Under the pieces are notes generated by a model. That model worked only from the letters and a program-made list of their open reading frames with translations. It ran no database searches and had not been told where the DNA came from. From positions 3,041,501 through 3,105,500 of the forward strand of contig AP018318.1 of NCBI GenBank assembly GCA_003990705.1: a DNA stretch of 64,000 nt, in the 5' to 3' direction. This document shows, piece by piece, positions 1 to 64,000 of the stretch. The first letter of the stretch is position 1. Every line of letters starts with the position of its first letter. The DNA is from Nostoc sp. HK-01 (lineage in GTDB: Bacteria; Cyanobacteriota; Cyanobacteriia; Cyanobacteriales; Nostocaceae). Both the position numbers and the translations under genes were made by a program.

Positions 1-1
1 A

Positions 2-514
2 TTTAGTACTTTGCCAGCAGTTGTTACCGTCTTTTTAGGCTATTTTACAGGTGATTGGTTGCGAACTCAGCCAATTAAAAGCCGCACTAGTATCAATTTA
101 GTAATTTTTGGTTTAATTGCTCTTGTGATTGGATTATTATGGGGATTTTTATTTCCCATTAATAAACAACTATGGACAAGTTCTTACGTTTTATTTACTG
201 CGGGTTGGGCATTACTAACTTTAGCTTTGTGTTATGAACTCATAGAAGTCCGTCATTTTAGACACTGGGGACTACCATTAGAAGTGATGGGACTAAATGC
301 CATCTTTTTGTTTGTTGCTTCTGGCATATTTACCAGAATCTTACTTAAAACGAAGATTGGCAGCAGCACAACTTATACCTGGATTTATGAACACTTATTT
401 CGCCCGTGGGCTGGGGCGTTTAATGGTTCGCTAATATTTGCCATAGTTATGGTTTTATTTTGGTGGACAATTCTTTATGGAATGTATCGTCGGCATTGGT
501 TTTTCAAGATTTAG
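2..514 (+). CDS. C-terminal part of a multi-pass membrane protein, DUF5009/HGSNAT-like acyltransferase family (5' end outside window)
   Basis: The frame is open from base 2 to the TAG at 512-514, so the gene begins upstream of the window and the TTG at 11 is not a real start. About 170 residues are visible, with four or five hydrophobic helices, charged loops (RTQPIKSR, EVRHF) and a C-terminus rich in Trp and Tyr (FWWTILYGMYRRHWFF). The segment around FPINKQLWTSSYVLFTAGWA resembles the C-terminal half of heparan-alpha-glucosaminide acetyltransferase-like/DUF5009 proteins, which sit in the membrane and transfer acyl groups. The catalytic N-terminal part cannot be seen, so the family is a recognition call and the substrate is unknown. 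It is followed by a 126-bp gap before the glycosidase gene on the same strand. Confidence 0.7.
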   Translation, partial: FSTLPAVVTVFLGYFTGDWLRTQPIKSRTSINLVIFGLIALVIGLLWGFLFPINKQLWTSSYVLFTAGWALLTLALCYELIEVRHFRHWGLPLEVMGLNAIFLFVASGIFTRILLKTKIGSSTTYTWIYEHLFRPWAGAFNGSLIFAIVMVLFWWTILYGMYRRHWFFKI

Positions 515-640
515 TAGGGGCAAATCGCTGTTCGCCCCACCATAAAAAATTCCTCATTTATCCGGAATTGAAAAATTGAGCTTTGTAGCTTTCCGTATCC
601 ACACAGCAATTATTTCAGTCATTAATCTGAAAATACGGAA

Positions 641-2476
641 ATGGCAGTAAAGCAACTATCACAACTAAATTTAGCTTCTTATACCTCCAACAAAACATTT
701 TATCCATCCCCTAATGCTTGGGAAGATCAAGTGTTTTATTTTATGATGCTCGACCGATTTTCTGATGGTAAGGAGAATGGATATAAAGATAATGCGGGAA
801 ATATTGTCTCTAATGGTGTAACTCCCTTATTCGCAGGTGATCAAAATAATGCCACACGTACACCAGAAGGTGCAGAGCGTTGGCGAGAAGCAGGTATAAA
901 ATACGTTGGTGGGAATCTTAAAGGACTAACTAGTAAAGTCGGTTATTTAAAGCGTTTAGGTGTTACCGCTATTTGGATTAGTCCGATTTTCAAACAGGTA
1001 TCTTTTCAAGATACATATCATGGCTACGGTATTCAAGATTTCTTAGAAGTTAACCCTAAGTTCGGTAGCGGTGAGGACTTGCAAGAGTTAGTGCAAACTG
1101 CTCATGCCAATGGTATTTATGTAATTCTTGATATTATTCTGAATCATTCTGGTAATATCTTTAGCTACGAAGAAGGTAATGTAAATTACCGTGGCACACC
1201 TTATCCAGTCAAGGGTTTTAATGACGAAAAAGGTCAACCTAGTATTCCATTTCGCAAAACCGACCCCAATAATCCTGCAACTTGGCCTCAAGAAAATGAC
1301 GCAATTTGGCCAGTAGAATTTCAAGATCCATCTATATATACCCAAAAAGGACGCATTAGAAATTGGGATGGCTATCCCGAATTTTTAGAAGGCGATTTTG
1401 AGGATTTAAAAGATATTCGTCATGGTTTTGGCGGACTAGATGATTATGTGCCATCTCCGGCTTTGAAATATCTGGCTCAGGCGTATAAATATTGGATAGC
1501 CTACGCCGATATTGATGGTTTCCGCATTGATACTGTCAAACACATGGATAAAGGCGCAACTCGGATTTTTGCTTCGATGATTCATGAGTTTGCTCAAAGT
1601 ATTGGTAAGGAGAAATTCTTTTTAGTTGGTGAGATTACTGGCGGAAGACAAAGAGCATTTGAAACTTTAGAAGAAACAGGTTTAGATGCAGCTTTAGGAG
1701 TGGATGACATTCCTGACAAACTCGAATATTTAGTGAAAGGATATCGCAACCCTAAAGATTACTTTAGTTTATTCCGCAATTCTTTGCTGGTACAGAAAGA
1801 ATCTCATATTTGGTTTAGAGATAAGGTCGTGACGATGTTTGACGACCATGACCAAGTGCGTAAGGGACAAAACAAAGCCAGATTTTGTGCAGATAAAGAT
1901 GCTGCAAAAGTAGTCCTCAATGCTTTAGCGCTGAATGCTTTAACCCTGGGAATCCCTTGTATTTATTATGGGACAGAACAAGCCTTTGATGGTCATGGAG
2001 ATAGCGATCGCTATTTACGTGAGGCTATGTTCGGTGGGGAGTTCGGCGCATTTGGGACTAAAGGTGTTCACTTCTTCAATGAAGAAAATTACGTCTATCA
2101 AGAAATCTCCAAAATTCTCAAAATCAGAAGAGAGAAAAAAGCTTTAAGTCGTGGTCGCCAATATCTCCGCGCAATTTCTGGTGATGGTGTAAACTTCGGT
2201 TTACCGCAGATAATTGGTAATGAAATTCGTTCTGTTGTACCTTGGTCTCGTATTCTCAGTGATCAAGAAATAGTTGCGGCTATTAACACCGACTATAACC
2301 AAGCTCGTGAAGCTTGGGTAACTATTGATAACGAATTACACAATGAAGGTGATTTCTTCACTTGCATTTACTCCACCGATAAACAACAAGAAGGTCAAAA
2401 GGTGAAAATTGAAGCTAGGAATGGTAAAGCTGTGAAAATTGCTGTTCCCGCCGCTGGGTTGGGAATTTACGCATAA
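641..2476 (+). CDS. GH13 alpha-amylase family glycosidase
   Basis: This is a 611-residue alpha-amylase-superfamily enzyme acting on alpha-glucans or related sugars. Conserved region I is LDIILNHSG. The region II nucleophile Asp297 lies in DGFRIDTVKH, the acid/base Glu331 in VGEITGG, and the region IV Asp404 in FDDHDQ. These support an active (beta/alpha)8 barrel. A C-terminal beta domain of roughly 110 residues follows. No signal peptide is seen, so a cytoplasmic role in glycogen or maltooligosaccharide metabolism is likely. The exact specificity (amylase, glucanotransferase or trehalose-related) cannot be read from motifs alone. The ATG at 641 gives the full N-terminal domain. A strong terminator follows at 2510-2541, so the gene is probably the last of its transcript. 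Confidence 0.9.
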   Translation: MAVKQLSQLNLASYTSNKTFYPSPNAWEDQVFYFMMLDRFSDGKENGYKDNAGNIVSNGVTPLFAGDQNNATRTPEGAERWREAGIKYVGGNLKGLTSKVGYLKRLGVTAIWISPIFKQVSFQDTYHGYGIQDFLEVNPKFGSGEDLQELVQTAHANGIYVILDIILNHSGNIFSYEEGNVNYRGTPYPVKGFNDEKGQPSIPFRKTDPNNPATWPQENDAIWPVEFQDPSIYTQKGRIRNWDGYPEFLEGDFEDLKDIRHGFGGLDDYVPSPALKYLAQAYKYWIAYADIDGFRIDTVKHMDKGATRIFASMIHEFAQSIGKEKFFLVGEITGGRQRAFETLEETGLDAALGVDDIPDKLEYLVKGYRNPKDYFSLFRNSLLVQKESHIWFRDKVVTMFDDHDQVRKGQNKARFCADKDAAKVVLNALALNALTLGIPCIYYGTEQAFDGHGDSDRYLREAMFGGEFGAFGTKGVHFFNEENYVYQEISKILKIRREKKALSRGRQYLRAISGDGVNFGLPQIIGNEIRSVVPWSRILSDQEIVAAINTDYNQAREAWVTIDNELHNEGDFFTCIYSTDKQQEGQKVKIEARNGKAVKIAVPAAGLGIYA

Positions 2477-2509
2477 ATTTCTGTTAATTGCTCGAATTTA
2501 TTTCCTCTG

Positions 2510-2541
2510 AGAGCGCATATACATATATGCGCTCTTTTTTT
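2510..2541 (+). terminator. Rho-independent terminator after the GH13 gene
   Basis: An 11-bp perfect stem (AGAGCGCATAT at 2510-2520 pairing with 2525-2535) has a 4-nt loop and is followed by a run of T. It lies 34 bp after the glycosidase stop codon. Confidence 0.9.
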
Positions 2542-2958
2542 ATTGGTATTGATGGAGCGATCGCAGTGTTCAAATTTTTGTCACTAAAATCTTTATCGAG
2601 CAAATATTCTATGTAAAAATATCAAATTTGAATACAAAAATTAATCCTACATCAATATGAAAATATATATAATTCCTAACCTAGGTGGTGAGCAAAATAT
2701 GAGTACTGACTTCATTTTCTAGGTAACTACAGGCTTAGATCGCAGGCCTCAAATATAGCAGTTTTCAAGCATATCAAATACGCCACCCGTTTTGTCGCGC
2801 ACCTTCACCCCACTTGCTACAACTTTGGGAATCAAAGTAACGCCGTGGCGACCATTAACAAGGGGAGGTTTAGAGAGGGGTAATTTTGTACCGCACCAGA
2901 GTTAGAAACGCCATCAGCTTTTTTATAATCGCAGTATATCAAAAAACTAAATTTCAAA
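2542..2958. other. Intergenic region with a possible interspersed-repeat relic
   Basis: No complete gene is visible in this 417-bp stretch before the phytochrome gene. The part at about 2780-2925 is less AT-rich than its surroundings. On the minus strand it reads as short peptide-like stretches (for example VNGRHGVTLIPKVVASGVKV), broken by a frame change. This looks like a degenerate repeat or gene relic rather than a promoter region. I cannot name its source from the sequence alone. Confidence 0.4.
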
Positions 2959-5943
2959 ATGTTGAATTCAGACACAATTGATATCATTGACTGTACCCAT
3001 GAACCAATTCATATCCCTGGTTATATCCAGCCACATGGTTTACTTTTAGCTTTAGAAAAAACACAGCTAAAAATTATTCAAGTTAGTGAAAATACTGCTC
3101 AATTTTTTGGTATACCCGCAGCAGATTTAATTGGTCAAGATTTAAGTTACCTGTTTGCATTAGAACAGATCCAGTTAATTAATGATTATCTCCAACAAGA
3201 AATTTTAACATTTGTCCATCTGTTTGAATTAAAATCTCAACTACATAACATTGGTGGAGAAAATTTTCCGAAAGTGTTTCTCGGAACTATGCAGCGATCG
3301 CACAATGTTTTAATCTTAGAATTAGAACCACATTCTTATCCAATAAGTAGTCCGTTTCTGGGATATTATCATCTTTTAGAAACAACAGTTTCTCAGATAG
3401 TTAGGGCTAAAAATTCCTCAGAACTATTTCAAATTATTGTCAAAGAAGTTAGAAGAATTACTCAATTTGATCGAGTCATGCTTTACAGATTAGAAGCAGA
3501 CTACAGCGGAGTTGTGATTGCTGAAGATAAACAAAGTCATCTAGAAAGTTATTTAGAACTACATTATCCAGCTTCTGATATTCCAGCCCAAGCTAGACAA
3601 CTTTACTACGAAAAATGGTTGCGGCTGATTCCCGATATAAATTATCAACCAGTGCAATTAATTCCGCCCCATATATCCTTAGATCTGAGTGGAGCAACAC
3701 TAAGAAGCGTCTCACCCTGGCATATAGAATACTTGCAGAATATGGGGGTTACAGCAACTATGTGTATCTCTCTGATCAATCAAAACAGGCTTTGGGGTTT
3801 AATTGCTTGTCATAATTACACACCTAAAAAAGTTGATTATGAGACACGCAAAATTTGTGAATTTATCGGACAGTTTGCCTCAGTTGAATTACTCAATCAG
3901 AAAGAACGGGCATTGAATTCCTATCGCCAACAAGTTAAAGTAATTCAAGAACAACTTAGGCAAGCATTATCTAATAAATTGGAATATATTGGCAATGTCT
4001 TCCAACGCAACGAGTCCAATTTATTAAATTTAGTCCAAGCTCAAGGTGTTGCCATATTATTAGAAGAACAACTAACACTAATTGGTCAAACTCCTGCTGA
4101 ACCTGAAATGAGAAAGCTAATAAATTGGCTTTCTGAGCAAAAACCCCCAGAAATTTTTTCTACTGATTCTTTACCACAACTCTATCCACCAGCTAAAAAA
4201 TTCAAAGATAAAGTTAGTGGCATTCTCGCAATTTCAATTTTCCTTAATCAAAGGTCTTACCATATTATTTGGTTACGACCTGAGCAAGTGCAAACAGTTA
4301 ATTGGGCTGGTAATCCTCATACATCAATTTCTGTTACTTCAGATCAGACTTTACGTCTAACTCCACGTAAGTCATTTGAACGATGGAAACAAACAGTTCA
4401 AGATAAATCCTATCCCTGGCAAAACTTTGAAATTGAAGTTGCACAGGAAATGAAAAATAACCTGATGTTGGCAGCACTAGAATTTTCCCATGTAGCGCTT
4501 CAACAAGCAGCTGAACAAGCAGAAATTGCCAACCGTGCTAAAAGTCAATTTTTAGCGAAGATGAGTCATGAATTGCGTACTCCACTCAATGCTATTTTAG
4601 GTTTCACCCAAATTATGACCCGGAATAGTTCTTTATCTCAAGATGATAAAGAGCATTTAGATATTATTAGCCGTAGTGGTGAGCATTTATTAGCTTTAAT
4701 TAATGATGTTTTAGAAATGTCGAAAATTGAAGCTGGTCAAATAACCCTAAATGAAAGTTGTTTTGATTTGTATCGTTTGATTTACTCAATTCAAGAAATG
4801 TTTGCCCTGAAAGCCTCAGATAAGGGATTAAATATCATTAACGAGTTAAGTTCAGAAGTAAATCAATATGTTTGTGGTGATGAAGGTAAGCTCAGGCAAA
4901 TACTGATTAACCTGCTAGGCAATGCTATCAAATTTACAATTGTTGGTCATGTGGCACTGCGAGTATCTTATGCTGATCATGCTTCATTTCCCGAAGAATC
5001 AGACAAGATAACTGTAGAATTTGCTGTTGAAGATACTGGCCCAGGAATTGCCAATGAGGATTTAGAGTTAATCTTTGAAGCATTTGCACAGGCTAAAGGT
5101 GGACGACAGTTTATGCAGGGTACTGGCTTAGGATTAGCTATTAGTCGTCAGTTTGCCAGATTAATGGGGGGTGATATTCGCACTCACAGTGTTTTAGGTC
5201 AAGGCTCAACCTTTACTTGCAGCGTGCAAATGACTGTTGTAGATAAAGTGGATGTTTTGCCTTCAACACAATTAACCAGGCGAGTCATTGGTTTAGAACC
5301 TGGTCAACCTAAATACCGTATTTTAATTGTTGAGGATGTTTTAGAAAATCGTCAGTTGATGGTAAAACTGCTGAAGTTTGTTGGCTTTGATGTATGTGCA
5401 GCAGAGAATGGTTTAACAGCTGTTGATATCTGCAAAGCTTGGCAACCGCATCTCATTTGGATGGATATACAAATGCCTGTGATGAATGGTTACGAAGCAA
5501 CTAAGCAAATTCGCGCTCATACTCAAAGTAAAGTTTTAGCAATTATCGCTTTAACGGCGAGTGCTTTTGAAGAAGACAGACAAGAAATTTTGCAAGTAGG
5601 CTGTGATGATTTTGTTGCCAAACCTTTTGAAGAAACGGTTCTATTTGACAAAATGGCGCAATATCTTGGTGTGCGTTACATTTATGCCGAAAATCAGCAA
5701 CAAAATCCCCCAGAATTAAAACACCAATCTCCAAAATTAACTGTATCTGATTTAGCAGATATGCCAGCAAATTGGATTGCTCAAGTTCATGAAGCGGCAC
5801 TGATGATAGATGATGAAAAACTTTATCAACTTTTCCAAGAAATTCCGGCAAACAAGGCTCAACTTGCGGCTGCATTGAAAGATTTAGTAGATAACTTTCA
5901 TTTAGAGACTGTTATTAACTTGACTAAAACAATCTTAGATTAA
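2959..5943 (+). CDS. Bacteriophytochrome hybrid histidine kinase (PAS-GAF-PHY-HisKA-HATPase-REC)
   Basis: This is a 994-residue red/far-red photoreceptor kinase. The N-terminal PAS begins with [18 protein letters not shown]. Cys12 is at the biliverdin-binding position of bacteriophytochromes. The GAF domain has PASDIP (204-209, Asp207) and SPWH (His255). The plant/Cph1-type GAF cysteine after this His is replaced by Ile, which fits biliverdin rather than phycocyanobilin. The PHY tongue motif PRKSF is at 469-473. The kinase follows, with His537 in SHELRTP, an N-box (GNAIKF), DTGPGI and GTGLGLAI. A receiver domain has Asp836 (WMDIQMP). The last 60 or so residues form a helical tail. The start at 2959 places Cys12 correctly. 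A second kinase gene lies downstream on the same strand, so a shared light-signalling phosphorelay is plausible but inferred. Confidence 0.94.
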
Positions 5944-5959
5944 TTTCTGATACTCTTCT

Positions 5960-5967
5960 CTTCATCA
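5960..5967 (+). repeat. Target-site duplication, left copy (MITE)
   Basis: CTTCATCA here is repeated at 6130-6137, directly outside both ends of the 162-bp inverted-repeat element. Confidence 0.8.
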
Positions 5968-6129
5968 GGGTGCATCCACTTTCGGCAAATAGCCCTGCGC
6001 TAAGGCGCACGCTACGCGAACAGACTGAAGTCTGGGGCTATACAAACTAGATAGTCCGCGTAGGCGGACTTAGTTTGTGTAGCCGCGATTTCCAATCGCC
6101 TGGTGTTTCTTCCAAAAGTGGATGCTCCC
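5968..6129. mobile_element. MITE-like element, 162 bp, with terminal inverted repeats
   Basis: The left end GGGTGCATCCACTTTCGG (5968-5985) matches the reverse complement of the right end at 6112-6129 with two mismatches in 18 bp. The element is flanked by an 8-bp direct repeat, CTTCATCA, at 5960-5967 and 6130-6137, which is the expected target-site duplication. The interior holds further palindromic pieces (for example GTCCGCGTAGGCGGAC) and no transposase. It is a non-autonomous insertion that would need a transposase supplied from elsewhere. A MITE called Nezha is known from Anabaena. Whether this is a member needs an alignment. Confidence 0.82.
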
Positions 6130-6137
6130 CTTCATCA
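6130..6137 (+). repeat. Target-site duplication, right copy (MITE)
   Basis: This is the second copy of CTTCATCA. It lies 25 bp upstream of the preferred ATG of the next kinase gene, so the element inserted into that gene's 5' leader. Confidence 0.8.
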
Positions 6138-6162
6138 TGCAGTTACATCTGATTTTTTAAAT

Positions 6163-7947
6163 ATGGACTTATCTAACTCATCTTCTACACATTCTGCTTT
6201 AATTTTGCTGATTGATGATACCCCAGATAATCTACGTCTGTTAGCCAAGATACTTGAGTCTAAGGGATTTAAAGTAAAAAAAACTGTTAGCGGTAAAATG
6301 GCAATTCAGGCTGCACAAATAGAACCACCTGATTTGATTTTACTAGATATTAATATGCCCGAACTCAATGGGTATGAAGTTTGTCAACAATTAAAATTAC
6401 AAGAAAAAACCGCTAACATTCCGATAATTTTTATTAGTGCATTAGATCAAACTATAGATAAAATTAAAGCCTTTGAGTTAGGAGGAGTAGACTATATTAC
6501 TAAACCTTTTCAAGAGTTGGAAGTGCTGGCGCGGGTGCAAAATCAATTAATTATTTATCAGCAGCGGCAATTACTAATAGCGCAAACTCAACATTTACAG
6601 CAAGAAATTCAAGAGCGTCAACAAGCACAAGCAGCTTTGCAAGCACTCAATAAAAGTTTTGAGAAACAAATTATCGAACGTACTGAAGAATTACAAAAAT
6701 CTCTAGAATTTGAGGCAAGATTAAAACGAATTACAGATACAGTTCGTGACAGTTTGGATGAAGGACAAATTTGGCAGGCAGCAGTGGCAGAGTTGGTAGT
6801 TGGCTTGGAACTAGATTGTTGCTATGCAACTATTTGTAATAATGATTTAAAAACTTGTGTTGTTGCTCATGAATATAGCAATACTAGTGATATTGGTTGG
6901 GGTATTAATTGTATTAAACAAGTAAAAAACTGGGTGGGATTTCCCACAAAATTGCGGACAGAACACTGCACTCAATTTTGCTGGTACTTTCTCAATAGTG
7001 ATAATATATATGAGCGAAAATATGCTATTTTATTATGCCAAATTTTTGATGATCAAAAAATTTTAGGTAGTTTATGGTTGTTTAAATCAGTAACAAAAGC
7101 CTTTGATGAACTGGAAGTAAGGCTAGTCAAACAGTTAGCAAATCAATGTGCGATCGCGCTGCGCCAAGCTCGACTTTATCAGGCTGCTCAAGCACAAGTT
7201 GAAGAGTTACAAAGACTAAATCAACTCAAAGATGATTTTCTCTGTTCTATCTCTCATGAATTACGCAACCCCATCGCTAATATTCAATCATTTATCCAGT
7301 TATTAGAAACAGAATTAACGAGTATAAAACAACATAATCACAAGGTATCCCAATACTTGACAATTTTATACGAAGAATCCGAAGGCGAACTTCAGCTAAT
7401 TCAAGATTTACTGGATTTGCAATATTTAAATGCTGAGTTTTATCCCTTACAATTAACAACTATCAATTTGGCTGATTGGATTCCCTACACAATCGAAGTA
7501 TTTATAATTCAATCTCAACAACAGCACAAAAATTTGCAAATTCAACTGGCTCCTGATTTACCATTACTAACTACCGATATATCTAGCTTGAGCCGCATTG
7601 TGCGTGAGTTAGTCAAAAATGCCTGTAAGTACACGCCTCCAGGCGAAAATATTACAGTCACTGCTCATCAACAAGATGATCAGCTGCATGTTTGCGTGGT
7701 TAATTCTGGTGTAGAAATTCCTGAAGTTGAACTATCTCGCATTTTTGACAAATTCTACCGCATCCCCAATATGGCACATTTAACTGCTGGAGGTACTGGT
7801 TTGGGGTTGGCTTTGGTGAAAAAACTAGTAGCACTTTTAAGTGGCTCTATTTTTGTCGAATCACGCACCAGAGAGATTTGCTTTACCGTGGTGTTACCAC
7901 TGCTTCCTCATATTCATGAAGACACGGTAAAAGAACTTGACGACTAA
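6163..7947 (+). CDS. REC-GAF-HisKA-HATPase hybrid histidine kinase
   Basis: This is a 594-residue cytoplasmic sensor kinase that begins with a receiver domain: LLIDDTPDN, phosphoacceptor Asp62 in LLDINMP and KPF near the domain end. A coiled-coil linker (about 135-190) and a GAF-like domain (about 200-330, ending CAIALRQARL) follow. The kinase core has His365 in SISHELRNP, an N-box (ELVKNACKY) and GTGLGLALVKK. A receiver domain in front of the kinase suggests that it takes phosphate from another kinase. The upstream bacteriophytochrome is the obvious candidate by position. The frame stays open to a GTG at 6103, but that codon lies inside the MITE right end, so the ATG at 6163 is preferred. 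No clear Shine-Dalgarno is seen. Confidence 0.88.
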   Translation: MDLSNSSSTHSALILLIDDTPDNLRLLAKILESKGFKVKKTVSGKMAIQAAQIEPPDLILLDINMPELNGYEVCQQLKLQEKTANIPIIFISALDQTIDKIKAFELGGVDYITKPFQELEVLARVQNQLIIYQQRQLLIAQTQHLQQEIQERQQAQAALQALNKSFEKQIIERTEELQKSLEFEARLKRITDTVRDSLDEGQIWQAAVAELVVGLELDCCYATICNNDLKTCVVAHEYSNTSDIGWGINCIKQVKNWVGFPTKLRTEHCTQFCWYFLNSDNIYERKYAILLCQIFDDQKILGSLWLFKSVTKAFDELEVRLVKQLANQCAIALRQARLYQAAQAQVEELQRLNQLKDDFLCSISHELRNPIANIQSFIQLLETELTSIKQHNHKVSQYLTILYEESEGELQLIQDLLDLQYLNAEFYPLQLTTINLADWIPYTIEVFIIQSQQQHKNLQIQLAPDLPLLTTDISSLSRIVRELVKNACKYTPPGENITVTAHQQDDQLHVCVVNSGVEIPEVELSRIFDKFYRIPNMAHLTAGGTGLGLALVKKLVALLSGSIFVESRTREICFTVVLPLLPHIHEDTVKELDD

Positions 7948-8038
7948 ATATTTTTTATAGTACAAATATACTAATTTAATTTGCTGATTGTGTAAATACA
8001 TTACACTCCACCACTACACCAGCAGGAGAGCCAAGTTA

Positions 8039-8455
8039 ATGAAGCTATCGAAGGTAGACTTGAGCAGTTTAGTAGCGATCGCTCATTCTGAAGGATACTT
8101 GCAGTTATTGCTTGATAGAGGTGATGAACTCGAATTTTTAGAAATTCCTGCACCAGTTCAAGCTTACGAAGGTTTGCAACACTTGAATGAGATTGTGGCA
8201 GAAACCGCAACGTTTCCGATTGTGGAAGAACCAATTGCGATGCTACCAGTTAGCTCATCAATGGCGATCGCGGTGGGATATAGTGAGAGCGATCGCATTT
8301 TACAAGTAGAGTTTCAAAGTGGCGCAGTATACCAGTATGCTGAGGTAGAGCCAGAAACTTGGGAAGATTTACATGAGGCTGACTCTGTTGGTGAGTTTTT
8401 TAATCAAGAAATTAAAGGCAGATATCTGTCGGAACGCATAGATAAGTTAGTTTGA
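8039..8455 (+). CDS. KTSC domain protein
   Basis: This is a 138-residue soluble protein. The C-terminal half (about 72-138) matches the KTSC pattern: SSSMAIAVGY, LQVEFQSGAVYQY, then SVGEFFNQEIKGRY. KTSC domains are small and often stand alone or sit next to nucleic-acid enzymes. Their role is poorly known. The N-terminal 70 residues are not recognised. The ATG at 8039 is chosen because AGGAG at 8024-8028 is well spaced before it. The frame upstream of it has only a non-ATG start. Confidence 0.8.
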   Translation: MKLSKVDLSSLVAIAHSEGYLQLLLDRGDELEFLEIPAPVQAYEGLQHLNEIVAETATFPIVEEPIAMLPVSSSMAIAVGYSESDRILQVEFQSGAVYQYAEVEPETWEDLHEADSVGEFFNQEIKGRYLSERIDKLV

Positions 8456-8522
8456 ACCGGATTTGCACAATAATACAGATTAGTTCTTGCAACAAGTGAT
8501 ATTTAAACAGGAAAAATTAAAC

Positions 8523-9524
8523 ATGATTCATGCTTATGCAGCCAAAACATTAGGTGCAGCACTAGAACAATTTGAATACGATCCAGGTGTGCTGAAAGAC
8601 CAAGAAGTGGAAATTAATGTTGAATATTGCGGACTTTGCCATAGCGACCTAAGTATGCTCAAAAATGACTGGGGCATCAGTCGATATCCCTTTGTGCCTG
8701 GCCATGAAGTTGTGGGAACGATCGCAGCTGTTGGCGATCGCGTTACCACGCTCAAAGTCGGTCAGCGTGTCGGATTGGGGTGGTCTTCCCATTCTTGTAT
8801 GCACTGCGAATATTGTATGTCCGGCGATCACAACTTATGCCTAACCCTAGAGCAAACGATTGTCGGTCGATATGGCGGATTTGCAGACAAGGTACGCGCC
8901 CATGAAGAATGGGTGATTCCTCTGCCAGAAGCAGTTGATCCTGCTAAGGTAGGGCCGCTGTTCTGTGGAGGTGTTACCGTGTTCAACCCCATTGTTCAAT
9001 TCGATGTCAAGCCAACCGATAGAGTTGGTGTAATTGGGATCGGAGGGCTTGGACATATAGCATTACGATTTCTAAAAGCTTGGGGATGTGATGTCACGGC
9101 ATTTTCAACCAATCCAAATAAAGAGTCTGAAGCCCGTGAGTTAGGCGCTAATCACTTCATAAACTCCCGCGATGCCAAAGCGATCGAGTCTGTTACCAAC
9201 TCGTTTGATTTGATTCTCTCAACAGTAAATGCAGATTTAGATTGGGCAATATACATTAATGCACTGCGTCCCAAAGGACGGTTACATTTTGTGGGAGTCG
9301 TACCAAATCCAATTCAAGCCTACGCGTTTCCTTTAATTGCTGGGCAAAAATCCATATCGGGTAGCCCTACAGGTAGCCCGATAACAATCGCCAAAATGCT
9401 CGACTTTGCTGCGCGTCATGGCATTGAACCTGTGACAGAAACTTTTGATTTTAGCCAAGTAAATGAAGCGATCGCTCATTTAGAAGCAGGCAAGGCTCGT
9501 TATCGAATTGTTTTAAAGCATTAG
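8523..9524 (+). CDS. Zinc-dependent NAD(P)-alcohol dehydrogenase, CAD/YahK-like
   Basis: This 333-residue medium-chain dehydrogenase oxidises alcohols or reduces aldehydes with NAD(P)H. The catalytic zinc site is in CGLCHSDL (Cys39) and PGHE (His61/Glu62). The structural zinc site is the four-Cys cluster CMHCEYCMSGDHNLC. The nucleotide-binding fold shows GIGGLGHIA. The Cys-rich motifs fit the cinnamyl-alcohol dehydrogenase/YahK group, which often uses NADPH. Substrate and cofactor are not proven. The ATG at 8523 gives the normal family N-terminus. A longer TTG start at 8487 is less likely. Confidence 0.9.
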   Translation: MIHAYAAKTLGAALEQFEYDPGVLKDQEVEINVEYCGLCHSDLSMLKNDWGISRYPFVPGHEVVGTIAAVGDRVTTLKVGQRVGLGWSSHSCMHCEYCMSGDHNLCLTLEQTIVGRYGGFADKVRAHEEWVIPLPEAVDPAKVGPLFCGGVTVFNPIVQFDVKPTDRVGVIGIGGLGHIALRFLKAWGCDVTAFSTNPNKESEARELGANHFINSRDAKAIESVTNSFDLILSTVNADLDWAIYINALRPKGRLHFVGVVPNPIQAYAFPLIAGQKSISGSPTGSPITIAKMLDFAARHGIEPVTETFDFSQVNEAIAHLEAGKARYRIVLKH

Positions 9525-9537
9525 AAATAAAGAAGCC

Positions 9538-9630
9538 ATGCAAGAAATTGAAAATAAAATTTCACGTTTGACTAATTTTGGTCAAGAGAACTTACCAAAC
9601 TTAGGCAAGTGGTTTGTTGATATTTGTTAA
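9538..9630 (+). CDS. Possible 30-residue small ORF of unknown function
   Basis: An ATG 13 bp after the dehydrogenase stop opens a 30-codon frame (MQEIENKISRLTNFGQENLP...). There is no good ribosome-binding site and I recognise no family. It may be a translated small ORF, the end of an old gene, or chance. Confidence 0.2.
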   Translation: MQEIENKISRLTNFGQENLPNLGKWFVDIC

Positions 9631-9741
9631 GGAGCAACGTAATTGTTAGAAGTTAAATAACGGTTTTTCTTGCAATAGCCATTCTCCTCACTGCGTTCTT
9701 TTATTGTTGAGTGCAGAGATTTATCTTGCATATATTTTGGT

Positions 9742-9778
9742 GGAAGAGAACAGTTGCCTACAGCAACTGCGCTCTTCC
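9742..9778. repeat. Imperfect hairpin, part of a small repeat shared with 12056-12130
   Basis: GGAAGAG (9742-9748) and AGTTGC (9752-9757) pair with GCAACT (9763-9768) and CTCTTCC (9772-9778), leaving a 3-nt internal loop on each side. CTTCA and a Fur-box-like palindrome follow. The same order, hairpin then CTTCA then ATTATCATT, occurs inside the IS at 12079-12130. Confidence 0.55.
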
Positions 9779-9784
9779 CTTCAG

Positions 9785-9797
9785 AATGATTATCATT
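9785..9797. promoter_or_regulatory. Fur-box-like palindrome (weak candidate)
   Basis: AATGATTATCATT is a 13-bp perfect palindrome around one central base and resembles half of the Fur consensus. It lies 170 bp upstream of the NACHT gene. Because it also forms part of a repeat seen at 12056-12130, it may be repeat sequence rather than an operator. Confidence 0.25.
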
Positions 9798-9967
9798 TTT
9801 AGAAGTTGTATATTTTATTCTCTGGAAGTTCCTTACTTAAATTTAGCTAGTTCTCTCTAAAATTATGTTAAATTATATACAAAAAACTTATATAAGTATA
9901 ATCTTAGTTCAAGAAGGGTTATTGTATAGTTTAGTTTATTTTTATCAGTAGTCTTTAAGTATAAACT

Positions 9968-10606
9968 ATGATAGAGTTTGCTGTCATTACTTCAGTAATT
10001 AAGAAATATGCCCCTCAAGCTAGTCAAATAATTATTAAACAAGCTCAAAAAAACGAAGCTGTTATTAAAGTTTTACAAGAATTAAAACTCAATCCTACTC
10101 AAATTATTGATGACGTTGATACTGTTTATGCTTACACACTGGTAAAGTATGGAGTATTTAAGCCAGAAGCAATTTTAAACTTGTTGAGAGAGAAAGTTAT
10201 TAAAGATTTTTTTTGGGATGCTTATAGTAATAATGCTGGTTTTGGGTTTGTAGAAAATACCAAAAAATTTCTGAATCAAAATAGCGAACTCAAAACACAG
10301 ATTATTCATAGTAAAATTAATTTTTCGGCGGAATTAGAGGAATTTGGCGAAACTTTTATTGCAGTTGCAAAACAAACTAAATCATCTAAATATCAGCCTT
10401 ATCCAGATTGGAATTTAGATGTTTATCCCAAAGAGTTTAAAGCTTTAATTTTTGAAAAAACGCGCCTATTCTGTGGGCGTGATTTTGTCTTCAAAGCTAT
10501 TAATAAATTTTTCGCCACTCAACCCAAAGGTTATTTTACTGTGATTGGGGATGCAGGGATGGGAAAAAGTGCGATCGCGGCCATTGGTCACAAGTTAAGG
10601 TTGTGA
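9968..10606 (+). pseudogene. NACHT ATPase with N-terminal adaptor-like domain, 5' fragment (disrupted by IS)
   Basis: This is the front part of a STAND-type NTPase. Residues 1 to about 150 form a helical domain (LNPTQIIDDVDTVYAYTLVKYGVFKPEAIL). I remember a similar domain at the start of Nostoc NACHT-WD40 proteins, where it may act as an adaptor or effector-associated module. Then comes FCGRDFVFKAINKF and the Walker A motif GDAGMGKS with Lys200. After AIA the frame runs into the IS left end and stops at 10606 with a few foreign residues. Removing the IS and one GATCGCGGC copy joins codon for codon to ...AAKYISMIKC at 12201. The full product would have been about 521 residues. As it stands the ATPase is cut between Walker A and Walker B and is probably inactive. 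Confidence 0.85.
10573..10581 (+). repeat. Target-site duplication, left copy (IS)
   Basis: GATCGCGGC here is repeated at 12200-12208, directly outside both ends of the 1618-bp insertion. Confidence 0.9.
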
Positions 10607-11968
10607 GGCAGTTGTCAAGGGGATTTGAGAAGGTGGCTGAAAGAAAAATTCAGGTGTGCCTCGTTGTTGATCAGGGAAAGGAGCAACGATGAGCAACATG
10701 TTTGGTTTTCGTTGTCGTTTAACAATGCCTAAATCTTGATTTTCTGGTGCAGCAAAGTATTTGATAGGGTCAGTTGCCTTACCTTTTTGATGAGCAACAT
10801 AAAAATGATAAAGACCGCGATAAATCATCTCTAGAGAAATGGAGTCAAAAGGTAGAGAAAGTTCGTCGGCGACAGCATCACCTAAATCAACTAACACAGC
10901 ATAAAATAACCAAGTACCCCAAATCTGCAATTGAACACCATTAACAGAACCAGTCCATAAATAACTTAAACCTAAGAGCCGCTTTACAGTATTAAAAGCA
11001 TCTTCAATTCTCCATCTTCGACGGTACAAATCAGCCACAACGTATGGTGGTAAAACTGTAGGTTCAAGCACACTTGTTAAATAAGAATGCCAGGTCTTAG
11101 CTGAACGAACTTCGACCAGACGTAAAGTAATAAAAGGAGTTTTCTTAGTGCCAGAGCCAAGACGTATCAAACGGTCACGTAAAGAAAAGCTATCTGTAAA
11201 TACCTGCTCGACATGAATTGCTGCTCCCTTTTTTAACCGAGTAATAAAATTCACTTTTTGTGCAATTAGTTGTAGCCAGAACTTAAAATGATAAAATCCT
11301 CTATCTAATAAAAGTAAGGTATGGGGAGCTACTGACTTTAAAATATCTGATTCAAAATTTGTATCTGCACTTCTGGAATTTTCATTAAACCAAATTTCTA
11401 CAGGTAAAAAATTGACTAAATCTATAACTGTACAAATTTTTCCAGCTAATTTACCAGGCGGAGCATCTTTTAAACTGTCAAGCTTCTGAAATAAAGCTTC
11501 CAAAATTGAACAATCTACTATCCAAATTTTTTCAAATTTTGACTTAGTTAATTGAACACTTTGGGGGACTTTTCGCCTACTTCTCCTTTGCCAAGAATCT
11601 TGTAATTTTGGGACTAAATCTTTAAAAACTCTTTCAAACAATTGCGCTGGAAATGTCAGAAATCTCTGCGATATTGCTTGTTGGCTCACCTCAAGAGGTT
11701 TACACCACAGAAAACCTTCTCGTGCTAACATTCTGGTTAATTCTGTGGCTCCCGCCACGTCTCGCCACAGTAGAGTTAGCACTGCCGCTACCATTAATGG
11801 TAAGTTGAGAATCCTGTCTCTTAATCCCAGTTGACGGTAGTAATTTTCTTGTGAAGTGATTGCTGGTGTAAGTAACTGCTCAAGTTGAGAAGCAATTACT
11901 TCGTCTTCCATCATTGGGCGTTGCTTCTTTTTAGCATGATCTCGATTGGTTTTACGACTGCTACTCAT
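10595..11968 (-). CDS. IS4-family transposase (DDE)
   Basis: This 457-residue transposase catalyses cut-and-paste movement of the surrounding IS. The acidic triad is visible as Asp in WIVDCS, Asp in LLLLDRGFY and Glu in YRRRWRIEDAFNTVK. The last motif matches the IS4 Y-(2)-R-(3)-E-(6)-K spacing exactly. The basic N-terminus (SSSRKTNRDHAKKKQRP) and helical region before residue 110 probably bind the element ends. The length fits the family and there is no internal stop. The gene runs opposite to the NACHT gene it interrupts. The ATG at 11968-11966 is the first Met of a frame that begins close to the leader. Confidence 0.93.
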   Translation of the reverse strand: MSSSRKTNRDHAKKKQRPMMEDEVIASQLEQLLTPAITSQENYYRQLGLRDRILNLPLMVAAVLTLLWRDVAGATELTRMLAREGFLWCKPLEVSQQAISQRFLTFPAQLFERVFKDLVPKLQDSWQRRSRRKVPQSVQLTKSKFEKIWIVDCSILEALFQKLDSLKDAPPGKLAGKICTVIDLVNFLPVEIWFNENSRSADTNFESDILKSVAPHTLLLLDRGFYHFKFWLQLIAQKVNFITRLKKGAAIHVEQVFTDSFSLRDRLIRLGSGTKKTPFITLRLVEVRSAKTWHSYLTSVLEPTVLPPYVVADLYRRRWRIEDAFNTVKRLLGLSYLWTGSVNGVQLQIWGTWLFYAVLVDLGDAVADELSLPFDSISLEMIYRGLYHFYVAHQKGKATDPIKYFAAPENQDLGIVKRQRKPNMLLIVAPFPDQQRGTPEFFFQPPSQIPLTTASQP

Positions 11969-12055
11969 GGTTTTTTACAATCGCTCAATTACTTGTATTA
12001 ATTGAGTTTGCCATGATTTTGAACAGAGCAAATCATTCTCTCAGACCCGTATGAT

Positions 12056-12130
12056 AATGATAATCAAAAACAGGAGTAGTGGAGAGGGCGAGGGAAGCTC
12101 GCCCTCTCCACCTTCATTACAATTATCATT
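12056..12130. repeat. Strong hairpin flanked by inverted AATGATAAT, inside the IS leader
   Basis: A perfect 14-bp stem (GTGGAGAGGGCGAG at 12079-12092 with 12098-12111) has a 5-nt loop. It is bracketed by AATGATAAT (12056-12064) and its reverse complement ATTATCATT (12122-12130). It lies upstream of the transposase, so it could attenuate outside transcription into the element, or it may be a small palindromic repeat that inserted into the IS. Confidence 0.7.
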
Positions 12131-12199
12131 CTTATGCACCTATATTTATTCTCAAAGACTTATTGACAAAATTCTTTCTCTTCTAACTTGTTCCGAATG

Positions 12200-12208
12200 G
12201 ATCGCGGC
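12200..12208 (+). repeat. Target-site duplication, right copy (IS)
   Basis: This is the second copy of GATCGCGGC. The NACHT reading frame resumes here (ATC GCG GCT, encoding IAA). Confidence 0.9.
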
Positions 12209-13160
12209 TAAATATATTTCGATGATCAAATGTCCTTGTTATTTTAATGTATTCGCAGAAGGACGCAATAAACCAGAACAGTTTTTAGCTAATATCCGTC
12301 AACAATTGATTAAGCGGTATGCTTTGCAAAACTCAGAAAATGCTGATTTAAGAACCTTACTGCAAAAAGCTAGTGAAGAACTCAAAGGACAAAAACTTGT
12401 GATTGTTGTTGATGCACTAGATGAAGTAGAACAAGCAGGAAATAGTAATCTTTTAGATTTACCTCAAAATCTACCTAATGGGGTTTATTTTTTACTGACT
12501 AGACGACCTTATAATCAAGAAACTAAACGTTTAACGTTGTCTCCTGATACACCTGTGGATGAATTGGATTTAACAAAAAGTGATTATATAGCTGCGAGTC
12601 AAGAAGATATCAAAGAGTATATTCAACTTTTTTTACAGAATGATCCTCAACTAAAAACTTGGATTAGCGATCGCCATATTTCAAAAGAGACTTTTACTCA
12701 GGAAATAGCTGTTAAGAGTGAAAATAATTTCATATATTTACGCTATCTATTACCCGGAATTTCTGAAGGTAAATATAACGATTTAACTTTAAAAGGATTA
12801 CCCCAAGGTCTGCAAGATTATTATACAACTCATTGGCAGCGGATGGGGATGGATAATGAATCTAATGAACAAACGGTGAAAATACTTTATATCTTAGTAG
12901 AAAGAGGTGAAGCAATATCTCTCAGCATGATTGCAGAAATTCTTGATGAAGATGAATATAATGTGAAATCGGTGTTAAATAATTGGGTTGAATATATAAC
13001 ACCGACAGTCAATCTAGAAGAAGGAAAAACTTACTATAGTATTTATCATCGGAGTTTCCTAGAGTTTCTCAAAGGACAAGATAAATTAGGTAAAGGTCGA
13101 AAACTATTTAGAGAAGTTAATAAAAGTATGGCTGAGTATATGCTCAAAGAGATGGCATAA
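12200..13160 (+). pseudogene. NACHT ATPase, 3' fragment (disrupted by IS)
   Basis: This is the rear part of the interrupted STAND NTPase. From 12201 the frame reads IAAKYISMIKC and then the Walker B region KLVIVVDALDEVE, YFLLTRRPY (sensor-like) and a helical segment ending YYSIYHRSFLEFLKGQ, typical of NACHT/STAND cores. The frame is open back to an ATG at 12051, but those first 50 codons are IS leader and not native protein. Without Walker A this piece cannot bind ATP normally. The stop TAA (13158-13160) touches the ATG of the WD40 gene and lies in the same frame, so this module and the WD40 module may once have been one protein, as in many cyanobacterial NACHT-WD40 proteins. Confidence 0.85.
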
Positions 13161-15524
13161 ATGAGTAAACTTTCTACTAAATTAGCCGCAAAATCACCAG
13201 AATTTAAAAACTTTTTTATGGGTCAATTTCCTGAAAAACAATTAAAAGCAGGAAACTCGGCAATATATTATCAAACTCTCACAGATTTTGATTTTATTGC
13301 TCTCAAAATTCAAGATCCGCACTTTGGAGTAGAAGCCCTGATTAGGGATTATGATTTGATTGATGATCCAGAGATATTGGACAACTTAGAAGCAGACGAA
13401 AAACTAGATCCAGATAAAATCAAAACTCTGAAATTAATTAAACGTGCTTTACAGTTATCCGCCCATATTTTGAATCAAGATAAAACCCAATTAGTCGGGC
13501 AATTATGGGGAAGATTACAGGCTTTCCCGCAGTCAGAAATCCAGACAATATTAACAGATGCAGTCCAAAGTAAAAGTGAAATTCCGCGATTCCGTCCACT
13601 TACAGCCAGCTTAACTACTCCAGACGGAAAACTACTGCGTACCCTCACAGGACATAATCACTCGGTAAGTGCAGTAGCAATTACACCAGATGGTCAAAAA
13701 GCCATTTCTGCATCTGATGACAGTACCTTAAAACTGTGGGATTTAGAGACAGGAAAAGAAATTTTTACTTTCACTGGTCATTACAGCTATGTAAATACAG
13801 TAGCAATTACACCAGATGGCAAAACCGCCATTTCTGGTTCCGATGACCATACCCTGAAACTCTGGAATTTAGAGACAGGAAAAGAAATCTCCACCCTGAC
13901 TGGTCATTACGGCTGTGTCAATGCAGTAGCAATTACACCAGATGGACAAACAGCAGTTTCTGGTTCCGATGACCATACCCTGAAACTCTGGGATTTGGAA
14001 ACTGGTCAGGAAATTTTGACTCTCATTGGTCATGACAATTGGGTAAATGCAGTAGCAATTACACCAGATGGACAAACAGCCGTTTCCGGTTCTGATGACC
14101 ACAACCTGAAACTCTGGGATTTGGAAACTGGCTTAGAAATCTTTACTCTGAGAGGCCATAACAATTGGGTAAAAACAGTAGCAATTACCCCAGATGGCAA
14201 AAAAGCCGTTTCTGGTTCTTATGATAAAACCCTCAAAATCTGGGATTTAAACACAAGTCAAGAAATATTTACTTTAACTGGTCATCACAACTGGGTAAGA
14301 ACAGTAGCAATTACCCCAGATGGTAAAAAAGCCGTTTCTGGTTCTTATGATAAAACCCTAAAAATCTGGGATTTAGAAATAGGAAAAGAAATTTCTACTC
14401 TTCCTGGCAAACGTTATAATAACGAGGCTACAAATATATTAGACATTACCCCAGATGGCAAAAAAGCTGTAAAAATTTGGGATTTAGCAATAGGAAAGTC
14501 CATCTCTATCCTCACTGGTTATAACGAATGGGTAAATGCAGTAGCCATTACCCCAGATGGCAAAAAAGCCCTTTCTGGTTTAGATGATAAAACTCTGAAA
14601 CTGTGGGATTTAGAAACAGACCAGGAAATCTCTACCCAAACAGGCCATAACGACTGGGTAAATGCAGTAGCTATTACTCCAAACGGTAAAAAAGCTGTTT
14701 CTGGTTCTGATGATAAAACTTTGAAACTCTGGGATTTACCAACAGGAAAGGAAATCTTTACTCTTCCTTTAGAAGCTTATGCAAATACAGGTCATAAAGG
14801 GTGGGTAACAGCAGTAGCTATTACCCCAGATAGCAAAAAAGCCCTTTCTAGTGCATCTGATAACACCCTAAAATTGTGGAATTTAGAAACAGGTCAAGAA
14901 ATTGCTACATTCACAGGTCATCAAGGGTCAATCTGGACAGTAGCTATTACTTCAAACGGTAAAAAAGCGATTTCTGGTTCAGAAGATAACACCCTAAAAT
15001 TGTGGGATTTAGAAACAGGTCAGGAAATTTCCACACTCAGAGGTCATAGAGGTGCAATCTGGTCATTAGCTATTACTCCTGACGCTAAAAAGGCTATTTC
15101 TGGTTCTTGGGATAACACGCTAAAACTATGGAATCTAGAAACAAGTCAGGAAATTTTTACCTTGACTGGTCATACTTATCGAGTCAAAACAGTAGCCATT
15201 ACTCCAGATGGCAAAAAAGCCCTTTCTGGTTCTGATGATAAAACTCTAAAACTGTGGGATTTAGAGACAGGAAAGGAAATTTATACTTTGACTGGTCATC
15301 AAAACTGGGTCAGATCAGTAGCTATCATCACCGATAGCAAAAAAGCCATTTCAAGTTCTGATGACAAGACGATAAAATTGTGGAATTTAGAGATAGGAAA
15401 AGAAATTTCTACTTTTATTGGTGACACATCTATTGTGTGTTGTGCTGTTTCCCCAGACGGCTTGACAATTGTAGCAGGAGAACAATCAGGACGTGTTCAT
15501 TTTCTGGTGTTAGAAGGTGATTAA
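13161..15524 (+). CDS. WD40 repeat protein (about 14-15 blades) of the STAND locus
   Basis: This is a 787-residue protein. Residues 1 to about 150 are a helical lead domain (SPEFKNFFMGQFPEKQ, YYQTLTDFDFIALKI, LIRDYDLIDDPEIL). Then come about 14 WD40 units of roughly 42 residues, each with GH near the front, ITPDG in the middle and LKLWDL at the end, plus a closing strand. The number fits two seven-bladed propellers. Unit 7 is degenerate and lacks about a dozen residues after KKAV. The first six units are nearly identical, a sign of recent duplication or conversion. WD40 arrays in STAND systems act as the ligand sensor. The start ATG directly follows the upstream in-frame TAA, so translation is probably coupled. 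No ATPase motif is present in this polypeptide. Confidence 0.9.
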   Translation: MSKLSTKLAAKSPEFKNFFMGQFPEKQLKAGNSAIYYQTLTDFDFIALKIQDPHFGVEALIRDYDLIDDPEILDNLEADEKLDPDKIKTLKLIKRALQLSAHILNQDKTQLVGQLWGRLQAFPQSEIQTILTDAVQSKSEIPRFRPLTASLTTPDGKLLRTLTGHNHSVSAVAITPDGQKAISASDDSTLKLWDLETGKEIFTFTGHYSYVNTVAITPDGKTAISGSDDHTLKLWNLETGKEISTLTGHYGCVNAVAITPDGQTAVSGSDDHTLKLWDLETGQEILTLIGHDNWVNAVAITPDGQTAVSGSDDHNLKLWDLETGLEIFTLRGHNNWVKTVAITPDGKKAVSGSYDKTLKIWDLNTSQEIFTLTGHHNWVRTVAITPDGKKAVSGSYDKTLKIWDLEIGKEISTLPGKRYNNEATNILDITPDGKKAVKIWDLAIGKSISILTGYNEWVNAVAITPDGKKALSGLDDKTLKLWDLETDQEISTQTGHNDWVNAVAITPNGKKAVSGSDDKTLKLWDLPTGKEIFTLPLEAYANTGHKGWVTAVAITPDSKKALSSASDNTLKLWNLETGQEIATFTGHQGSIWTVAITSNGKKAISGSEDNTLKLWDLETGQEISTLRGHRGAIWSLAITPDAKKAISGSWDNTLKLWNLETSQEIFTLTGHTYRVKTVAITPDGKKALSGSDDKTLKLWDLETGKEIYTLTGHQNWVRSVAIITDSKKAISSSDDKTIKLWNLEIGKEISTFIGDTSIVCCAVSPDGLTIVAGEQSGRVHFLVLEGD

Positions 15525-15527
15525 AAA

Positions 15528-16607
15528 ATGAATAATATCACCCAAAATACAAGTAATATTCCCAGATATCCCCCAGAATTTCAACAAATTATTAACACCA
15601 AAAATCACAACTTTGTCGGACGTGAATTTGTCTTTACTGCTATTAACAACTTTATCAACCAATATGACCGGGGCTATTTTACTATTATTGGTGAACCGGG
15701 AATTGGTAAGAGTGCGATTCTTGCCCGTTATGTCAGCCAAAATCCCGGAACTGTCTATTATAATGTCGAAATTTTGGGTAAAAGTCGCGCTGAAGAATTC
15801 CTGGCGATGGTTTGCAATCAATTAATAGAAATTGCTCAAAATCAAGGGATTAAAAATATACCTGCTGATTTGATTGAATCTACCACAAAAGATAGTAGTT
15901 TTTTATCGTTTTTACTGCAACAAATCAGCGACAAATTAAATTTTCAACAAAGATTAATTATTACAATTGATGGCTGCGATAGAATTGATATCAACAATCA
16001 ACCACGCGGCTCAAATATTTTCTATTTACCACGCTACTTACCAGAAAAAGTTTATTTTATTCTCACTCGTCGTCCTTTTCTCACAGATAAATCAGGTTTA
16101 TTAATTGAAACCCCATCCCAATCTTTAGATTTATCAGTGTACTTAGAAAAAAATCGTGCTGATATCCAAGAATATATTAAAACTTATTTAAATGAATTGT
16201 GCCATTCTGATCATAGTCTGAGTGCCGAGAAGAATTTTGAAGATATTTTACTTAACAATGATGAAACAAATTTTATGTATGTTAGCGAAATCTTAGTAGC
16301 AACTAATAAAGATGTTTATCCCCCAAACTTGCACCTCTATTATCAAAATCATTTAGAAAAGATGAATTTAGCAACTCGTAACCAACAAACAATGGCTTTA
16401 CAGGTGTTAAATATCTTAGTTCAAGAGCAATCAATACCAACAGAAATTATATCAGCAAGATTAGATGCAGATGAATATGAAATTAAGGTGATTTTAGATC
16501 AGTGGCGCGAGTTTCTACATTTAAAATCAATAGCTAGAGAAATTTATTACAGTCTTTATCATGTTAGTTTTTGTAATTGGTTGCGGCAACAAATTTATTC
16601 TAACTAG
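15528..16607 (+). CDS. NACHT-like P-loop ATPase, second copy in the locus
   Basis: This is a 359-residue P-loop NTPase with Walker A GEPGIGKS (Lys61), Walker B LIITIDGCD and LTRRPF, ending in the helical segment YYSLYHVSFCNWL. It is clearly a paralogue of the IS-broken gene: NFVGREFVFTAINNF and GYFTIIGEPG line up with FCGRDFVFKAINKF and GYFTVIGDAG. It lacks the roughly 150-residue N-terminal domain and any sensor repeats. It starts 3 bp after the WD40 stop, so all three genes read as one operon. It may supply ATPase function in place of the disrupted copy, but that is inference. Its stop overlaps the stop of the convergent TPR gene. Confidence 0.85.
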   Translation: MNNITQNTSNIPRYPPEFQQIINTKNHNFVGREFVFTAINNFINQYDRGYFTIIGEPGIGKSAILARYVSQNPGTVYYNVEILGKSRAEEFLAMVCNQLIEIAQNQGIKNIPADLIESTTKDSSFLSFLLQQISDKLNFQQRLIITIDGCDRIDINNQPRGSNIFYLPRYLPEKVYFILTRRPFLTDKSGLLIETPSQSLDLSVYLEKNRADIQEYIKTYLNELCHSDHSLSAEKNFEDILLNNDETNFMYVSEILVATNKDVYPPNLHLYYQNHLEKMNLATRNQQTMALQVLNILVQEQSIPTEIISARLDADEYEIKVILDQWREFLHLKSIAREIYYSLYHVSFCNWLRQQIYSN

Positions 16608-18769
16608 CTAGTGATTAACTGCTGAAATCTTTCATTATTGGCAATTTCATCAAAATCAATATCATCGGCTGCATCTTCTTTACATCTGGGATTAATTTCA
16701 ATTGCTTGTTGCAGACATTCAATTGCTAATTCGGCTTGTTTTTGCAGTGCATAACAAGCTGCTTTGTTGTAATAAGCGATCGCATAATCTGGTTTAATTG
16801 CTATGGCTTGATTAAATGCCGCGATCGCATCATCATCCAGCCCTAATCTTACCAAGGTATAACCGCGTTTATCCCACAGTTTCGGAGATTCTGGTTGAAA
16901 TGTTAATGCTTGCTCAAATGAAGCTAATGCTTCTTCGTATTCATCCAGTTCTATGAGGGATAGACCACGATTTAACCAAGCAGTTGCATCATCGGGTTTG
17001 TTTTTGGTCGCTCTATTAAAACAAGCAAAGGCTTGCTTATGCTGGCGGAGATTACCGAAAGCTACGCCGCGATCGCACCACGCTTGATGGTAATCTGGTT
17101 GCAGCTTGATAGACTGATCATAAGAGGCGATCGCCTCTTTGTAGCGCTTTAATCTGGCGAAAGTTAGACCACGTTTAAACCAAGCAGTTGCATTCTCCGG
17201 CTGGATTTTGACTGCTTGATTGTAGCAGGCGATCGCTTCTTCATATTGCTTTTGGGCAAATAAATCATCACCCTGTTGCAAATCAGCCTCTACGGATACT
17301 TGCGGTTGTGGCTGGGTTTCCTGAATTTGTGATGTTTTTGATTCTGTAATTTCTTGCAGAATTAACTCTTTACGTTGTTGAGCATCTAACTGTAACTCCG
17401 AAAGTTGAGCTACAAATTCTGTTTCTAATTTTTCTAGTTTTTCCAGGATAAATAACTTTTGTTTTTGAGCATTTACCTGTAATTCAGAAAATTGTTCAGC
17501 AAACTCTAAACCGGATTTTTCTAAATTTTCGATAATTAAATCTTTACGGTTTTGGATATCTAATTGTGCTTCTGCTTGTAATTTTTCTAGATTTTCCCAT
17601 AAACCCTGTTTTTGTTGCTCATACTCCGATGGCAAAATAGAAAGTTGAGATTTCAGACTATTTGCTAATTCTCTAATATTATTCAAAGTTTTATCTTTTT
17701 GTTGTTCAGCATCTACCCTAATTCCCGCCAACTCGGAAATAAACTCTGTTTGAGTTTTGACCAATTCTTCAATTAAGTTATCTTGGCGCTGCTGACTTTG
17801 AGAACGTAATCCTGATATATGTAAATTAAAGCTTTGTTCTAATTCGGAAATATTGTTTTTAGTTTTATCTCTTTGTTGTTCAGCATCTACCCTAATTCCT
17901 GCTAACTCTGAGATAAATTCTGCTTGAGATTTTAAAAAACCTTCAATTAAGGCATCTTTTTGCTGTTGAACATCAGATTGTAGATTTGTAATTTTAGCAC
18001 TCAAATCATTTTTAGATTTTTCTAAATAGTCCCATATTAAATGCTTATGTTTTTCAGTGCCTAATTTGATTTCGGAAATGTGCGAAGCAAAATCAGATTC
18101 TAAATTCCCTATATTCTCTAAACTTGTATCGCGTTTTTGTGCAGCAGCTAACTGCAAATCTTGTAATTGAGTACTAAATTCAGATTCTATATTTTCTATA
18201 TACTTTTGCAGGTGCTTGATTTCTGTTTCTAAGGTGGATAAAATACTATTTTTTGATTGCATTAAATCAGCAGAAAAAGTAGATAAATTATCTTGTTCTT
18301 GTTGTATATTCTGCTGTAAAGTTGCCGATTCATTTTCTAATTCTCGATTGATTTTTTTGACTTCTTGAATCAAATTTTCGGCTTCTTGCTTAACAATAGT
18401 TATCTGATTTTGTAAATTTTCTATGCCTTGTAGCTGTCCCATTGCTCTGTCAACAATTTCCCGAATTGCGACTCGTCGTAACAACCAAAATAAAGCAATT
18501 ACAGCGACAGGAAATAGACTGAGTATAACTAACCAGACATTGAGCAAAATATTTGTCTGATTCAAATTAGATGGAACTTGCTTCCGCAGTTGGTTTAATT
18601 CTTCCCGTTCTGGAGTTGAGAGTACCTGCGCTATAGTTTGTGCTTTGGCGATGGGTGGTAGAGTTTGTCCACTAGCCAAACCAGCAGACAGCAGCAAGGG
18701 TGAAAATGCGATCGCGCTTTTCAAGACTAATGCTAAAACAAATTGATTCTTGCTGTACATCACAACCAT
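16604..18769 (-). CDS. Membrane-anchored coiled-coil/TPR protein
   Basis: This is a 721-residue protein with three parts. Residues 1-40 look like a signal or anchor segment, and a second hydrophobic helix (NVWLVILSLFPVAVIALFWLL) is at about 75-95. Residues 100-480 are a long coiled coil with internal repeats, including two near-identical SELAGIRVDAEQQ blocks and related QLSELQLDAQ blocks. Residues 490-715 contain about six TPR units of 34 residues. TPRs bind protein partners, and the whole may be a membrane scaffold. A start at the ATG at 18760 (MYSKNQF) is equally possible. The gene converges on the NACHT-like gene with overlapping stop codons and so is not part of that operon. Function unknown. 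Confidence 0.82.
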   Translation of the reverse strand: MVVMYSKNQFVLALVLKSAIAFSPLLLSAGLASGQTLPPIAKAQTIAQVLSTPEREELNQLRKQVPSNLNQTNILLNVWLVILSLFPVAVIALFWLLRRVAIREIVDRAMGQLQGIENLQNQITIVKQEAENLIQEVKKINRELENESATLQQNIQQEQDNLSTFSADLMQSKNSILSTLETEIKHLQKYIENIESEFSTQLQDLQLAAAQKRDTSLENIGNLESDFASHISEIKLGTEKHKHLIWDYLEKSKNDLSAKITNLQSDVQQQKDALIEGFLKSQAEFISELAGIRVDAEQQRDKTKNNISELEQSFNLHISGLRSQSQQRQDNLIEELVKTQTEFISELAGIRVDAEQQKDKTLNNIRELANSLKSQLSILPSEYEQQKQGLWENLEKLQAEAQLDIQNRKDLIIENLEKSGLEFAEQFSELQVNAQKQKLFILEKLEKLETEFVAQLSELQLDAQQRKELILQEITESKTSQIQETQPQPQVSVEADLQQGDDLFAQKQYEEAIACYNQAVKIQPENATAWFKRGLTFARLKRYKEAIASYDQSIKLQPDYHQAWCDRGVAFGNLRQHKQAFACFNRATKNKPDDATAWLNRGLSLIELDEYEEALASFEQALTFQPESPKLWDKRGYTLVRLGLDDDAIAAFNQAIAIKPDYAIAYYNKAACYALQKQAELAIECLQQAIEINPRCKEDAADDIDFDEIANNERFQQLITS

Positions 18770-18948
18770 CTCGATGAGTTTGTGCCTTTTTCCAATCTAT
18801 AACAGAATTTCGTTATCGGTTGTTTATGCTGTAGGGTGAGCAAATTTTTGCCCAACCTCTGCACAACTATCTACAGTGACTTGTGGTGAACATTTCGGAA
18901 ATGGTACCGTCTACAAGTTGGCACAGGAGTTGAAAGAGTTCTCAAATC

Positions 18949-20994
18949 ATGAAGCGCAGACGCATAGTAGCTGGTTTTCAAGCAACACTCTTCAGTCTTA
19001 GCTTAGTCTCAACATATTTTTTACCTAACTCTACTATTGTTGCTGCACCGCCGAGAACCCCAGATAAAACAGTAAATTGCGAGATGTTAGTAGTCGGTGG
19101 TGGACTTTCTGGGGTAGCCACAGCTTACGAGGGATTACTAGCAGGCCGAACAGTGTGTTTAACAGAAATTACTGATTGGTTGGGGGGACAAATTTCTTCT
19201 CAGGGGACATCTGCGTTAGATGAACGACCAACCCAACGCGATCGCCAATTCTATTCTCGTGGGTATACTGAATTACGCAACCGGATTCAACGCTATTACG
19301 GCAAACTTAACCCTGGTGAGTGTTGGGTAAGTGACTCTTGTTTTTTACCCCGTGATGCCCACACAATTCTGATACAGATGCTCAAGGATGCAGAAAAAAA
19401 GGGCAAAGGGAAATTGGAATGGTTTCCTAATACTGTAATTAAGGAAGTAAATATTAATTCTAGTGGAAAAATCATTGATAGTGCGATCGCTATTCAACAT
19501 CAAGCAGCTAAAGGCGCACCACCCCTCAACACTTTTACCCTAGCGCAAACAATTAAAGATGCTTATACCTACCAAAACTCATCACGGTTAAGCAAAAGTA
19601 TTATCCGCTTTGTTCCCAAGGTTGGTAAAAAATCCACCACCAGCAATTCTCCTCAGTGGTATGTTGTTGACGCAAGCGAAACTGGCGAAATTATTGCCCT
19701 AGCAGATGTTCCCTATCGTTTGGGTATTGATGGGCGTTCTTTCCTCGAACCCTCTGCTTCCAGCGCTAGTAATGATCCTTACTGTACTCAAGGTTTTACC
19801 TATACCTTTGCAATGGAGGCGACCAGGGAACCACAACCCCAAACAATGCCCCCATTCTATTTACAGTATTCACCATATTTCAGCTATGAATTAAAAAGAT
19901 TAGCTAACTTTGGTTTAGTTTTTACCTACCGCCGCATCTGGAACCCCACGCCCGGACAACCCACACAATTCAACGGTGTGAAATTTACTGCACCCACACC
20001 AGGAGATATCTCTATGCAAAACTGGACTTGGGGTAACGATTACCGTCCAGGGACGGCCAAAGATAACTTAGTTTATACTCGCCAACAATTGCAAGCGGCT
20101 GGACAGTTAAAACCAGGCGGTTGGATGGGCGGACTCAGGACAGAAACCCTCCGCAAAGGTGAAGAAAACGCCCTGGCATATTATTACTGGCTAGTCGCCG
20201 GAACCACAGATTCTCAATTAGGCAAGGGTGTAAAAGAACCGCAAACGCGAAATCGATTGCTGACAGGCTTAAATTCACCAATGGGAACTGTACACGGCTT
20301 ATCAAAATATCCCTATATGCGAGAAGGTCGGCGAATAATTGGTCGCCCTAGTTGGGGACAGCCCCAAGGCTTTACTATTTGGGAAGTTGATATTTCTCGC
20401 CGCAACTACAACGATGAATACTACCGCAAAACTTTAACTGCGGATACTTATCGTCAGTTAAAAGCGACACTGGCAGGCTTAGAAGCCGCATCAGTAATTA
20501 CTGGGCAAGTCTCACCAGATAAAGCATTACGCCGCAGCCGTTCAACAATTTACCCAGATGCAGTAGGTATTGGTCATTACGCCATCGACTTTCATCCTTG
20601 CATGGTGCAAAGTCCACCAGAAACCCCAGGTAACAAAGAACGTCCTGGTGAAAGACGCGGCGCGGGACAAGCTTATCCATTTCAAATTGCGCTACGGGCA
20701 ATGATTCCCCAAAAAATTGATAATTTAATCGTTGGTGGTAAAAGTATCGCTACGAGTCATATTGCTTCAGCAGCTTATCGGGTACATTCCTTTGAATGGT
20801 CTTCTGGTGCTGCGGCGGGAACTGTAGTAGCTTTCGCCTTAAAAAATCATATTGCACCATACCAAATAGTGGATGACTTACCAAAACCAGAACCGCAACT
20901 GCAAGCATTGAAACGCTTGTTAGAGCAAAATGGCAATCCTACCGCCTTCCCTGACACTTCAATATTTAATCAAAACTGGGAAGATTGGCGATAG
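18949..20994 (+). CDS. Exported FAD-dependent oxidoreductase
   Basis: This is a 681-residue flavoprotein with an N-terminal signal sequence (RRRIVAGFQATLFSLSLVS) ending near AAPP. The FAD-binding motif MLVVGGGLSGVATAYEG follows at about residues 46-62. WLGGQISSQG and a C-terminal segment with IDNLIVGGKSIATSHIASA match the FAD_oxidored (PF12831-like) family, in which the second motif completes the flavin site. The natural substrate is not known for this group. The basic signal could be Sec or Tat, and a strict twin-Arg consensus is not clear. It stands alone, divergent from the coiled-coil/TPR gene, which suggests a shared 180-bp promoter region. Confidence 0.85.
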   Translation: MKRRRIVAGFQATLFSLSLVSTYFLPNSTIVAAPPRTPDKTVNCEMLVVGGGLSGVATAYEGLLAGRTVCLTEITDWLGGQISSQGTSALDERPTQRDRQFYSRGYTELRNRIQRYYGKLNPGECWVSDSCFLPRDAHTILIQMLKDAEKKGKGKLEWFPNTVIKEVNINSSGKIIDSAIAIQHQAAKGAPPLNTFTLAQTIKDAYTYQNSSRLSKSIIRFVPKVGKKSTTSNSPQWYVVDASETGEIIALADVPYRLGIDGRSFLEPSASSASNDPYCTQGFTYTFAMEATREPQPQTMPPFYLQYSPYFSYELKRLANFGLVFTYRRIWNPTPGQPTQFNGVKFTAPTPGDISMQNWTWGNDYRPGTAKDNLVYTRQQLQAAGQLKPGGWMGGLRTETLRKGEENALAYYYWLVAGTTDSQLGKGVKEPQTRNRLLTGLNSPMGTVHGLSKYPYMREGRRIIGRPSWGQPQGFTIWEVDISRRNYNDEYYRKTLTADTYRQLKATLAGLEAASVITGQVSPDKALRRSRSTIYPDAVGIGHYAIDFHPCMVQSPPETPGNKERPGERRGAGQAYPFQIALRAMIPQKIDNLIVGGKSIATSHIASAAYRVHSFEWSSGAAAGTVVAFALKNHIAPYQIVDDLPKPEPQLQALKRLLEQNGNPTAFPDTSIFNQNWEDWR

Positions 20995-21275
20995 TTATTT
21001 GAGGATTGGGAATGAGAAAGATGTTTCTTTAATTTCCAGTCCTTATTTAACATAGGTGCGATCGCGCCATCTCATATCCAGCAGATTACTTATGATATGT
21101 CATTGTGAGTGCAACGCATTGGAACGACGCGATCGCAATGAGTCTGCGTTATGAAACTCGGAATTTATTTCCAAGCGGGACAGATACGCTCAACCAAGAT
21201 TTGTGTACACTCAGCACTCTTAGTTTATAGGCTAAAGCGTGTAGTAAAATTTGCCTAAGTGCGTAAAACTACATA

Positions 21276-23318
21276 ATGGCTTTAGACTTTTCTGGTCAAA
21301 ATCTGCGAGGGCGCAACTTCAAAGGACAAGACCTTGCGGGTGCAAACTTTAGCTATGCCGATATTCGAGGCGTAAACTTTAGCTGTGCTAACTTGACAAA
21401 TGCAAACTTTAGCTATGCCAAAGCGGGACTACAGCGACGTTGGGTAATTGGTTTAGTTATTATCTCATTCTTATTATCAACCCTGTCAGGGTTTTTCTCA
21501 GCTTTTAATGGTTACTTAGTGTCGCTGATATTTGGCTCATCTCTAGAAAACCAAGTTGTAGGCTGGGTTGCGTTAATCATCTTGATTGCTTTCTACTTGA
21601 TTACAATTCGTCAAGGATTAACAGCTGGAGCCGTCGCCGGAGCCTTTGCTGTCGCCGGAGTCGTCGCCGTCGCTGGAGTTGGAACCTTTGCTGGAGCCGT
21701 CGCTGGATCTGTCGCCTTTGCCGTTGCTGGAGCCTTTGCCGTCGCAGTCGCTTTCGCCGGAGCAGGAGCCTTTGCCTTTGCCTTTGCCTTTGCTTTCGCT
21801 TTCGCTGTCGCCGGAGCCTTTGCTGTCGCCGTCGCTGGAACCTTTGCTGTCGCCGGAGCCTTTGCTGTCGCCGTCGCTGGAGCCTTTTCCGTCGCCTTCA
21901 TCGGAGCCGTCTCCTTTGCCTTCGCCGTCGCCGGAACGCTACTGAGCATTTATATAGCTTGGCAAGCGATGAAAGGAAACGAAAAATATTCCTTAATTCG
22001 TAATATTGCCGTTGCCTTTGCAGCTACAGGCGGTACAAACTTTTGTAACGCTAACTTAACCAATGCTGATTTCACAAAAGCTACACTCAAAAGTACAGAT
22101 TTCCGCAATGCCACCCTCACCCTTACTTGTTGGCATCAAGCCAAGATGCTTGACCATGTTCGCCCTGATAAAACCTATCTGCAAAACTCACAAGTACGTC
22201 AACTACTAGTTAGCGGACAGGGACAAGACAAGAACTTCGACCATGAAAACCTGCGGGGTATCAATTTACAAAAAGCTAACCTAGCAGATGCTAGTTTTAT
22301 AGGTGCTGACTTTAGTGAAGCTAATTTGCAAGATGCTGATTTATCTAGAGCCAAACTCAAACAAACCCAACTCGACGCAACCGATTTAACAGGCGCAACC
22401 CTCACAGGTGCATTCATTGAAGATTGGGGTATTACAAATGATACTAAATTGCGTGGCGTAAGGTGTGAGTATGTCTTTATGCGCTTACCCACCAAAGCCA
22501 ACCCCAACCCCCTCCGCAAACCAGATAATCAACAAGAAGTATTTCAAGACGGCGACTTTGCAGAATTTATTCAACCAATTTTTGACACCCTCGACCTATA
22601 TCACAATCAAGGTGTTGTCCCCCGCGCCATTGCTATTGCTTTCAAAAATCTCGCTGAAAAACACCCCGAAGCCGAGTTAGAAATTGTCGCAATGGAGAAA
22701 CGCGGCGATGATAAATTATTACTCCGCGCCAAAACTGCGGAAGGTGTTAATAAATCGCAACTGAGTGCCGAATATTTTGATGATTATAATCAACTCAAAG
22801 CTTTATCTCAGAGTCAACAATTACTACTTATAGAAAAAGACGATCGCATTCGGAGTTTAGAAAATATGGTCACAACTGCCCTCCAGCAGCCGAAATTTAA
22901 TACACAAGGAACTACCATCATGTCCCAAGATAATCCCATCAACATCAGTGCAGGCAGAGATATTAGCGGTGTCATCAACCTGGGTAAAATTGGCGGTGAT
23001 GTTACCAATACAATTCAACAGTTACCCGCATCACCCCAAACTGATCAACCAGGAATTAAAGAATTACTCACACAATTACAAGTGGCAATTTCCCAGTCCG
23101 CAGAGTTATCCGATGAAGATAAAGCCGACGCTTTAGAACAAGTGAAAACTTTAGCCGAAGCAGGTCAAAATCCCCAAGAACCCGCCAAGCAAAAAACTGC
23201 TAAGACAGCCATCACCATGTTAAAAGGTTTATTTTCTGGCTTACCCGCCGTCGCCACATTGGTAGAAGCAGCAAATAAATTATTACCTGTAATTTTTAAA
23301 CTATTCGGGTTGGGATAA
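21276..23318 (+). CDS. Pentapeptide-repeat protein with Ala/Val/Phe-rich hydrophobic core and conserved C-terminal tail
   Basis: This 680-residue protein has an unusual layout. Residues 3-48 are pentapeptide repeats (LRGRNFKGQDLAGANF). Two ordinary membrane helices follow at about 55-115. Residues 118-225 are an extreme Ala/Val/Phe/Gly array (AFAVAGAFAVAVAG) long enough for several more helices. A second pentapeptide block spans about 250-390. A soluble region follows, then a glycine-rich beta motif (ISAGRDISGVINLGKIGGDV) near 550 and a helical tail ending LPVIFKLFGLG. The array is encoded by short GC-rich repeats at 21630-21945. The architecture suggests a membrane-inserting protein, perhaps an effector, but no function is established. 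A relic of the same tail occurs at 23482-23535. Confidence 0.8.
   Translation: MALDFSGQNLRGRNFKGQDLAGANFSYADIRGVNFSCANLTNANFSYAKAGLQRRWVIGLVIISFLLSTLSGFFSAFNGYLVSLIFGSSLENQVVGWVALIILIAFYLITIRQGLTAGAVAGAFAVAGVVAVAGVGTFAGAVAGSVAFAVAGAFAVAVAFAGAGAFAFAFAFAFAFAVAGAFAVAVAGTFAVAGAFAVAVAGAFSVAFIGAVSFAFAVAGTLLSIYIAWQAMKGNEKYSLIRNIAVAFAATGGTNFCNANLTNADFTKATLKSTDFRNATLTLTCWHQAKMLDHVRPDKTYLQNSQVRQLLVSGQGQDKNFDHENLRGINLQKANLADASFIGADFSEANLQDADLSRAKLKQTQLDATDLTGATLTGAFIEDWGITNDTKLRGVRCEYVFMRLPTKANPNPLRKPDNQQEVFQDGDFAEFIQPIFDTLDLYHNQGVVPRAIAIAFKNLAEKHPEAELEIVAMEKRGDDKLLLRAKTAEGVNKSQLSAEYFDDYNQLKALSQSQQLLLIEKDDRIRSLENMVTTALQQPKFNTQGTTIMSQDNPINISAGRDISGVINLGKIGGDVTNTIQQLPASPQTDQPGIKELLTQLQVAISQSAELSDEDKADALEQVKTLAEAGQNPQEPAKQKTAKTAITMLKGLFSGLPAVATLVEAANKLLPVIFKLFGLG
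21630..21945. repeat. Low-complexity coding repeat (GCC/GTC/TTT/GGA codon array)
   Basis: Short units such as GTCGCCGGAGCCTTTGCT recur many times with small changes. The array encodes the hydrophobic Ala-rich core of the pentapeptide protein. Three reading frames stay open here because of the composition, so the overlapping frames are not genes. Such arrays expand and contract easily. Confidence 0.85.
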
Positions 23319-23334
23319 TTATTAAAATAATGTC

Positions 23335-23466
23335 TGAAAAGTTGTTGGTGTTAGATACAAGATTTGTAGATCCCCCTAAATCCCCCTTAAAAAGGGGGAC
23401 TTTAAGAATTATTCCCCCATTTTAAGGGGGGCTAGGGGGGATCAAACAAAGTATCTAATACTTTTC
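23335..23466. mobile_element. MITE-like palindromic element
   Basis: The outer ends TGAAAAGT...TTAGATAC (left) and their reverse complement GTATCTAATACTTTTCA (right) frame inner arms rich in CCCCCTAAATCCCCCTT and AAGGGGGGCTAGGGGGG. The region folds on itself over nearly its full 130 bp. The left arm has about seven extra bases. No transposase is present and no clear target duplication could be fixed. The C/G-run arms are a common type of interspersed repeat in Nostoc-like genomes. Confidence 0.65.
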
Positions 23467-23481
23467 AACTATCAAACTGAT

Positions 23482-23535
23482 AACAAATTGAATAAATTAT
23501 TACCTGTAATTTATCAACTATTTGGTTTGGGATAA
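23482..23535 (+). pseudogene. Relic of the C-terminal tail of a pentapeptide-type protein
   Basis: These bases read KLNKLLPVIYQLFGLG and stop. The end of the 21276-23318 gene reads NKLLPVIFKLFGLG and stop. At DNA level about 47 bp align with a handful of mismatches (23274-23320 against 23489-23535). The stop TAA shares its last A with the ATG of the next gene. This is what remains of a second copy, or of a recombination between copies, with a MITE between the two. Confidence 0.7.
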
Positions 23536-25520
23536 TGGGACAGAATACAACAATAGATCCAAACTTTTTCTTAGTTTGTGGACTGGGCAGTTTAGGGCAA
23601 TATTGCGTATCTGTGCTGAAAGAGTTTGGTGTTAAAGTCAATGCAATTGAAGAGATAAACACTCAAACTTGGGAAATTCCTGAATTACCAGATTGTATAG
23701 ATAAATTAGTCACTGGTGATTGTCGCCAACCAAAAATATTAGAACAAGCAGGAATTAAACAATGCCGGGCCATTTTGATTGTAACAAGTGATGAGTGCGT
23801 GAATATAGCCGCAGCATTTGCCGCGCGATCGCTTAATCCTCAAATTCGTTTAGTTATCCGTTCCGCCCAAGATAATCTCAATGAGTTACTACAACAAAGT
23901 TTGGGTAATTTTATCGCCTTTGAAGCGACGCAGTTACCAGCTAATAGTTTTGCTTTAGCAGCATTAGGCTGTGAAACCAGAGGATTTTTTAATTTAGATA
24001 ATCGTTTACTGCAAGTTTTCGGAGTACACATCAATGGTTCCCATCGTTGGAGTCATTGTTGTCTTTCCGAAGTTAATACCAGCCATCGCCGTGTACTTGT
24101 CCACGCCAGAGCCGGAAAACCTCTAGCCAAAGGTTTCTATCAATGGAAACCAGATGCTAAACTCCTTCCCGGAGACTCTATTTTCTATGTAGAAGCAACT
24201 GAAAATTTCACTACTCATTCCCCAAAACAGATGAACACATTTGGACAATCCTGGAATGAGATTGTCACTGAGATAAAATGGCAAAATCTGCACCACAAAT
24301 TAACTCAGTTTTGGGAAGAAAGTACTCAAACTCGTCGAGTTGCTTTTATTGGCGCATTATTTTTGGTGATTTTGTTCTTGTTAGGAACACTGCTTTACAA
24401 ATCGCAGTATCCCGAAATATCTTGGCAAGATGCGCTGAATGTGGCTTTAGTATTGAGTCTCGGCGGCTATGGTGATTTATTTGGTCAGCAAACAATACCT
24501 TTTGTAATTACATGGTGGCTGCATTTATTCAGTATTACCATGAGTGTGACTGGTACACTATTTGTCGGCATTCTCTATGCTTTAATGACCGAACGTGTTT
24601 TATCTGCGAGATTTCAGTTTTCTAAACGTCGTCCCCGCATCCCCAAAACAGACCATGTAGTCATAGTTGGGATGGGGAGAGTTGGTCGAAGAGTCGCCGA
24701 GTTGTTGCAAGAACTCAAACAACCCTTGGTAGGCGTAAATACCAAAGACCTCGAACCGGGAATGTTACCCCAAATGCCTTTAGTTTTGGGAAACATCAAT
24801 AGTGCTTTAAGTAAAGTCCATATTCAAACTGCCAAAAGTGTCATTGTCGTCACCGATGATGAGGTGACAAATTTGGAAATTGCCTTAAAAGCACGCACCG
24901 TCAACCCAAAAGCCAACTTAGTCATTCGTACCTTTGACCCACGTTTTAGTGAAAATGTGGCAAACCTCCTACCTTATGCCAGAGTTTTGGGAGTATATGA
25001 ATTAGCCGCCGAGGCTTTTGTAGGTGCAGCATTTGGCGAAAATATTTTAAATTTATTTCGTTTAGATAACCAAACAACTCTTGTTACCGAATATCAAATT
25101 GAAGCTGATGACACTCTCAATGGCAAATTAATTGCTGATATTGCTTATGGTTACGGACTAGTGCCAATTTTTCATCTGAGAGCGAACCAGTATACACCAA
25201 AGTTTATGCCCTCTGATGATATGAGATTAATTGTAGGCGATCGCTTAATAGTTTTAGCCACCATTGAAGGACTACAAGCAGTCGAACGCGGAACCATCAA
25301 AACAGGTAAATGCTGGGTGCGAGTCGAAAAAACCATTTCCCCAGAAGCCGCCTTTGAAGGCGCAACAGTAATTTCACGCGTCACTGGTTGTGATATGCAG
25401 CTGGCGAGAACTTTAATGAATCAAATACCCGCCACTCTGCAACATCCCCTCTATCTGCACCAAGCACATCGTTTAGTACATGAATTGAATAAATCCCAAG
25501 TTTCAGCCTATATTGAATAG
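23535..25520 (+). CDS. Ion-channel-like protein with two RCK/TrkA-N domains
   Basis: This is a 661-residue membrane protein. An N-terminal RCK domain (FLVCGLGSLGQYCVSVL) is followed by a TrkA-C-like part. Two transmembrane helices at about 265-290 and 325-350 enclose a pore-like loop with GGYGD. A second RCK domain (VVIVGMGRVGRRVAELL) and a C-terminal regulatory part end the protein. RCK domains bind nucleotides or ions and gate K+ channels. The filter here reads LSLGGYGD rather than the usual TVGYGD, so selectivity is uncertain. An N-terminal RCK before the pore is also an uncommon order. The start codon overlaps the stop of the pentapeptide-tail relic, so the gene may once have been translationally coupled to that gene. 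Confidence 0.85.
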   Translation: MGQNTTIDPNFFLVCGLGSLGQYCVSVLKEFGVKVNAIEEINTQTWEIPELPDCIDKLVTGDCRQPKILEQAGIKQCRAILIVTSDECVNIAAAFAARSLNPQIRLVIRSAQDNLNELLQQSLGNFIAFEATQLPANSFALAALGCETRGFFNLDNRLLQVFGVHINGSHRWSHCCLSEVNTSHRRVLVHARAGKPLAKGFYQWKPDAKLLPGDSIFYVEATENFTTHSPKQMNTFGQSWNEIVTEIKWQNLHHKLTQFWEESTQTRRVAFIGALFLVILFLLGTLLYKSQYPEISWQDALNVALVLSLGGYGDLFGQQTIPFVITWWLHLFSITMSVTGTLFVGILYALMTERVLSARFQFSKRRPRIPKTDHVVIVGMGRVGRRVAELLQELKQPLVGVNTKDLEPGMLPQMPLVLGNINSALSKVHIQTAKSVIVVTDDEVTNLEIALKARTVNPKANLVIRTFDPRFSENVANLLPYARVLGVYELAAEAFVGAAFGENILNLFRLDNQTTLVTEYQIEADDTLNGKLIADIAYGYGLVPIFHLRANQYTPKFMPSDDMRLIVGDRLIVLATIEGLQAVERGTIKTGKCWVRVEKTISPEAAFEGATVISRVTGCDMQLARTLMNQIPATLQHPLYLHQAHRLVHELNKSQVSAYIE

Positions 25521-25561
25521 TTCTGAGTGCTGAGTCATATATTTTTTCCCTACACTCCTAA

Positions 25562-26518
25562 TTAAAGTTCTCTTTTCGGAATCTCCTCACGAAATTCAAT
25601 CACTAATTGCATTGTTTCTACAGTTAAATCACGTAAATCTCGATTGAGAAAAACTGCGCCTTGCGGCCCAAACCAACGGTCAAAAATAGCGACATATTGA
25701 CTCTCGCCATTAACAAAGCCTTGCATAAACTTGACTAGCGAGTAATTTACAGCGTCCAGAAACTTAGAATTATCCTCTGGAACCATACAGGCGATACCTT
25801 CTCGTGAAAAAGGTCTATCAGGTGCGATCGCAAAATTATCAGGATTTTTGGCCTTTTGCAACCATCCCTCCAACAAAATACTATCGGATGCAAAAGCATC
25901 TATTTTGCCTTGTTCCAAAGCCGCATATCCTTCTGCACGGCTTTTCAAATACACCAATTTAGCTTGGGGTTGCGCCTGTCTAATAGCTAATTCATTTGTA
26001 GTTTGCGCCAAAACACCAATTCGTTTACCAACCAACGACTCAGCCGAACCAAGATTACTTCCTGATTTCACTAATAATTGCGTCCCAGTCACACCATAAC
26101 TCACCGAAAAATCAACTTGTTTATCTCGTTCCCAAGTAAAACTACTAGCATCACAAACAATATCAACTTCGCCCTTAACTATTTTGGGAATTCTCTGTGC
26201 AGGAGTCACGCCAACTAGTTTTAATTGAATTTTTTTGCCTAATTGTTTTTCTAATTGTTGTTTAATCAAATTCAACATATCTACAGAATAACCAGTCAAC
26301 TTACCTTGGTTATCTGTGTAAGCAAAAGGCAGTGCATCTTTACTGGTACCCGCAGTCAGTACCCCTGTACGCGCAACTTTTTGCATCACAGTCTCGGCTG
26401 TAGCAACATTAGGCATAATTGCCGCCAACGCGAGACTAATCACAGGAATAGCTATTTTAGTATATTTAGTTATGTTTATGAATCCAGATAAGCACTTTAA
26501 ATCAAAACTTTTATTCAC
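25562..26518 (-). CDS. Periplasmic amino-acid-type substrate-binding protein (SBP_bac_3)
   Basis: This 318-residue protein has a signal sequence (IPVISLALAAIMPNVATA) ending near residue 41. It then follows the family 3 binding-protein pattern: GVLTAGTSKDALPFAYTD, LTGYSVDMLNLI, EVDIVCDASSFTWERDKQVDFS, and GKRIGVLAQTTNE. These proteins capture polar amino acids for ABC importers or act as sensors. No permease or ATPase gene is adjacent, so the partner transporter is elsewhere or it works alone. The ligand is not predictable. It converges with the channel gene across a 40-bp gap. Confidence 0.88.
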   Translation of the reverse strand: MNKSFDLKCLSGFINITKYTKIAIPVISLALAAIMPNVATAETVMQKVARTGVLTAGTSKDALPFAYTDNQGKLTGYSVDMLNLIKQQLEKQLGKKIQLKLVGVTPAQRIPKIVKGEVDIVCDASSFTWERDKQVDFSVSYGVTGTQLLVKSGSNLGSAESLVGKRIGVLAQTTNELAIRQAQPQAKLVYLKSRAEGYAALEQGKIDAFASDSILLEGWLQKAKNPDNFAIAPDRPFSREGIACMVPEDNSKFLDAVNYSLVKFMQGFVNGESQYVAIFDRWFGPQGAVFLNRDLRDLTVETMQLVIEFREEIPKREL

Positions 26519-26667
26519 AGCACCCTCACATTTAACCTTTAAGTTAGCAACAATCTGTTGTGATAGACAAAATACAGTAAATCCCTGTTAAATGCAAATT
26601 AATTGAATTCATTAATGATTCTTTACCTTTAGAAATTTATCAAATAATTAATAGCAAATATCAGCAA

Positions 26668-26703
26668 TAAAAAACAGGACTTACAGAGATTGCAGTCCTG
26701 TTA
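26668..26703 (-). terminator. Terminator after the BON gene
   Basis: AACAGGACT pairs with AGTCCTGTT (9 bp) around a short loop. Read on the minus strand, the stem is followed by a T-run. It lies just downstream of the BON-domain gene stop. Confidence 0.85.
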
Positions 26704-26722
26704 AACTGATTTTTAGCTAGAT

Positions 26723-27160
26723 TTAAATTTTGTTTGGCACTAGCACTTTTGCTTCTACTTTTACACTCTTCACACCTTGGACTTCTTTAACTAATTTTTC
26801 TGCTTTCTGTAATTCTGTACTAGAAGCAGCAGTACCTTTAATTACAATGTCGCCTGCTTTAGCTTCCACCTCTAATTGATTGTTTGGTAAGTCTGCTTTC
26901 AGCTTTTTGGTAACTTCCTTTTTTAATTCACTCTCAGATTTTGTAGTTACAGGAGTATTTTTTGTTTCTGCTGTTTTTTCAGTTGTAGTTTTAGGTGCTT
27001 TATCTGTAGTTTGAGTAGTCTGTGAAGCAGGTTTTACTGATGCTGGGGAAGATTCATTATTAGTGTTAGGGGTTTTAGCAGCATCTTTAGGAGTTTCTTG
27101 ACAACCAAAAGCACCAACTAACAGAATGCTACTGATGATAAACGGAACTAAATTTTTCAT
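26723..27160 (-). CDS. BON-domain protein, probable lipoprotein
   Basis: This is a 145-residue protein. The N-terminus MKNLVPFIISSILLVGAFGCQE looks like a lipoprotein signal with the cysteine after AFG, an imperfect lipobox. A Thr/Lys/Pro-rich linker covers about 25-75. The BON domain (about 80-145: VTKKLKADLP, VKGVKSVKVEA-like pattern) typically binds membranes or envelope components. The ATG at 27160 is chosen because GGAG sits 8 bases before it. The longer TTG start would place that GGAG inside the gene. It has its own terminator and is probably monocistronic. Confidence 0.8.
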   Translation of the reverse strand: MKNLVPFIISSILLVGAFGCQETPKDAAKTPNTNNESSPASVKPASQTTQTTDKAPKTTTEKTAETKNTPVTTKSESELKKEVTKKLKADLPNNQLEVEAKAGDIVIKGTAASSTELQKAEKLVKEVQGVKSVKVEAKVLVPNKI

Positions 27161-27594
27161 TTCTGTCTCCAAATTGAATACTTGTAGCGGTCAATAGAGA
27201 TAGATGCTTTTCTGAAGAAAAAAATTCAAACACAATCAATTAGGCTATAGCAAAACGGCTGAAGTCAGCAGCCGTAAATTAATATGCAAGTTGCCAGCTA
27301 ATAACAAACTGTAGATGCCAAGATAATTTTACAGGGTATATCCTGTGCCATCTAATAACGGTTTTATGATGTTATCAAATTAATTATCTACTTGCCTATA
27401 ATTCGTCAAAAATTTATATAAAATATAATTTTGCTTTAGTCGGTTTTGATACATTATGTACAAAAACACTCTTGTGAATGACTGGCTTACTCTATGTAGA
27501 AAAAACCATAATTCTGATGTTCGGTTAATCTGAATTTCTAGATTTAGAATAATTGATAAATTCAATATAGTGAAGCGCAACAGAAAATAATCCT
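27161..27594. other. Intergenic region between divergent BON and DUF760 genes
   Basis: This 434-bp AT-rich stretch has no convincing gene. A 7-bp stem hairpin (ACGGCTG at 27255-27261 with CAGCCGT at 27269-27275) is the only clear structure. Promoters for the two divergent genes must lie here but cannot be pinned down. Confidence 0.5.
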
Positions 27595-27939
27595 ATGAGT
27601 AATATTTCCCATCATCAGCCAGATAATTTTATGCCAGCAGATGCTAATAAAAATCAGTTTTGGCAATATGTTCAATCTCTAAATCGAGATACCGTTGTCC
27701 AACTATCTAAACCAGACTCGGCAGAAGTATTACAATTAATTCAACAGGCTATTGTGGCCATGTTGGGCAATTTACCTCATGACAGATTTAATCCTGTTAT
27801 TACTACTAACCGTGAAGAATTAGGTAAATTATTAGGTTCGGCGATGGTTGATGGCTATTTTCTCCGTAACGCCGAACAAAGATTTCAAATAGAAAGAAAT
27901 CTTCAGACAACAGATGACAAAGCTACAAATCCAGTGTAA
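27595..27939 (+). CDS. DUF760 family protein
   Basis: This 114-residue soluble protein matches the DUF760 pattern found across cyanobacteria and plastids: EVLQLIQQAIVAMLGNLP, F-PVITTNREELGKLLGSAM, then GYFLRNAEQRF. The biochemical role of this domain is not established. Length and motif order are normal. It stands alone, with a terminator at 28003-28031. Confidence 0.82.
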   Translation: MSNISHHQPDNFMPADANKNQFWQYVQSLNRDTVVQLSKPDSAEVLQLIQQAIVAMLGNLPHDRFNPVITTNREELGKLLGSAMVDGYFLRNAEQRFQIERNLQTTDDKATNPV

Positions 27940-28002
27940 TTTCAAACATCCAAAATTTGATACATGATTAGACTTCTCTGCGTTGTGGAATTTGTATTTA
28001 GT

Positions 28003-28031
28003 AACCCTCCTGAGATTTGGGAGGGTTATTT
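28003..28031 (+). terminator. Terminator between convergent DUF760 and pentapeptide genes
   Basis: AACCCTCC (28003-28010) pairs with GGAGGGTT (28019-28026) and is followed by ATTTTTAT. The genes on both sides converge here, so it may serve both directions. Confidence 0.8.
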
Positions 28032-28039
28032 TTATAACT

Positions 28040-28534
28040 TTACTTACAACCTAAAGACTCGCGTGTATCTGCACTAGTTTTAGAATTGACACCACTAGCT
28101 TTAGCACAGAGTTTTTTAATTTCCGTTTTATCTAACACTGCATTAGTGAAATCTGCACCTGTAACCTCAACATTATCAAAAGTCGATCGCAGCATCATTG
28201 CATCTGTCAAAACTGCATCACTTAAATCAGCGTTTTTGAATCTGGCTAGATAAGCTATGCCATTGCTAAAATCTACACCGTGCAGATTCACCCCTTCCAG
28301 AACAGTACCGTTAAACACGCCGCCACGTAAGTCAGCATTGCTAAAATTAGCATTCTCTAAATCAATGTTGGTAAACTCACTCCCAATTAAACTTTGACCA
28401 GAAAAATCTTTTCCCTTAACTTCATCCCCCGCAGAACGGGTAATACTCGAAGAACTAGCAGCCTCGGCCGACAAGGGAAATAAAAATAGCACCATAGCCA
28501 AAGCAAAACTAGCTAGTATGCGGAAATATTTCAT
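28040..28534 (-). CDS. Exported pentapeptide-repeat protein (lumenal type)
   Basis: This is a 164-residue protein. The signal sequence (ILASFALAMVLFLFPLSAEA) has an AEA-A cleavage site near residue 25. About 90 residues of pentapeptide repeats follow (LENANFSNADLRGGVF, ADLSDAVLTDAM), which form a right-handed quadrilateral beta helix. Two Cys (KKLCAKA and SLGCK) near the C-terminus could form a disulfide. It resembles thylakoid-lumen pentapeptide proteins of cyanobacteria and plants. The precise role is unknown. Confidence 0.85.
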   Translation of the reverse strand: MKYFRILASFALAMVLFLFPLSAEAASSSSITRSAGDEVKGKDFSGQSLIGSEFTNIDLENANFSNADLRGGVFNGTVLEGVNLHGVDFSNGIAYLARFKNADLSDAVLTDAMMLRSTFDNVEVTGADFTNAVLDKTEIKKLCAKASGVNSKTSADTRESLGCK

Positions 28535-28587
28535 AATGTATTCTTAACAAATCTCAACACTTCTATAAATAACATTACTAGGTTGAA

Positions 28588-28612
28588 GTCTGAAGGGTGA
28601 AGTCTGAAGTAT
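28588..28612 (+). repeat. Short tandem repeats upstream of gcvT
   Basis: The unit TGAAGTC/TGAAGGG recurs three or four times. Similar TGAAGT-type units occur between gcvH and gcvP. These are the heptamer-like repeats common in heterocystous cyanobacteria. Confidence 0.6.
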
Positions 28613-28664
28613 AAAATTTCTGCCTTGACTTAGGATATATAGATGTTGAAGAGCATAACTACCT

Positions 28665-29780
28665 GTGGCTAATCAAGAAAACATCGCCGCATCCTTGGCG
28701 CGAACTCCTTTATATCAACTGGGTGTAGAACTCAAAGCCCGCCTGACCAGCTTTGGTGGTTGGGAAATGCCTGTACAATACAGCGGTATCACCAGCGAAC
28801 ATGAAGCAGTGAGAAATGCTGCTGGGATGTTTGATATATCCCACATGGGCAAATTTACCCTGGAAGGGAAAAAAGTCATTGACCAACTCCAGGGTTTAGT
28901 ACCTTCAGACTTGAGTCGCTTACAACCTGGTCAAGCCCAATATACAGTATTGCTCAATCCCCAAGGGGGAATTATTGACGATATTATTGTTTATTATCAA
29001 GGTGAAGAGAAAGTGGCGATCGTTGTCAATGCAGCGACCACAACCAAAGATCAGACATGGCTATTACAAAACCTCAATTTAGATGAAATTCAATTTCAAG
29101 ACCTCTCCCCCGAAAAAGTTTTAATTGCCCTGCAAGGGCCACAAGCTGTTAAATTTCTCCAGCCATTTGTTGCAGAAGACTTACAACCAGTCAAAGCATT
29201 TGGTCATTTACAAACAACCATCCTTGGTAAACCAGCCTTTATCGCCCGTACAGGTTACACCGGGGAAGATGGTTTTGAAATCATGGTAGACCCAGAAGCA
29301 GGCATAAAATTATGGCGTAGTCTCTACGCTGCTGGTGTCGTTCCCTGTGGACTAGGTGCAAGAGATACCCTGCGCCTCGAAGCCGCAATGGCACTTTACG
29401 GCCAAGACATCGACGATAACACCACACCCCTAGAAGCAGGTTTAGGGTGGTTAGTTCACCTCGATAGTAAAGGTGACTTTATTGGTCGGTCGGTGTTAGA
29501 ACAGCAAAAAGCCAATGGAGTGCAACGCCGACTCGTCGGTTTACAAATGCAAGGACGTAACATCGCCCGTCACGGCTATCAAGTTTTATCAGCAGGTCAA
29601 GTCATCGGAGAAATTACTAGTGGTACTATCTCTCTAACACTTGGTTATCCCATTGCTTTAGCTTACGTTCCTACTAAACTAGCAAGTGTCGGCCAGCAGC
29701 TAGAAGTAGAAATTCGCGGGAAAACTTACCCAGCAGTTGTAGTCAAACGCCCCTTTTATCGCTCAAAAACTAAAAAATGA
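28665..29780 (+). CDS. gcvT: Glycine cleavage system T protein (aminomethyltransferase)
   Basis: This 371-residue protein transfers the methylene group from the aminomethyl-lipoyl H protein to tetrahydrofolate, releasing ammonia. Family marks are [35 protein letters not shown] and [18 protein letters not shown] start at 28665 gives the normal N-terminus ([16 protein letters not shown]). It is followed by gcvH and gcvP on the same strand with gaps of 175 and 114 bp. The L protein gene is not in this window. In cyanobacteria the complex works in photorespiratory glycine breakdown. No glycine riboswitch was recognised in the 130 bp upstream. Confidence 0.96.
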
Positions 29781-29955
29781 AAGATCAAGTGACAATTTAC
29801 TACGCGTAATTTCACTTCATACTTTCTGCTTCATCCTTTGCAGTTTTTAAGGAATAATGTGTTGTGAACTACTCAATCTACAGTAAAGCTCATAATCAAA
29901 GATGACCTGCATTACTGTTGGGCAATAATTTTTTTGATATTGGAGAGTAAGTGAT

Positions 29956-30342
29956 ATGTCTAAATATCCTGTTGATTTGAAATACCTAGATAGTCATGAA
30001 TACGTACGCCTAGATGGTGAAACTGCTACTATCGGTATTACTGAATATGCCGTAAACCAATTAGGTAGTATTGTCTTTGTAGAATTGCCAGAAATTGGCA
30101 CTACTGTTGAGAAAGGTGAAGAATTTGGCACAGTTGAATCAGTGAAAGCTGTTGAAACACTATATTCACCAGTCAGCGGTACAGTCGTAGAACGTAATGA
30201 TATTGTAATGGATGATCCTGAAGTCCTATCAGATGACCCCTATGGTGAGGGGTGGTTTTTGAAAGTGCGCGTTAATGACCCCAGTGAACTTGAAGATACT
30301 TTGACTGCGGATAATTACAGCACCCTGGTAGAAGGTATGTAA
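29956..30342 (+). CDS. gcvH: Glycine cleavage system H protein
   Basis: This is the 128-residue lipoyl carrier that shuttles the aminomethyl group between P, T and L proteins. The lipoylation site is Lys64 in ESVKAVE. The N-terminal [14 protein letters not shown] and C-terminal [10 protein letters not shown] match the family. The length is normal. GGAG at 29942 lies upstream of the ATG. It sits between gcvT and gcvP. Confidence 0.97.
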
Positions 30343-30386
30343 GAAGTGTGAAGTGTGAAGTATGAATTTCATACTTCGTACTTTTC
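30343..30386. repeat. TGAAGT-type repeat with hairpin between gcvH and gcvP
   Basis: Three GTGAAGT/TATGAAT-like units are followed by a 10-bp perfect inverted repeat (GAAGTATGAA with TTCATACTTC). It lies just after the gcvH stop and could cause partial termination or mark an RNA processing point. The function is inferred only from position. Confidence 0.55.
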
Positions 30387-30456
30387 CTTAAATGCCAACT
30401 TGTTAAAAGAATTTTTTATTGCAAAATATTAAATAGTAGCGTCCGGAGTTCGATTT

Positions 30457-33354
30457 GTGGTATATCATGCACCTCAAACCAAGTCTACCATCCCAGCAAA
30501 TTCACCGTCCTCTAGTTTTGTTCAGCGACATATAGGCCCTAACACCGATGAAATTCAGCAAATGCTGAAATTTTTGGGTTTTGCCAGCCTAGACGATCTA
30601 ATCGATCGCACATTACCACAAGCCATCCGATCGCAGCAAACGCTACAATTACCCGACGCACAAAGTGAGTACGCAGCTTTAGCAAAATTAAAAAATATTG
30701 CTGCTAAAAATCAAGTGTGTCGTTCATATATTGGTATGGGATATTACGGCTGCATTACACCGCCTGTAATTGGTCGTAATATCTTAGAAAATCCCGGTTG
30801 GTATACTGCTTACACTCCCTATCAGCCAGAAATTGCCCAAGGACGACTGGAAGCATTGCTGAATTTCCAAACCATGATTATTGACTTAACAGGTTTGGAA
30901 ATTGCCAACGCTTCATTATTAGATGAAGCCACCGCCGCCGCTGAAGCAATGAGTATGAGTTATGGTGTCAGCAAAACTAAAGCCCATAGCTACTTTGTTT
31001 CCCATGACTGTCATCCCCAAACCATTGATGTGTTGCAAACACGGGCGAAACCTCTGGGAATTAACATCATAGTCGGCGACCATCAAACCTTTGATTTTGC
31101 ACAACCGATTTTTGGTGCAGTATTACAATATCCTGCCACCGATGGCACGATTTACGACTATCGCGCCTTTATCGACAAAGCCCATGAAGTAGGCGCATTA
31201 GTTACCGTCGCCGCCGACCCCCTCAGCTTAACTTTACTCACACCACCAGGTGAATTTGGCGCTGATATTGCCGTGGGTAGCACACAACGCTTTGGTATAC
31301 CCTTGGGATATGGGGGGCCTCATGCGGCGTACTTTGCTATTAAAGAAGAGTATAAACGCCAAGTTCCAGGGCGCATTGTTGGGTTATCCAAAGATGTCAA
31401 CGGTAAGCCAGCATTACGTTTAGCGCTACAAACCCGCGAACAGCACATTCGTCGAGAAAAAGCCACTAGTAATATTTGTACCGCCCAGGTATTACTAGCT
31501 GTAATGGCGGGTATGTACGCCGTGTATCACGGGCCAGAGGGATTGAAGAATATTGCTGAGAATATCCACAAGCTAACTTTAACCTTAGCAGCAGGATTAA
31601 AGCTTCTAGGTTACAAAATTAGTTCAAAAGATATCTTTGATACGCTGCGGATAGAGTTAGGAAAACAAAGCCTCGAAGCTATTCTGGAAGGTTGCCAAGC
31701 TAGAAATATTAACTTACGGATTTTTGATGAGACAGCTGTTGGTATCTCTTTAGATGAAACAACTACACCAGAAGATTTAATCGACCTGTGGCAGATTTTT
31801 GCAGGTAAAGATGAATTACCCTTCTCTATAGAAGCAGTAACTAACTCAACTTCGGATATTCTTCAACTTCGTCAAAGCAGCTACCTCACCCATCCAGTAT
31901 TTAATCGCTACCACTCCGAAACAGAGTTGTTGCGTTATCTGCACAAACTAGAAACTAAGGATTTATCGCTAACTACATCGATGATTCCTCTAGGTTCCTG
32001 CACAATGAAGCTGAATGCAACCGCCGAAATGATTCCGGTGAGTTGGGAAGAATTTGGCAAGATACATCCCTTTGCACCGCCATCACAAACACGGGGTTAT
32101 CAAATTCTCTTTCAGCAACTTGAGGCGTGGTTAGCCGAAATTACTGGGTTTGCTGGAATTTCGCTACAACCAAATGCTGGTTCCCAAGGTGAATATGCTG
32201 GACTTTTAGTAATTCATGAATATCACGCTAGTCGAGGCGAAGCACACCGCAACATCTGTTTAATTCCCACCTCCGCGCATGGAACAAACCCCGCCAGTGC
32301 GGTAATGTGTGGCATGAAGGTGGTAGCCGTTGCCTGTGATGGTGACGGTAATATTGATGTAGATGACCTCAAAGTCAAAGCAGAAAAGCATAGTAGTGAA
32401 CTCGCTGCGTTGATGGTGACATATCCCTCAACTCATGGTGTGTTTGAGGAAGGTATTCAAGAAATTTGTGCGGTTGTGCATCGCCACGGTGGACAAGTAT
32501 ATATGGATGGGGCGAACATGAACGCCCAGGTCGGGTTGTGTCGTCCTGGCGATATTGGTGCAGATGTTTGTCACTTGAATTTGCACAAAACCTTCTGTAT
32601 TCCTCACGGTGGCGGTGGCCCAGGTATGGGGCCAATTGGTGTCGCCTCCCATCTCCTACCTTTTTTACCTGGACACGCCGTAGTTCCTCTCAATAAATCC
32701 ACTCAGCACTCAACAGGCGCAGTCGCCGCCGCACCTTGGGGTAGTGCCAGCATTTTGGTAATTTCTTGGATGTATATCGCTATGATGGGGGCGACTGGTT
32801 TAACCGAAGCTACGAAAGTGGCAATTCTGAATGCTAACTATATTGCCAAGAGGCTTGAAAGCTACTACCCAGTGTTATACAAAGGCAAAAATGGCCTGGT
32901 TGCCCATGAATGTATTTTAGATTTGCGATCGCTCAAAAAATCCGCCAACATCGATATCGATGATGTTGCTAAACGGTTAATGGACTATGGTTTTCATGCC
33001 CCGACTGTCTCTTGGCCTGTGGCAGGTACTATCATGGTGGAACCCACAGAAAGCGAATCTCAAGCAGAATTAGACCGTTTTTGTGATGCCCTCATTGCTA
33101 TTCGCCAAGAAATCGCCGACATCGAATCAGGCAAAATGGATGTTGAGGATAATCTTTTGAAGAACGCACCTCATACAACCGAAAGTCTCATCGTTGGGGA
33201 CTGGACTCATCCCTATTCCCGCGAACAAGCCGCTTACCCCGCACCTTGGACACGGGAATCTAAATTCTGGCCTAGTGTTGGTCGTATTGACGCAGCTTTT
33301 GGTGACAGGAATTTTGTTTGTTCTTGTTTGCCTATGGAGGCATATTCAAATTAA
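30457..33354 (+). CDS. gcvP: Glycine dehydrogenase (decarboxylating), P protein
   Basis: This 965-residue PLP enzyme decarboxylates glycine and loads the aminomethyl group onto GcvH. It is the long, single-chain form with both halves fused. PLP-binding Lys711 is in [19 protein letters not shown]. Other marks are RHIGP near the start, [34 protein letters not shown] and [13 protein letters not shown]. The start is a GTG at 30457. Length and motifs are complete, so the enzyme should be active. It is the last of the three gcv genes. Confidence 0.97.
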
Positions 33355-33531
33355 ATCAAGAGTCAGCATACAGAATTCAGAATTCTCTAGGTATCTAGGA
33401 GTTGTCGGTATGGGAAAAGATGTTGCCCTAATTTCCTTCTGACTCCTGAGTTCTTTTTTCAGAAAGAGCGCTGTGCTGGCATACTAACAACAGCATTCTT
33501 TTTGACACCTCAACCAAGGTGCCACTCTACC

Positions 33532-34503
33532 ATGATTGACAGTCTGATTCATGCCTATACTCCTTTTCTCATTTGGGTTGGGATAGGATTACTAGGCTCT
33601 CGGCTAATTCCAGATAGTTTCCTTAAGTGGCTTGGTAATGGGTTGTATTGGGTGGGAGTGCCATTACAAATTTTAGTTTTGGCGCGTCACACTGATTTAT
33701 CTCATGGTCTCGTCATACCCGGAGTGGCAGTTGGAGTATTATTGCTGAGTCTGGTTTTAGCGTTGTTGATTTGGCAAGCTTTACAATGGTTCAGAAATCG
33801 AAAACAACAGCCAGATTTGCCAAACTCGGACTTGGCAGTAGATATGTCTTTGATGCAAGCCAGTTTGGGCAGTTTTATTCTAGCTGCCATTCTAGGTAAT
33901 ACAGGTTTCGTCGGACTCACACTTACTCAAGTACTAACTAGTCCAAGAAACAATGACTGGGCAGTATTATTCAGTGTTACCAACAATGTTATCGGTACTT
34001 ATGGAGTTGCTGTATTAATTGCCAGCTATTTTGGCAAGAGCAAAATCAACAACAACTGGTGGACTCAGTTACGGGATTTAGTCACAGTTCCCAGCTTGTG
34101 GACATTTTTTCTCGGCTTGAGTACTCAATTTATTGAATTACCAGCAGTAGTTGAGACAGGATTAGAACAAGCTGTTTGGGTAGTTATTGCCTTAGCTTTG
34201 TTACTTGTTGGTCTGCGACTCGGTACAATCACGGGCTGGAAAAGTTTGAAAATTGCTTCAATTGCCAGTGTTCTAAAAGTATTTGTTGTACCTGTATTAG
34301 TAGGATTAGGCGCGACCTTTTTAGGTGTTACTGGTGAAGAACGGCTAGTGCTGGTGTTAATGTCTGGAACACCCACAGGGCTTTCTGTACTAATTTTGGC
34401 AGAAGTGTATGACTTGGATCGAAATTTATTAGCCAGTAGTATTGCCTTGACGTTTATCGGATTATTTCTGGCGCTACCTTTGTGGCTTGTCTGGTTCAGC
34501 TGA
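33532..34503 (+). CDS. AEC-family membrane transporter (auxin efflux carrier-like)
   Basis: This is a 323-residue protein with about eight to ten hydrophobic helices in two halves, as in the Mem_trans (PF03547) family. It has GSFILAAILGNTGFVGLTL in the first half and LVLMSGTPTGLSVLILAEVY in the second, the latter being the typical half-repeat with Pro-Thr-Gly. Substrates in bacteria include organic acids such as malate. None can be assigned here. The ATG at 33532 is preferred over an upstream TTG, with AAGGTG at 33516-33521 as a possible ribosome site. Confidence 0.83.
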   Translation: MIDSLIHAYTPFLIWVGIGLLGSRLIPDSFLKWLGNGLYWVGVPLQILVLARHTDLSHGLVIPGVAVGVLLLSLVLALLIWQALQWFRNRKQQPDLPNSDLAVDMSLMQASLGSFILAAILGNTGFVGLTLTQVLTSPRNNDWAVLFSVTNNVIGTYGVAVLIASYFGKSKINNNWWTQLRDLVTVPSLWTFFLGLSTQFIELPAVVETGLEQAVWVVIALALLLVGLRLGTITGWKSLKIASIASVLKVFVVPVLVGLGATFLGVTGEERLVLVLMSGTPTGLSVLILAEVYDLDRNLLASSIALTFIGLFLALPLWLVWFS

Positions 34504-34834
34504 TGGGCTACAACAACTTTGATAATTTTTGATACAACTTTTAGTTAGACTTTCAATGTTAGGACACTATAATGTATCGGAATCAGCCAGGGTTTGAGCA
34601 AAAAATCTCTCAAACCTTTCAGACAGCCTAATTTTTGCTTAACCAGATATATTATTTAATTTAAATGAGTGATGATCATTGGCGATCGCATCCAAGATGC
34701 TTATAGCTTATTCTTTTAGAATCTTTATTGACATAATATTATGGGGTTCAAAAATCTCTATGGTGCTTAGGAAGCCCTAGCGCTGATCATCTAGTCCGTG
34801 TGTTTACCAAAGTAAGGGATCATATTATATTTTT
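34504..34834. other. Intergenic region, nothing recognised
   Basis: A 331-bp AT-rich stretch with one HIP1-like site and no hairpin with a T-run. It probably carries the promoter of the M23 peptidase gene. No ORF or RNA gene is seen. Confidence 0.5.
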
Positions 34835-35740
34835 ATGTCTATCGAGAATCGCGCTAGAAATTCTCAAAATTGGCCAGTAAGTCGCCATCCTAAAAATCTT
34901 TTCTATGGGATATTTGCATCTTTACCCCTAGCCTTGGCATTACCAGCAGCTGCTTTGCAAGTGCAGTTATCTCCCAGTAATCCGCAGTTGGGAGATACCC
35001 TGTCTGTCATGATTGATGTCAATCAACAAGATAATCAGCAACCAAAAGTAGTAGTAGGCGAGAAAACCTATCCAGCTTTTGCCGTTTCCCCCAATAAATA
35101 TCGCGCTTTAATTCCTACAACTCCACTGGAAGCAGCTGGAAACAGAACATTGAAAGTCGCGGGAGATGGCCAAGTACAGAACTTAACAGTCAAATTGCGA
35201 TCGCGCAAATTCCCTGTACAACGCATTACTCTATCACCAGGCAAATCTGCTGATGGAGCCACAGAGTACGAACTCAAGCGTGTAGCAGCTTTCAAAGCCT
35301 TGCAAACACCAGAAAAATATTGGAACGGTAAATTTATCGCCCCCAGTAAAGCCCGGATTAGTTCAATCTATGGCGTACGTCGTTACTATAATGGTAAATT
35401 TGCAAAGGATTATTATCATCGGGGTGTTGACTACGCCGGAGCCGCAGGTTCACCTGTAACTGCGCCAGCTGCTGGGCGAGTTGCTTTAGTTGGTACAGTA
35501 TCTCAAGGCTTCCGAGTTCATGGCAATGTAGTTGGCATTGATCACGGTCAAGGAGTGACCAGCATATTTTTGCACTTAAGTCGCATTAACGTTAAGGAAG
35601 GCGACTTTGTCAAAGCTGGTCAATTAATTGGCGCAGTCGGTTCAACAGGTGCTGCTACAGGGCCACATTTGCACTGGGGTTTATATGTCAATGGCCAATC
35701 TGTTGACCCAGTACCCTGGCGAACACAAGTTTTTGAATAA
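34835..35740 (+). CDS. Exported M23/LytM-family peptidoglycan peptidase
   Basis: This is a 301-residue protein with an N-terminal signal or anchor (FASLPLALALPAAALQ). A beta-rich middle domain spans about 45-130 (VQLSPSNPQLGDTLSVM). A C-terminal LytM domain carries zinc ligands in HRGVDYAG (His and Asp) and HLHWGLY (His), with GSTGAATGPH before it. The zinc motifs are complete, so endopeptidase activity on cell-wall crosslinks is expected. An alternative is a role as a scaffold in cell division, as for some LytM proteins, but those usually lack ligands. Confidence 0.9.
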   Translation: MSIENRARNSQNWPVSRHPKNLFYGIFASLPLALALPAAALQVQLSPSNPQLGDTLSVMIDVNQQDNQQPKVVVGEKTYPAFAVSPNKYRALIPTTPLEAAGNRTLKVAGDGQVQNLTVKLRSRKFPVQRITLSPGKSADGATEYELKRVAAFKALQTPEKYWNGKFIAPSKARISSIYGVRRYYNGKFAKDYYHRGVDYAGAAGSPVTAPAAGRVALVGTVSQGFRVHGNVVGIDHGQGVTSIFLHLSRINVKEGDFVKAGQLIGAVGSTGAATGPHLHWGLYVNGQSVDPVPWRTQVFE

Positions 35741-35763
35741 AAAATGTGAATTAAATAGTGCGT

Positions 35764-35787
35764 GTGCATAATTTGTAGATTATGCAC
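35764..35787. terminator. Hairpin after the M23 gene
   Basis: GTGCATAAT (35764-35772) pairs perfectly with ATTATGCAC (35779-35787). No T-run follows, so it is a weak terminator or another RNA structure. Confidence 0.45.
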
Positions 35788-35851
35788 CGATAATTGGGCA
35801 AGATAAATTGGATTTGTACCGTCCTTACCTTACTTGGGTGGCTTAAATAAG

Positions 35852-36394
35852 ATGAGCGTTATGAGTATTGAGAAAATTGTAGAACAAGCTCTCCAGGATG
35901 GTTATCTCACACCCGCAATGGAAGCAGAAGTTGGGCGAATTTGTGATAACGCATCGGAACTATCAATAGAAGAGTATATGGCTCTGGATCGATTAATGGG
36001 AGCCTTATTAACTGGTGAGGTAGTGGCGGTACCTCGCAAACAATTTATCAACGTTATGGAAGAATTGGTCTTGACTGAAGCGATCGCCCGTGTCGCCGAA
36101 ATTGAAGCTACCAGCGAAAGTTCTCTAGATGTGGGTGATATCGCCGCTTATGCTCTCAACCGCTTACCACCTTTATATGCAACCACAGAAGAAGGTGCTA
36201 ACTACCAACGGATACGTGCCAAAGCCGATCTACAAGAGTTGATTTCTCAACAAGTAACTGAAGCAATCGGTCGTAACCTTGACCAACCCAACGACAACAA
36301 AACACCAGTTTTAGCTAAAAACACTGGTAATGAAGTTCTTAAACAAGTTAGTACCTTACTCCAAGTTTACGCCCCTAGCTTTGAGCAAAAATGA
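35852..36394 (+). CDS. ComFB-family protein (candidate c-di-GMP receptor)
   Basis: This is a protein of about 180 residues. The ComFB core includes FINVMEELVLTEAI and VGDIAAYALNRLPPLYATTEEG, the most diagnostic part. ComFB-domain proteins of cyanobacteria have been reported as c-di-GMP receptors affecting cell size or motility. That function is transferred by family here. The start is uncertain between ATGs at 35852 and 35861. The PAS-GGDEF gene at 55316 could supply the ligand in the same cell. Confidence 0.8.
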   Translation: MSVMSIEKIVEQALQDGYLTPAMEAEVGRICDNASELSIEEYMALDRLMGALLTGEVVAVPRKQFINVMEELVLTEAIARVAEIEATSESSLDVGDIAAYALNRLPPLYATTEEGANYQRIRAKADLQELISQQVTEAIGRNLDQPNDNKTPVLAKNTGNEVLKQVSTLLQVYAPSFEQK

Positions 36395-36464
36395 ATCTTG
36401 GTCAATAGTCAATGGTCAGGATGTTTTGACGATGAACGTTTGACTATGGACTCTTGACTCTTGA
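36395..36464. repeat. Heptamer-type tandem repeats
   Basis: Units such as GGTCAATAGTCAATGGTCA and TTGACTATGGACTCTTGACTC form a degenerate array, with a TTGACTA/TAGTCAA inverted relationship. They lie between the convergent ComFB and L,D-transpeptidase genes. Confidence 0.65.
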
Positions 36465-37277
36465 TTAATCACGGACTGTTACCAATGTGCCTACTTTAAC
36501 TTGGTCATATAACAAACGCACATCAGAATTACGCATCCTCAAGCAACCGTGAGAAATAGCAGTCCCTAGCAAGTGAATATCTGGTGTACCGTGAAAGCCA
36601 ATCTCGTTGCGTCCATCTGTCCAAAAACCAATCCAGCGTTCACCTAACGGACTATCAGTTCCTGGCGGAAATACCTTACCAGTGATGGGGTGTCGCCAAA
36701 TCGGGTCATGCTGCATATTCATCACTTCAAAAGAACCCGTAGGCGTTTCCCAACCTTTTTTACCTATAGCGATTGGGTAACTGGCTATAACTAAATCTCC
36801 TTGATAAACATAAGTGCGGCGATCGCTTAAATCAACTACTACTTGTGTTTTTAGTCCCAATTTATTAGAAGTTTTTTGTTGATTGGAAAACTGAGCAAAA
36901 AAGGATGTTGGTTGAGCATCATTATTGAGATTTTCTGTTTGTTCTGGTTCCAATCCGACTAATCTTTTGTTATTGGGTATATCAGTGTCCCTAGCTACAT
37001 TTTGGATTACTGTACCCGACTTATGATGAGGCTGAATGTCAGAAGATTTAAATTGATAATTCCTCTGCGAATTTTGCCCAGGAAGAGATTTATCAGCATT
37101 TGTAGACGCACCAAAAGCTGTTTCCCCATATATACTCCCAGGAAATTTTCTATTAGTGGCTGAATTATCCGACTGTTGTTGCGTTGTGGTCACTCGCCAA
37201 TGAACAGCTAACGATAAGATGGCTGTGCCGAAACAGAGAAACATTGCTATACGCGTTACAGATTCATTTCTTACCAT
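36465..37277 (-). CDS. L,D-transpeptidase (YkuD family)
   Basis: This is a 270-residue protein. An N-terminal hydrophobic anchor (IAMFLCFGTAILSLAV) is followed by a disordered linker to about 140. A YkuD domain spans about 145-270 with VVDLSDRRTYVYQGD, ETPTGSF, IGFHGTPDIHLLG and the catalytic HGCLRMRNSD. The Cys and His are present, so the enzyme should form 3-3 peptidoglycan crosslinks or attach proteins to the wall. Length and motif order are normal. Confidence 0.92.
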   Translation of the reverse strand: MVRNESVTRIAMFLCFGTAILSLAVHWRVTTTQQQSDNSATNRKFPGSIYGETAFGASTNADKSLPGQNSQRNYQFKSSDIQPHHKSGTVIQNVARDTDIPNNKRLVGLEPEQTENLNNDAQPTSFFAQFSNQQKTSNKLGLKTQVVVDLSDRRTYVYQGDLVIASYPIAIGKKGWETPTGSFEVMNMQHDPIWRHPITGKVFPPGTDSPLGERWIGFWTDGRNEIGFHGTPDIHLLGTAISHGCLRMRNSDVRLLYDQVKVGTLVTVRD

Positions 37278-37560
37278 TGCGATCGCCTATTATTTATCCC
37301 TGACAGATCCATCTCTTGGAATAATTGAATGCGCTCATCATTCAATTATCAATAATTTATAAATACTTATCTGTTTCCTTATAAATTTGCCAATCTTTCT
37401 GGGCAAACTAAGTCTAAGCGGATGTCCCAGCAAATAAGACTTCTGGTGAGAAACCTTAATTCCTGTAAAGACCGAGCGAAGGTTTTTTCCGTTCAGGCTT
37501 TTTTCTAGAACTCTCCAAGTGCAGGAATCAATCATTAATGGTGTGGGTGGGAGAAAATCC
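37278..37560. other. Leader region before a putative small ORF
   Basis: AT-rich DNA with no large ORF. With the region after the small ORF (37711-38340) it makes about 1 kb with little coding content between the transpeptidase and the sigma factor gene. Confidence 0.4.
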
Positions 37561-37710
37561 ATGTTTGAAAAACTATTGCTTGCAATCACAATCACATTTT
37601 CCATTAATTTCTTTCTTCAAGTTCGGATACCAAATCCAGCTAATACTGGTGCTATTTATCAGGAATATCCAGAAAAAAACACAATTCTGGTAACTAGACC
37701 GGAAAAATAA
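37561..37710 (+). CDS. Small membrane or exported peptide of 49 residues, unknown
   Basis: An ATG at 37561, preceded by GGGAG at good spacing, opens a 49-residue frame. It has a hydrophobic N-terminus (KLLLAITITFSINFFLQV) and a polar tail (NTGAIYQEYPEKN). This is the shape of a small exported or single-helix membrane peptide. No family is recognised. The ribosome site and the clean hydrophobic pattern are the main support. Confidence 0.45.
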   Translation: MFEKLLLAITITFSINFFLQVRIPNPANTGAIYQEYPEKNTILVTRPEK

Positions 37711-38340
37711 CATTCTTTTTACAGGATGCCAGCAGAAATTCATAAATTCTGACTCATAATTAATAATTATGAATTTTTGCGAGCTTCATAAATTTCTGGC
37801 AACAATCACCAAAAACAAGATTCTACTCTACCCTTAGTGAAGTTACCACGATCTCTAAAACAGTCTAACGACTTCTCTAACTTCAATTCAGTATTCAAAG
37901 TAGAAGCTCAGAAATTTAACTATTTGTCTGTCAGCAGATCTAGATTTTTCCCCCGCAGTAGGACGCAAAATCAACGGTTTAGATGGATGTAGAGATATTG
38001 GGGTGTAAGTGAGGAAAAAGCTATAATCTGCCTTTGACTAGGTAACTACACTTAAATTATTGGAATTTCATAAACAGTAAATTTTGTCAAGCGTAAATAG
38101 TCAGTTGCTATCAGCAGCACAATTATACGTAAAACTTCTATGAGTAGAAATGTGCCACTATCCTACTAAAAATTGCCCCGTTTCCATGAAAAACCAGATT
38201 TGCTGACTATTGACGTAACTAGGAATCTCACCCCTATTATCTGCTTTGATGTTCCAGTCATTAATCCGGCACTTAATTCAGGAACATCCAGTCAGTTCAT
38301 AGGTCTAATAGTAAGGGATGATTTAAAGCCAATACGATCT
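37711..38340. other. Long leader upstream of the sigma factor gene
   Basis: This stretch is AT-rich and contains no recognisable gene. The sigma-factor frame stays open back to 38173 with no matching family sequence, so those codons are probably leader. Confidence 0.45.
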
Positions 38341-38997
38341 ATGAGTCAATCGATTGCTGTATCCTGGTCAACGGTTGATGCGAAATGTACAGAAGCATCG
38401 GTGCAAGTTGACAAACTCTCAAATCACGATCTAATTTTGCGCTGTCAAGTAGGATTGCGTCCAGATCGTGCTGCGTTTGCAGAACTCCTGCGCCGCTATC
38501 AAACCCAAGTTGATCGAGTTTTATACCACCTCGCTCCAGATTGGCCTGATAGAGCCGATTTAGCTCAAGAAGTGTGGATTCGAGTGTATCGGAATATCAA
38601 CCGATTGCAAGAACCTGCTAAGTTTCGCGGCTGGTTAAGCCGGATTGCCACTAACTTGTTTTACGATGAATTGCGTAAACGCAAGCGGGTTGTCAGTCCC
38701 TTGTCTCTAGATGCTCCCCGCACCCTAGATGATGGCGAAATGGATTGGGAAATTGCTGGTGACACTCCAGGCCCCGAAGAGGAGTTGACCACTAGAGAAT
38801 TTTATGAGCAATTGCGAGAAGCGATCGCCGATTTACCAGAAGTGTTTCGGACTACAATTGTCTTACGAGAAATCGAAGGCATGGCTTATGAAGAAATTGC
38901 CGAAATTACAGGGGTTTCCTTGGGAACGGTAAAATCAAGAATAGCCAGAGCAAGATCCAGATTGCAATCTCAATTGCAAAATTATCTAGATGCCTAA
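38341..38997 (+). CDS. sigG: ECF sigma factor, SigG-like
   Basis: This 218-residue group 3 sigma factor directs RNA polymerase to stress promoters. Region 2 reads FAELLRRYQTQVDRVLYHLAPDWPDRADLAQEVWIRVYRNI and FRGWLSRIATNLFYDELRKRKR. Region 4 has LPEVFRTTIVLREIEGMAYEEIAEI, with the helix-turn-helix at VSLGTVKSRIARARSR. The close fit to the cyanobacterial SigG pattern is from memory. The ATG at 38341 starts the usual MSQSI N-terminus; upstream codons do not look like family sequence. A probable anti-sigma gene follows after 171 bp. Confidence 0.88.
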   Translation: MSQSIAVSWSTVDAKCTEASVQVDKLSNHDLILRCQVGLRPDRAAFAELLRRYQTQVDRVLYHLAPDWPDRADLAQEVWIRVYRNINRLQEPAKFRGWLSRIATNLFYDELRKRKRVVSPLSLDAPRTLDDGEMDWEIAGDTPGPEEELTTREFYEQLREAIADLPEVFRTTIVLREIEGMAYEEIAEITGVSLGTVKSRIARARSRLQSQLQNYLDA

Positions 38998-39168
38998 ATT
39001 ACAGTCTCTTTTCTTTGTTTAATGCCAGAATTTAAACATTGATTAAGAATTGTCAGGAATCAATCGGCGTACTTCTGCCGTCAATGATCAACAAATCAGA
39101 AATTTCTCAAGGAATTTCCGAGAATTGCTGGCTAATTTACCCGTGTATGAATTAGTAATAATGTTAAG

Positions 39169-39795
39169 ATGACTACTGATTCTCAGTTTAACGACCGTTC
39201 CCATTTGCAACTTCCTGGAGATTTGTCAGAAGGGATTGATCAACATACCAATGAATCAACGGGTACTATGAATATGGTGAAGCGCGATCGCTTCGAGTTA
39301 TTAAGTGCATACCTCGATGGCGAGGTAACAGCTACAGAACGCAGGCAAGTAGAAGAATGGTTGGCAAACGATGCCTCCGTTCAGTGTTTGTATGCCAGAT
39401 TATTAAAACTGCGACAAGGTTTACGGACTCTACCAGTACCAGATACCGCACAATCACCAGAAGTCACAGCCCAACAAGTCTTCTCTCGGTTGCGGCGGCG
39501 TTCGCGTTTAGCCTGGACATTTGGCGGTGCGGCGGTTGCTGCTTGTGTGATTAGCGTAGTTTCAGGTTTGCTACCTGGAAGTGAATTTAGAACACCACAG
39601 CTGGCTCAAAAACCACAAGTAGAAGTAGAAGAATCTACACCAGTGGCAAAAACATCTCCTACTCCTGCTGCACCATTGATGGTGGCATTAAATAATCCTG
39701 TGATTGAAATCCCGAAAGCAGCAGTTACTTCTCCAGAAAAGACTATTCAACTCCAACAGCCTGGACTAAAACAAATTGAGCCAGACTTGAATTAG
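39169..39795 (+). CDS. Probable membrane anti-sigma factor for the SigG-like protein
   Basis: This is a 208-residue protein. An N-terminal anti-sigma-like domain (about 40-95) reads RFELLSAYLDGEVTATERRQVEEWLA. One transmembrane helix is at about 119-140 (WTFGGAAVAACVISVVSGLL). A Pro/Thr/Val-rich outer segment follows. The usual zinc site (His-x3-Cys-x2-Cys) is absent: only one Cys lies in this domain. It would therefore be a zinc-less type. Position after the sigma gene is the best evidence for pairing. It converges with the GGCT-like gene with a 2-bp gap. Confidence 0.75.
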   Translation: MTTDSQFNDRSHLQLPGDLSEGIDQHTNESTGTMNMVKRDRFELLSAYLDGEVTATERRQVEEWLANDASVQCLYARLLKLRQGLRTLPVPDTAQSPEVTAQQVFSRLRRRSRLAWTFGGAAVAACVISVVSGLLPGSEFRTPQLAQKPQVEVEESTPVAKTSPTPAAPLMVALNNPVIEIPKAAVTSPEKTIQLQQPGLKQIEPDLN

Positions 39796-39797
39796 TC

Positions 39798-40226
39798 TCA
39801 AGTGAGGGTTAAACCGCAGCCACTCCACCAACCATCGGTGAGAAGAGTGCCATTTAATTGGTTAACAAGCTCTAAATTCATTACATAAACCCAAGCCCAA
39901 CCCAGAACGTCGCCTTGTGGGGTGTAAACTTCAACTTGTTGGCGATTGTAAAGGTTTTCTGTGATTGGTCTATTGGGTTGGTAATCTTCTAGATGATCTA
40001 AAGCTTGTAAAATTTTTGGTTCGGCAAAAGAAAGCAAATAGCCGTGGACTTGATTTTGTCCCGGTGTCACGGCTGGATAGCCCAGAGGCAAAGCAAACAG
40101 TTTGCCTAATATTACTGCCCTTTGAGCATTTACCACCTTACCTGCACAGTATTTTTGATAATTAGCTTCACCGGGTTTGAGTGTACCGTAAACAAAAACC
40201 CACAATTCTTCGGCAAATTTTGTCAT
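39798..40226 (-). CDS. Gamma-glutamylcyclotransferase-like (AIG2/GGCT) protein
   Basis: This is a 142-residue protein. The substrate loop VFVYGTLKPGEANY and the Glu in LDHLEDY fit the GGCT fold. Family enzymes release 5-oxoproline from gamma-glutamyl amines or peptides, but many members have unknown substrates. The length is typical. It lies 31 bp downstream of folB on the same strand, so co-transcription is likely. Confidence 0.8.
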   Translation of the reverse strand: MTKFAEELWVFVYGTLKPGEANYQKYCAGKVVNAQRAVILGKLFALPLGYPAVTPGQNQVHGYLLSFAEPKILQALDHLEDYQPNRPITENLYNRQQVEVYTPQGDVLGWAWVYVMNLELVNQLNGTLLTDGWWSGCGLTLT

Positions 40227-40257
40227 TTGTGTAAGTTAGTTTATCAGCTGTCACCGT

Positions 40258-40626
40258 TTAAAAATTAGATTTAGTTCTCGTCAATTCAATACTAATTTTG
40301 CCGCCAAAATCAGGAATAGGTGCTGCGGGTTTGGTGACAACTACTTGGACTTGCGTAACGCGATCGCTCTGGTGCAAAATAGTGTCGGCAATTGTGCCTG
40401 CTAACTTTTCGAGTAAAGCGAACTGGGATGTTTTGACTAAGTTTTGAATGGTGCTAATCACACTGCGATAATCGAGAGTATCTGCGATCGCATCAGTTTT
40501 GGCAGCTTGGGAAAGATCTAACCATAACTTGACATCCACCTCAAACCATTGCCCTAAAACTTGTTCCTCTGGTAAATATCCTGTGTAGCCATAGCAGCGA
40601 ATTCCCGTTAAATAAATACAGTCCAT
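40258..40626 (-). CDS. folB: Dihydroneopterin aldolase
   Basis: This 122-residue folate-pathway enzyme converts dihydroneopterin to hydroxymethyl-dihydropterin and glycolaldehyde. Family marks are MDCIYLTGIRCYGYTGYLPEE at the start, DTLDYRSVISTI and LLEKLAGTIADTIL in the middle, and KPAAPIPDFGGKISIEL at the end. The catalytic Glu and Lys are in these regions. The ATG at 40626 gives the normal family length. An upstream TTG is rejected. Confidence 0.9.
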   Translation of the reverse strand: MDCIYLTGIRCYGYTGYLPEEQVLGQWFEVDVKLWLDLSQAAKTDAIADTLDYRSVISTIQNLVKTSQFALLEKLAGTIADTILHQSDRVTQVQVVVTKPAAPIPDFGGKISIELTRTKSNF

Positions 40627-40751
40627 AGTGTTTGAGATAAATTTGCTATACAAAATTTAACAAACAACGGTGGGAAAACCTATAAATTCACTGAAAGTCA
40701 GTCTGGGAGAATGTCACAATTGAATATTGTCTGATAGCTATCTGGGATTTG

Positions 40752-42482
40752 ATGCTGGTCGCCTATAGGAATGTTAATCAACTTTGGGCTTTTGTCTTGA
40801 CGGAGACATTAAAGCGTCTAGGTTTAACTTGTGCTGTAATTTGTCCTGGTTCTCGTTCTACACCCCTAACAGTTGCCTTTGCTCAACAAGTACCAGATAT
40901 TGAAGCTATATCTATTCTCGATGAACGCTCCGCTGCTTTTTTTGCCTTGGGAGTAGCTAAAGCCACCGGACGACCTGTAGCACTGGTTTGTACTTCTGGG
41001 ACAGCAGGCGCAAACTTTTATCCCGCCGTGATTGAAGCCAAAGAAAGTCGCGTACCACTGCTAGTATTAACTACCGATAGACCACCAGAACTGCGAGATT
41101 GTCACTCTGGTCAAACCATCGACCAAGTGAAGTTATATGGTAGTTATCCCAACTGGCAAACTGAGTTAGCTTTACCTGCTGCAAATATGGAAATGCTGGC
41201 TTATTTGCGACAAACGGTAATTTATGCCTGGGAAAGAACACAAACACCAACAAAAGGCTCAGTACATTTAAACATTCCCTTCCGTGACCCCCTTGCGCCA
41301 GTTCCCGATGGTACTGACTTTCAGCTTGACCCAGAAGCATTCTTCGCCGCAGTCACAAACACTTTCCCCGCTCCCCACTCTCAATTTCCCATTCCTCAAG
41401 CATGGCAAAATTGCGATCGCGGGATAATTATTGCTGGAGTGGCTCAACCTCAAAATCCTCAAGAATATTGTAGAGCGATCGCTACACTTTCCCAAACTCT
41501 GCAATGGCCAGTCCTCGCTGAAGGACTTTCGCCACTGAGAAATTATGCTGACATCAACCCTCATTTAATTTCCACCTACGACCTGATTTTACGTAATCAG
41601 CAATTAGCAAAGCAGTTAGCACCAGAAATGGTAGTTCAGGTGGGAGATATGCCTACCAGTAAAGAATTGCGGACTTGGTTAAGTGCTACACAACCCCAAC
41701 GCTGGGTAATTGACCCTAGCGACCAAAATCTTGACCCTCTCCACGGTCAGACAACGCATTTACGAATGAGTGTAAATGCGTTGGAGATAACCGAAAGTAA
41801 CAAGAACAATTCCCCGTCGGAATATCTGCAAAGTTGGTGTATTGCGGAAGCGAAAGTCAGAACAGATGTTGACCAGACTATGGCGAAAATGGAGGATTTA
41901 TTTGAAGGAAAAGCCGCCTGGTTATTATCTCAAACACTACCACCAGGAACACCGCTGTTTATTGCCAATAGTATGCCTGTGCGAGATGTGGAATATTTTT
42001 GGCGACCAAATAATTTAGGAGTGAGAGCATATTTTAACCGAGGTGCTAATGGGATTGATGGCACATTATCCACCGCATTAGGAATTTCTCATAGTCAACA
42101 AAGCAGCGTTATGTTAACAGGAGATTTAGCACTATTACATGATACTAATGGTTTTTTAATCCGCAATAAATTTGTCGGGCATTTGACAATTGTTTTAATT
42201 AATAATAACGGCGGCGGAATTTTTGAAATGTTACCCATCGCCAAATTCGACCCACCATTTGAAGAATTTTTTGGCACTCCCCAGGATATTGATTTTGCTC
42301 AGTTGTGCGTTACATACGCTGTGCAGCATGAATTAATAACTTCTTGGGAAGAGTTACGGCAAAAACTAAACCCGTTACCAATTAAGGGAATAAGAGTTTT
42401 AGAGTTGCAGACAAATCGTAAAGTTGATGCTAAATGGCGACAGGAAAATTTAAAGAATTTTGTCGTAGATAGTTGTATTTGA
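40752..42482 (+). CDS. menD: 2-succinyl-5-enolpyruvyl-6-hydroxy-3-cyclohexene-1-carboxylate synthase
   Basis: This 576-residue ThDP enzyme joins 2-oxoglutarate to isochorismate, the first committed step of menaquinone/phylloquinone synthesis. Diagnostic parts are ICPGSRSTPLTVAF, TSGTAGANFYPAVIEA, LTTDRPPELRDCHSGQTIDQ and the ThDP site GDLALLHDTNGFLI with INNNGGGIFEMLPI. In cyanobacteria the pathway makes phylloquinone for photosystem I. menB lies about 1 kb downstream on the same strand, with a DUF2887-like gene on the other strand between them. The ATG at 40752 follows a TTG by one codon and is preferred. Confidence 0.95.
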   Translation: MLVAYRNVNQLWAFVLTETLKRLGLTCAVICPGSRSTPLTVAFAQQVPDIEAISILDERSAAFFALGVAKATGRPVALVCTSGTAGANFYPAVIEAKESRVPLLVLTTDRPPELRDCHSGQTIDQVKLYGSYPNWQTELALPAANMEMLAYLRQTVIYAWERTQTPTKGSVHLNIPFRDPLAPVPDGTDFQLDPEAFFAAVTNTFPAPHSQFPIPQAWQNCDRGIIIAGVAQPQNPQEYCRAIATLSQTLQWPVLAEGLSPLRNYADINPHLISTYDLILRNQQLAKQLAPEMVVQVGDMPTSKELRTWLSATQPQRWVIDPSDQNLDPLHGQTTHLRMSVNALEITESNKNNSPSEYLQSWCIAEAKVRTDVDQTMAKMEDLFEGKAAWLLSQTLPPGTPLFIANSMPVRDVEYFWRPNNLGVRAYFNRGANGIDGTLSTALGISHSQQSSVMLTGDLALLHDTNGFLIRNKFVGHLTIVLINNNGGGIFEMLPIAKFDPPFEEFFGTPQDIDFAQLCVTYAVQHELITSWEELRQKLNPLPIKGIRVLELQTNRKVDAKWRQENLKNFVVDSCI

Positions 42483-42546
42483 TTTTTTAACGCAAAGTAG
42501 CGCGGAGTTTTATATGCTGTTTCTTCTCTGCGTCTGGGCGTGAGAG

Positions 42547-43368
42547 TTAATTTTTTGGTTGAGTTTGTAACCAAGCTTCTAAATCCGCGATCGCCACAAA
42601 ATCTAACAAGGCTTCACCCAATGCTTCTACCTGTTCTAAAGACAACGCCTGAATCTGGCGCTGAAGTTCATCGTCAATTGTACCTACTCGTCGGTTTAAC
42701 TGTCGGAGAATAAGCGATCGCGCTTCTTGTTCTCGTGCTTCTCGAATAGCCCGTGGTTCTTCTGAAATCAGTCCCAACATTGCTTCAATCTCCTCTCGGC
42801 TTAGGGTAGAAAACTTGTAGAGTATAATCGTCGTCACTAAATTTATTATCGCTTGTTCCGATTGTTGCTGTGCTTGTTCTAGCAGATACCGCGCTGCTTC
42901 CATTGCTTCGGTTTCAGGCGTTGTCGTCAGCAACATCAAAGCCAATCCTAAAGGTTGTTGTCGTAAATCGCCTAATTCATCCAAATACACTCGCCGGACT
43001 TGATTGCTTCGTAACAATGCTTGGTGAATCCGAGGATTTGAAGGTTCCAAATTGCGCGAAGGAAAAATAACCACGCCAAACCAGTCATCATAACGAATCG
43101 AGTGGCGGTAGAGAAACAAAAACAATTCGCTAAAAAAGCGATGGTACAAGTCTTCGTCTTTTTGAAACTGCACTTCAGCAAAGAAGACAACTTGAGATGC
43201 TGCATTAGCTGGAGGTAGAAACACTCCGTCAATTCGGAATGCTGTTTCTTTAATTTCCACCGATTCAAATAGATAATTCTCTGCTTCTGATGGTGGTTGA
43301 TCTACTAATTCAAACAGCAAACCGGGAAATTGCTGGAATAATTTGTAGAAAATAGAGTCGCGGCGCAT
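42547..43368 (-). CDS. DUF2887/Rpn-like protein with DUF4351 tail
   Basis: This is a 273-residue protein. The N-terminal part (DSIFYKLFQQFPGLLFELV, FRIDGVFLPP, VVFFAEVQFQKDEDLYHRFFSELFLFLY) fits the PD-(D/E)XK-like DUF2887/Rpn group, with Asp in RIDG and Glu-x-Gln in AEVQF as the putative catalytic set. The last 50 residues (LILRQLNRRVGTID, LSLEQVEALGEALLDF) fit DUF4351. Related Rpn proteins are DNA nucleases tied to recombination, and many cyanobacterial copies are mobile or multicopy. It lies between menD and menB on the opposite strand, which suggests insertion into an older pathway neighbourhood. Confidence 0.82.
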   Translation of the reverse strand: MRRDSIFYKLFQQFPGLLFELVDQPPSEAENYLFESVEIKETAFRIDGVFLPPANAASQVVFFAEVQFQKDEDLYHRFFSELFLFLYRHSIRYDDWFGVVIFPSRNLEPSNPRIHQALLRSNQVRRVYLDELGDLRQQPLGLALMLLTTTPETEAMEAARYLLEQAQQQSEQAIINLVTTIILYKFSTLSREEIEAMLGLISEEPRAIREAREQEARSLILRQLNRRVGTIDDELQRQIQALSLEQVEALGEALLDFVAIADLEAWLQTQPKN

Positions 43369-43478
43369 TTGGATTGTGAGTCAATTACCAGCCCTGATTT
43401 TACTGGAGAGAGGAAATTTTAGCGATCGCTTCTCAGTCCGCGATAAAATTCTCAAGCACAATAGCGCAATTCTTTCTC

Positions 43479-44312
43479 ATGCAAGTCAACTGGCAATCTG
43501 TCAAAACCTACGAAGATATCCTTTATCACAAAACTGATGGTATTGCAAAAATCACCATCAACCGCCCGCATAAACGTAATGCTTTCCGTCCTAAAACTGT
43601 CTTTGAACTCTATGATGCCTTTTGTGATGCCCGTGAAGATACAAATATTGGCGTAGTTCTATTTACTGGTGCTGGCCCCCATACTGATGGCAAATATGCT
43701 TTTTGTTCTGGTGGTGATCAAAGTGTGCGGGGAGAGGCGGGTTATGTAGATGATGCTGGTATTCCCCGATTGAATGTGTTGGATTTGCAGCGTTTGATAC
43801 GTTCGATGCCGAAAGTCGTGATTGCTTTAGTTGCGGGATATGCGATCGGTGGTGGACATGTTTTACATTTGATTTGCGACCTCACCATTGCTGCTGATAA
43901 CGCTATTTTTGGACAAACTGGCCCCAAAGTTGGCAGTTTTGATGGTGGTTTTGGTGCTAGTTATCTCGCCCGCAGTGTTGGGCAAAAAAAGGCGCGAGAA
44001 ATTTGGTTTCTCTGCCGTCAATATAATGCTCAAGAGGCGCTAGATATGGGTTTAATTAACTGTATCGTGTCGGTAGAAGAATTAGAAAATGAAGGTGTTC
44101 AATGGGCGCAAGAAATTTTACAAAAAAGTCCCATCGCCATTCGCTGTCTCAAAGCTGCATTCAACGCTGATTGTGATGGACAAGCTGGTTTGCAAGAACT
44201 CGCGGGGAATGCAACTTTACTGTATTACATGACAGAAGAGGGTGCTGAAGGCAAACAGGCATTTTTAGAAAAGCGATCGCCAAATTTTCGTTCCTTCCCT
44301 TGGCTACCTTAA
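43479..44312 (+). CDS. menB: 1,4-dihydroxy-2-naphthoyl-CoA synthase
   Basis: This 277-residue crotonase-fold enzyme closes the naphthoate ring from o-succinylbenzoyl-CoA in phylloquinone synthesis. Marks are [58 protein letters not shown] and the C-terminal [14 protein letters not shown]. The active-site Asp/Gly-rich loops are intact and the length is normal. The gene starts at the ATG at 43479. A hairpin-like inverted-repeat element begins just after the stop. Confidence 0.96.
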
Positions 44313-44316
44313 TATG

Positions 44317-44437
44317 GCAAAAATCGCACCTTTGAAGCATACCAATTTGAGCTTAGGTAGTTTAGCGTTGTCTAGAAAAGCTTTTTGACAAAGTTTTCAA
44401 TTCACAAGCCAAAATTGGTATTAGGTGCGATTTTTTG
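44317..44437. repeat. Inverted-repeat element downstream of menB
   Basis: The left arm AAAAATCGCACCT...ATACCAATTT (44319-44348) matches the reverse complement of AAATTGGTATTAGGTGCGAT plus a T-run (44412-44436), with seven extra bases in the left arm. The pair spans about 120 bp. It may be a MITE. It could also act as the menB terminator because the right arm ends in six T. Confidence 0.65.
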
Positions 44438-44504
44438 AGATGTCAACGTTTACAGCACTAGCAATTTTCAAGAGAAATATTTTTTTAATGTCTATAAACT
44501 GAGT

Positions 44505-44840
44505 CTAATAAGAAATAGTGGCTAAATTAGCACTCACCGTTTTAGCCTCAGTCTCTTCAGTAATTAAATTAGCTATTTCTTCAATAGGCACAACTGTTAT
44601 ATTGTCGGCAACAGAAACTAGAGAATGGCCACCATTTAATACTGGTGTACCATCTGGCAAACTCCAAGAATCTTCTAAAGTTTCCCAAGAAGGCGCAAAA
44701 GGTGGAAGCGCTAAAGAGCAAGCTTTCCAACTGGCTTGCACCGTCGCTCCCAACTGTTGACACATTCCGCCACGGCGACCTTCTGGTTTGTAATGACGAC
44801 AATATCTACAGGCAGATGTCAAAAAGTTTATCGGTTTCAT
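44505..44840 (-). CDS. Conserved cyanobacterial Cys-rich small protein
   Basis: This is a 111-residue protein. The N-terminal half has four Cys: CRYCRHYKPEGRRGGMCQQLG and SWKACSLALPPFAPSWE. The pattern CxxC-x12-C-x13-C could bind zinc or an Fe-S cluster, but this is not shown. I recall very similar proteins across cyanobacteria without an assigned role. The C-terminal half is variable and acidic. The start is an ATG at 44840-44838. Confidence 0.7.
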   Translation of the reverse strand: MKPINFLTSACRYCRHYKPEGRRGGMCQQLGATVQASWKACSLALPPFAPSWETLEDSWSLPDGTPVLNGGHSLVSVADNITVVPIEEIANLITEETEAKTVSANLATISY

Positions 44841-45808
44841 TTGAGTTCATCTTTAGTGCTGTTCAGGGCTGTCTTGCATATTTATATTCTGCGCCTAGAT
44901 ATAAATACGTAATATTGGCAGCAAATTATTATTTACACTAGGTTCTAGCGATCCCAACAGAAAAATAAACTTCATGATGTTTTTAGAATCTTGTTATATT
45001 TTTAAATGATTGTTAAAGTACTTACCTACTAATTTTTGGCTGAAAATAGCTAGGGATCAAGGCTAAAACTCAAAGTTTAGATTTAACTTATGTTTAGCTT
45101 TAATATTTCAAACAAGCTTATATATAGCTAGTTAACGATAAATTTGTGTATCTAATTTAGCAATCAAGGATGAAATTTACATAATTCTTACTGAGACATC
45201 ATCTGTGAAAGTTTATTGGCTGAGACATCCTTTTTACTAAATCCAGTACTCAGTCATTTTGAAAATTCAACATTGTATGTGTCGATCAGTACTAAGAAAT
45301 TAGAGAACAAGAGGAAAATAATTTAGTGGCATTTTAGACAATTTGCCTAAAGAAATTACTTAAAATCCTGGCAATAACAAAAAAATAGATGGCTTTAGTT
45401 AAGCCAAAAAATCTATATGAGGACTGTCAAGGTCTTTTAACATCTCAGGCAGAAATATTAGACCTTAGTTTTAGACTGATTTTTGTTAAACCAATTAGCC
45501 GAATCCTGAGTTTTTGGGATAAATATCAACTTGAAATCCCAGTTATTAATTTCTAACTATTTGTTAAAAGGCTAGGAATTAACCTATATTTCTTAAGTAT
45601 TTCTCAGAGGGTGACGGTAAAATATGAACTTTACCAAAACTTTTCGAGTTTTTTTGTAAAAATATCAACTTTATTAAATTTTAGTTGAAAAATATTAAGT
45701 ATTTGACTGTTCTTAAACCGACGTATTGACAGCAAAAATCAACAGTGTGGGTACAAGTAAACCCTTATCCTCTAAGCTTTACACCCAATCTCAATCAATA
45801 ACTTATGC
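44841..45808. other. Long AT-rich intergenic region
   Basis: Nearly 1 kb without a large ORF. It holds a 55-codon frame (45389-45556, listed separately) and several weak hairpins, for example GGTAAA paired with TTTACC near 45620. No tRNA-like or other named RNA was recognised. Promoters for the small Cys-rich gene lie at its left end. Confidence 0.45.
45389..45556 (+). CDS. Possible small protein of 55 residues, unknown
   Basis: ATG to TAA without interruption, encoding a mix of charged and hydrophobic residues (MALVKPKNLYEDCQGLL, ILDLSFRLIFVKPI). No Shine-Dalgarno is visible and no family is recognised. Chance occurrence in AT-rich DNA cannot be excluded. Confidence 0.22.
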   Translation: MALVKPKNLYEDCQGLLTSQAEILDLSFRLIFVKPISRILSFWDKYQLEIPVINF

Positions 45809-46354
45809 TCAAAACTGCTTAGAGGCACAAACAGCACAAACTTGCCAGCGCTGGAGTTCCCCTGGAGGCGTAGGAGATTGGCAATGAGGACAAAGAGGTA
45901 AACCATGCGATCGCACTTGCATTTTTTTAGCCCATAGTCCAAAGGCAGTCTGAGGATTTTCCAATGTTTGCGAATCATCACGCTGCACATCACTCACATT
46001 TCCCAGATAACTAGGATGTTCTTGCGGCGAACCTGTGAGTTGTTGCTGTGGCTTTGCTGAAGATTTCTGCCACCCAGCTGTAGAAAAGCGGATATCAACC
46101 AACGGGTTAGGCAAATTTTCATTTAACTTTAACAGGATGATTTGGCGTTTAAAAGCCAGATTTTGCGCCCAAGCAGCACTTGAAGTCGCCACTCGCAAAA
46201 CATCACGCTGAATCACTAACGGTTGGGTATGTTTAGCGGCTGCTGCACCTACCACTTCTGCCCAAAAATGAAGCACTTTTTGAAATGGCTGCTCTTGCCA
46301 TCTGGCTTGTTGTTCTAAAAAGCCTAAAATATCATTGACTGATTTCCAAGACAT
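45809..46354 (-). CDS. DUF721 protein, DciA-like helicase loader candidate
   Basis: This is a 181-residue protein. The N-terminal DUF721 core covers about 1-90: WAEVVGAAAAKHTQPLVIQRDVLRVATSSAAWAQNLAFKRQIILLKLN. DUF721 proteins include DciA, which loads the replicative helicase DnaB in bacteria lacking DnaC. The C-terminus has a zinc-ribbon-like pair, CPHC and CAVC, that many relatives also have in cyanobacteria. The ATG at 46354 is preferred over a TTG further upstream because GTAAGG sits directly before it and the family starts here. Confidence 0.8.
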   Translation of the reverse strand: MSWKSVNDILGFLEQQARWQEQPFQKVLHFWAEVVGAAAAKHTQPLVIQRDVLRVATSSAAWAQNLAFKRQIILLKLNENLPNPLVDIRFSTAGWQKSSAKPQQQLTGSPQEHPSYLGNVSDVQRDDSQTLENPQTAFGLWAKKMQVRSHGLPLCPHCQSPTPPGELQRWQVCAVCASKQF

Positions 46355-46487
46355 CCTTACTTCAAAGTGCTGAGTGCTGAAATTCAAGATAGTTCCAGAA
46401 AGTCTATAGTGATGCGAAATTTTTCGCTAGTATTAGCACAAATTAGCTCTATTCCATTCCATAGTCTAGGTTTGAGGCAGACAGGTA

Positions 46488-47741
46488 ATGAGTCAAAACT
46501 CGCCAATAGATTCCGGTATTCAATCATCTAAACCACCTGAGTTGAAGCCACCACTAGCCGCAGCCCTGGCCAGTTTGGAAGTGCAACTAGATCAAGAGTT
46601 GGCTAGATACCGTCGTTCACGCATAGCATCAAAAACAGCTTATCAATCCCGTACAGGCAATAACATTAACACTCAAACCCAGGACACAACAGAAATAACA
46701 GCACTAGGGGGCAAAATTCAGCTACCTGTAACTGAAGTTAAAACGAGTATACAGCCTGCATCTGTAACTGAAGTGTCTCTAGAGAAACCAGTAGCAACAG
46801 CTAAGGCGGAAACGACAGAACAGCCCCAACAGAAATTTTCTAGCAGTTCCAGCCAAACTCAAATTCCCCTACCATCACCAAATTCTACTAGCAGTAGCAG
46901 TATAGTGCCTGCCACGGCTCAAGTTACTCCCAGTGAAAATCTGATGCAGGCAAAGGAAACTCCAACTCAGCCAGACGATTATTTGGAATCGAGTGAAGCA
47001 TTGCTGCGGAGTTTAAATGATGAACAACAACAACAAACAAAGCCCCCCAGTAATTCTAACGATAGCCTGCTATCACCTTTAGGTATCGGCTCGATGTTGT
47101 TGCTGTTGATGGCTAGTTTGACCTTGGGTTACATAGTGTTTAATCCAAAAAGCTTGCCACAGTTGAGTTTCGATAAAATATTTAATAGTAATTCCGCTGC
47201 TAATACCGATAAAACTCAGACCCAGGAAACAGCCAGCCAGCCCCAGTCTCCAGCCCAAACGGAACTTACACCCATACCGAAATATCCCAATTTGGCAACA
47301 AAAGAGTTTCCTGAACTGAAAGATCCCAACGATATAGTTGGTTTACAACCAAAAACTCCTCCAAGGGCGATCGCACCTGTAAATCCACCTGTGGTAATTT
47401 CCACTCCAGTTGCACCACCAGTGGTTAATCCTTTACCGGATGTGCAGCCAGTACAGCCGTTGAATATACCGCCTATCACCACAGCCCAACCTGTACCGCA
47501 GCCGACCGTGACTCCCCCACAGGTAAATGCCGAAATCCAACCAGCAGCAGATGGGTTTTATCATATCGTTATGGATAATGAAGGCGATCGCACAGTTACT
47601 TCTGTACGGCAAGTAGTTCCCGATGCTTATTTATCGCGCGACCAAAAGCTGATTTATCTCGGTGCGTTAAAAACTAAAGAGCAAGTGCAGAAAAGATTAC
47701 AAGAACTACAAGCCAAAGGCATTAAAGCACGGGTGCAGTAG
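46488..47741 (+). CDS. Pro-rich single-pass membrane protein with SPOR-like C-terminus
   Basis: This is a 417-residue protein. Residues 1-195 are low-complexity (Gln, Ser, Thr, Pro) apart from a conserved-looking start (ALASLEVQLDQELARYRRSR). One transmembrane helix is at about 197-220 (LGIGSMLLLLMASLTLGYIVF). A Pro/Val-rich linker follows. The last 60 residues (DGFYHIVMDNEGD, VVPDAYLSRDQKLIYLGAL, VQKRLQELQAKGIKARVQ) look like a SPOR domain, which binds denuded glycan at the septum. A cell-wall or division role is inferred. It lies about 140 bp upstream of the pspA gene. Confidence 0.7.
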   Translation: MSQNSPIDSGIQSSKPPELKPPLAAALASLEVQLDQELARYRRSRIASKTAYQSRTGNNINTQTQDTTEITALGGKIQLPVTEVKTSIQPASVTEVSLEKPVATAKAETTEQPQQKFSSSSSQTQIPLPSPNSTSSSSIVPATAQVTPSENLMQAKETPTQPDDYLESSEALLRSLNDEQQQQTKPPSNSNDSLLSPLGIGSMLLLLMASLTLGYIVFNPKSLPQLSFDKIFNSNSAANTDKTQTQETASQPQSPAQTELTPIPKYPNLATKEFPELKDPNDIVGLQPKTPPRAIAPVNPPVVISTPVAPPVVNPLPDVQPVQPLNIPPITTAQPVPQPTVTPPQVNAEIQPAADGFYHIVMDNEGDRTVTSVRQVVPDAYLSRDQKLIYLGALKTKEQVQKRLQELQAKGIKARVQ

Positions 47742-47882
47742 CCATAAGTGATAAAAATCTACGATAGGATGAGGAAAACATCGACAAAATGCTCTGCCTG
47801 TTGACTGACAACAAGCGAAAAATGCGGTCTTGGGGTCTCCCCAAGAAAAGCAATTTTTCAAGAGAGTGAATGGAGAGCCGAT

Positions 47883-48590
47883 ATGGAATTAATCAAACGT
47901 ATCCTGCGGGTAATTCGCGCTAACCTCAATAGTCTGATAGGCAGTGCAGAAGATCCAGAAAAAATTTTGGAACAAGCCGTCGCCGAAATGCAAGAAAATT
48001 TAGTGCGCTTGCGACAGGGGTTAGCACAAGCCATCGCTACCCAAAAACGCACTGAACGCCAAGCAATAGCCGCCCAATCCACGGCAGAAACATGGTATCG
48101 CAATGCCCAAATTGCCATAGAAAAAGGCAATGAACCTCTAGCCAGAGAAGCTCTAACCAAGCGTCGCGCCTATCAAGAAACGGCCACTTCCCTCTCCCAT
48201 CAAATCGGTCAACAAACCGAAATTATCGAGCGACTGAAGAAAGATATGCGATCGCTCGAAGTCAAGATTTCGGAAGCCAAAACCAAAAAAGATATGTATA
48301 TTGCCCGCGCCCGTTCAGCGGAAGCATCCTATCGACTTCAAGAAATGCTCAGTGGAGCTTCGGCTACTAGTAGTCTCAATGCGTTTGAACGTATGGAAGA
48401 GAAGGTTTTTCAGATTGAAGCGAAATCAGCAGCTATCGCCCAACTAGACGGTGATGATTTGCAAAAACAATTTGCTTCTCTAGAATCTGCTAAAAGTATT
48501 GATGCAGAATTGGCAACAATGAAACAACAGGCACTGCATGAATCAGAAAGTACACCTCAACAGCAATTGCCTCCAGATTCAGAGCCATAA
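47883..48590 (+). CDS. pspA: PspA/IM30-family protein (PspA-like)
   Basis: This is a 235-residue ESCRT-III-like coiled-coil protein that coats and remodels membranes. The start MELIKRILRVIRANLNSLI is an amphipathic helix. Conserved parts are AEDPEKILEQAVAEMQENLVRLRQGLAQAIATQKRTER and NAFERMEEKVFQIEAKS. It lacks the extra C-terminal helix typical of VIPP1. It lies 160 bp before the vipp1 gene on the same strand, so the pair arose by tandem duplication. A repeat of the AEDPEK and FERMEEKV motifs shows common origin. Confidence 0.88.
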   Translation: MELIKRILRVIRANLNSLIGSAEDPEKILEQAVAEMQENLVRLRQGLAQAIATQKRTERQAIAAQSTAETWYRNAQIAIEKGNEPLAREALTKRRAYQETATSLSHQIGQQTEIIERLKKDMRSLEVKISEAKTKKDMYIARARSAEASYRLQEMLSGASATSSLNAFERMEEKVFQIEAKSAAIAQLDGDDLQKQFASLESAKSIDAELATMKQQALHESESTPQQQLPPDSEP

Positions 48591-48750
48591 AAAGTAGTCA
48601 ATCGCTATAGTCAGGGTATATCTTAACAATTAAGAGGTATCAGGAGGTACCGAACCAAGCCGGAAAGATTACATTTAAATAAGAAACTATTAAATAGTAA
48701 AAACCTTAACTGTTCATCCAAGTACCGAAACTGCAAAAGGAAAAGAAATT

Positions 48751-49539
48751 ATGGGATTATTCGATCGCATTAAGCGAGTAGTCAGTGCAAATATCAATGA
48801 TTTGGTAAATAAAGCTGAAGACCCAGAAAAAATGCTAGAGCAAGCCATCCTGGAAATGCAGGAAGACTTGGTGCAGTTGCGTCAGGGTGTGGCTCAAGCG
48901 ATCGCCGCCCAAAAACGCACTGAAAAACAGTACAATGATGCCCAAAATGAAATCAACAAATGGCAGCGTAATGCTCAACTCGCACTACAAAAAGGCGATG
49001 AAAATCTCGCACGCCAAGCCCTAGAACGGAAAAAGACGTTCACTGAAACCGGCACAGCACTCAAAACTAGTTTAGATCAGCAAAGTACTCAAGTTGAAAC
49101 ACTGAAGCGCAATTTAATCCAGCTAGAAAGTAAAATTTCCGAAGCCAAGACCAAAAAAGAAATGCTCAAGGCGCGGATTACCACCGCCAAAGCCCAAGAG
49201 CAACTCGAAGGTATGGTGCGCGGAATGAATAGCAGCAGTGCAATGGCGGCTTTCGAGCGGATGGAAGAAAAAGTCCTGATGCAAGAAGCCCGCGCCCAGT
49301 CAGCCGCCGAGTTAGCTGGCTCAGATTTAGAAAGTCAATTTGCCAAGCTAGAAGCTGGTAGCGATGTGGATGATGAATTGGCTGCTTTAAAAGCATCTCT
49401 ACTACCACCCGCAACTCCAGCTAATCAGAACTTACTACCACCAGAGCAAACTACTCCTTCCCAAACAACCCCTCCCAAATCGAATGAAGTAGTTGATGCT
49501 GAGTTAGAATCTTTACGCAAGCAACTAGATCAAATGTAA
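48751..49539 (+). CDS. vipp1: VIPP1/IM30 thylakoid membrane-maintenance protein
   Basis: This 262-residue PspA-family protein is needed for thylakoid formation and repair in cyanobacteria. It has the amphipathic start MGLFDRIKRVVSANINDLV, then AEDPEKMLEQAILEMQEDLVQLRQGVAQAIAAQKRTEK. After a Pro/Thr linker it carries the C-terminal helix VVDAELESLRKQLDQM, the feature that separates VIPP1 from PspA. It forms large rings and rods by homology. A terminator follows at 49568-49594. Confidence 0.94.
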   Translation: MGLFDRIKRVVSANINDLVNKAEDPEKMLEQAILEMQEDLVQLRQGVAQAIAAQKRTEKQYNDAQNEINKWQRNAQLALQKGDENLARQALERKKTFTETGTALKTSLDQQSTQVETLKRNLIQLESKISEAKTKKEMLKARITTAKAQEQLEGMVRGMNSSSAMAAFERMEEKVLMQEARAQSAAELAGSDLESQFAKLEAGSDVDDELAALKASLLPPATPANQNLLPPEQTTPSQTTPPKSNEVVDAELESLRKQLDQM

Positions 49540-49567
49540 AATTTTGTTAGATACTGATTTGAGCCAG

Positions 49568-49594
49568 TCCCACACCTGTTGGTTGTGGGATTTT
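49568..49594 (+). terminator. Probable terminator after vipp1
   Basis: TCCCAC pairs with GTGGGA with further pairing through one bulge (ACC with GGT), followed by TTTT. Confidence 0.65.
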
Positions 49595-49726
49595 GCGTCG
49601 GTGGTCAAAAGTCAATGGTTGAGAATTCTTGTAGTGAACAATAAACTATAGACTTTGGACTATTGACAACTTTGGGATAAAGTATTTTTTGTGCCAAGTA
49701 ATTGATGTCAACTAATGGAGACTGCC

Positions 49727-50062
49727 ATGAGTAAGGGTGTAATCACCATCACTGATGCTGAGTTTGAAACCGAAGTGTTGAAATCTGAGCAGCCTGTATT
49801 AGTTTACTTTTGGGCTTCTTGGTGTGGCCCATGTCAGTTGATGTCACCACTGATTAATCTAGCTGCCAACAAATTTAGCGATCGCCTAAAAGTTGTCAAA
49901 ATGGAAATTGACCCCAATCCAGTTTCTGTGAAGCAGTACGGGGTAGAAGGCGTACCAGCCTTAAGACTCATTCAAGGGGAAAAATTATTAGAAGCAACCG
50001 AGGGCGTTATTGGTAAAGAAAAATTACTGAGTCTACTAGATACGCATTTAAATCAAAATTAG
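49727..50062 (+). CDS. Thioredoxin-family protein
   Basis: This is a 111-residue thioredoxin fold with the redox motif WCGPC (Cys33 and Cys36) and the cis-Pro segment EGVPALRLI. It reduces disulfides in target proteins in the cytoplasm. The start at 49727 is supported by GGAG at 49717-49720. An in-frame ATG at 49715 would put that site inside the gene. The subtype (m, x, y or other) was not resolved. Confidence 0.85.
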   Translation: MSKGVITITDAEFETEVLKSEQPVLVYFWASWCGPCQLMSPLINLAANKFSDRLKVVKMEIDPNPVSVKQYGVEGVPALRLIQGEKLLEATEGVIGKEKLLSLLDTHLNQN

Positions 50063-50129
50063 TCAATAGTCAATAGTCAATACTATGGACTATTGACCAT
50101 TGACCCTTGACCATTGACCCTTGACTAAT
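50063..50129. repeat. Heptamer tandem repeats directly upstream of the aminotransferase start
   Basis: AGTCAAT occurs three times, then ATTGACC/CTTGACC units about five times. The two halves are inverted relative to each other (AGTCAATA...TATTGAC), so a hairpin can form. The array ends at the ATG of the next gene. Confidence 0.8.
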
Positions 50130-51323
50130 ATGCAATTTGCACAGCGTTTACAACCTCTACAATTTAACGTGTTTGCTGAGATGGACAGAGCCAAAGCTGC
50201 GGCTTTGTCAGTCGGACAACAGTTAATTGATTTGTCACTAGGGTCTTCTGATTTACCTACAGAGGCGCACGTTCTGGAAGCGATCGCCCAATCTCTCGAT
50301 GACCAGAGTACTCACGGTTATTTGTTATTTAACGGCACGCAAGCATTTCGTCAAGCTGCGGCTGACTGGTATGAGCAAAAATTTGGCATCAAGGTTGATC
50401 CAGAAACAGAGGTGCTACCTTTAATTGGTTCCCAAGAAGGTACGGCTCACTTACCTCTAGCATTATTAAATCCTGGTGATTTTGCCTTATTGCTCGACCC
50501 TGGTTATCCATCCCATGCAGGCGGAGTCTATTTAGCCAGTGGACAAATTTATCCTATGCCTCTACTGGCAGAAAATGGTTTTTTACCAGTATTAGCAGAT
50601 ATTCCCGCCCCTGTTGTGGCTCAATCGAAAATGATGGTGTTGAGCTATCCCCATAATCCCACAGCGGCGATCGCACCTTTGGCATTTTTCCAAGAAGTAG
50701 TGGCTTTTTGTCAACAACACAATATTGTTTTAGTTCACGATTTCCCTTATGTAGATTTAGTATTTGCAGAAACTGCGGGAATAGGCGAGGGTTTTCCTCA
50801 GTCTTTAGTTCCTTCAATTCTGCAAGCTGATCCAGAAAAAAGCGTCTCAATTGAATTTTTCACGCTTTCTAAGTCTTACAACATGGGCGGTTTCCGCATT
50901 GGGTACGCTATTGGCAATGCTGAGTTAATCAAAGCTTTACGTCAAATCAAAGCCGCAGTTGATTTTAATCAGTATAGAGGGATTTTAAATGGGGCGATCG
51001 CTGCCCTGTCTGGGCCGCAAGCCGGAGTAATAACTACCGTCGCTACCTTCCGTCAACGACGTGATGCTTTCGTGAATGCCTTACATCGCATTGGTTGGCA
51101 AGTTCCTAGCCCTCAAGCCACTATGTATATTTGGGCTAAGTTACCTTCTCCTTGGCAAAACAATTCTGTCGAATTTTGTACCCAGTTAGTTAAACAAACT
51201 GGCGTAGCCGCTTCTCCTGGCGCTGGTTTTGGTAAATCTGGCGAAGGATATGTCCGTTTTGCTTTGGTACACGAACCACCTTTGTTAGAAACTGCTGTGG
51301 AAAGAATTGCGAAGTTTCTTTAA
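50130..51323 (+). CDS. Class I/II PLP aminotransferase
   Basis: This is a 397-residue fold-type I enzyme. The PLP Lys is in FTLSKSYNMGGFRIGYAIG. Other marks are DLSLGSSDLPT at the start, GSQEGTAHLPLAL, DPGYPSHAGGVYLA and SYPHNPTAAIAP. The pattern fits the aspartate/LL-diaminopimelate-like aminotransferase group; the amino-acid substrate is not determined. The preferred ATG at 50130 lies immediately after a heptamer repeat array and has no Shine-Dalgarno. An upstream TTG start lies within the repeats and is rejected. Confidence 0.85.
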   Translation: MQFAQRLQPLQFNVFAEMDRAKAAALSVGQQLIDLSLGSSDLPTEAHVLEAIAQSLDDQSTHGYLLFNGTQAFRQAAADWYEQKFGIKVDPETEVLPLIGSQEGTAHLPLALLNPGDFALLLDPGYPSHAGGVYLASGQIYPMPLLAENGFLPVLADIPAPVVAQSKMMVLSYPHNPTAAIAPLAFFQEVVAFCQQHNIVLVHDFPYVDLVFAETAGIGEGFPQSLVPSILQADPEKSVSIEFFTLSKSYNMGGFRIGYAIGNAELIKALRQIKAAVDFNQYRGILNGAIAALSGPQAGVITTVATFRQRRDAFVNALHRIGWQVPSPQATMYIWAKLPSPWQNNSVEFCTQLVKQTGVAASPGAGFGKSGEGYVRFALVHEPPLLETAVERIAKFL

Positions 51324-51496
51324 GTACGTCGATGCTAAGTGGATTTATCAACTCTTGATGTTAAACTTGCCAGAATTTTGTTAATACCCACCTACGCTGG
51401 GTTTGTTTAAGATAAACTACAGAGAAATTACTGAAATGTCATCGAGATATTACAATCTATCGACGACAGCAAATTACAAGTAATTAACACAGGTGC

Positions 51497-51877
51497 ATGG
51501 CAAGTAGTGTGGTAAAAATTAGCGTTTGTGCTTTGTCTTTTGCAGTGATTGGTACTTTAGGACAGCAACCTCTTTGGGCATTCAGCAATACTTCTATAGC
51601 AGAAAATGTAGAAGAGATGAATTTTCAGTCTGAAGCCACTGAGGATGCGAAGAACAGCACAAATCATTACTACACACCAAGTTTAATTCCTCAACAGCCT
51701 AGTACTACTAGTGCGGCTCCGCTATCAACTTACATTCATCCATATAGCAATAGCTGGACAAACCTCAAGAGTGCATCTCCTCGCCCACGCAAAGTGCCAG
51801 AATCTTCAGCAGTATTAGGCTTGATGGCGATCGCCGGCTGGTTTGGCATACAACACAAGCGGAAAAAAGCTCAGTAA
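51497..51877 (+). CDS. Small PEP-CTERM-like exported protein
   Basis: This is a 126-residue protein. A hydrophobic signal at the start (ISVCALSFAVIGTLG) has a probable site near residue 28. The middle is low-complexity, polar and Pro/Ser/Thr-rich. The end is VPESSAVLGLMAIAGWFGIQHKRKKAQ: a PEP-like motif (PES), a hydrophobic helix and a basic tail, which resembles the PEP-CTERM sorting signal recognised by exosortase. Function beyond export and sorting is unknown. A larger PEP-CTERM gene follows on the same strand. Confidence 0.72.
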   Translation: MASSVVKISVCALSFAVIGTLGQQPLWAFSNTSIAENVEEMNFQSEATEDAKNSTNHYYTPSLIPQQPSTTSAAPLSTYIHPYSNSWTNLKSASPRPRKVPESSAVLGLMAIAGWFGIQHKRKKAQ

Positions 51878-52183
51878 AAAAGCCCCTTTTGTAATCAGCG
51901 TAATATTAATGACACCAGTTAAATCAGTAATTCAATATAATTACTGAAATCAATAACAAAATATTAGTCATCTTTTTATTCATAATCTACAACAGCTTTA
52001 CCCAATTAAGTCTCCCAGTTTCTTAAACTAGGTTGGTGTGCGTAACTACTAAACATGGCTAAAAAGCTGGTAACTTTTTTAACCAGCCGCATTCTGAAAA
52101 AGCCAAAGCCTGTAGTCAGGCTAATCCAATTCTAGAAACAAAGACAGTATATAAAATTACCCCAAAACTGGTGGAGACAGTAA
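51878..52183. other. Intergenic region between the two PEP-CTERM-type genes
   Basis: A 306-bp AT-rich stretch. A short hairpin, GCTGGT with ACCAGC around a T-run near 52068-52088, is the clearest structure and may act as a terminator or attenuator. No other feature was recognised. Confidence 0.45.
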
Positions 52184-53752
52184 ATGAAGAGAACTTTCCA
52201 AACACTTGTAATTGGTGCCTCAATGGCTGTTGGCGTGAGTGCGATCGCCTCTAATCCAGCACAAGCTACAACTTTTTCTTTCAACGATACCAACGAAATT
52301 AAGACTTACACAGGTGGTTCCAACGGCCAATTTATTACAGGAGATACTACTGCTGCTATTAAAGCTTTAACAGATAAAGATGCTAGTTCTAACGTTGAAC
52401 TTTGGCACAGTACAGAAAATCCTACTTCTAATGTTGGCTTCACTGCAACAAAAGGAAAATACAACGCCACTGTCACTAGTGTCACTGCTGAAGACTGGAA
52501 GAGTTTTAGTTCCCAATGGGTAGGCGATTTATTGAATACTTACACTCCATTTCAGTCAGTTTGGAATGGTTTTTCAGCCGACACTAAATCCCTAGTCACC
52601 AATTATTTGCCTTCTTTGGGAATGGGAGATCCCAACATTGGAGGTTTTAAATTCGATAAAAATGGTGGTGTAGAACTGAAATTAGTTGGTCACTTGGATG
52701 TCAAGAGTAAACTTGCAAGCACTATTTCACTTCAGGTTAATAGTACTTGGGATTCAATGAAATCGAAGTTTCCTCAACAAACAACTCTACCAACCCTCTC
52801 AGAAGTTGAAACTCTGATTCCACAGCTACAAACACAACTAGATGCCATTCCTGGACAAATCACCACAGCACAAACACAACTGAACACTGTTAACGGACAA
52901 ATCACCACAGCACAAAATGAACTGAACACTGTTAACGGACAAATCACCACAGCACAAAATCAACTGAACACCGTTAACGGAAATATCACCACAACACAAA
53001 ATCAACTGAACACCGTTAACGGACAAATCACCACAACACAAAATCAACTGAACACCGTTAACGGACAAATCACCACAACACAAAATCAACTGAACACTGT
53101 TAACGGAAATATCACCACAACACAAAATCAAATTAAGGCAACTCCTATATCTAACACAAAACAATTACAAACACTAACAAGCCAACTCAACACTCTAAAT
53201 ACCCAAAAAACTGACCTAACAAGCCAACTCAGCACCCTGAACACCACTAAGACTCAACTCACAAGTGGACTCAACACCCTGAACACCACTAAGACTCAAC
53301 TCACAAGTGGACTCAACACCCTGAACACCACTAAGACTCAACTCACAAGTGGACTCAACACCTTAAATACCGCCAAAACTCAACTCACAAGTGGAATCAA
53401 CACCCTAGAAACTGCCAAAACTCAACTTCCAGAGCAAATCTCTAAACTGACATCTTTTAAAGATATACTGAGCCTGCAAGATGCGCTCAAAAAGTACGAA
53501 GGTGAAATCGGTGCTAGTGAAATCGCCAAAGTAGTTACTGGTGGTAAGACTTACTACGCTTACAGCTTTAACTCTATTGCATCCGGTATTACCGCTTCTG
53601 ATGACGGTGTATCTTACAGTGCTATTTATAATTGGCAAACACCAGGATATGTTTCTTCCACTTCAGTACCAGAACCTTCGGTAGTACTTGGTATGTTAGG
53701 TATAGCTGGAATCGTTGCTACACAACGCAAGTTAAAAAAAGTATCAGGTTGA
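52184..53752 (+). CDS. PEP-CTERM protein with two families of 14-residue repeats
   Basis: This is a 522-residue exported protein. The signal sequence is MKRTFQTLVIGASMAVGVSA, cleaved after about residue 28. Residues 30-215 form a non-repetitive domain. Residues 224-321 are seven copies of a 14-residue unit like GQITTAQNQLNTVN, and 335-418 are six copies of a second unit like LNTLNTTKTQLTSG. Both have a heptad pattern that fits a long coiled coil or fibrous stalk. The end is VPEPSVVLGMLGIAGIVATQ followed by a basic tail, a full PEP-CTERM signal. Cell-surface location by exosortase is expected. A strong terminator follows. Confidence 0.88.
   Translation: MKRTFQTLVIGASMAVGVSAIASNPAQATTFSFNDTNEIKTYTGGSNGQFITGDTTAAIKALTDKDASSNVELWHSTENPTSNVGFTATKGKYNATVTSVTAEDWKSFSSQWVGDLLNTYTPFQSVWNGFSADTKSLVTNYLPSLGMGDPNIGGFKFDKNGGVELKLVGHLDVKSKLASTISLQVNSTWDSMKSKFPQQTTLPTLSEVETLIPQLQTQLDAIPGQITTAQTQLNTVNGQITTAQNELNTVNGQITTAQNQLNTVNGNITTTQNQLNTVNGQITTTQNQLNTVNGQITTTQNQLNTVNGNITTTQNQIKATPISNTKQLQTLTSQLNTLNTQKTDLTSQLSTLNTTKTQLTSGLNTLNTTKTQLTSGLNTLNTTKTQLTSGLNTLNTAKTQLTSGINTLETAKTQLPEQISKLTSFKDILSLQDALKKYEGEIGASEIAKVVTGGKTYYAYSFNSIASGITASDDGVSYSAIYNWQTPGYVSSTSVPEPSVVLGMLGIAGIVATQRKLKKVSG
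52853..53146 (+). repeat. Tandem 42-bp coding repeats, set A (7 copies)
   Basis: Units of 42 bp encode GQITT(A/T)QNQLNTVN. Copies 2-7 are nearly identical in DNA, so the array is young or kept uniform by conversion. It is strictly in frame. Confidence 0.9.
53186..53437 (+). repeat. Tandem 42-bp coding repeats, set B (6 copies)
   Basis: Units of 42 bp encode L(N/S)TLNTTKTQLTSG. The central copies are identical. The period equals that of set A but the sequence differs, though both share LNT at equivalent places, so set B may be an old relative of set A. Confidence 0.9.
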
Positions 53753-54160
53753 GACTCTGGTTTCCATCTCAAATAATCAGCCAAGGAGCATAACTTGCTC
53801 CTTTTTTTTATAAAAAATTAATCTGTTTTATGTAAAACTACCGTTGCTTATATTACTATATTAAGTCATTTATGTAAGTGAAATTACATTAATAGGGATA
53901 CTAAAAAAGTTAAATTTTATTAAAAAAATTAAATAAGCATGGGGTAAACATTAAGTCTTTATGAAGATTTCTCTATAAATTGCAATCATGCTATTTATTA
54001 AATATTAGAAAAAAATTAATTTTTATTTACTATTGTTTGAAACAGCAAAATATCTTCAAAGTAGAAAAACTTAATTCAACAACACCATAGATTCTTTGTT
54101 ATTCCATTTATCAGCTTAATAAGTATTTTTTGGAATATTAGTCTTAAATTATATTTCCTA
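53753..54160. other. Intergenic region
   Basis: Apart from the terminator at 53783-53811, this is a 350-bp very AT-rich stretch before the REC-only gene. No gene or RNA is recognised. Confidence 0.5.
53783..53811 (+). terminator. Strong terminator after the PEP-CTERM gene
   Basis: AAGGAGCA (53783-53790) pairs with TGCTCCTT (53796-53803) around a 5-nt loop, followed by a T-run. Confidence 0.93.
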
Positions 54161-54583
54161 ATGACAGCACATTTACTTACCATAAATCAGCAAGTGCATC
54201 TACATCAATTAAAAAAGATTTTACTCATTGAAGATAATGATGTAAATAGAATGTTGCTGAGTGATTATCTAGGTTACTGTGGATATCATGTCAAAAGTCT
54301 ATCAAATGGCGCAGCTTTGTTCTCAACAATAGAAAACTTTCAGCCAGATTTAATGTTACTAGACTTAAAGTTACCAGATGTTGATGGTTATTGGCTGCTA
54401 GAACAAATCCAACAACATTCATATTTACCAAAGATACCTATTATTGTGGTTTCAGCCTTTGCTTTTAAAGCAGATCAAGAGCGAGCTATAAGTTTAGGCG
54501 CTCGTCGTTATCTTGTCAAACCTATAAACTTGACTGCTTTGATGATGACGATTCAAGAAGAGTTGGCTTCTCGCTGCATCTAA
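54161..54583 (+). CDS. Single-domain response regulator (REC)
   Basis: This 140-residue receiver domain has no output domain. It has KKILLIEDNDVNR with paired acidic residues, the phosphoacceptor Asp in LLDLKLPDVDGYW, and YLVKPINL near the end. It is a CheY-like protein that acts by binding other proteins or as a relay step. It starts with a short extra N-terminus (about 18 residues) before the domain. No kinase gene is adjacent, but a relic of another receiver domain lies downstream. Confidence 0.88.
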   Translation: MTAHLLTINQQVHLHQLKKILLIEDNDVNRMLLSDYLGYCGYHVKSLSNGAALFSTIENFQPDLMLLDLKLPDVDGYWLLEQIQQHSYLPKIPIIVVSAFAFKADQERAISLGARRYLVKPINLTALMMTIQEELASRCI

Positions 54584-54892
54584 AATTTTGAATTTTGACG
54601 ATTTTTATATTTACAACACACATTTTGATTACTTCAAAATATCTGAATTTTTCGTAATTTTACGGAAATTGATTTTTCAATTAGACAAAATCAGACATTT
54701 TTACGCTAATTTCTGAATATAAATCATACTGTCAAGAACAACATACTCTCTAAAAGCTGTTCAGCGTTTTAGCCGAGCATATACGCCAATAATTTTAGAT
54801 ATTGATTATCATAGAATTATTAACCTTTAGATTGAGTTAACAATTCAAGTAATCGCTGAATTTAGCAAATTGGTGATTTTTACATATTATCA
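54584..54892. other. Intergenic region upstream of a REC relic
   Basis: A 309-bp AT-rich stretch. No intact gene is recognised. Confidence 0.45.
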
Positions 54893-55045
54893 CATAAAAT
54901 CCTAGTTGCTGAGGATTATAATTTCCTCTTGCTTAAACCCCAAAAAAGTTTACAGGAGTTAGGATGTAAGGTTTTAGGTATGGCTAATGTTGGAGAGTAA
55001 GCTGTAAACCATCTGAGAGATTTTCCTAAAGTTAGTATTATTTAA
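54893..55045 (+). pseudogene. Degenerate receiver-domain relic
   Basis: The frame reads HKILVAEDYNFLLLKPQKSL, then ELGCKVLGMANVGE, a TAA stop, then AVNHLRDFPKVSII and another stop. This matches the first half of a receiver domain (KILVxED, then LxxLGxxVxxxAxxGExA). It has at least one internal stop, and the phosphoacceptor Asp region is missing or beyond the second stop. A further 35-codon open stretch in another frame follows at about 55055-55170 and is not recognised. Confidence 0.65.
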
Positions 55046-55315
55046 TATCAGATTAATTGAGAAAATCTGTGGAAGATGAGCTAATATGTTTCCGCCAAAT
55101 AAGTCTATCTGTAGAAGACAGGGAACAGAAACAACAAGCTTATCTTAACTGGATTGCTAGATAATCATCTCAATATTATCTCTAAAAATTTTTACATATT
55201 CGTATTATATAGCGGTTTCCCATTATATAGATTCTCACTTATCTAACCACTGTTCTCAGTAAAGTATACCTCACTAAAACGAGAAACGCTATATTTAAAT
55301 AGGTATTTGGTATAT

Positions 55316-56362
55316 ATGAAATTACATCAGAAAAAACCAAGTGATTCTAGAAAAGATGTTGTAAAATCTTTGGCAGAAACAGAATTGCATATTACTGCCG
55401 AAATGGCTATTGATCAGCACAAAATTAACAAACAAATGCAAGAAGAACAGCAACCAATGGTGGCAATTATTAACAGTATGCAACATGCTGTAATTGTCAC
55501 AGATACTCATGGTTGCATTCAATTTATGAATTTAATGGCTGAAGCACTCACAGGTTGGTACTCAAAAGAGGCTTGTGGGAAAAGTTTGGCAGAAGTTGTG
55601 CAATTAATTGACAAAGATATAGAAGAAACCATTGAAAATTTAGCGACACTAACAATAGTAACAGGAGCAATTTTACATTTACCAGATAACTGTGTGTTAG
55701 TTGCTAAAAACGGTAGAGAAATACTAGTAGGAGATTATGCTGTACCTGTTCGTGATAGTAATAACAATATTACTAGTGTAGTAATAGTTCTTCAAGAAGT
55801 TACCCAACGCAAACTCATAGAGTCACAATTACTCCAAAACGCCTTTTATGATGGACTGACAGCATTACCAAATCGAGCTTTATTTTTAGATCGATTGAAG
55901 CAAGCGGTAGAAAGAAGTAAACGCCGAATAGATTACCGTTTTGGAATTTTATTTTTAGATTTAGATGGCTTTCAAGAAATTAACGATCGCTTTGGCCATG
56001 CAATGGGCGATGATTTACTAGTAGCGATCGCTCGCAGGCTCGAATCGTGTCTCCGTAGTGGTGATACCGTTGGACGGTTTAGTGGTGATGAGTTTGCGGT
56101 GCTGCTAGAAGATATTAAAGATATTAATGATGCTATTAACGTTGCCAAACGAATTCAAGATACTTTAGGCTTACCCTTGACCTTAAATGGAAATCTGATT
56201 TCTACCACAGCCAGTATAGGTATTACCATCAATCAAGGTGGTGGAGACCAACCAGAAAAATTACTGCAAAATGCGGATGCAGCTATGTATCATGCTAAAC
56301 AGCAGGGAAAAGCCCGTTATGCTGTATTTGATGTAATTGTTAAGCATGATAGTCAGGAATAG
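55316..56362 (+). CDS. PAS-GGDEF diguanylate cyclase
   Basis: This is a 348-residue cytoplasmic signalling protein. A helical N-terminus is followed by a PAS domain at about 45-165 (MVAIINSMQHAVIVTDTHG, NITSVVIVLQEVTQRK) and a GGDEF domain at about 175-345. The catalytic motif reads SGDEF (256-260), an accepted variant. The inhibitory I-site RSGD (247-250) is present at the right spacing, five residues before. The enzyme should make c-di-GMP from two GTP. The ATG at 55316 is preferred to an upstream TTG. No EAL domain is present. The ComFB gene at 35852 is a possible receptor by family. Confidence 0.9.
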   Translation: MKLHQKKPSDSRKDVVKSLAETELHITAEMAIDQHKINKQMQEEQQPMVAIINSMQHAVIVTDTHGCIQFMNLMAEALTGWYSKEACGKSLAEVVQLIDKDIEETIENLATLTIVTGAILHLPDNCVLVAKNGREILVGDYAVPVRDSNNNITSVVIVLQEVTQRKLIESQLLQNAFYDGLTALPNRALFLDRLKQAVERSKRRIDYRFGILFLDLDGFQEINDRFGHAMGDDLLVAIARRLESCLRSGDTVGRFSGDEFAVLLEDIKDINDAINVAKRIQDTLGLPLTLNGNLISTTASIGITINQGGGDQPEKLLQNADAAMYHAKQQGKARYAVFDVIVKHDSQE

Positions 56363-56554
56363 GCTGGAAAGTCCTTTGGTGTTTGTGTATAAAAAGTTGC
56401 TATAGCATGATTGGAGATGGAATTGCTGTTACCCTCACAAACCTTCAGATGAAATGGATGAAAATTATAGCAGAAGGCAGAAAGAAGTCTTACTATTCCT
56501 GGCATTTACGCTTTCAAGTTGTCATAACATAATATGACTACCGCTATAAAAATA

Positions 56555-56581
56555 TAAAAAAGGGTGGTAATTGCCCACCCT
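56555..56581 (-). terminator. Terminator after dxs
   Basis: On the minus strand AGGGTGG pairs with CCACCCT (56561-56567 and 56575-56581), followed by a T-run. It lies 38 bp after the dxs stop. Confidence 0.9.
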
Positions 56582-56618
56582 AATTGCAAAGTTGAATTGT
56601 GAATTTCACACAACAGAT

Positions 56619-58526
56619 TTAAACCACAGCCGATACTTCCTTCTGAAAATAAGCCTGCATAACTCTTTCAGCAATTTGACGACTAGTTAAACCTAATTCT
56701 GCCTTAGATTCTTCTGGGGTAGCGTGTTCAACTAACGTGTCTGGGATACCAATACGCTTCACGGGGACAACAATATCAGCATCAAGTAAAGCTTCAGCCA
56801 CAGCAGAACCAAAGCCACCCATCACACAACCTTCTTCTAAAGTGACAACCCGGCCAATTTTCTTAGCCAACGGTAAAATCAACTCTGTATCTAAAGGCTT
56901 GACAAAACGCGGATTAATCACTGTTGCTTCAATGCCATGTTCGCTGAGAATTTCTGCCGCCTGCATACTGGGGTAAACCATTGTGCCGTAGCCAATGATT
57001 AATACATCATCACCATTGCGGAGAATTTCACCCTTACCAATTTCCAAAGGTTCCCAACCTTCTTCCATTAAGGGTACACCGTGACCATTACCACGAGGGA
57101 AGCGCATAGCGATCGGGCTACTGGTATGATTAATCCCAGTGACCATCATCTGTTGCAATTCTGCTTCATCCTTCGGTGCCATTAACACGATGTTAGGAAT
57201 GCAGCGCAAATAAGCAATATCATACATTCCTTGATGGGTGGGGCCATCAGCGCCAACAATTCCCGCCCTGTCTAGACAGAAGAAGACGGGCAAGTTTTGA
57301 ATACAAACATCGTGAATAATTTGGTCGTAAGCCCGTTGTAGAAAGGTTGAGTAGATAGCAGCCACAGGACGCATCCCTTCTGATGCTAAACCCGCAGCTA
57401 AAGTTACAGCGTGTTGTTCGGCGATGCCAACATCTATATATTGATTAGGTAGTTTAGCTTGTAGCTTGTCTAAACCTGTACCAGTTGCCATTGCTGCTGT
57501 AATACCAATGATTTTCGGGTTTTGTTCAGCAAGTTTGACTAAGGTATGGGCAAAGACTTTGGCATAAGCGGGGGGTTTGGGTTTGCTGGAAGGAATAGCT
57601 TTGCCAGTTGTTAAATTAAAAGGCGTTTGGGCATGGTAGCCTACTTGGTCTTGTTCAGCAATTTCATAGCCTTTACCTTTGATTGTGGCTACGTGTACCA
57701 AAACTGGCCCTTGTATTTGATGCGCCTGTTGGAAAGTTGCAATCAATTCTTCTAAATTGTGTCCATCAACTGGCCCCATGTAGGTAAAGCCAAGTTCTTC
57801 AAATACCGCCCCCACTTTGGGAACCGCCAAGCGCTTCATTCCCTCTTTAATGCGTCCCAATTCGGGAGACAGAGATTCACCAACGAAAGGAATTTGTTTG
57901 AATTGTTCTTCAAAGTTATCTTTGATGAATTGTACTGGTGGGCTAAGGCGCATTTTGTTGAGATAGCGAGGAATCGCACCCACATTGGGAGAAATCGACA
58001 TCTCGTTATCGTTGAGAACCACTAGCAAGTTAGTTTTAGGCATGTGTCCAGCATGGTTGATGGCTTCCAAGGCCATACCACCTGTTAAAGCACCATCACC
58101 AATCACAGCCACAGATTTAAATTTTTCGCCTTTGGCATCTCTGGCTAATGCCATACCCAAGGCGGCGGAGATACTTGTAGAAGCATGGCCAGCCCCAAAG
58201 TGGTCGAATTTGCTTTCGCCGCGCTTAAGATAACCAGCAATTCCTTCTTTTTGTCTGAGAGTATGGAAGTTAGCGTAACGTCCTGTAATCAGTTTGTGGG
58301 GATAAGCTTGGTGTCCTACATCCCAAATAACTTTATCCCGATCTAAATCTAATGTTTGGTAAAGCCCTAGAGTTAACTCTACAACACCCAAACCTGGCCC
58401 TAGATGACCCCCTGTTGCAGCTACTGTTTGGAGGTGTTTATCGCGGATTTGGCGGGCAATCTGTTGGAGTTGCCGGATAGATAAACCGTGCAACTGATTG
58501 GGATGGGTGATTTCACTCAGATGCAT
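56619..58526 (-). CDS. dxs: 1-deoxy-D-xylulose-5-phosphate synthase
   Basis: This 635-residue ThDP enzyme condenses pyruvate with glyceraldehyde 3-phosphate. It is the entry step of the MEP pathway, which feeds carotenoids, the phytyl chain of chlorophyll and phylloquinone. Marks are [35 protein letters not shown], the ThDP motif [18 protein letters not shown], and [15 protein letters not shown]. The length is standard. It stands alone on the minus strand with a good terminator. Confidence 0.97.
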
Positions 58527-58776
58527 ATTATAGGGTTTTCCTCTCTAATTTCTACTTCTGGTATTCTGATTTTCCCACGGTCGGGTTGTCCCCACGATTA
58601 TGAGGAGTTGCAATTCTGTTACATAACCCATTAAGAATTAGAACTTACGTAATTAAACTTGTTGAAATTGGGTGTAAGAGTTTTGCATACCCATAGATCC
58701 TGGTAGCATTGGCGAAACCATTGATTTTTCGTTGAATTGCGTAAATTTTGGGAATATGGGTAAGTTACCTCGGTTA

Positions 58777-59466
58777 CTAAGGGGAAACTGTATTATCAGG
58801 CACATTCGGTACTTCTGGTGTATCTGGTAGTTGTCTTTGGCGTTGCAAATATTTACTCAATACGTAAGCCATATCCCCACGAGTCATAGGTTGTAATGGA
58901 GAAATATTACCTTGGCTATCTGTGTTGACAAATCCTTCTGAGACTACAGTCGCGATCGCTTTTCTCGCCCAGGTGGGAATTGATGTAGCATCAGGATGAG
59001 AGGAGAGAATGTCATTGACTGTACTATCATCAAACTGAAATACGCCGTAAGCTTGGGCAAATATGGCTAAAGCTTCTGCCCTGGTTACTCTTTGGTTGGG
59101 AAAAAATAAATTTCCCCGATAGCCTTTCATAATGTCTGTTTTTAAGACTATCTGAATGTCGTTAAATGCCCGATTAGAAGCGGGGACATCGGCAATCACA
59201 ATGTTTTCTTGACTAACAGCTTGTCGTTTATCTAGTCGAAAAACTTTCACCATAATTGAGGCTAATTCTGCCCGACTCAGCAATCTTTCAGGATAAAAAT
59301 TGCCATCGGCAGAATTTGTCATCCATTGGGCTTTAATTACCTGTTGAATGGGATCTGAGCTTGTCTGAGAAGGAGTTTCTGTTGATTGTGCTTGAACACT
59401 TAGAGGAAAACTTTGGAGTAGCACAACTAAAGAAATAGCACTGAAGCACTGGCTGATATTTCTCAT
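58777..59466 (-). CDS. Exported SLH-domain protein
   Basis: This is a 229-residue protein. The signal sequence (SAISLVVLLQSFPLSVQAQ) is followed by two to three SLH-type motifs: WMTNSADGNFYPERLLSRAELASIMVKVF, IMKGYRGNLFFPNQRVTRAEALAIFAQAY and FVNTDSQGNISPLQPMTRGDMAYVLSKYL. SLH modules bind secondary cell-wall polymers or peptidoglycan. The protein is short and has no porin barrel, so it differs from the large SLH porins of cyanobacteria. Confidence 0.88.
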   Translation of the reverse strand: MRNISQCFSAISLVVLLQSFPLSVQAQSTETPSQTSSDPIQQVIKAQWMTNSADGNFYPERLLSRAELASIMVKVFRLDKRQAVSQENIVIADVPASNRAFNDIQIVLKTDIMKGYRGNLFFPNQRVTRAEALAIFAQAYGVFQFDDSTVNDILSSHPDATSIPTWARKAIATVVSEGFVNTDSQGNISPLQPMTRGDMAYVLSKYLQRQRQLPDTPEVPNVPDNTVSP

Positions 59467-59692
59467 TATTTTCAGATACTCATTTATAAATACAACAAAC
59501 TGTCAAACAATTTTAGATTTTGGATTTTAGATTTTACCCATCTGATGATGACGCAGAATAATTAAGAAATGTTGCGAAGCTGAGTTGAAGATTACAGTTA
59601 CCAGTTACCAGCAAACTGTAGCTCACAATAATTTTTGTAGTAAAGCGATATCTGATAAACAAAACAAAAATCATCTAAAAAGGAGTTTGAGA

Positions 59693-60562
59693 ATGCAGCA
59701 ACACACATTTAAGCAACATCCGAGGCTAGGTACGGAAGTATTACAAGGTGGCAATTTAAGGGAACTTACAAACCAACAAAGACAGGAATTTAAACAATCG
59801 CTTTGGGAGAATGGGGTAATTGTCGTCAGAAATCAAAACATGACGGCATCACAATTGCAGGAATTTACCAACCATACTTTTGGCGAGTCAGGCTTTAAGT
59901 ATCTGCCGAAATCTCTAGATCCAGATATTCACCCAGATTTGCAAAGTCCTGGTGTATCTATTTTAGGAAATCCCAAAGAAAGCTCTCCAGAAATCATCGG
60001 ACAATTTGCTTGGCAATGGCATCATGATAAAGACCATCTGCCCAGAACAGACGGTCTAGATATGAATTCTTTGTATGTGGTGATGTTGTACGGGGTGGAA
60101 ATACCAGCACAAGGACTGGATGGCAAACCCCACACTACCAAATTTATTGACATGGTAGAAGCTTATCAAAATCTTGAGCCTGGATATCGGCGGCAATTAG
60201 AGCAAATGTCTATGTATCATCTGCCGCCCAGAACTTATAAGCTAGGGTCTGATGTGCCAATGAAAAAGCATCCTATCGTCTCAACTCATAAAGTAACTGG
60301 ACACAAAGGATTATATCTAGGTTCAGACACATCAATAGCTGTAGGCATGGAAGATGACCTGAGTTTGGCGAAACAGTTTTGGCAGGAACTATTTCAAAGA
60401 ATTTTAGAATGTACGCCAGTTTACGCTCATGTTTGGCAGCCTGGAGATTTAGTTGTTTGGGATAACTCACAAGTTATGCACGCAGGTATTCCTTATGATG
60501 GCAGTAAGTATAAGCGTGTGGCATTACGTGTTGCCGCCGTGGATAAGACCCAAATTGTCTAA
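59693..60562 (+). CDS. TauD/TfdA-like Fe(II)/2-oxoglutarate dioxygenase
   Basis: This is a 289-residue enzyme. The iron triad is seen as His110-x-Asp112 (WHHDKD) and His263 (SQVMHAG), with the 2-oxoglutarate-binding Arg in KRVALRVA. Members hydroxylate small molecules such as taurine or halogenated acids. The substrate is not predictable here. The start at 59693 is supported by AAGGAG 8 bp upstream. The longer frame back to 59585 is rejected. Confidence 0.88.
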   Translation: MQQHTFKQHPRLGTEVLQGGNLRELTNQQRQEFKQSLWENGVIVVRNQNMTASQLQEFTNHTFGESGFKYLPKSLDPDIHPDLQSPGVSILGNPKESSPEIIGQFAWQWHHDKDHLPRTDGLDMNSLYVVMLYGVEIPAQGLDGKPHTTKFIDMVEAYQNLEPGYRRQLEQMSMYHLPPRTYKLGSDVPMKKHPIVSTHKVTGHKGLYLGSDTSIAVGMEDDLSLAKQFWQELFQRILECTPVYAHVWQPGDLVVWDNSQVMHAGIPYDGSKYKRVALRVAAVDKTQIV

Positions 60563-60673
60563 AGCTGAAAGCATTTGTGCGAATTGTGTTGATATTTTCT
60601 ACGTGCCTCTGTAAGTTAAATGAATTATATTTGGCTTACAGAGGCGCATGAATTACAGGGTTAAGCGCTAATT

Positions 60674-61933
60674 TTACCAGGGGCCCCAAATCGCAAAAGT
60701 GATTCCTGGTGTTTGTATATTTGCAAACATGGTTTGTCCATCAGGTGAGAAACAAACTCCAGCAAATTCATTGCTATTCAAGCGATTACGAGCAAATTTA
60801 TAGAGGGAGCCGGTTGGCGTGATACCCACGATGAAATCAGTACCATCACCATCTTCACAAAGAAAGATGTCTCGATTGGGAAAAACGACAATATTGTCTG
60901 GATTGTCTAGCACACCAGAATTGTTAGGTTCAATATATAGCTCAACGGTATTGTTAGTGGGTGAATAACGCCAGATTTGGCCATCTCCAGAACTACCTCC
61001 ACTTTTACAAGTGAAGTACACATAACCACTGCCATAAAATATGCCTTCCCCACCGGAAAATCTGGCAGCACCGCTGTTATATCCTGCTGTTCTGACGGTA
61101 TCAGAGGTAGGATCAGGATTGATAATCTGTACCCAATCCACCGCCCTAGGCGTATTTTTTGGGAAACCCGTAGCAGTGTTGATTCCAGACGACCCAATAA
61201 TTCTTAAGGCGTATAGCGTACCACCAGAACTCAGGTTGTTAATGTTATTGGGAATGAAGCGGTAGAACAGTCCATTTGGCTGGTCTTCCGTCATGTAGAT
61301 ATACCCTGTGTTGGGGTCTACAGCAGCAGCTTCGTGATTAAAACGCCCCATAGCGGTTAGAGGAACTGGAGAAACAAAAGTATTGGCGCTGCTAGGAACT
61401 TCAAACACATAACCATGCTTCTTGCTGTTATTGGTTTCAAAGGTTTCCTCACAACTTAGCCAAGACCCTGAAGGTGTAGGGCCACCAGCACAATTACGAA
61501 TGGTTCCCGCTAGGACTCCCCGATGTTCTACCAAGTTGCGAGAAGAATTAACAACCAATTTCGTACAACCGCCTCGCGCACTGGTGTTGTACTTGCTGCC
61601 AGTGGGAGCATTTAAACCATTGCTAGAAGTGGGAGTGAGTTCGTGGTTACGAATGAGAATTGTATTACCATTGGCTCCAGGAAAAGCCGCCATACCATCG
61701 TGTCCCCCAGGAACTGTATAGCCGTCGGTCATGGTTTGCCCTGTTTCTGATAATCTCCTGTAAGAGAATCCCGCGGGTAAATCTAAGACACCTAGAGGGT
61801 CAGTTTGCAAAGCACCGTAAGGCCCGGCCGCTAAAGTGCGTTGGGCGTAAAAAGCTTGTAATGGCGATAAGAGAACTGCACCAGCTGTTCCGGTTCCAGC
61901 TAGAGTAAAAAATTTCCGTCTTGATAAAGTCAC
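60674..61933 (-). CDS. PhoX/DUF839-family protein with Tat-like signal
   Basis: This is a 419-residue exported protein. The start is MTLSRRKFFTLAGTG, a twin-arginine signal (SRRKFF) followed by a hydrophobic core. A beta-propeller-like body has motifs usual for metal binding in PhoX: IRNHE, LSCEETFE, MGRFNHEAAAVDP, GGEGIFY and FLCEDGDGTD. PhoX enzymes are Ca/Fe-dependent alkaline phosphatases, but other DUF839 members have no proven activity. The start is a GTG at 61933 with AGGAG upstream. Confidence 0.85.
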   Translation of the reverse strand: MTLSRRKFFTLAGTGTAGAVLLSPLQAFYAQRTLAAGPYGALQTDPLGVLDLPAGFSYRRLSETGQTMTDGYTVPGGHDGMAAFPGANGNTILIRNHELTPTSSNGLNAPTGSKYNTSARGGCTKLVVNSSRNLVEHRGVLAGTIRNCAGGPTPSGSWLSCEETFETNNSKKHGYVFEVPSSANTFVSPVPLTAMGRFNHEAAAVDPNTGYIYMTEDQPNGLFYRFIPNNINNLSSGGTLYALRIIGSSGINTATGFPKNTPRAVDWVQIINPDPTSDTVRTAGYNSGAARFSGGEGIFYGSGYVYFTCKSGGSSGDGQIWRYSPTNNTVELYIEPNNSGVLDNPDNIVVFPNRDIFLCEDGDGTDFIVGITPTGSLYKFARNRLNSNEFAGVCFSPDGQTMFANIQTPGITFAIWGPW

Positions 61934-62103
61934 TGTGTTCTCCTGAATTTGGATACAATTCGCTGACGGCTTAATTGCTAGTCACTACTCAGGAGTTTTA
62001 AGTGATTAATGTTAAGAGATAGCTAAGATAACCTTATAAAAGCTAGGTAATACCCAGTTAAAAACTATCATCCCGCCTGTTATAAGATGATAGTTTTTGA
62101 GAT

Positions 62104-63438
62104 TTAGACGGTGACGAAATAGCTGGCGCTCAGGCTGAGGCTGGTTGAGCCTTGAATGATAGCCACTAGTTCCAGACTACTTTCATTCAGGAATAGGGCT
62201 GTACCTGTAGGTAAACCAGTCGGTACAGATCCCAAGCTATAGCTAGATATAGCACCAGATAATTGGATTGTGTCTTCTAAGGTATTAAAATCAGTAATTA
62301 GGGCATAGTCGCCTAGTCCAGAAGTGCTGGTATTCCCATCGCTGTAGAAGAAACCTGTGGTAGTACCGACGACAAAGCGATCGCTCCCAAGACTCCCAGT
62401 CAAGCGGTCAATTTCACCGAAACCTCTACCAGATGCCGCATCTGCGCCGGTGAGTACGTCGTTTCCGTCATCACCAAATAAGCGATCGCTCCCAGTCCCA
62501 CCAAAGACAGAATCATTACCGCGTCCACCATTGAGGCGATCGCTCCCACTATCGCCATACAATAAATCATTGCCGTCGCCACCTGTAATCCGGTCATTGC
62601 CGGCATTACCCCGGATGGTATCATTAGCGGCACCACCCGACAGAACATCATTACCAGTTGTACCTAAAAGATTGAGGGCAACAATTACTTTATTATTGCT
62701 CGTGCTGTTATAGTTCTCACCCAGAAACCCACCATTGAGGACTGTATTTAAATTCAAGAGAGTGCCGTTAGACTGAGTAAAGCTATTACCTTGAAGTAAC
62801 TGTGTATACAAAGTATGGGCATAGCTATGATTACCCACAAAACTAATTTGTCCTGGTTGGAAAAGGTCATTCCAGTTAATATAGAGGTCTAAGGTAGCCA
62901 ATCGCGCATCATAACCGAGAGTTTCACTGGTATGTATGGCTGTCACGCGAGTCGCATCTGTGGGATCTAAGCGATCGCCTGTTGCTGCACCTTCAAATTC
63001 TGGCCCGGCTGGATCTAGTCCAACAATTTGCCCAATAGAACGCCCAGTAGAAGCACGATAAGCAGAGCCAGCAAACCCCCCTACGTGCGCCCCTAAACTG
63101 TGACCGATGAGATTAATATCAGTTGCATCTACGCCGCTATTTCTTAAGTAAGTAGCTAACTGATTACCTACATCCCGCGTGTTGGCAGCAGCAGTTGGAT
63201 AATATAAGGAACTAGCCCCTGCTTCCCAATCTACCAAAATGATGTTTGCATTCGACTCGCGCTGTCGAATGGTTTGGGCAATGTTTACTACCCAATCTGC
63301 GGGTGTATAGTTATTACCAGCGTTCCCAGCAGTGCTTTGATAGCCGTGAATAATCGTGTATGTCGGTGCATCGGTATTAATCCGCCCTGAACGGTTAATC
63401 GCACCGTTACCCCAAATATTAAAACTGACTTGAACCAT
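62104..63438 (-). CDS. Secreted lipase with RTX (hemolysin-type) calcium-binding repeats
   Basis: This is a 444-residue protein. The N-terminal alpha/beta-hydrolase domain fits the pancreatic-lipase-like family: YTIIHGYQ (oxyanion loop), nucleophile Ser in GHSLGAHVGG, Asp in GLDPAGPEF, and His in VTAIHTSETLG. About six RTX nonapeptides follow (GNAGNDRITGGDGNDLLYG). The C-terminal 90 residues match the beta-rich end of many cyanobacterial RTX proteins. No Sec signal is seen; a type I secretion route using the C-terminal signal is likely. The ATG at 63438 is preferred over a GTG 51 bases upstream. Confidence 0.9.
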   Translation of the reverse strand: MVQVSFNIWGNGAINRSGRINTDAPTYTIIHGYQSTAGNAGNNYTPADWVVNIAQTIRQRESNANIILVDWEAGASSLYYPTAAANTRDVGNQLATYLRNSGVDATDINLIGHSLGAHVGGFAGSAYRASTGRSIGQIVGLDPAGPEFEGAATGDRLDPTDATRVTAIHTSETLGYDARLATLDLYINWNDLFQPGQISFVGNHSYAHTLYTQLLQGNSFTQSNGTLLNLNTVLNGGFLGENYNSTSNNKVIVALNLLGTTGNDVLSGGAANDTIRGNAGNDRITGGDGNDLLYGDSGSDRLNGGRGNDSVFGGTGSDRLFGDDGNDVLTGADAASGRGFGEIDRLTGSLGSDRFVVGTTTGFFYSDGNTSTSGLGDYALITDFNTLEDTIQLSGAISSYSLGSVPTGLPTGTALFLNESSLELVAIIQGSTSLSLSASYFVTV

Positions 63439-64000
63439 AAGAAAAATGTTTGTTTTTTGGGCATAAATTTTTTCACAGCAAAAATTCACTTATTTGATTG
63501 CGGAGATATCTGCAATCAAATAAATGTCAGAATTAAAAATTATTTGGCGCTGCTGAATTTATTGATAAAAATGATTTTACTTATGATGAAAATCTTTGTA
63601 TAGACGTGATTGCGCAACGTCTCTACACGGATTTATATCTCAATTCAGCAATATTCAGAAATTTAAATAATTGAAAAACTGATTTTGCTATAGACAAATT
63701 AAACTGATTACTTAATTTTTTAGTAAAAATTAGTATAAGTTTAATTTAAAAATAAATAAAATTTTATTTATGCTTGTACTAATTTGAACAATAATTACGA
63801 TGGATGGATTTCTGAAAAACTTAATCCATCAACCTTGCAAAATCCAAAATAATATTACAGGTGCGATCGCCTGTTGAATATGCAAAATCGCCCAAAAAAT
63901 TTATACCTACAATTTTATCTATGCAGGCTCACAATCACAGCAGAGACACAAATTTAAAATCTCCTAGTGTGAGATTTACCAACTTTGTTCCAGTTGTCGA
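63439..64000. other. Intergenic region to the end of the window
   Basis: AT-rich DNA with one imperfect palindrome near 63601-63627 (AGACGT with ACGTCT), a type of repeat often seen in Nostoc-like genomes. No gene is recognised before the window ends. Confidence 0.45.

Follow-up and report, generated by a model that had tools for sequence, protein, structure and literature searches.

The window analysed here, a stretch of 64,000 nucleotides, holds a STAND/NACHT-like gene (NACHT1) that, as the evidence below supports, was once continuous and is now interrupted by an IS4-family insertion sequence. As judged from sequence comparison, NACHT1 is part of a conserved set in which it (usually as an NNH5-NACHT protein) is accompanied by a WD40 protein and by NACHT2, a second, short ATPase that lacks an effector domain. 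The insertion is in itself a routine event; what it struck is probably a bacterial NLR of split type, in which one ATPase is a partner that probably does not hydrolyse ATP and the other, the NNH5 ATPase, was broken by the element. We give slightly better than even odds (about 0.55) to the whole explanation, namely that a chance insertion inactivated the effector-bearing ATPase NACHT1 of a three-gene, NLR-like set with NACHT2 as partner.

The insertion sequence and the interrupted gene

The element occupies positions 10582–12199 on the minus strand (1618 bp) and is flanked on both sides by the 9-bp duplication GATCGCGGC (10573–10581 and 12200–12208), in agreement with the earlier note. Its termini, CATTGGTCACAAGTTA and, as reverse complement, CATTCGGAACAAGTTA, match at 13 of 16 bases (three mismatches). 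An intact open frame (10595–11968, minus strand) encodes a DDE transposase of 457 residues, which matches Pfam DDE_Tnp_1 (1e-15) and scores 153.3 bits against NCBIfam IS4_1, where the cut-off is 115. The IS4-family signature, Y-(2)-R-(3)-E-(6)-K, is present in the 457-aa translation as YRRRWRIEDAFNTVK. A hairpin with a 15-bp stem (12078–12112) lies within the element, upstream of the transposase. The element is thus confirmed as an IS4-family insertion sequence, with which it shares a DDE transposase above the IS4_1 cut-off, inverted ends, a 9-bp duplication and multicopy occurrence, and from which no difference of consequence was seen.

The 5' part of NACHT1 (9968–10581, plus strand, first duplication copy included) encodes an NNH5 helical domain (Pfam NNH5, 1.7e-42; 145 bits, cut-off 27), a linker and the Walker A motif GDAGMGKS; its open frame extends into the element up to 10606 (212 aa). 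The 3' part (12201–13160, plus strand) has no Walker A and contains the Walker B motif DALDE, the lid and a region with YHxSF, and is entered in frame by an ORF that starts within the element at 12051. Across the site, the best phase has 205 full codons open on the upstream side, counting one ahead of the ATG, and 316 on the downstream side; together with the codon that spans the junction, the joined frame comprises 521 codons from the ATG. In the second-best phase the figures are only 25 and 37. In G008, a genome of the same genus, the site is empty, with one GATCGCGGC in the DNA, and the orthologue is an intact protein of 521 aa with 97% and 95% identity to the 5' and 3' halves, respectively. 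The ends, the duplication, the transposase profile and this empty site bear out the earlier proposal that an IS4-like insertion splits the gene after Walker A. The same note expected the joined 521-residue protein to find homologues on both sides of the junction, and held that homologues ending where the 5' fragment ends would speak against a continuous gene. Intact orthologues in G008, G080 and G050 cover both halves, and the junction is read straight through in 52 related loci (NACHT1 score at least 300 and start at model position 10 or lower; some genomes contribute more than one locus). Exact frame repair on excision, also claimed, holds, but is not evidence of function, because any insertion with a target duplication gives it.

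Ten full-length copies of the element occur in the genome, the window copy included, and its structure is therefore not a product of chance. Target duplications are 9 bp in eight copies, 8 bp in one (L004) and absent in one (L003). The HIP1 motif (GCGATCGC) was considered as a target and rejected, being present at the window site alone among the ten sites. Eight of the other copies are mutually identical; the window copy is 12 bases apart from these and 11 from the ninth. It has 12 variant positions in common with the plasmid copy L002, at element positions 554–1133, and 11 in common with the other eight, at 1291–1520. For so clean a separation of 12 and 7 events P is ~4e-5, where a single inversion of the hairpin loop, which is inverted in L002, stands for five of that copy's differences; sequence exchange among the copies is therefore the likelier reading, with an exchange-free tree as the alternative. 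Element identity was also rejected as a clock, the window copy's variants being split between L002 and the other eight.

Neither the 5' nor the 3' fragment contains a stop or a frameshift. Within the gene, dS to G008 is 0.12–0.16, and dN/dS is 0.089 in the 5' part and 0.185 in the 3' part, compared with 0.127–0.244 in six neighbouring genes and 0.296 for the first 150 WD40 codons alone. The earlier description of the insertion as probably recent stands only relative to the split from G008, on the strength of the undecayed fragments; the intact ends and transposase on which it relied give no date, because eight copies are mutually identical while the window copy differs by 12 bases. An insertion later than the split of this lineage from G008 forms part of the explanation that we favour.

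The three-gene set and its two ATPases

Directly after the NACHT1 stop codon lies the gene for a WD40-repeat protein of 787 aa, whose N-terminal region comprises ~150 aa (13161–15524, plus strand), and then NACHT2 (15528–16607, plus strand), a STAND ATPase of 359 aa that keeps Walker A and has a Walker B, IDGCDR, without the glutamate. For comparison, 99 loci were taken (the window, 18 regions hand-picked from the 48 matching genomes out of 100 searched, and the best 80 of 203), of which 90 remained after removal of nine duplicates; these are close relatives, not a random sample. Where 6 kb or more of downstream sequence is available (64 distinct loci, window included), NACHT2 follows in 62, whole in 56 and broken or a remnant in 6; L118 and L156 show no NACHT2 within 9 kb. 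Among the relatives, Cylindrospermum NIES-4074 (L080) has an intact set that is WD40-expanded. WD40 is present in all 72 scored loci (window included), as a separate gene in 70 and fused in frame to NACHT2 in L094 and L150; these fusions suggest that the WD40 and NACHT2 proteins may act together. PADLOC names no system at the window locus, and its STAND matches to both ATPases are weak (best Avs1b, 2e-13, and STAND_TPR, 3.7e-7). For the WD40 protein it returns HEAT-ARM_XIII (4.1e-46), which we take to be a match to common WD40 repeats.

The NACHT clade is characterised by Walker A together with a Walker B in which a tiny residue and an acidic pair occur, D[GAS]xDE. All 80 intact NACHT1 genes fit this pattern, with GK[ST] and DALDE, while the Pfam NACHT model stays below its cut-off of 26.7 bits on the intact orthologue L079 (25.0) and on L128 (26.2) and L145 (24.3). 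Their N-terminal regions are NNH5 in 58 and other in 22, with an HTH domain at the NNH5 position in L128, and more distant relatives retain DALDE with EAD4 or a trypsin-like domain there in two cases. The window genome has one NNH5 match, and within it the 3' part matches only itself and NACHT2. Among solved structures, no convincing relative was found (best E 0.052 with alignment A3 and 0.51 with A2). As a separate observation, TAA codons lie close to Walker B in three NACHT1 genes, and recoding was considered; three of five fall within 7 codons, a clustering with P ~0.007 that was picked after the fact, and the further hits checked turned out to be repeats of these genes or to be broken at another place.

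As for NACHT2, all 62 intact genes retain the lysine of Walker A and the first aspartate of Walker B, whereas the Walker B glutamate, and with it the acidic pair that NACHT1 has in 80 of 80, is found in none of the 62. The residue preceding the lost glutamate is Asp in 40, Asn in 18, His in 3 and Glu in 1. All Pfam matches of NACHT2 are to ATPase models, and AAA_16 begins at residue 28. In a tree of every second sequence (40 of 80 NACHT1, 31 of 62 NACHT2 and four single-chain proteins), the 31 NACHT2 rows form one side of a branch with 100/100 support. From these motifs NACHT2 seems to bind ATP but perhaps does not split it; "non-hydrolysing" is a prediction, because the preceding aspartate survives in 40 of 62 genes and either member of the pair may be the catalytic acid.

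Disruption of NACHT1 and its possible explanations

In the explanation that we favour, a cut-and-paste element of the IS4 family entered NACHT1 between Walker A and the remainder of the nucleotide-binding domain, as the empty site and the conserved frame show, and NACHT1 would thereby have lost its function, presumably by chance. In an intact set, WD40 could sense an invader or damage, and NACHT2, ATP-bound or with low turnover, would link WD40 to NACHT1 and gate its ATP-driven assembly, upon which NNH5, or in some relatives another N-terminal domain of NACHT1 such as an HTH, would act or recruit an effector. In the window strain the sensor and NACHT2 are left, and the set should be silent because its only NNH5 ATPase is broken. 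A more specific version, which we hold tentatively and at somewhat less than even odds, is that of an undescribed split cyanobacterial NLR with an effector-bearing, hydrolysing NACHT1, a detached WD40 sensor and the conserved paralogue NACHT2 as a non-hydrolysing, locked gate or nucleation subunit. If the split-NLR reading is true, the strain with the insertion is a natural strain with sensor and gate but without the effector ATPase. Together with its IS-free relative G008 it constitutes a natural broken/intact pair. The recurrent two-ATPase architecture would allow one to test directly how the subunits of an NLR-like complex divide ATP binding and hydrolysis among them, and the same question is asked of paired plant NLRs.

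The earlier note suggested that the gene was lost as harmful or unneeded. Selection of the insertion due to a costly or self-toxic NACHT1 is quite unlikely in our judgement. Over-production of proteins of this kind can be toxic, as is reported for LypABC (PMC13236601), and NACHT1 is broken in seven further related loci. Against this, breaks are no more frequent in NACHT1 than in NACHT2: 8 broken (window included) versus 80 intact, compared with 6 versus 62 (Fisher P = 1, window in or out; some breaks may be draft sequencing errors). Nine NACHT1 genes were scored as broken, of which L126 proved to be a tandem duplication; it was left out of the test, as were L151 and the NACHT2 of L097 and L152, which are cut by contig ends. 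A stop inside the matched stretch is reported for 4 of 136 NACHT1 matches in 217 genomes of the family, and in one of these (G017) it coincides with the extreme end of the frame; this count is blind to insertions and frameshifts (the window itself is listed as "none", and a frameshift is present in L211). Among the nine other copies of the element, at sites named by eye, no preference for immune genes was seen; two lie inside long open frames that appear sensor-kinase-like, and at the other seven there is no phase whose open stretch exceeds 34 codons both up- and downstream. The idea of a harmful gene thus finds no support in these comparisons.

Two further explanations were considered. The two pieces of NACHT1 might each still be expressed and cooperate, or have taken on a new role, with translation of the 3' part perhaps starting in the element and WD40 and NACHT2 perhaps driven by a promoter in it. 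The ORF entering from 12051 and the undecayed 3' part, WD40 and NACHT2 would agree with this, but a young insertion would likewise show no decay, the break falls within the nucleotide-binding domain, leaving Walker A and Walker B on different fragments, and promoter-like matches at 9500–13300 (11) do not exceed the shuffled mean (13.7); we regard it as very improbable. A cyanobacterial regulatory or developmental signalling module, rather than an immune one, is also unlikely, to a lesser degree. It would account for the HTH that replaces NNH5 in at least one NACHT1 (L128), and for the window neighbours (a histidine kinase, a KTSC protein, an alcohol dehydrogenase-type gene and a TPR gene), which are not known defence genes. 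The patchy occurrence of NACHT1 matches (102 of the 217 genomes), the gene set found on a Chroococcidiopsis plasmid beside a recombinase, and the variable N-terminal regions, with EAD4 and trypsin-like relatives, fit conflict systems better.

Comparison with known NLR-like systems

The 3' part of NACHT1 shares weak STAND similarity with Avs1b of AVAST type 1 (the PADLOC match at 2e-13), but scores 30.8 bits where the NCBIfam cut-off is 1500. A resemblance in composition is found in bNACHT and the single-chain cyanobacterial NNH5-WD40 proteins, which likewise combine an N-terminal domain, a STAND ATPase and a repeat sensor; L164, L165 and L167 (1435–1483 aa), from the NNH5 search, carry WD40 repeats. 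Unlike these, and unlike tripartite bacterial NLRs with the sensor in the ATPase chain, the present set has a separate sensor gene in 70 of 72 loci and a second ATPase, while the N-terminal position is filled by NNH5 with a putative effector role. In the tree, the four sampled single-chain cores (GEFGTGKT, FDGFDEM) lie at a great distance from NACHT1, and the single-chain proteins are therefore not simply a fused NACHT1; a fused NNH5-NACHT-WD40 protein as direct ancestor is unsupported by the tree.

The CARD-NLR-like system LypABC of Caulobacter is reported to be tripartite, with a canonical ATPase in LypB and a divergent ATPase domain in LypA that is without conserved Walker A/B residues; changes in the ATP pocket of LypA abolish function (PMC13236601). 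LypA carries a CARD and a peptidase and the repeats are TPR-like (PMC13236601), whereas NACHT2 has neither of these domains nor any N-terminal domain and retains Walker A, and the repeats here are WD40. The two systems are nevertheless alike, by description, in being three-part sets with one canonical and one divergent ATPase (PMC13236601, in part).

Insertion into a continuous STAND ATPase gene

The element between positions 10582 and 12199 (1618 bp) has GATCGCGGC at either flank and imperfect inverted ends, and NCBIfam places its transposase in the IS4 family. The 5' part of the interrupted gene, NACHT1 (9968..10581), encodes an NNH5 domain (1.7e-42) and Walker A, and the 3' part (12201..13160) opens with the residues next after Walker A. 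In G008, a genome of the same genus, the orthologue is one open frame of 521 aa that matches the 5' part at 97% identity and the 3' part at 95%, and the empty site in its DNA holds a single copy of the duplication. The orthologues in two further genomes, G080 and G050, are also 521 aa long, and the segment past Walker A (mostly GDAGMGK[ST].IAAKY) is unbroken and in one frame in 52 NNH5-type related loci. Because of the intact orthologues, the empty site and these 52 loci, the proposal in the earlier note that an IS4-like element entered a continuous gene after Walker A is upheld, with homologues spanning both halves.

The genome containing the window, G000 (7.5 Mb, 8 contigs), carries ten full-length copies of the element, with a target duplication of 9 bp in eight, 8 bp in one and none in one. 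The window copy is intermediate between a plasmid copy (L002) and eight identical copies, and the two sets of differences fall in separate blocks, which looks like exchange between copies. A hairpin with a 15-bp stem inside the element has its loop (window 12090-12100) inverted in L002. Two of the nine other copies, L005 and L008, break long open frames that by eye resemble GAF- and PAS-type sensor kinases, and seven do not.

Age of the insertion and selection on NACHT1

Compared with G008, no decay of the NACHT1 fragments is seen. The dN/dS is 0.089 for the 5' part and 0.185 for the 3' part, compared with 0.127-0.244 for six neighbouring genes and 0.296 for the first 150 codons of the WD40 gene alone. 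Replacement/silent changes number 8/9 (3' part) and 1/8 (5' part) on the window branch, and 6/6 and 4/4, respectively, on the G008 branch. Judged by this lack of decay, the insertion is young relative to the split between G000 and G008, and on that scale the earlier description as probably recent stands. The intact IS ends that had been cited for it do not date the insertion.

The same note suggested that the insertion would fit loss of an unneeded or harmful immune gene, for which no sign of selection was found in the broken/intact counts, the family stops or the other IS sites. Among 90 distinct related loci including the window, a non-random sample of close relatives of the query (the window, 18 chosen regions and the best 80 of 203, less 9 duplicates), 8 carry a broken NACHT1 and 80 an intact one, versus 6 and 62 for NACHT2, the second ATPase gene of the locus. 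NACHT1 is present in 102 of 217 genomes of the family of G000 (136 matches), and an internal stop is reported in four matches, one of them (G017) at the extreme end of the frame, a count that is blind to insertions and frameshifts. G000 has a single NNH5 match, and therefore no obvious NNH5 back-up. In three NACHT1 genes from different lineages, an in-frame TAA lies a few codons past the Walker B DALDE, at L053:6767 (= L122:9238), L098:9229 and L123:9250, and the remainder is open; GAA/CAA codons may be a mutational hot spot there, or the cluster may be chance.

The three-gene set and its two ATPases

NACHT1 heads a compact, operon-like set, in which the WD40 repeat-protein gene begins at the next base (13161) and the short, effector-less NACHT2 follows 3 bases on (15528). 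Sequence extends 6 kb or more past NACHT1 in 64 of the 90 distinct loci, and 62 of these have NACHT2 (56 whole, 6 broken or remnant), the exceptions being L118 and L156. WD40 is found in all 72 scored loci, as a separate gene in 70 and fused in frame to NACHT2 in two (L094 and L150), and these fusions suggest cooperation between WD40 and NACHT2. Several tandem WD40 genes lie between NACHT1 and NACHT2 in L043:6225-14354, L121 and L107. The N-terminal region of intact NACHT1 is NNH5 in 58 cases and other in 22, with an HTH domain at this position in L128. All three genes also occur on plasmid pB of Chroococcidiopsis sp. CCNUC1, with a tyrosine recombinase adjoining. PADLOC named no system at the locus, the top match being WD40 to HEAT-ARM_XIII (4.1e-46), and a literature search at title and abstract level, with most subscription papers outside its scope, returned no description of the set. 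In a 2017 survey of seven cyanobacteria, no WD40 gene was reported to have a gene neighbourhood broadly shared by all of them (PMC5587647).

DALDE is present in 80/80 NACHT1 sequences. All 62 NACHT2 sequences retain the lysine of Walker A and the first aspartate, and none of the 62 has the complete acidic pair; the glutamate position is occupied by R (23), C (11), A (10), F (6) and others, and is preceded by D (40), N (18), H (3) or E (1). The YHxSF histidine is kept in both ATPases (80/80 and 62/62), and in the tree a 100/100 branch separates NACHT2 from the other sequences. The plasmid pB copy has DALDE in NACHT1 and DALDA in NACHT2. Since three farther relatives on plasmids, with EAD4, a trypsin-like domain or neither, all have DALDE, the acidic-residue loss in NACHT2 looks derived. 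On rhizobial plasmids, distant relatives of these ATPases are joined to a trypsin-like peptidase (L176:6302-8128, itself split by a stop) or adjoin an esterase-like gene (L177:6200-8155). NACHT2 (window 15528-16607) is more diverged from its G008 counterpart (82% aa, dN 0.076, dS 0.31) than the adjacent broken NACHT1 (95-97% aa, dN 0.015-0.023, dS 0.12-0.16), a difference that points to recombination in NACHT2 or to its evolving faster.

Proposed mechanism and LypABC as an architectural precedent

In the proposed mechanism, WD40 would serve as sensor, and NACHT2 would act as a gate that binds ATP but turns over little or none of it. NACHT1 would hydrolyse ATP and assemble, with its N-terminal domain acting or recruiting. 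After the insertion, the set would keep its sensor and its gate and lack the NNH5 ATPase, and for this reason it should be silent in the IS strain. An architectural precedent for the pairing of a canonical with a divergent ATPase is LypABC, a tripartite bacterial set described as having both (PMC13236601).
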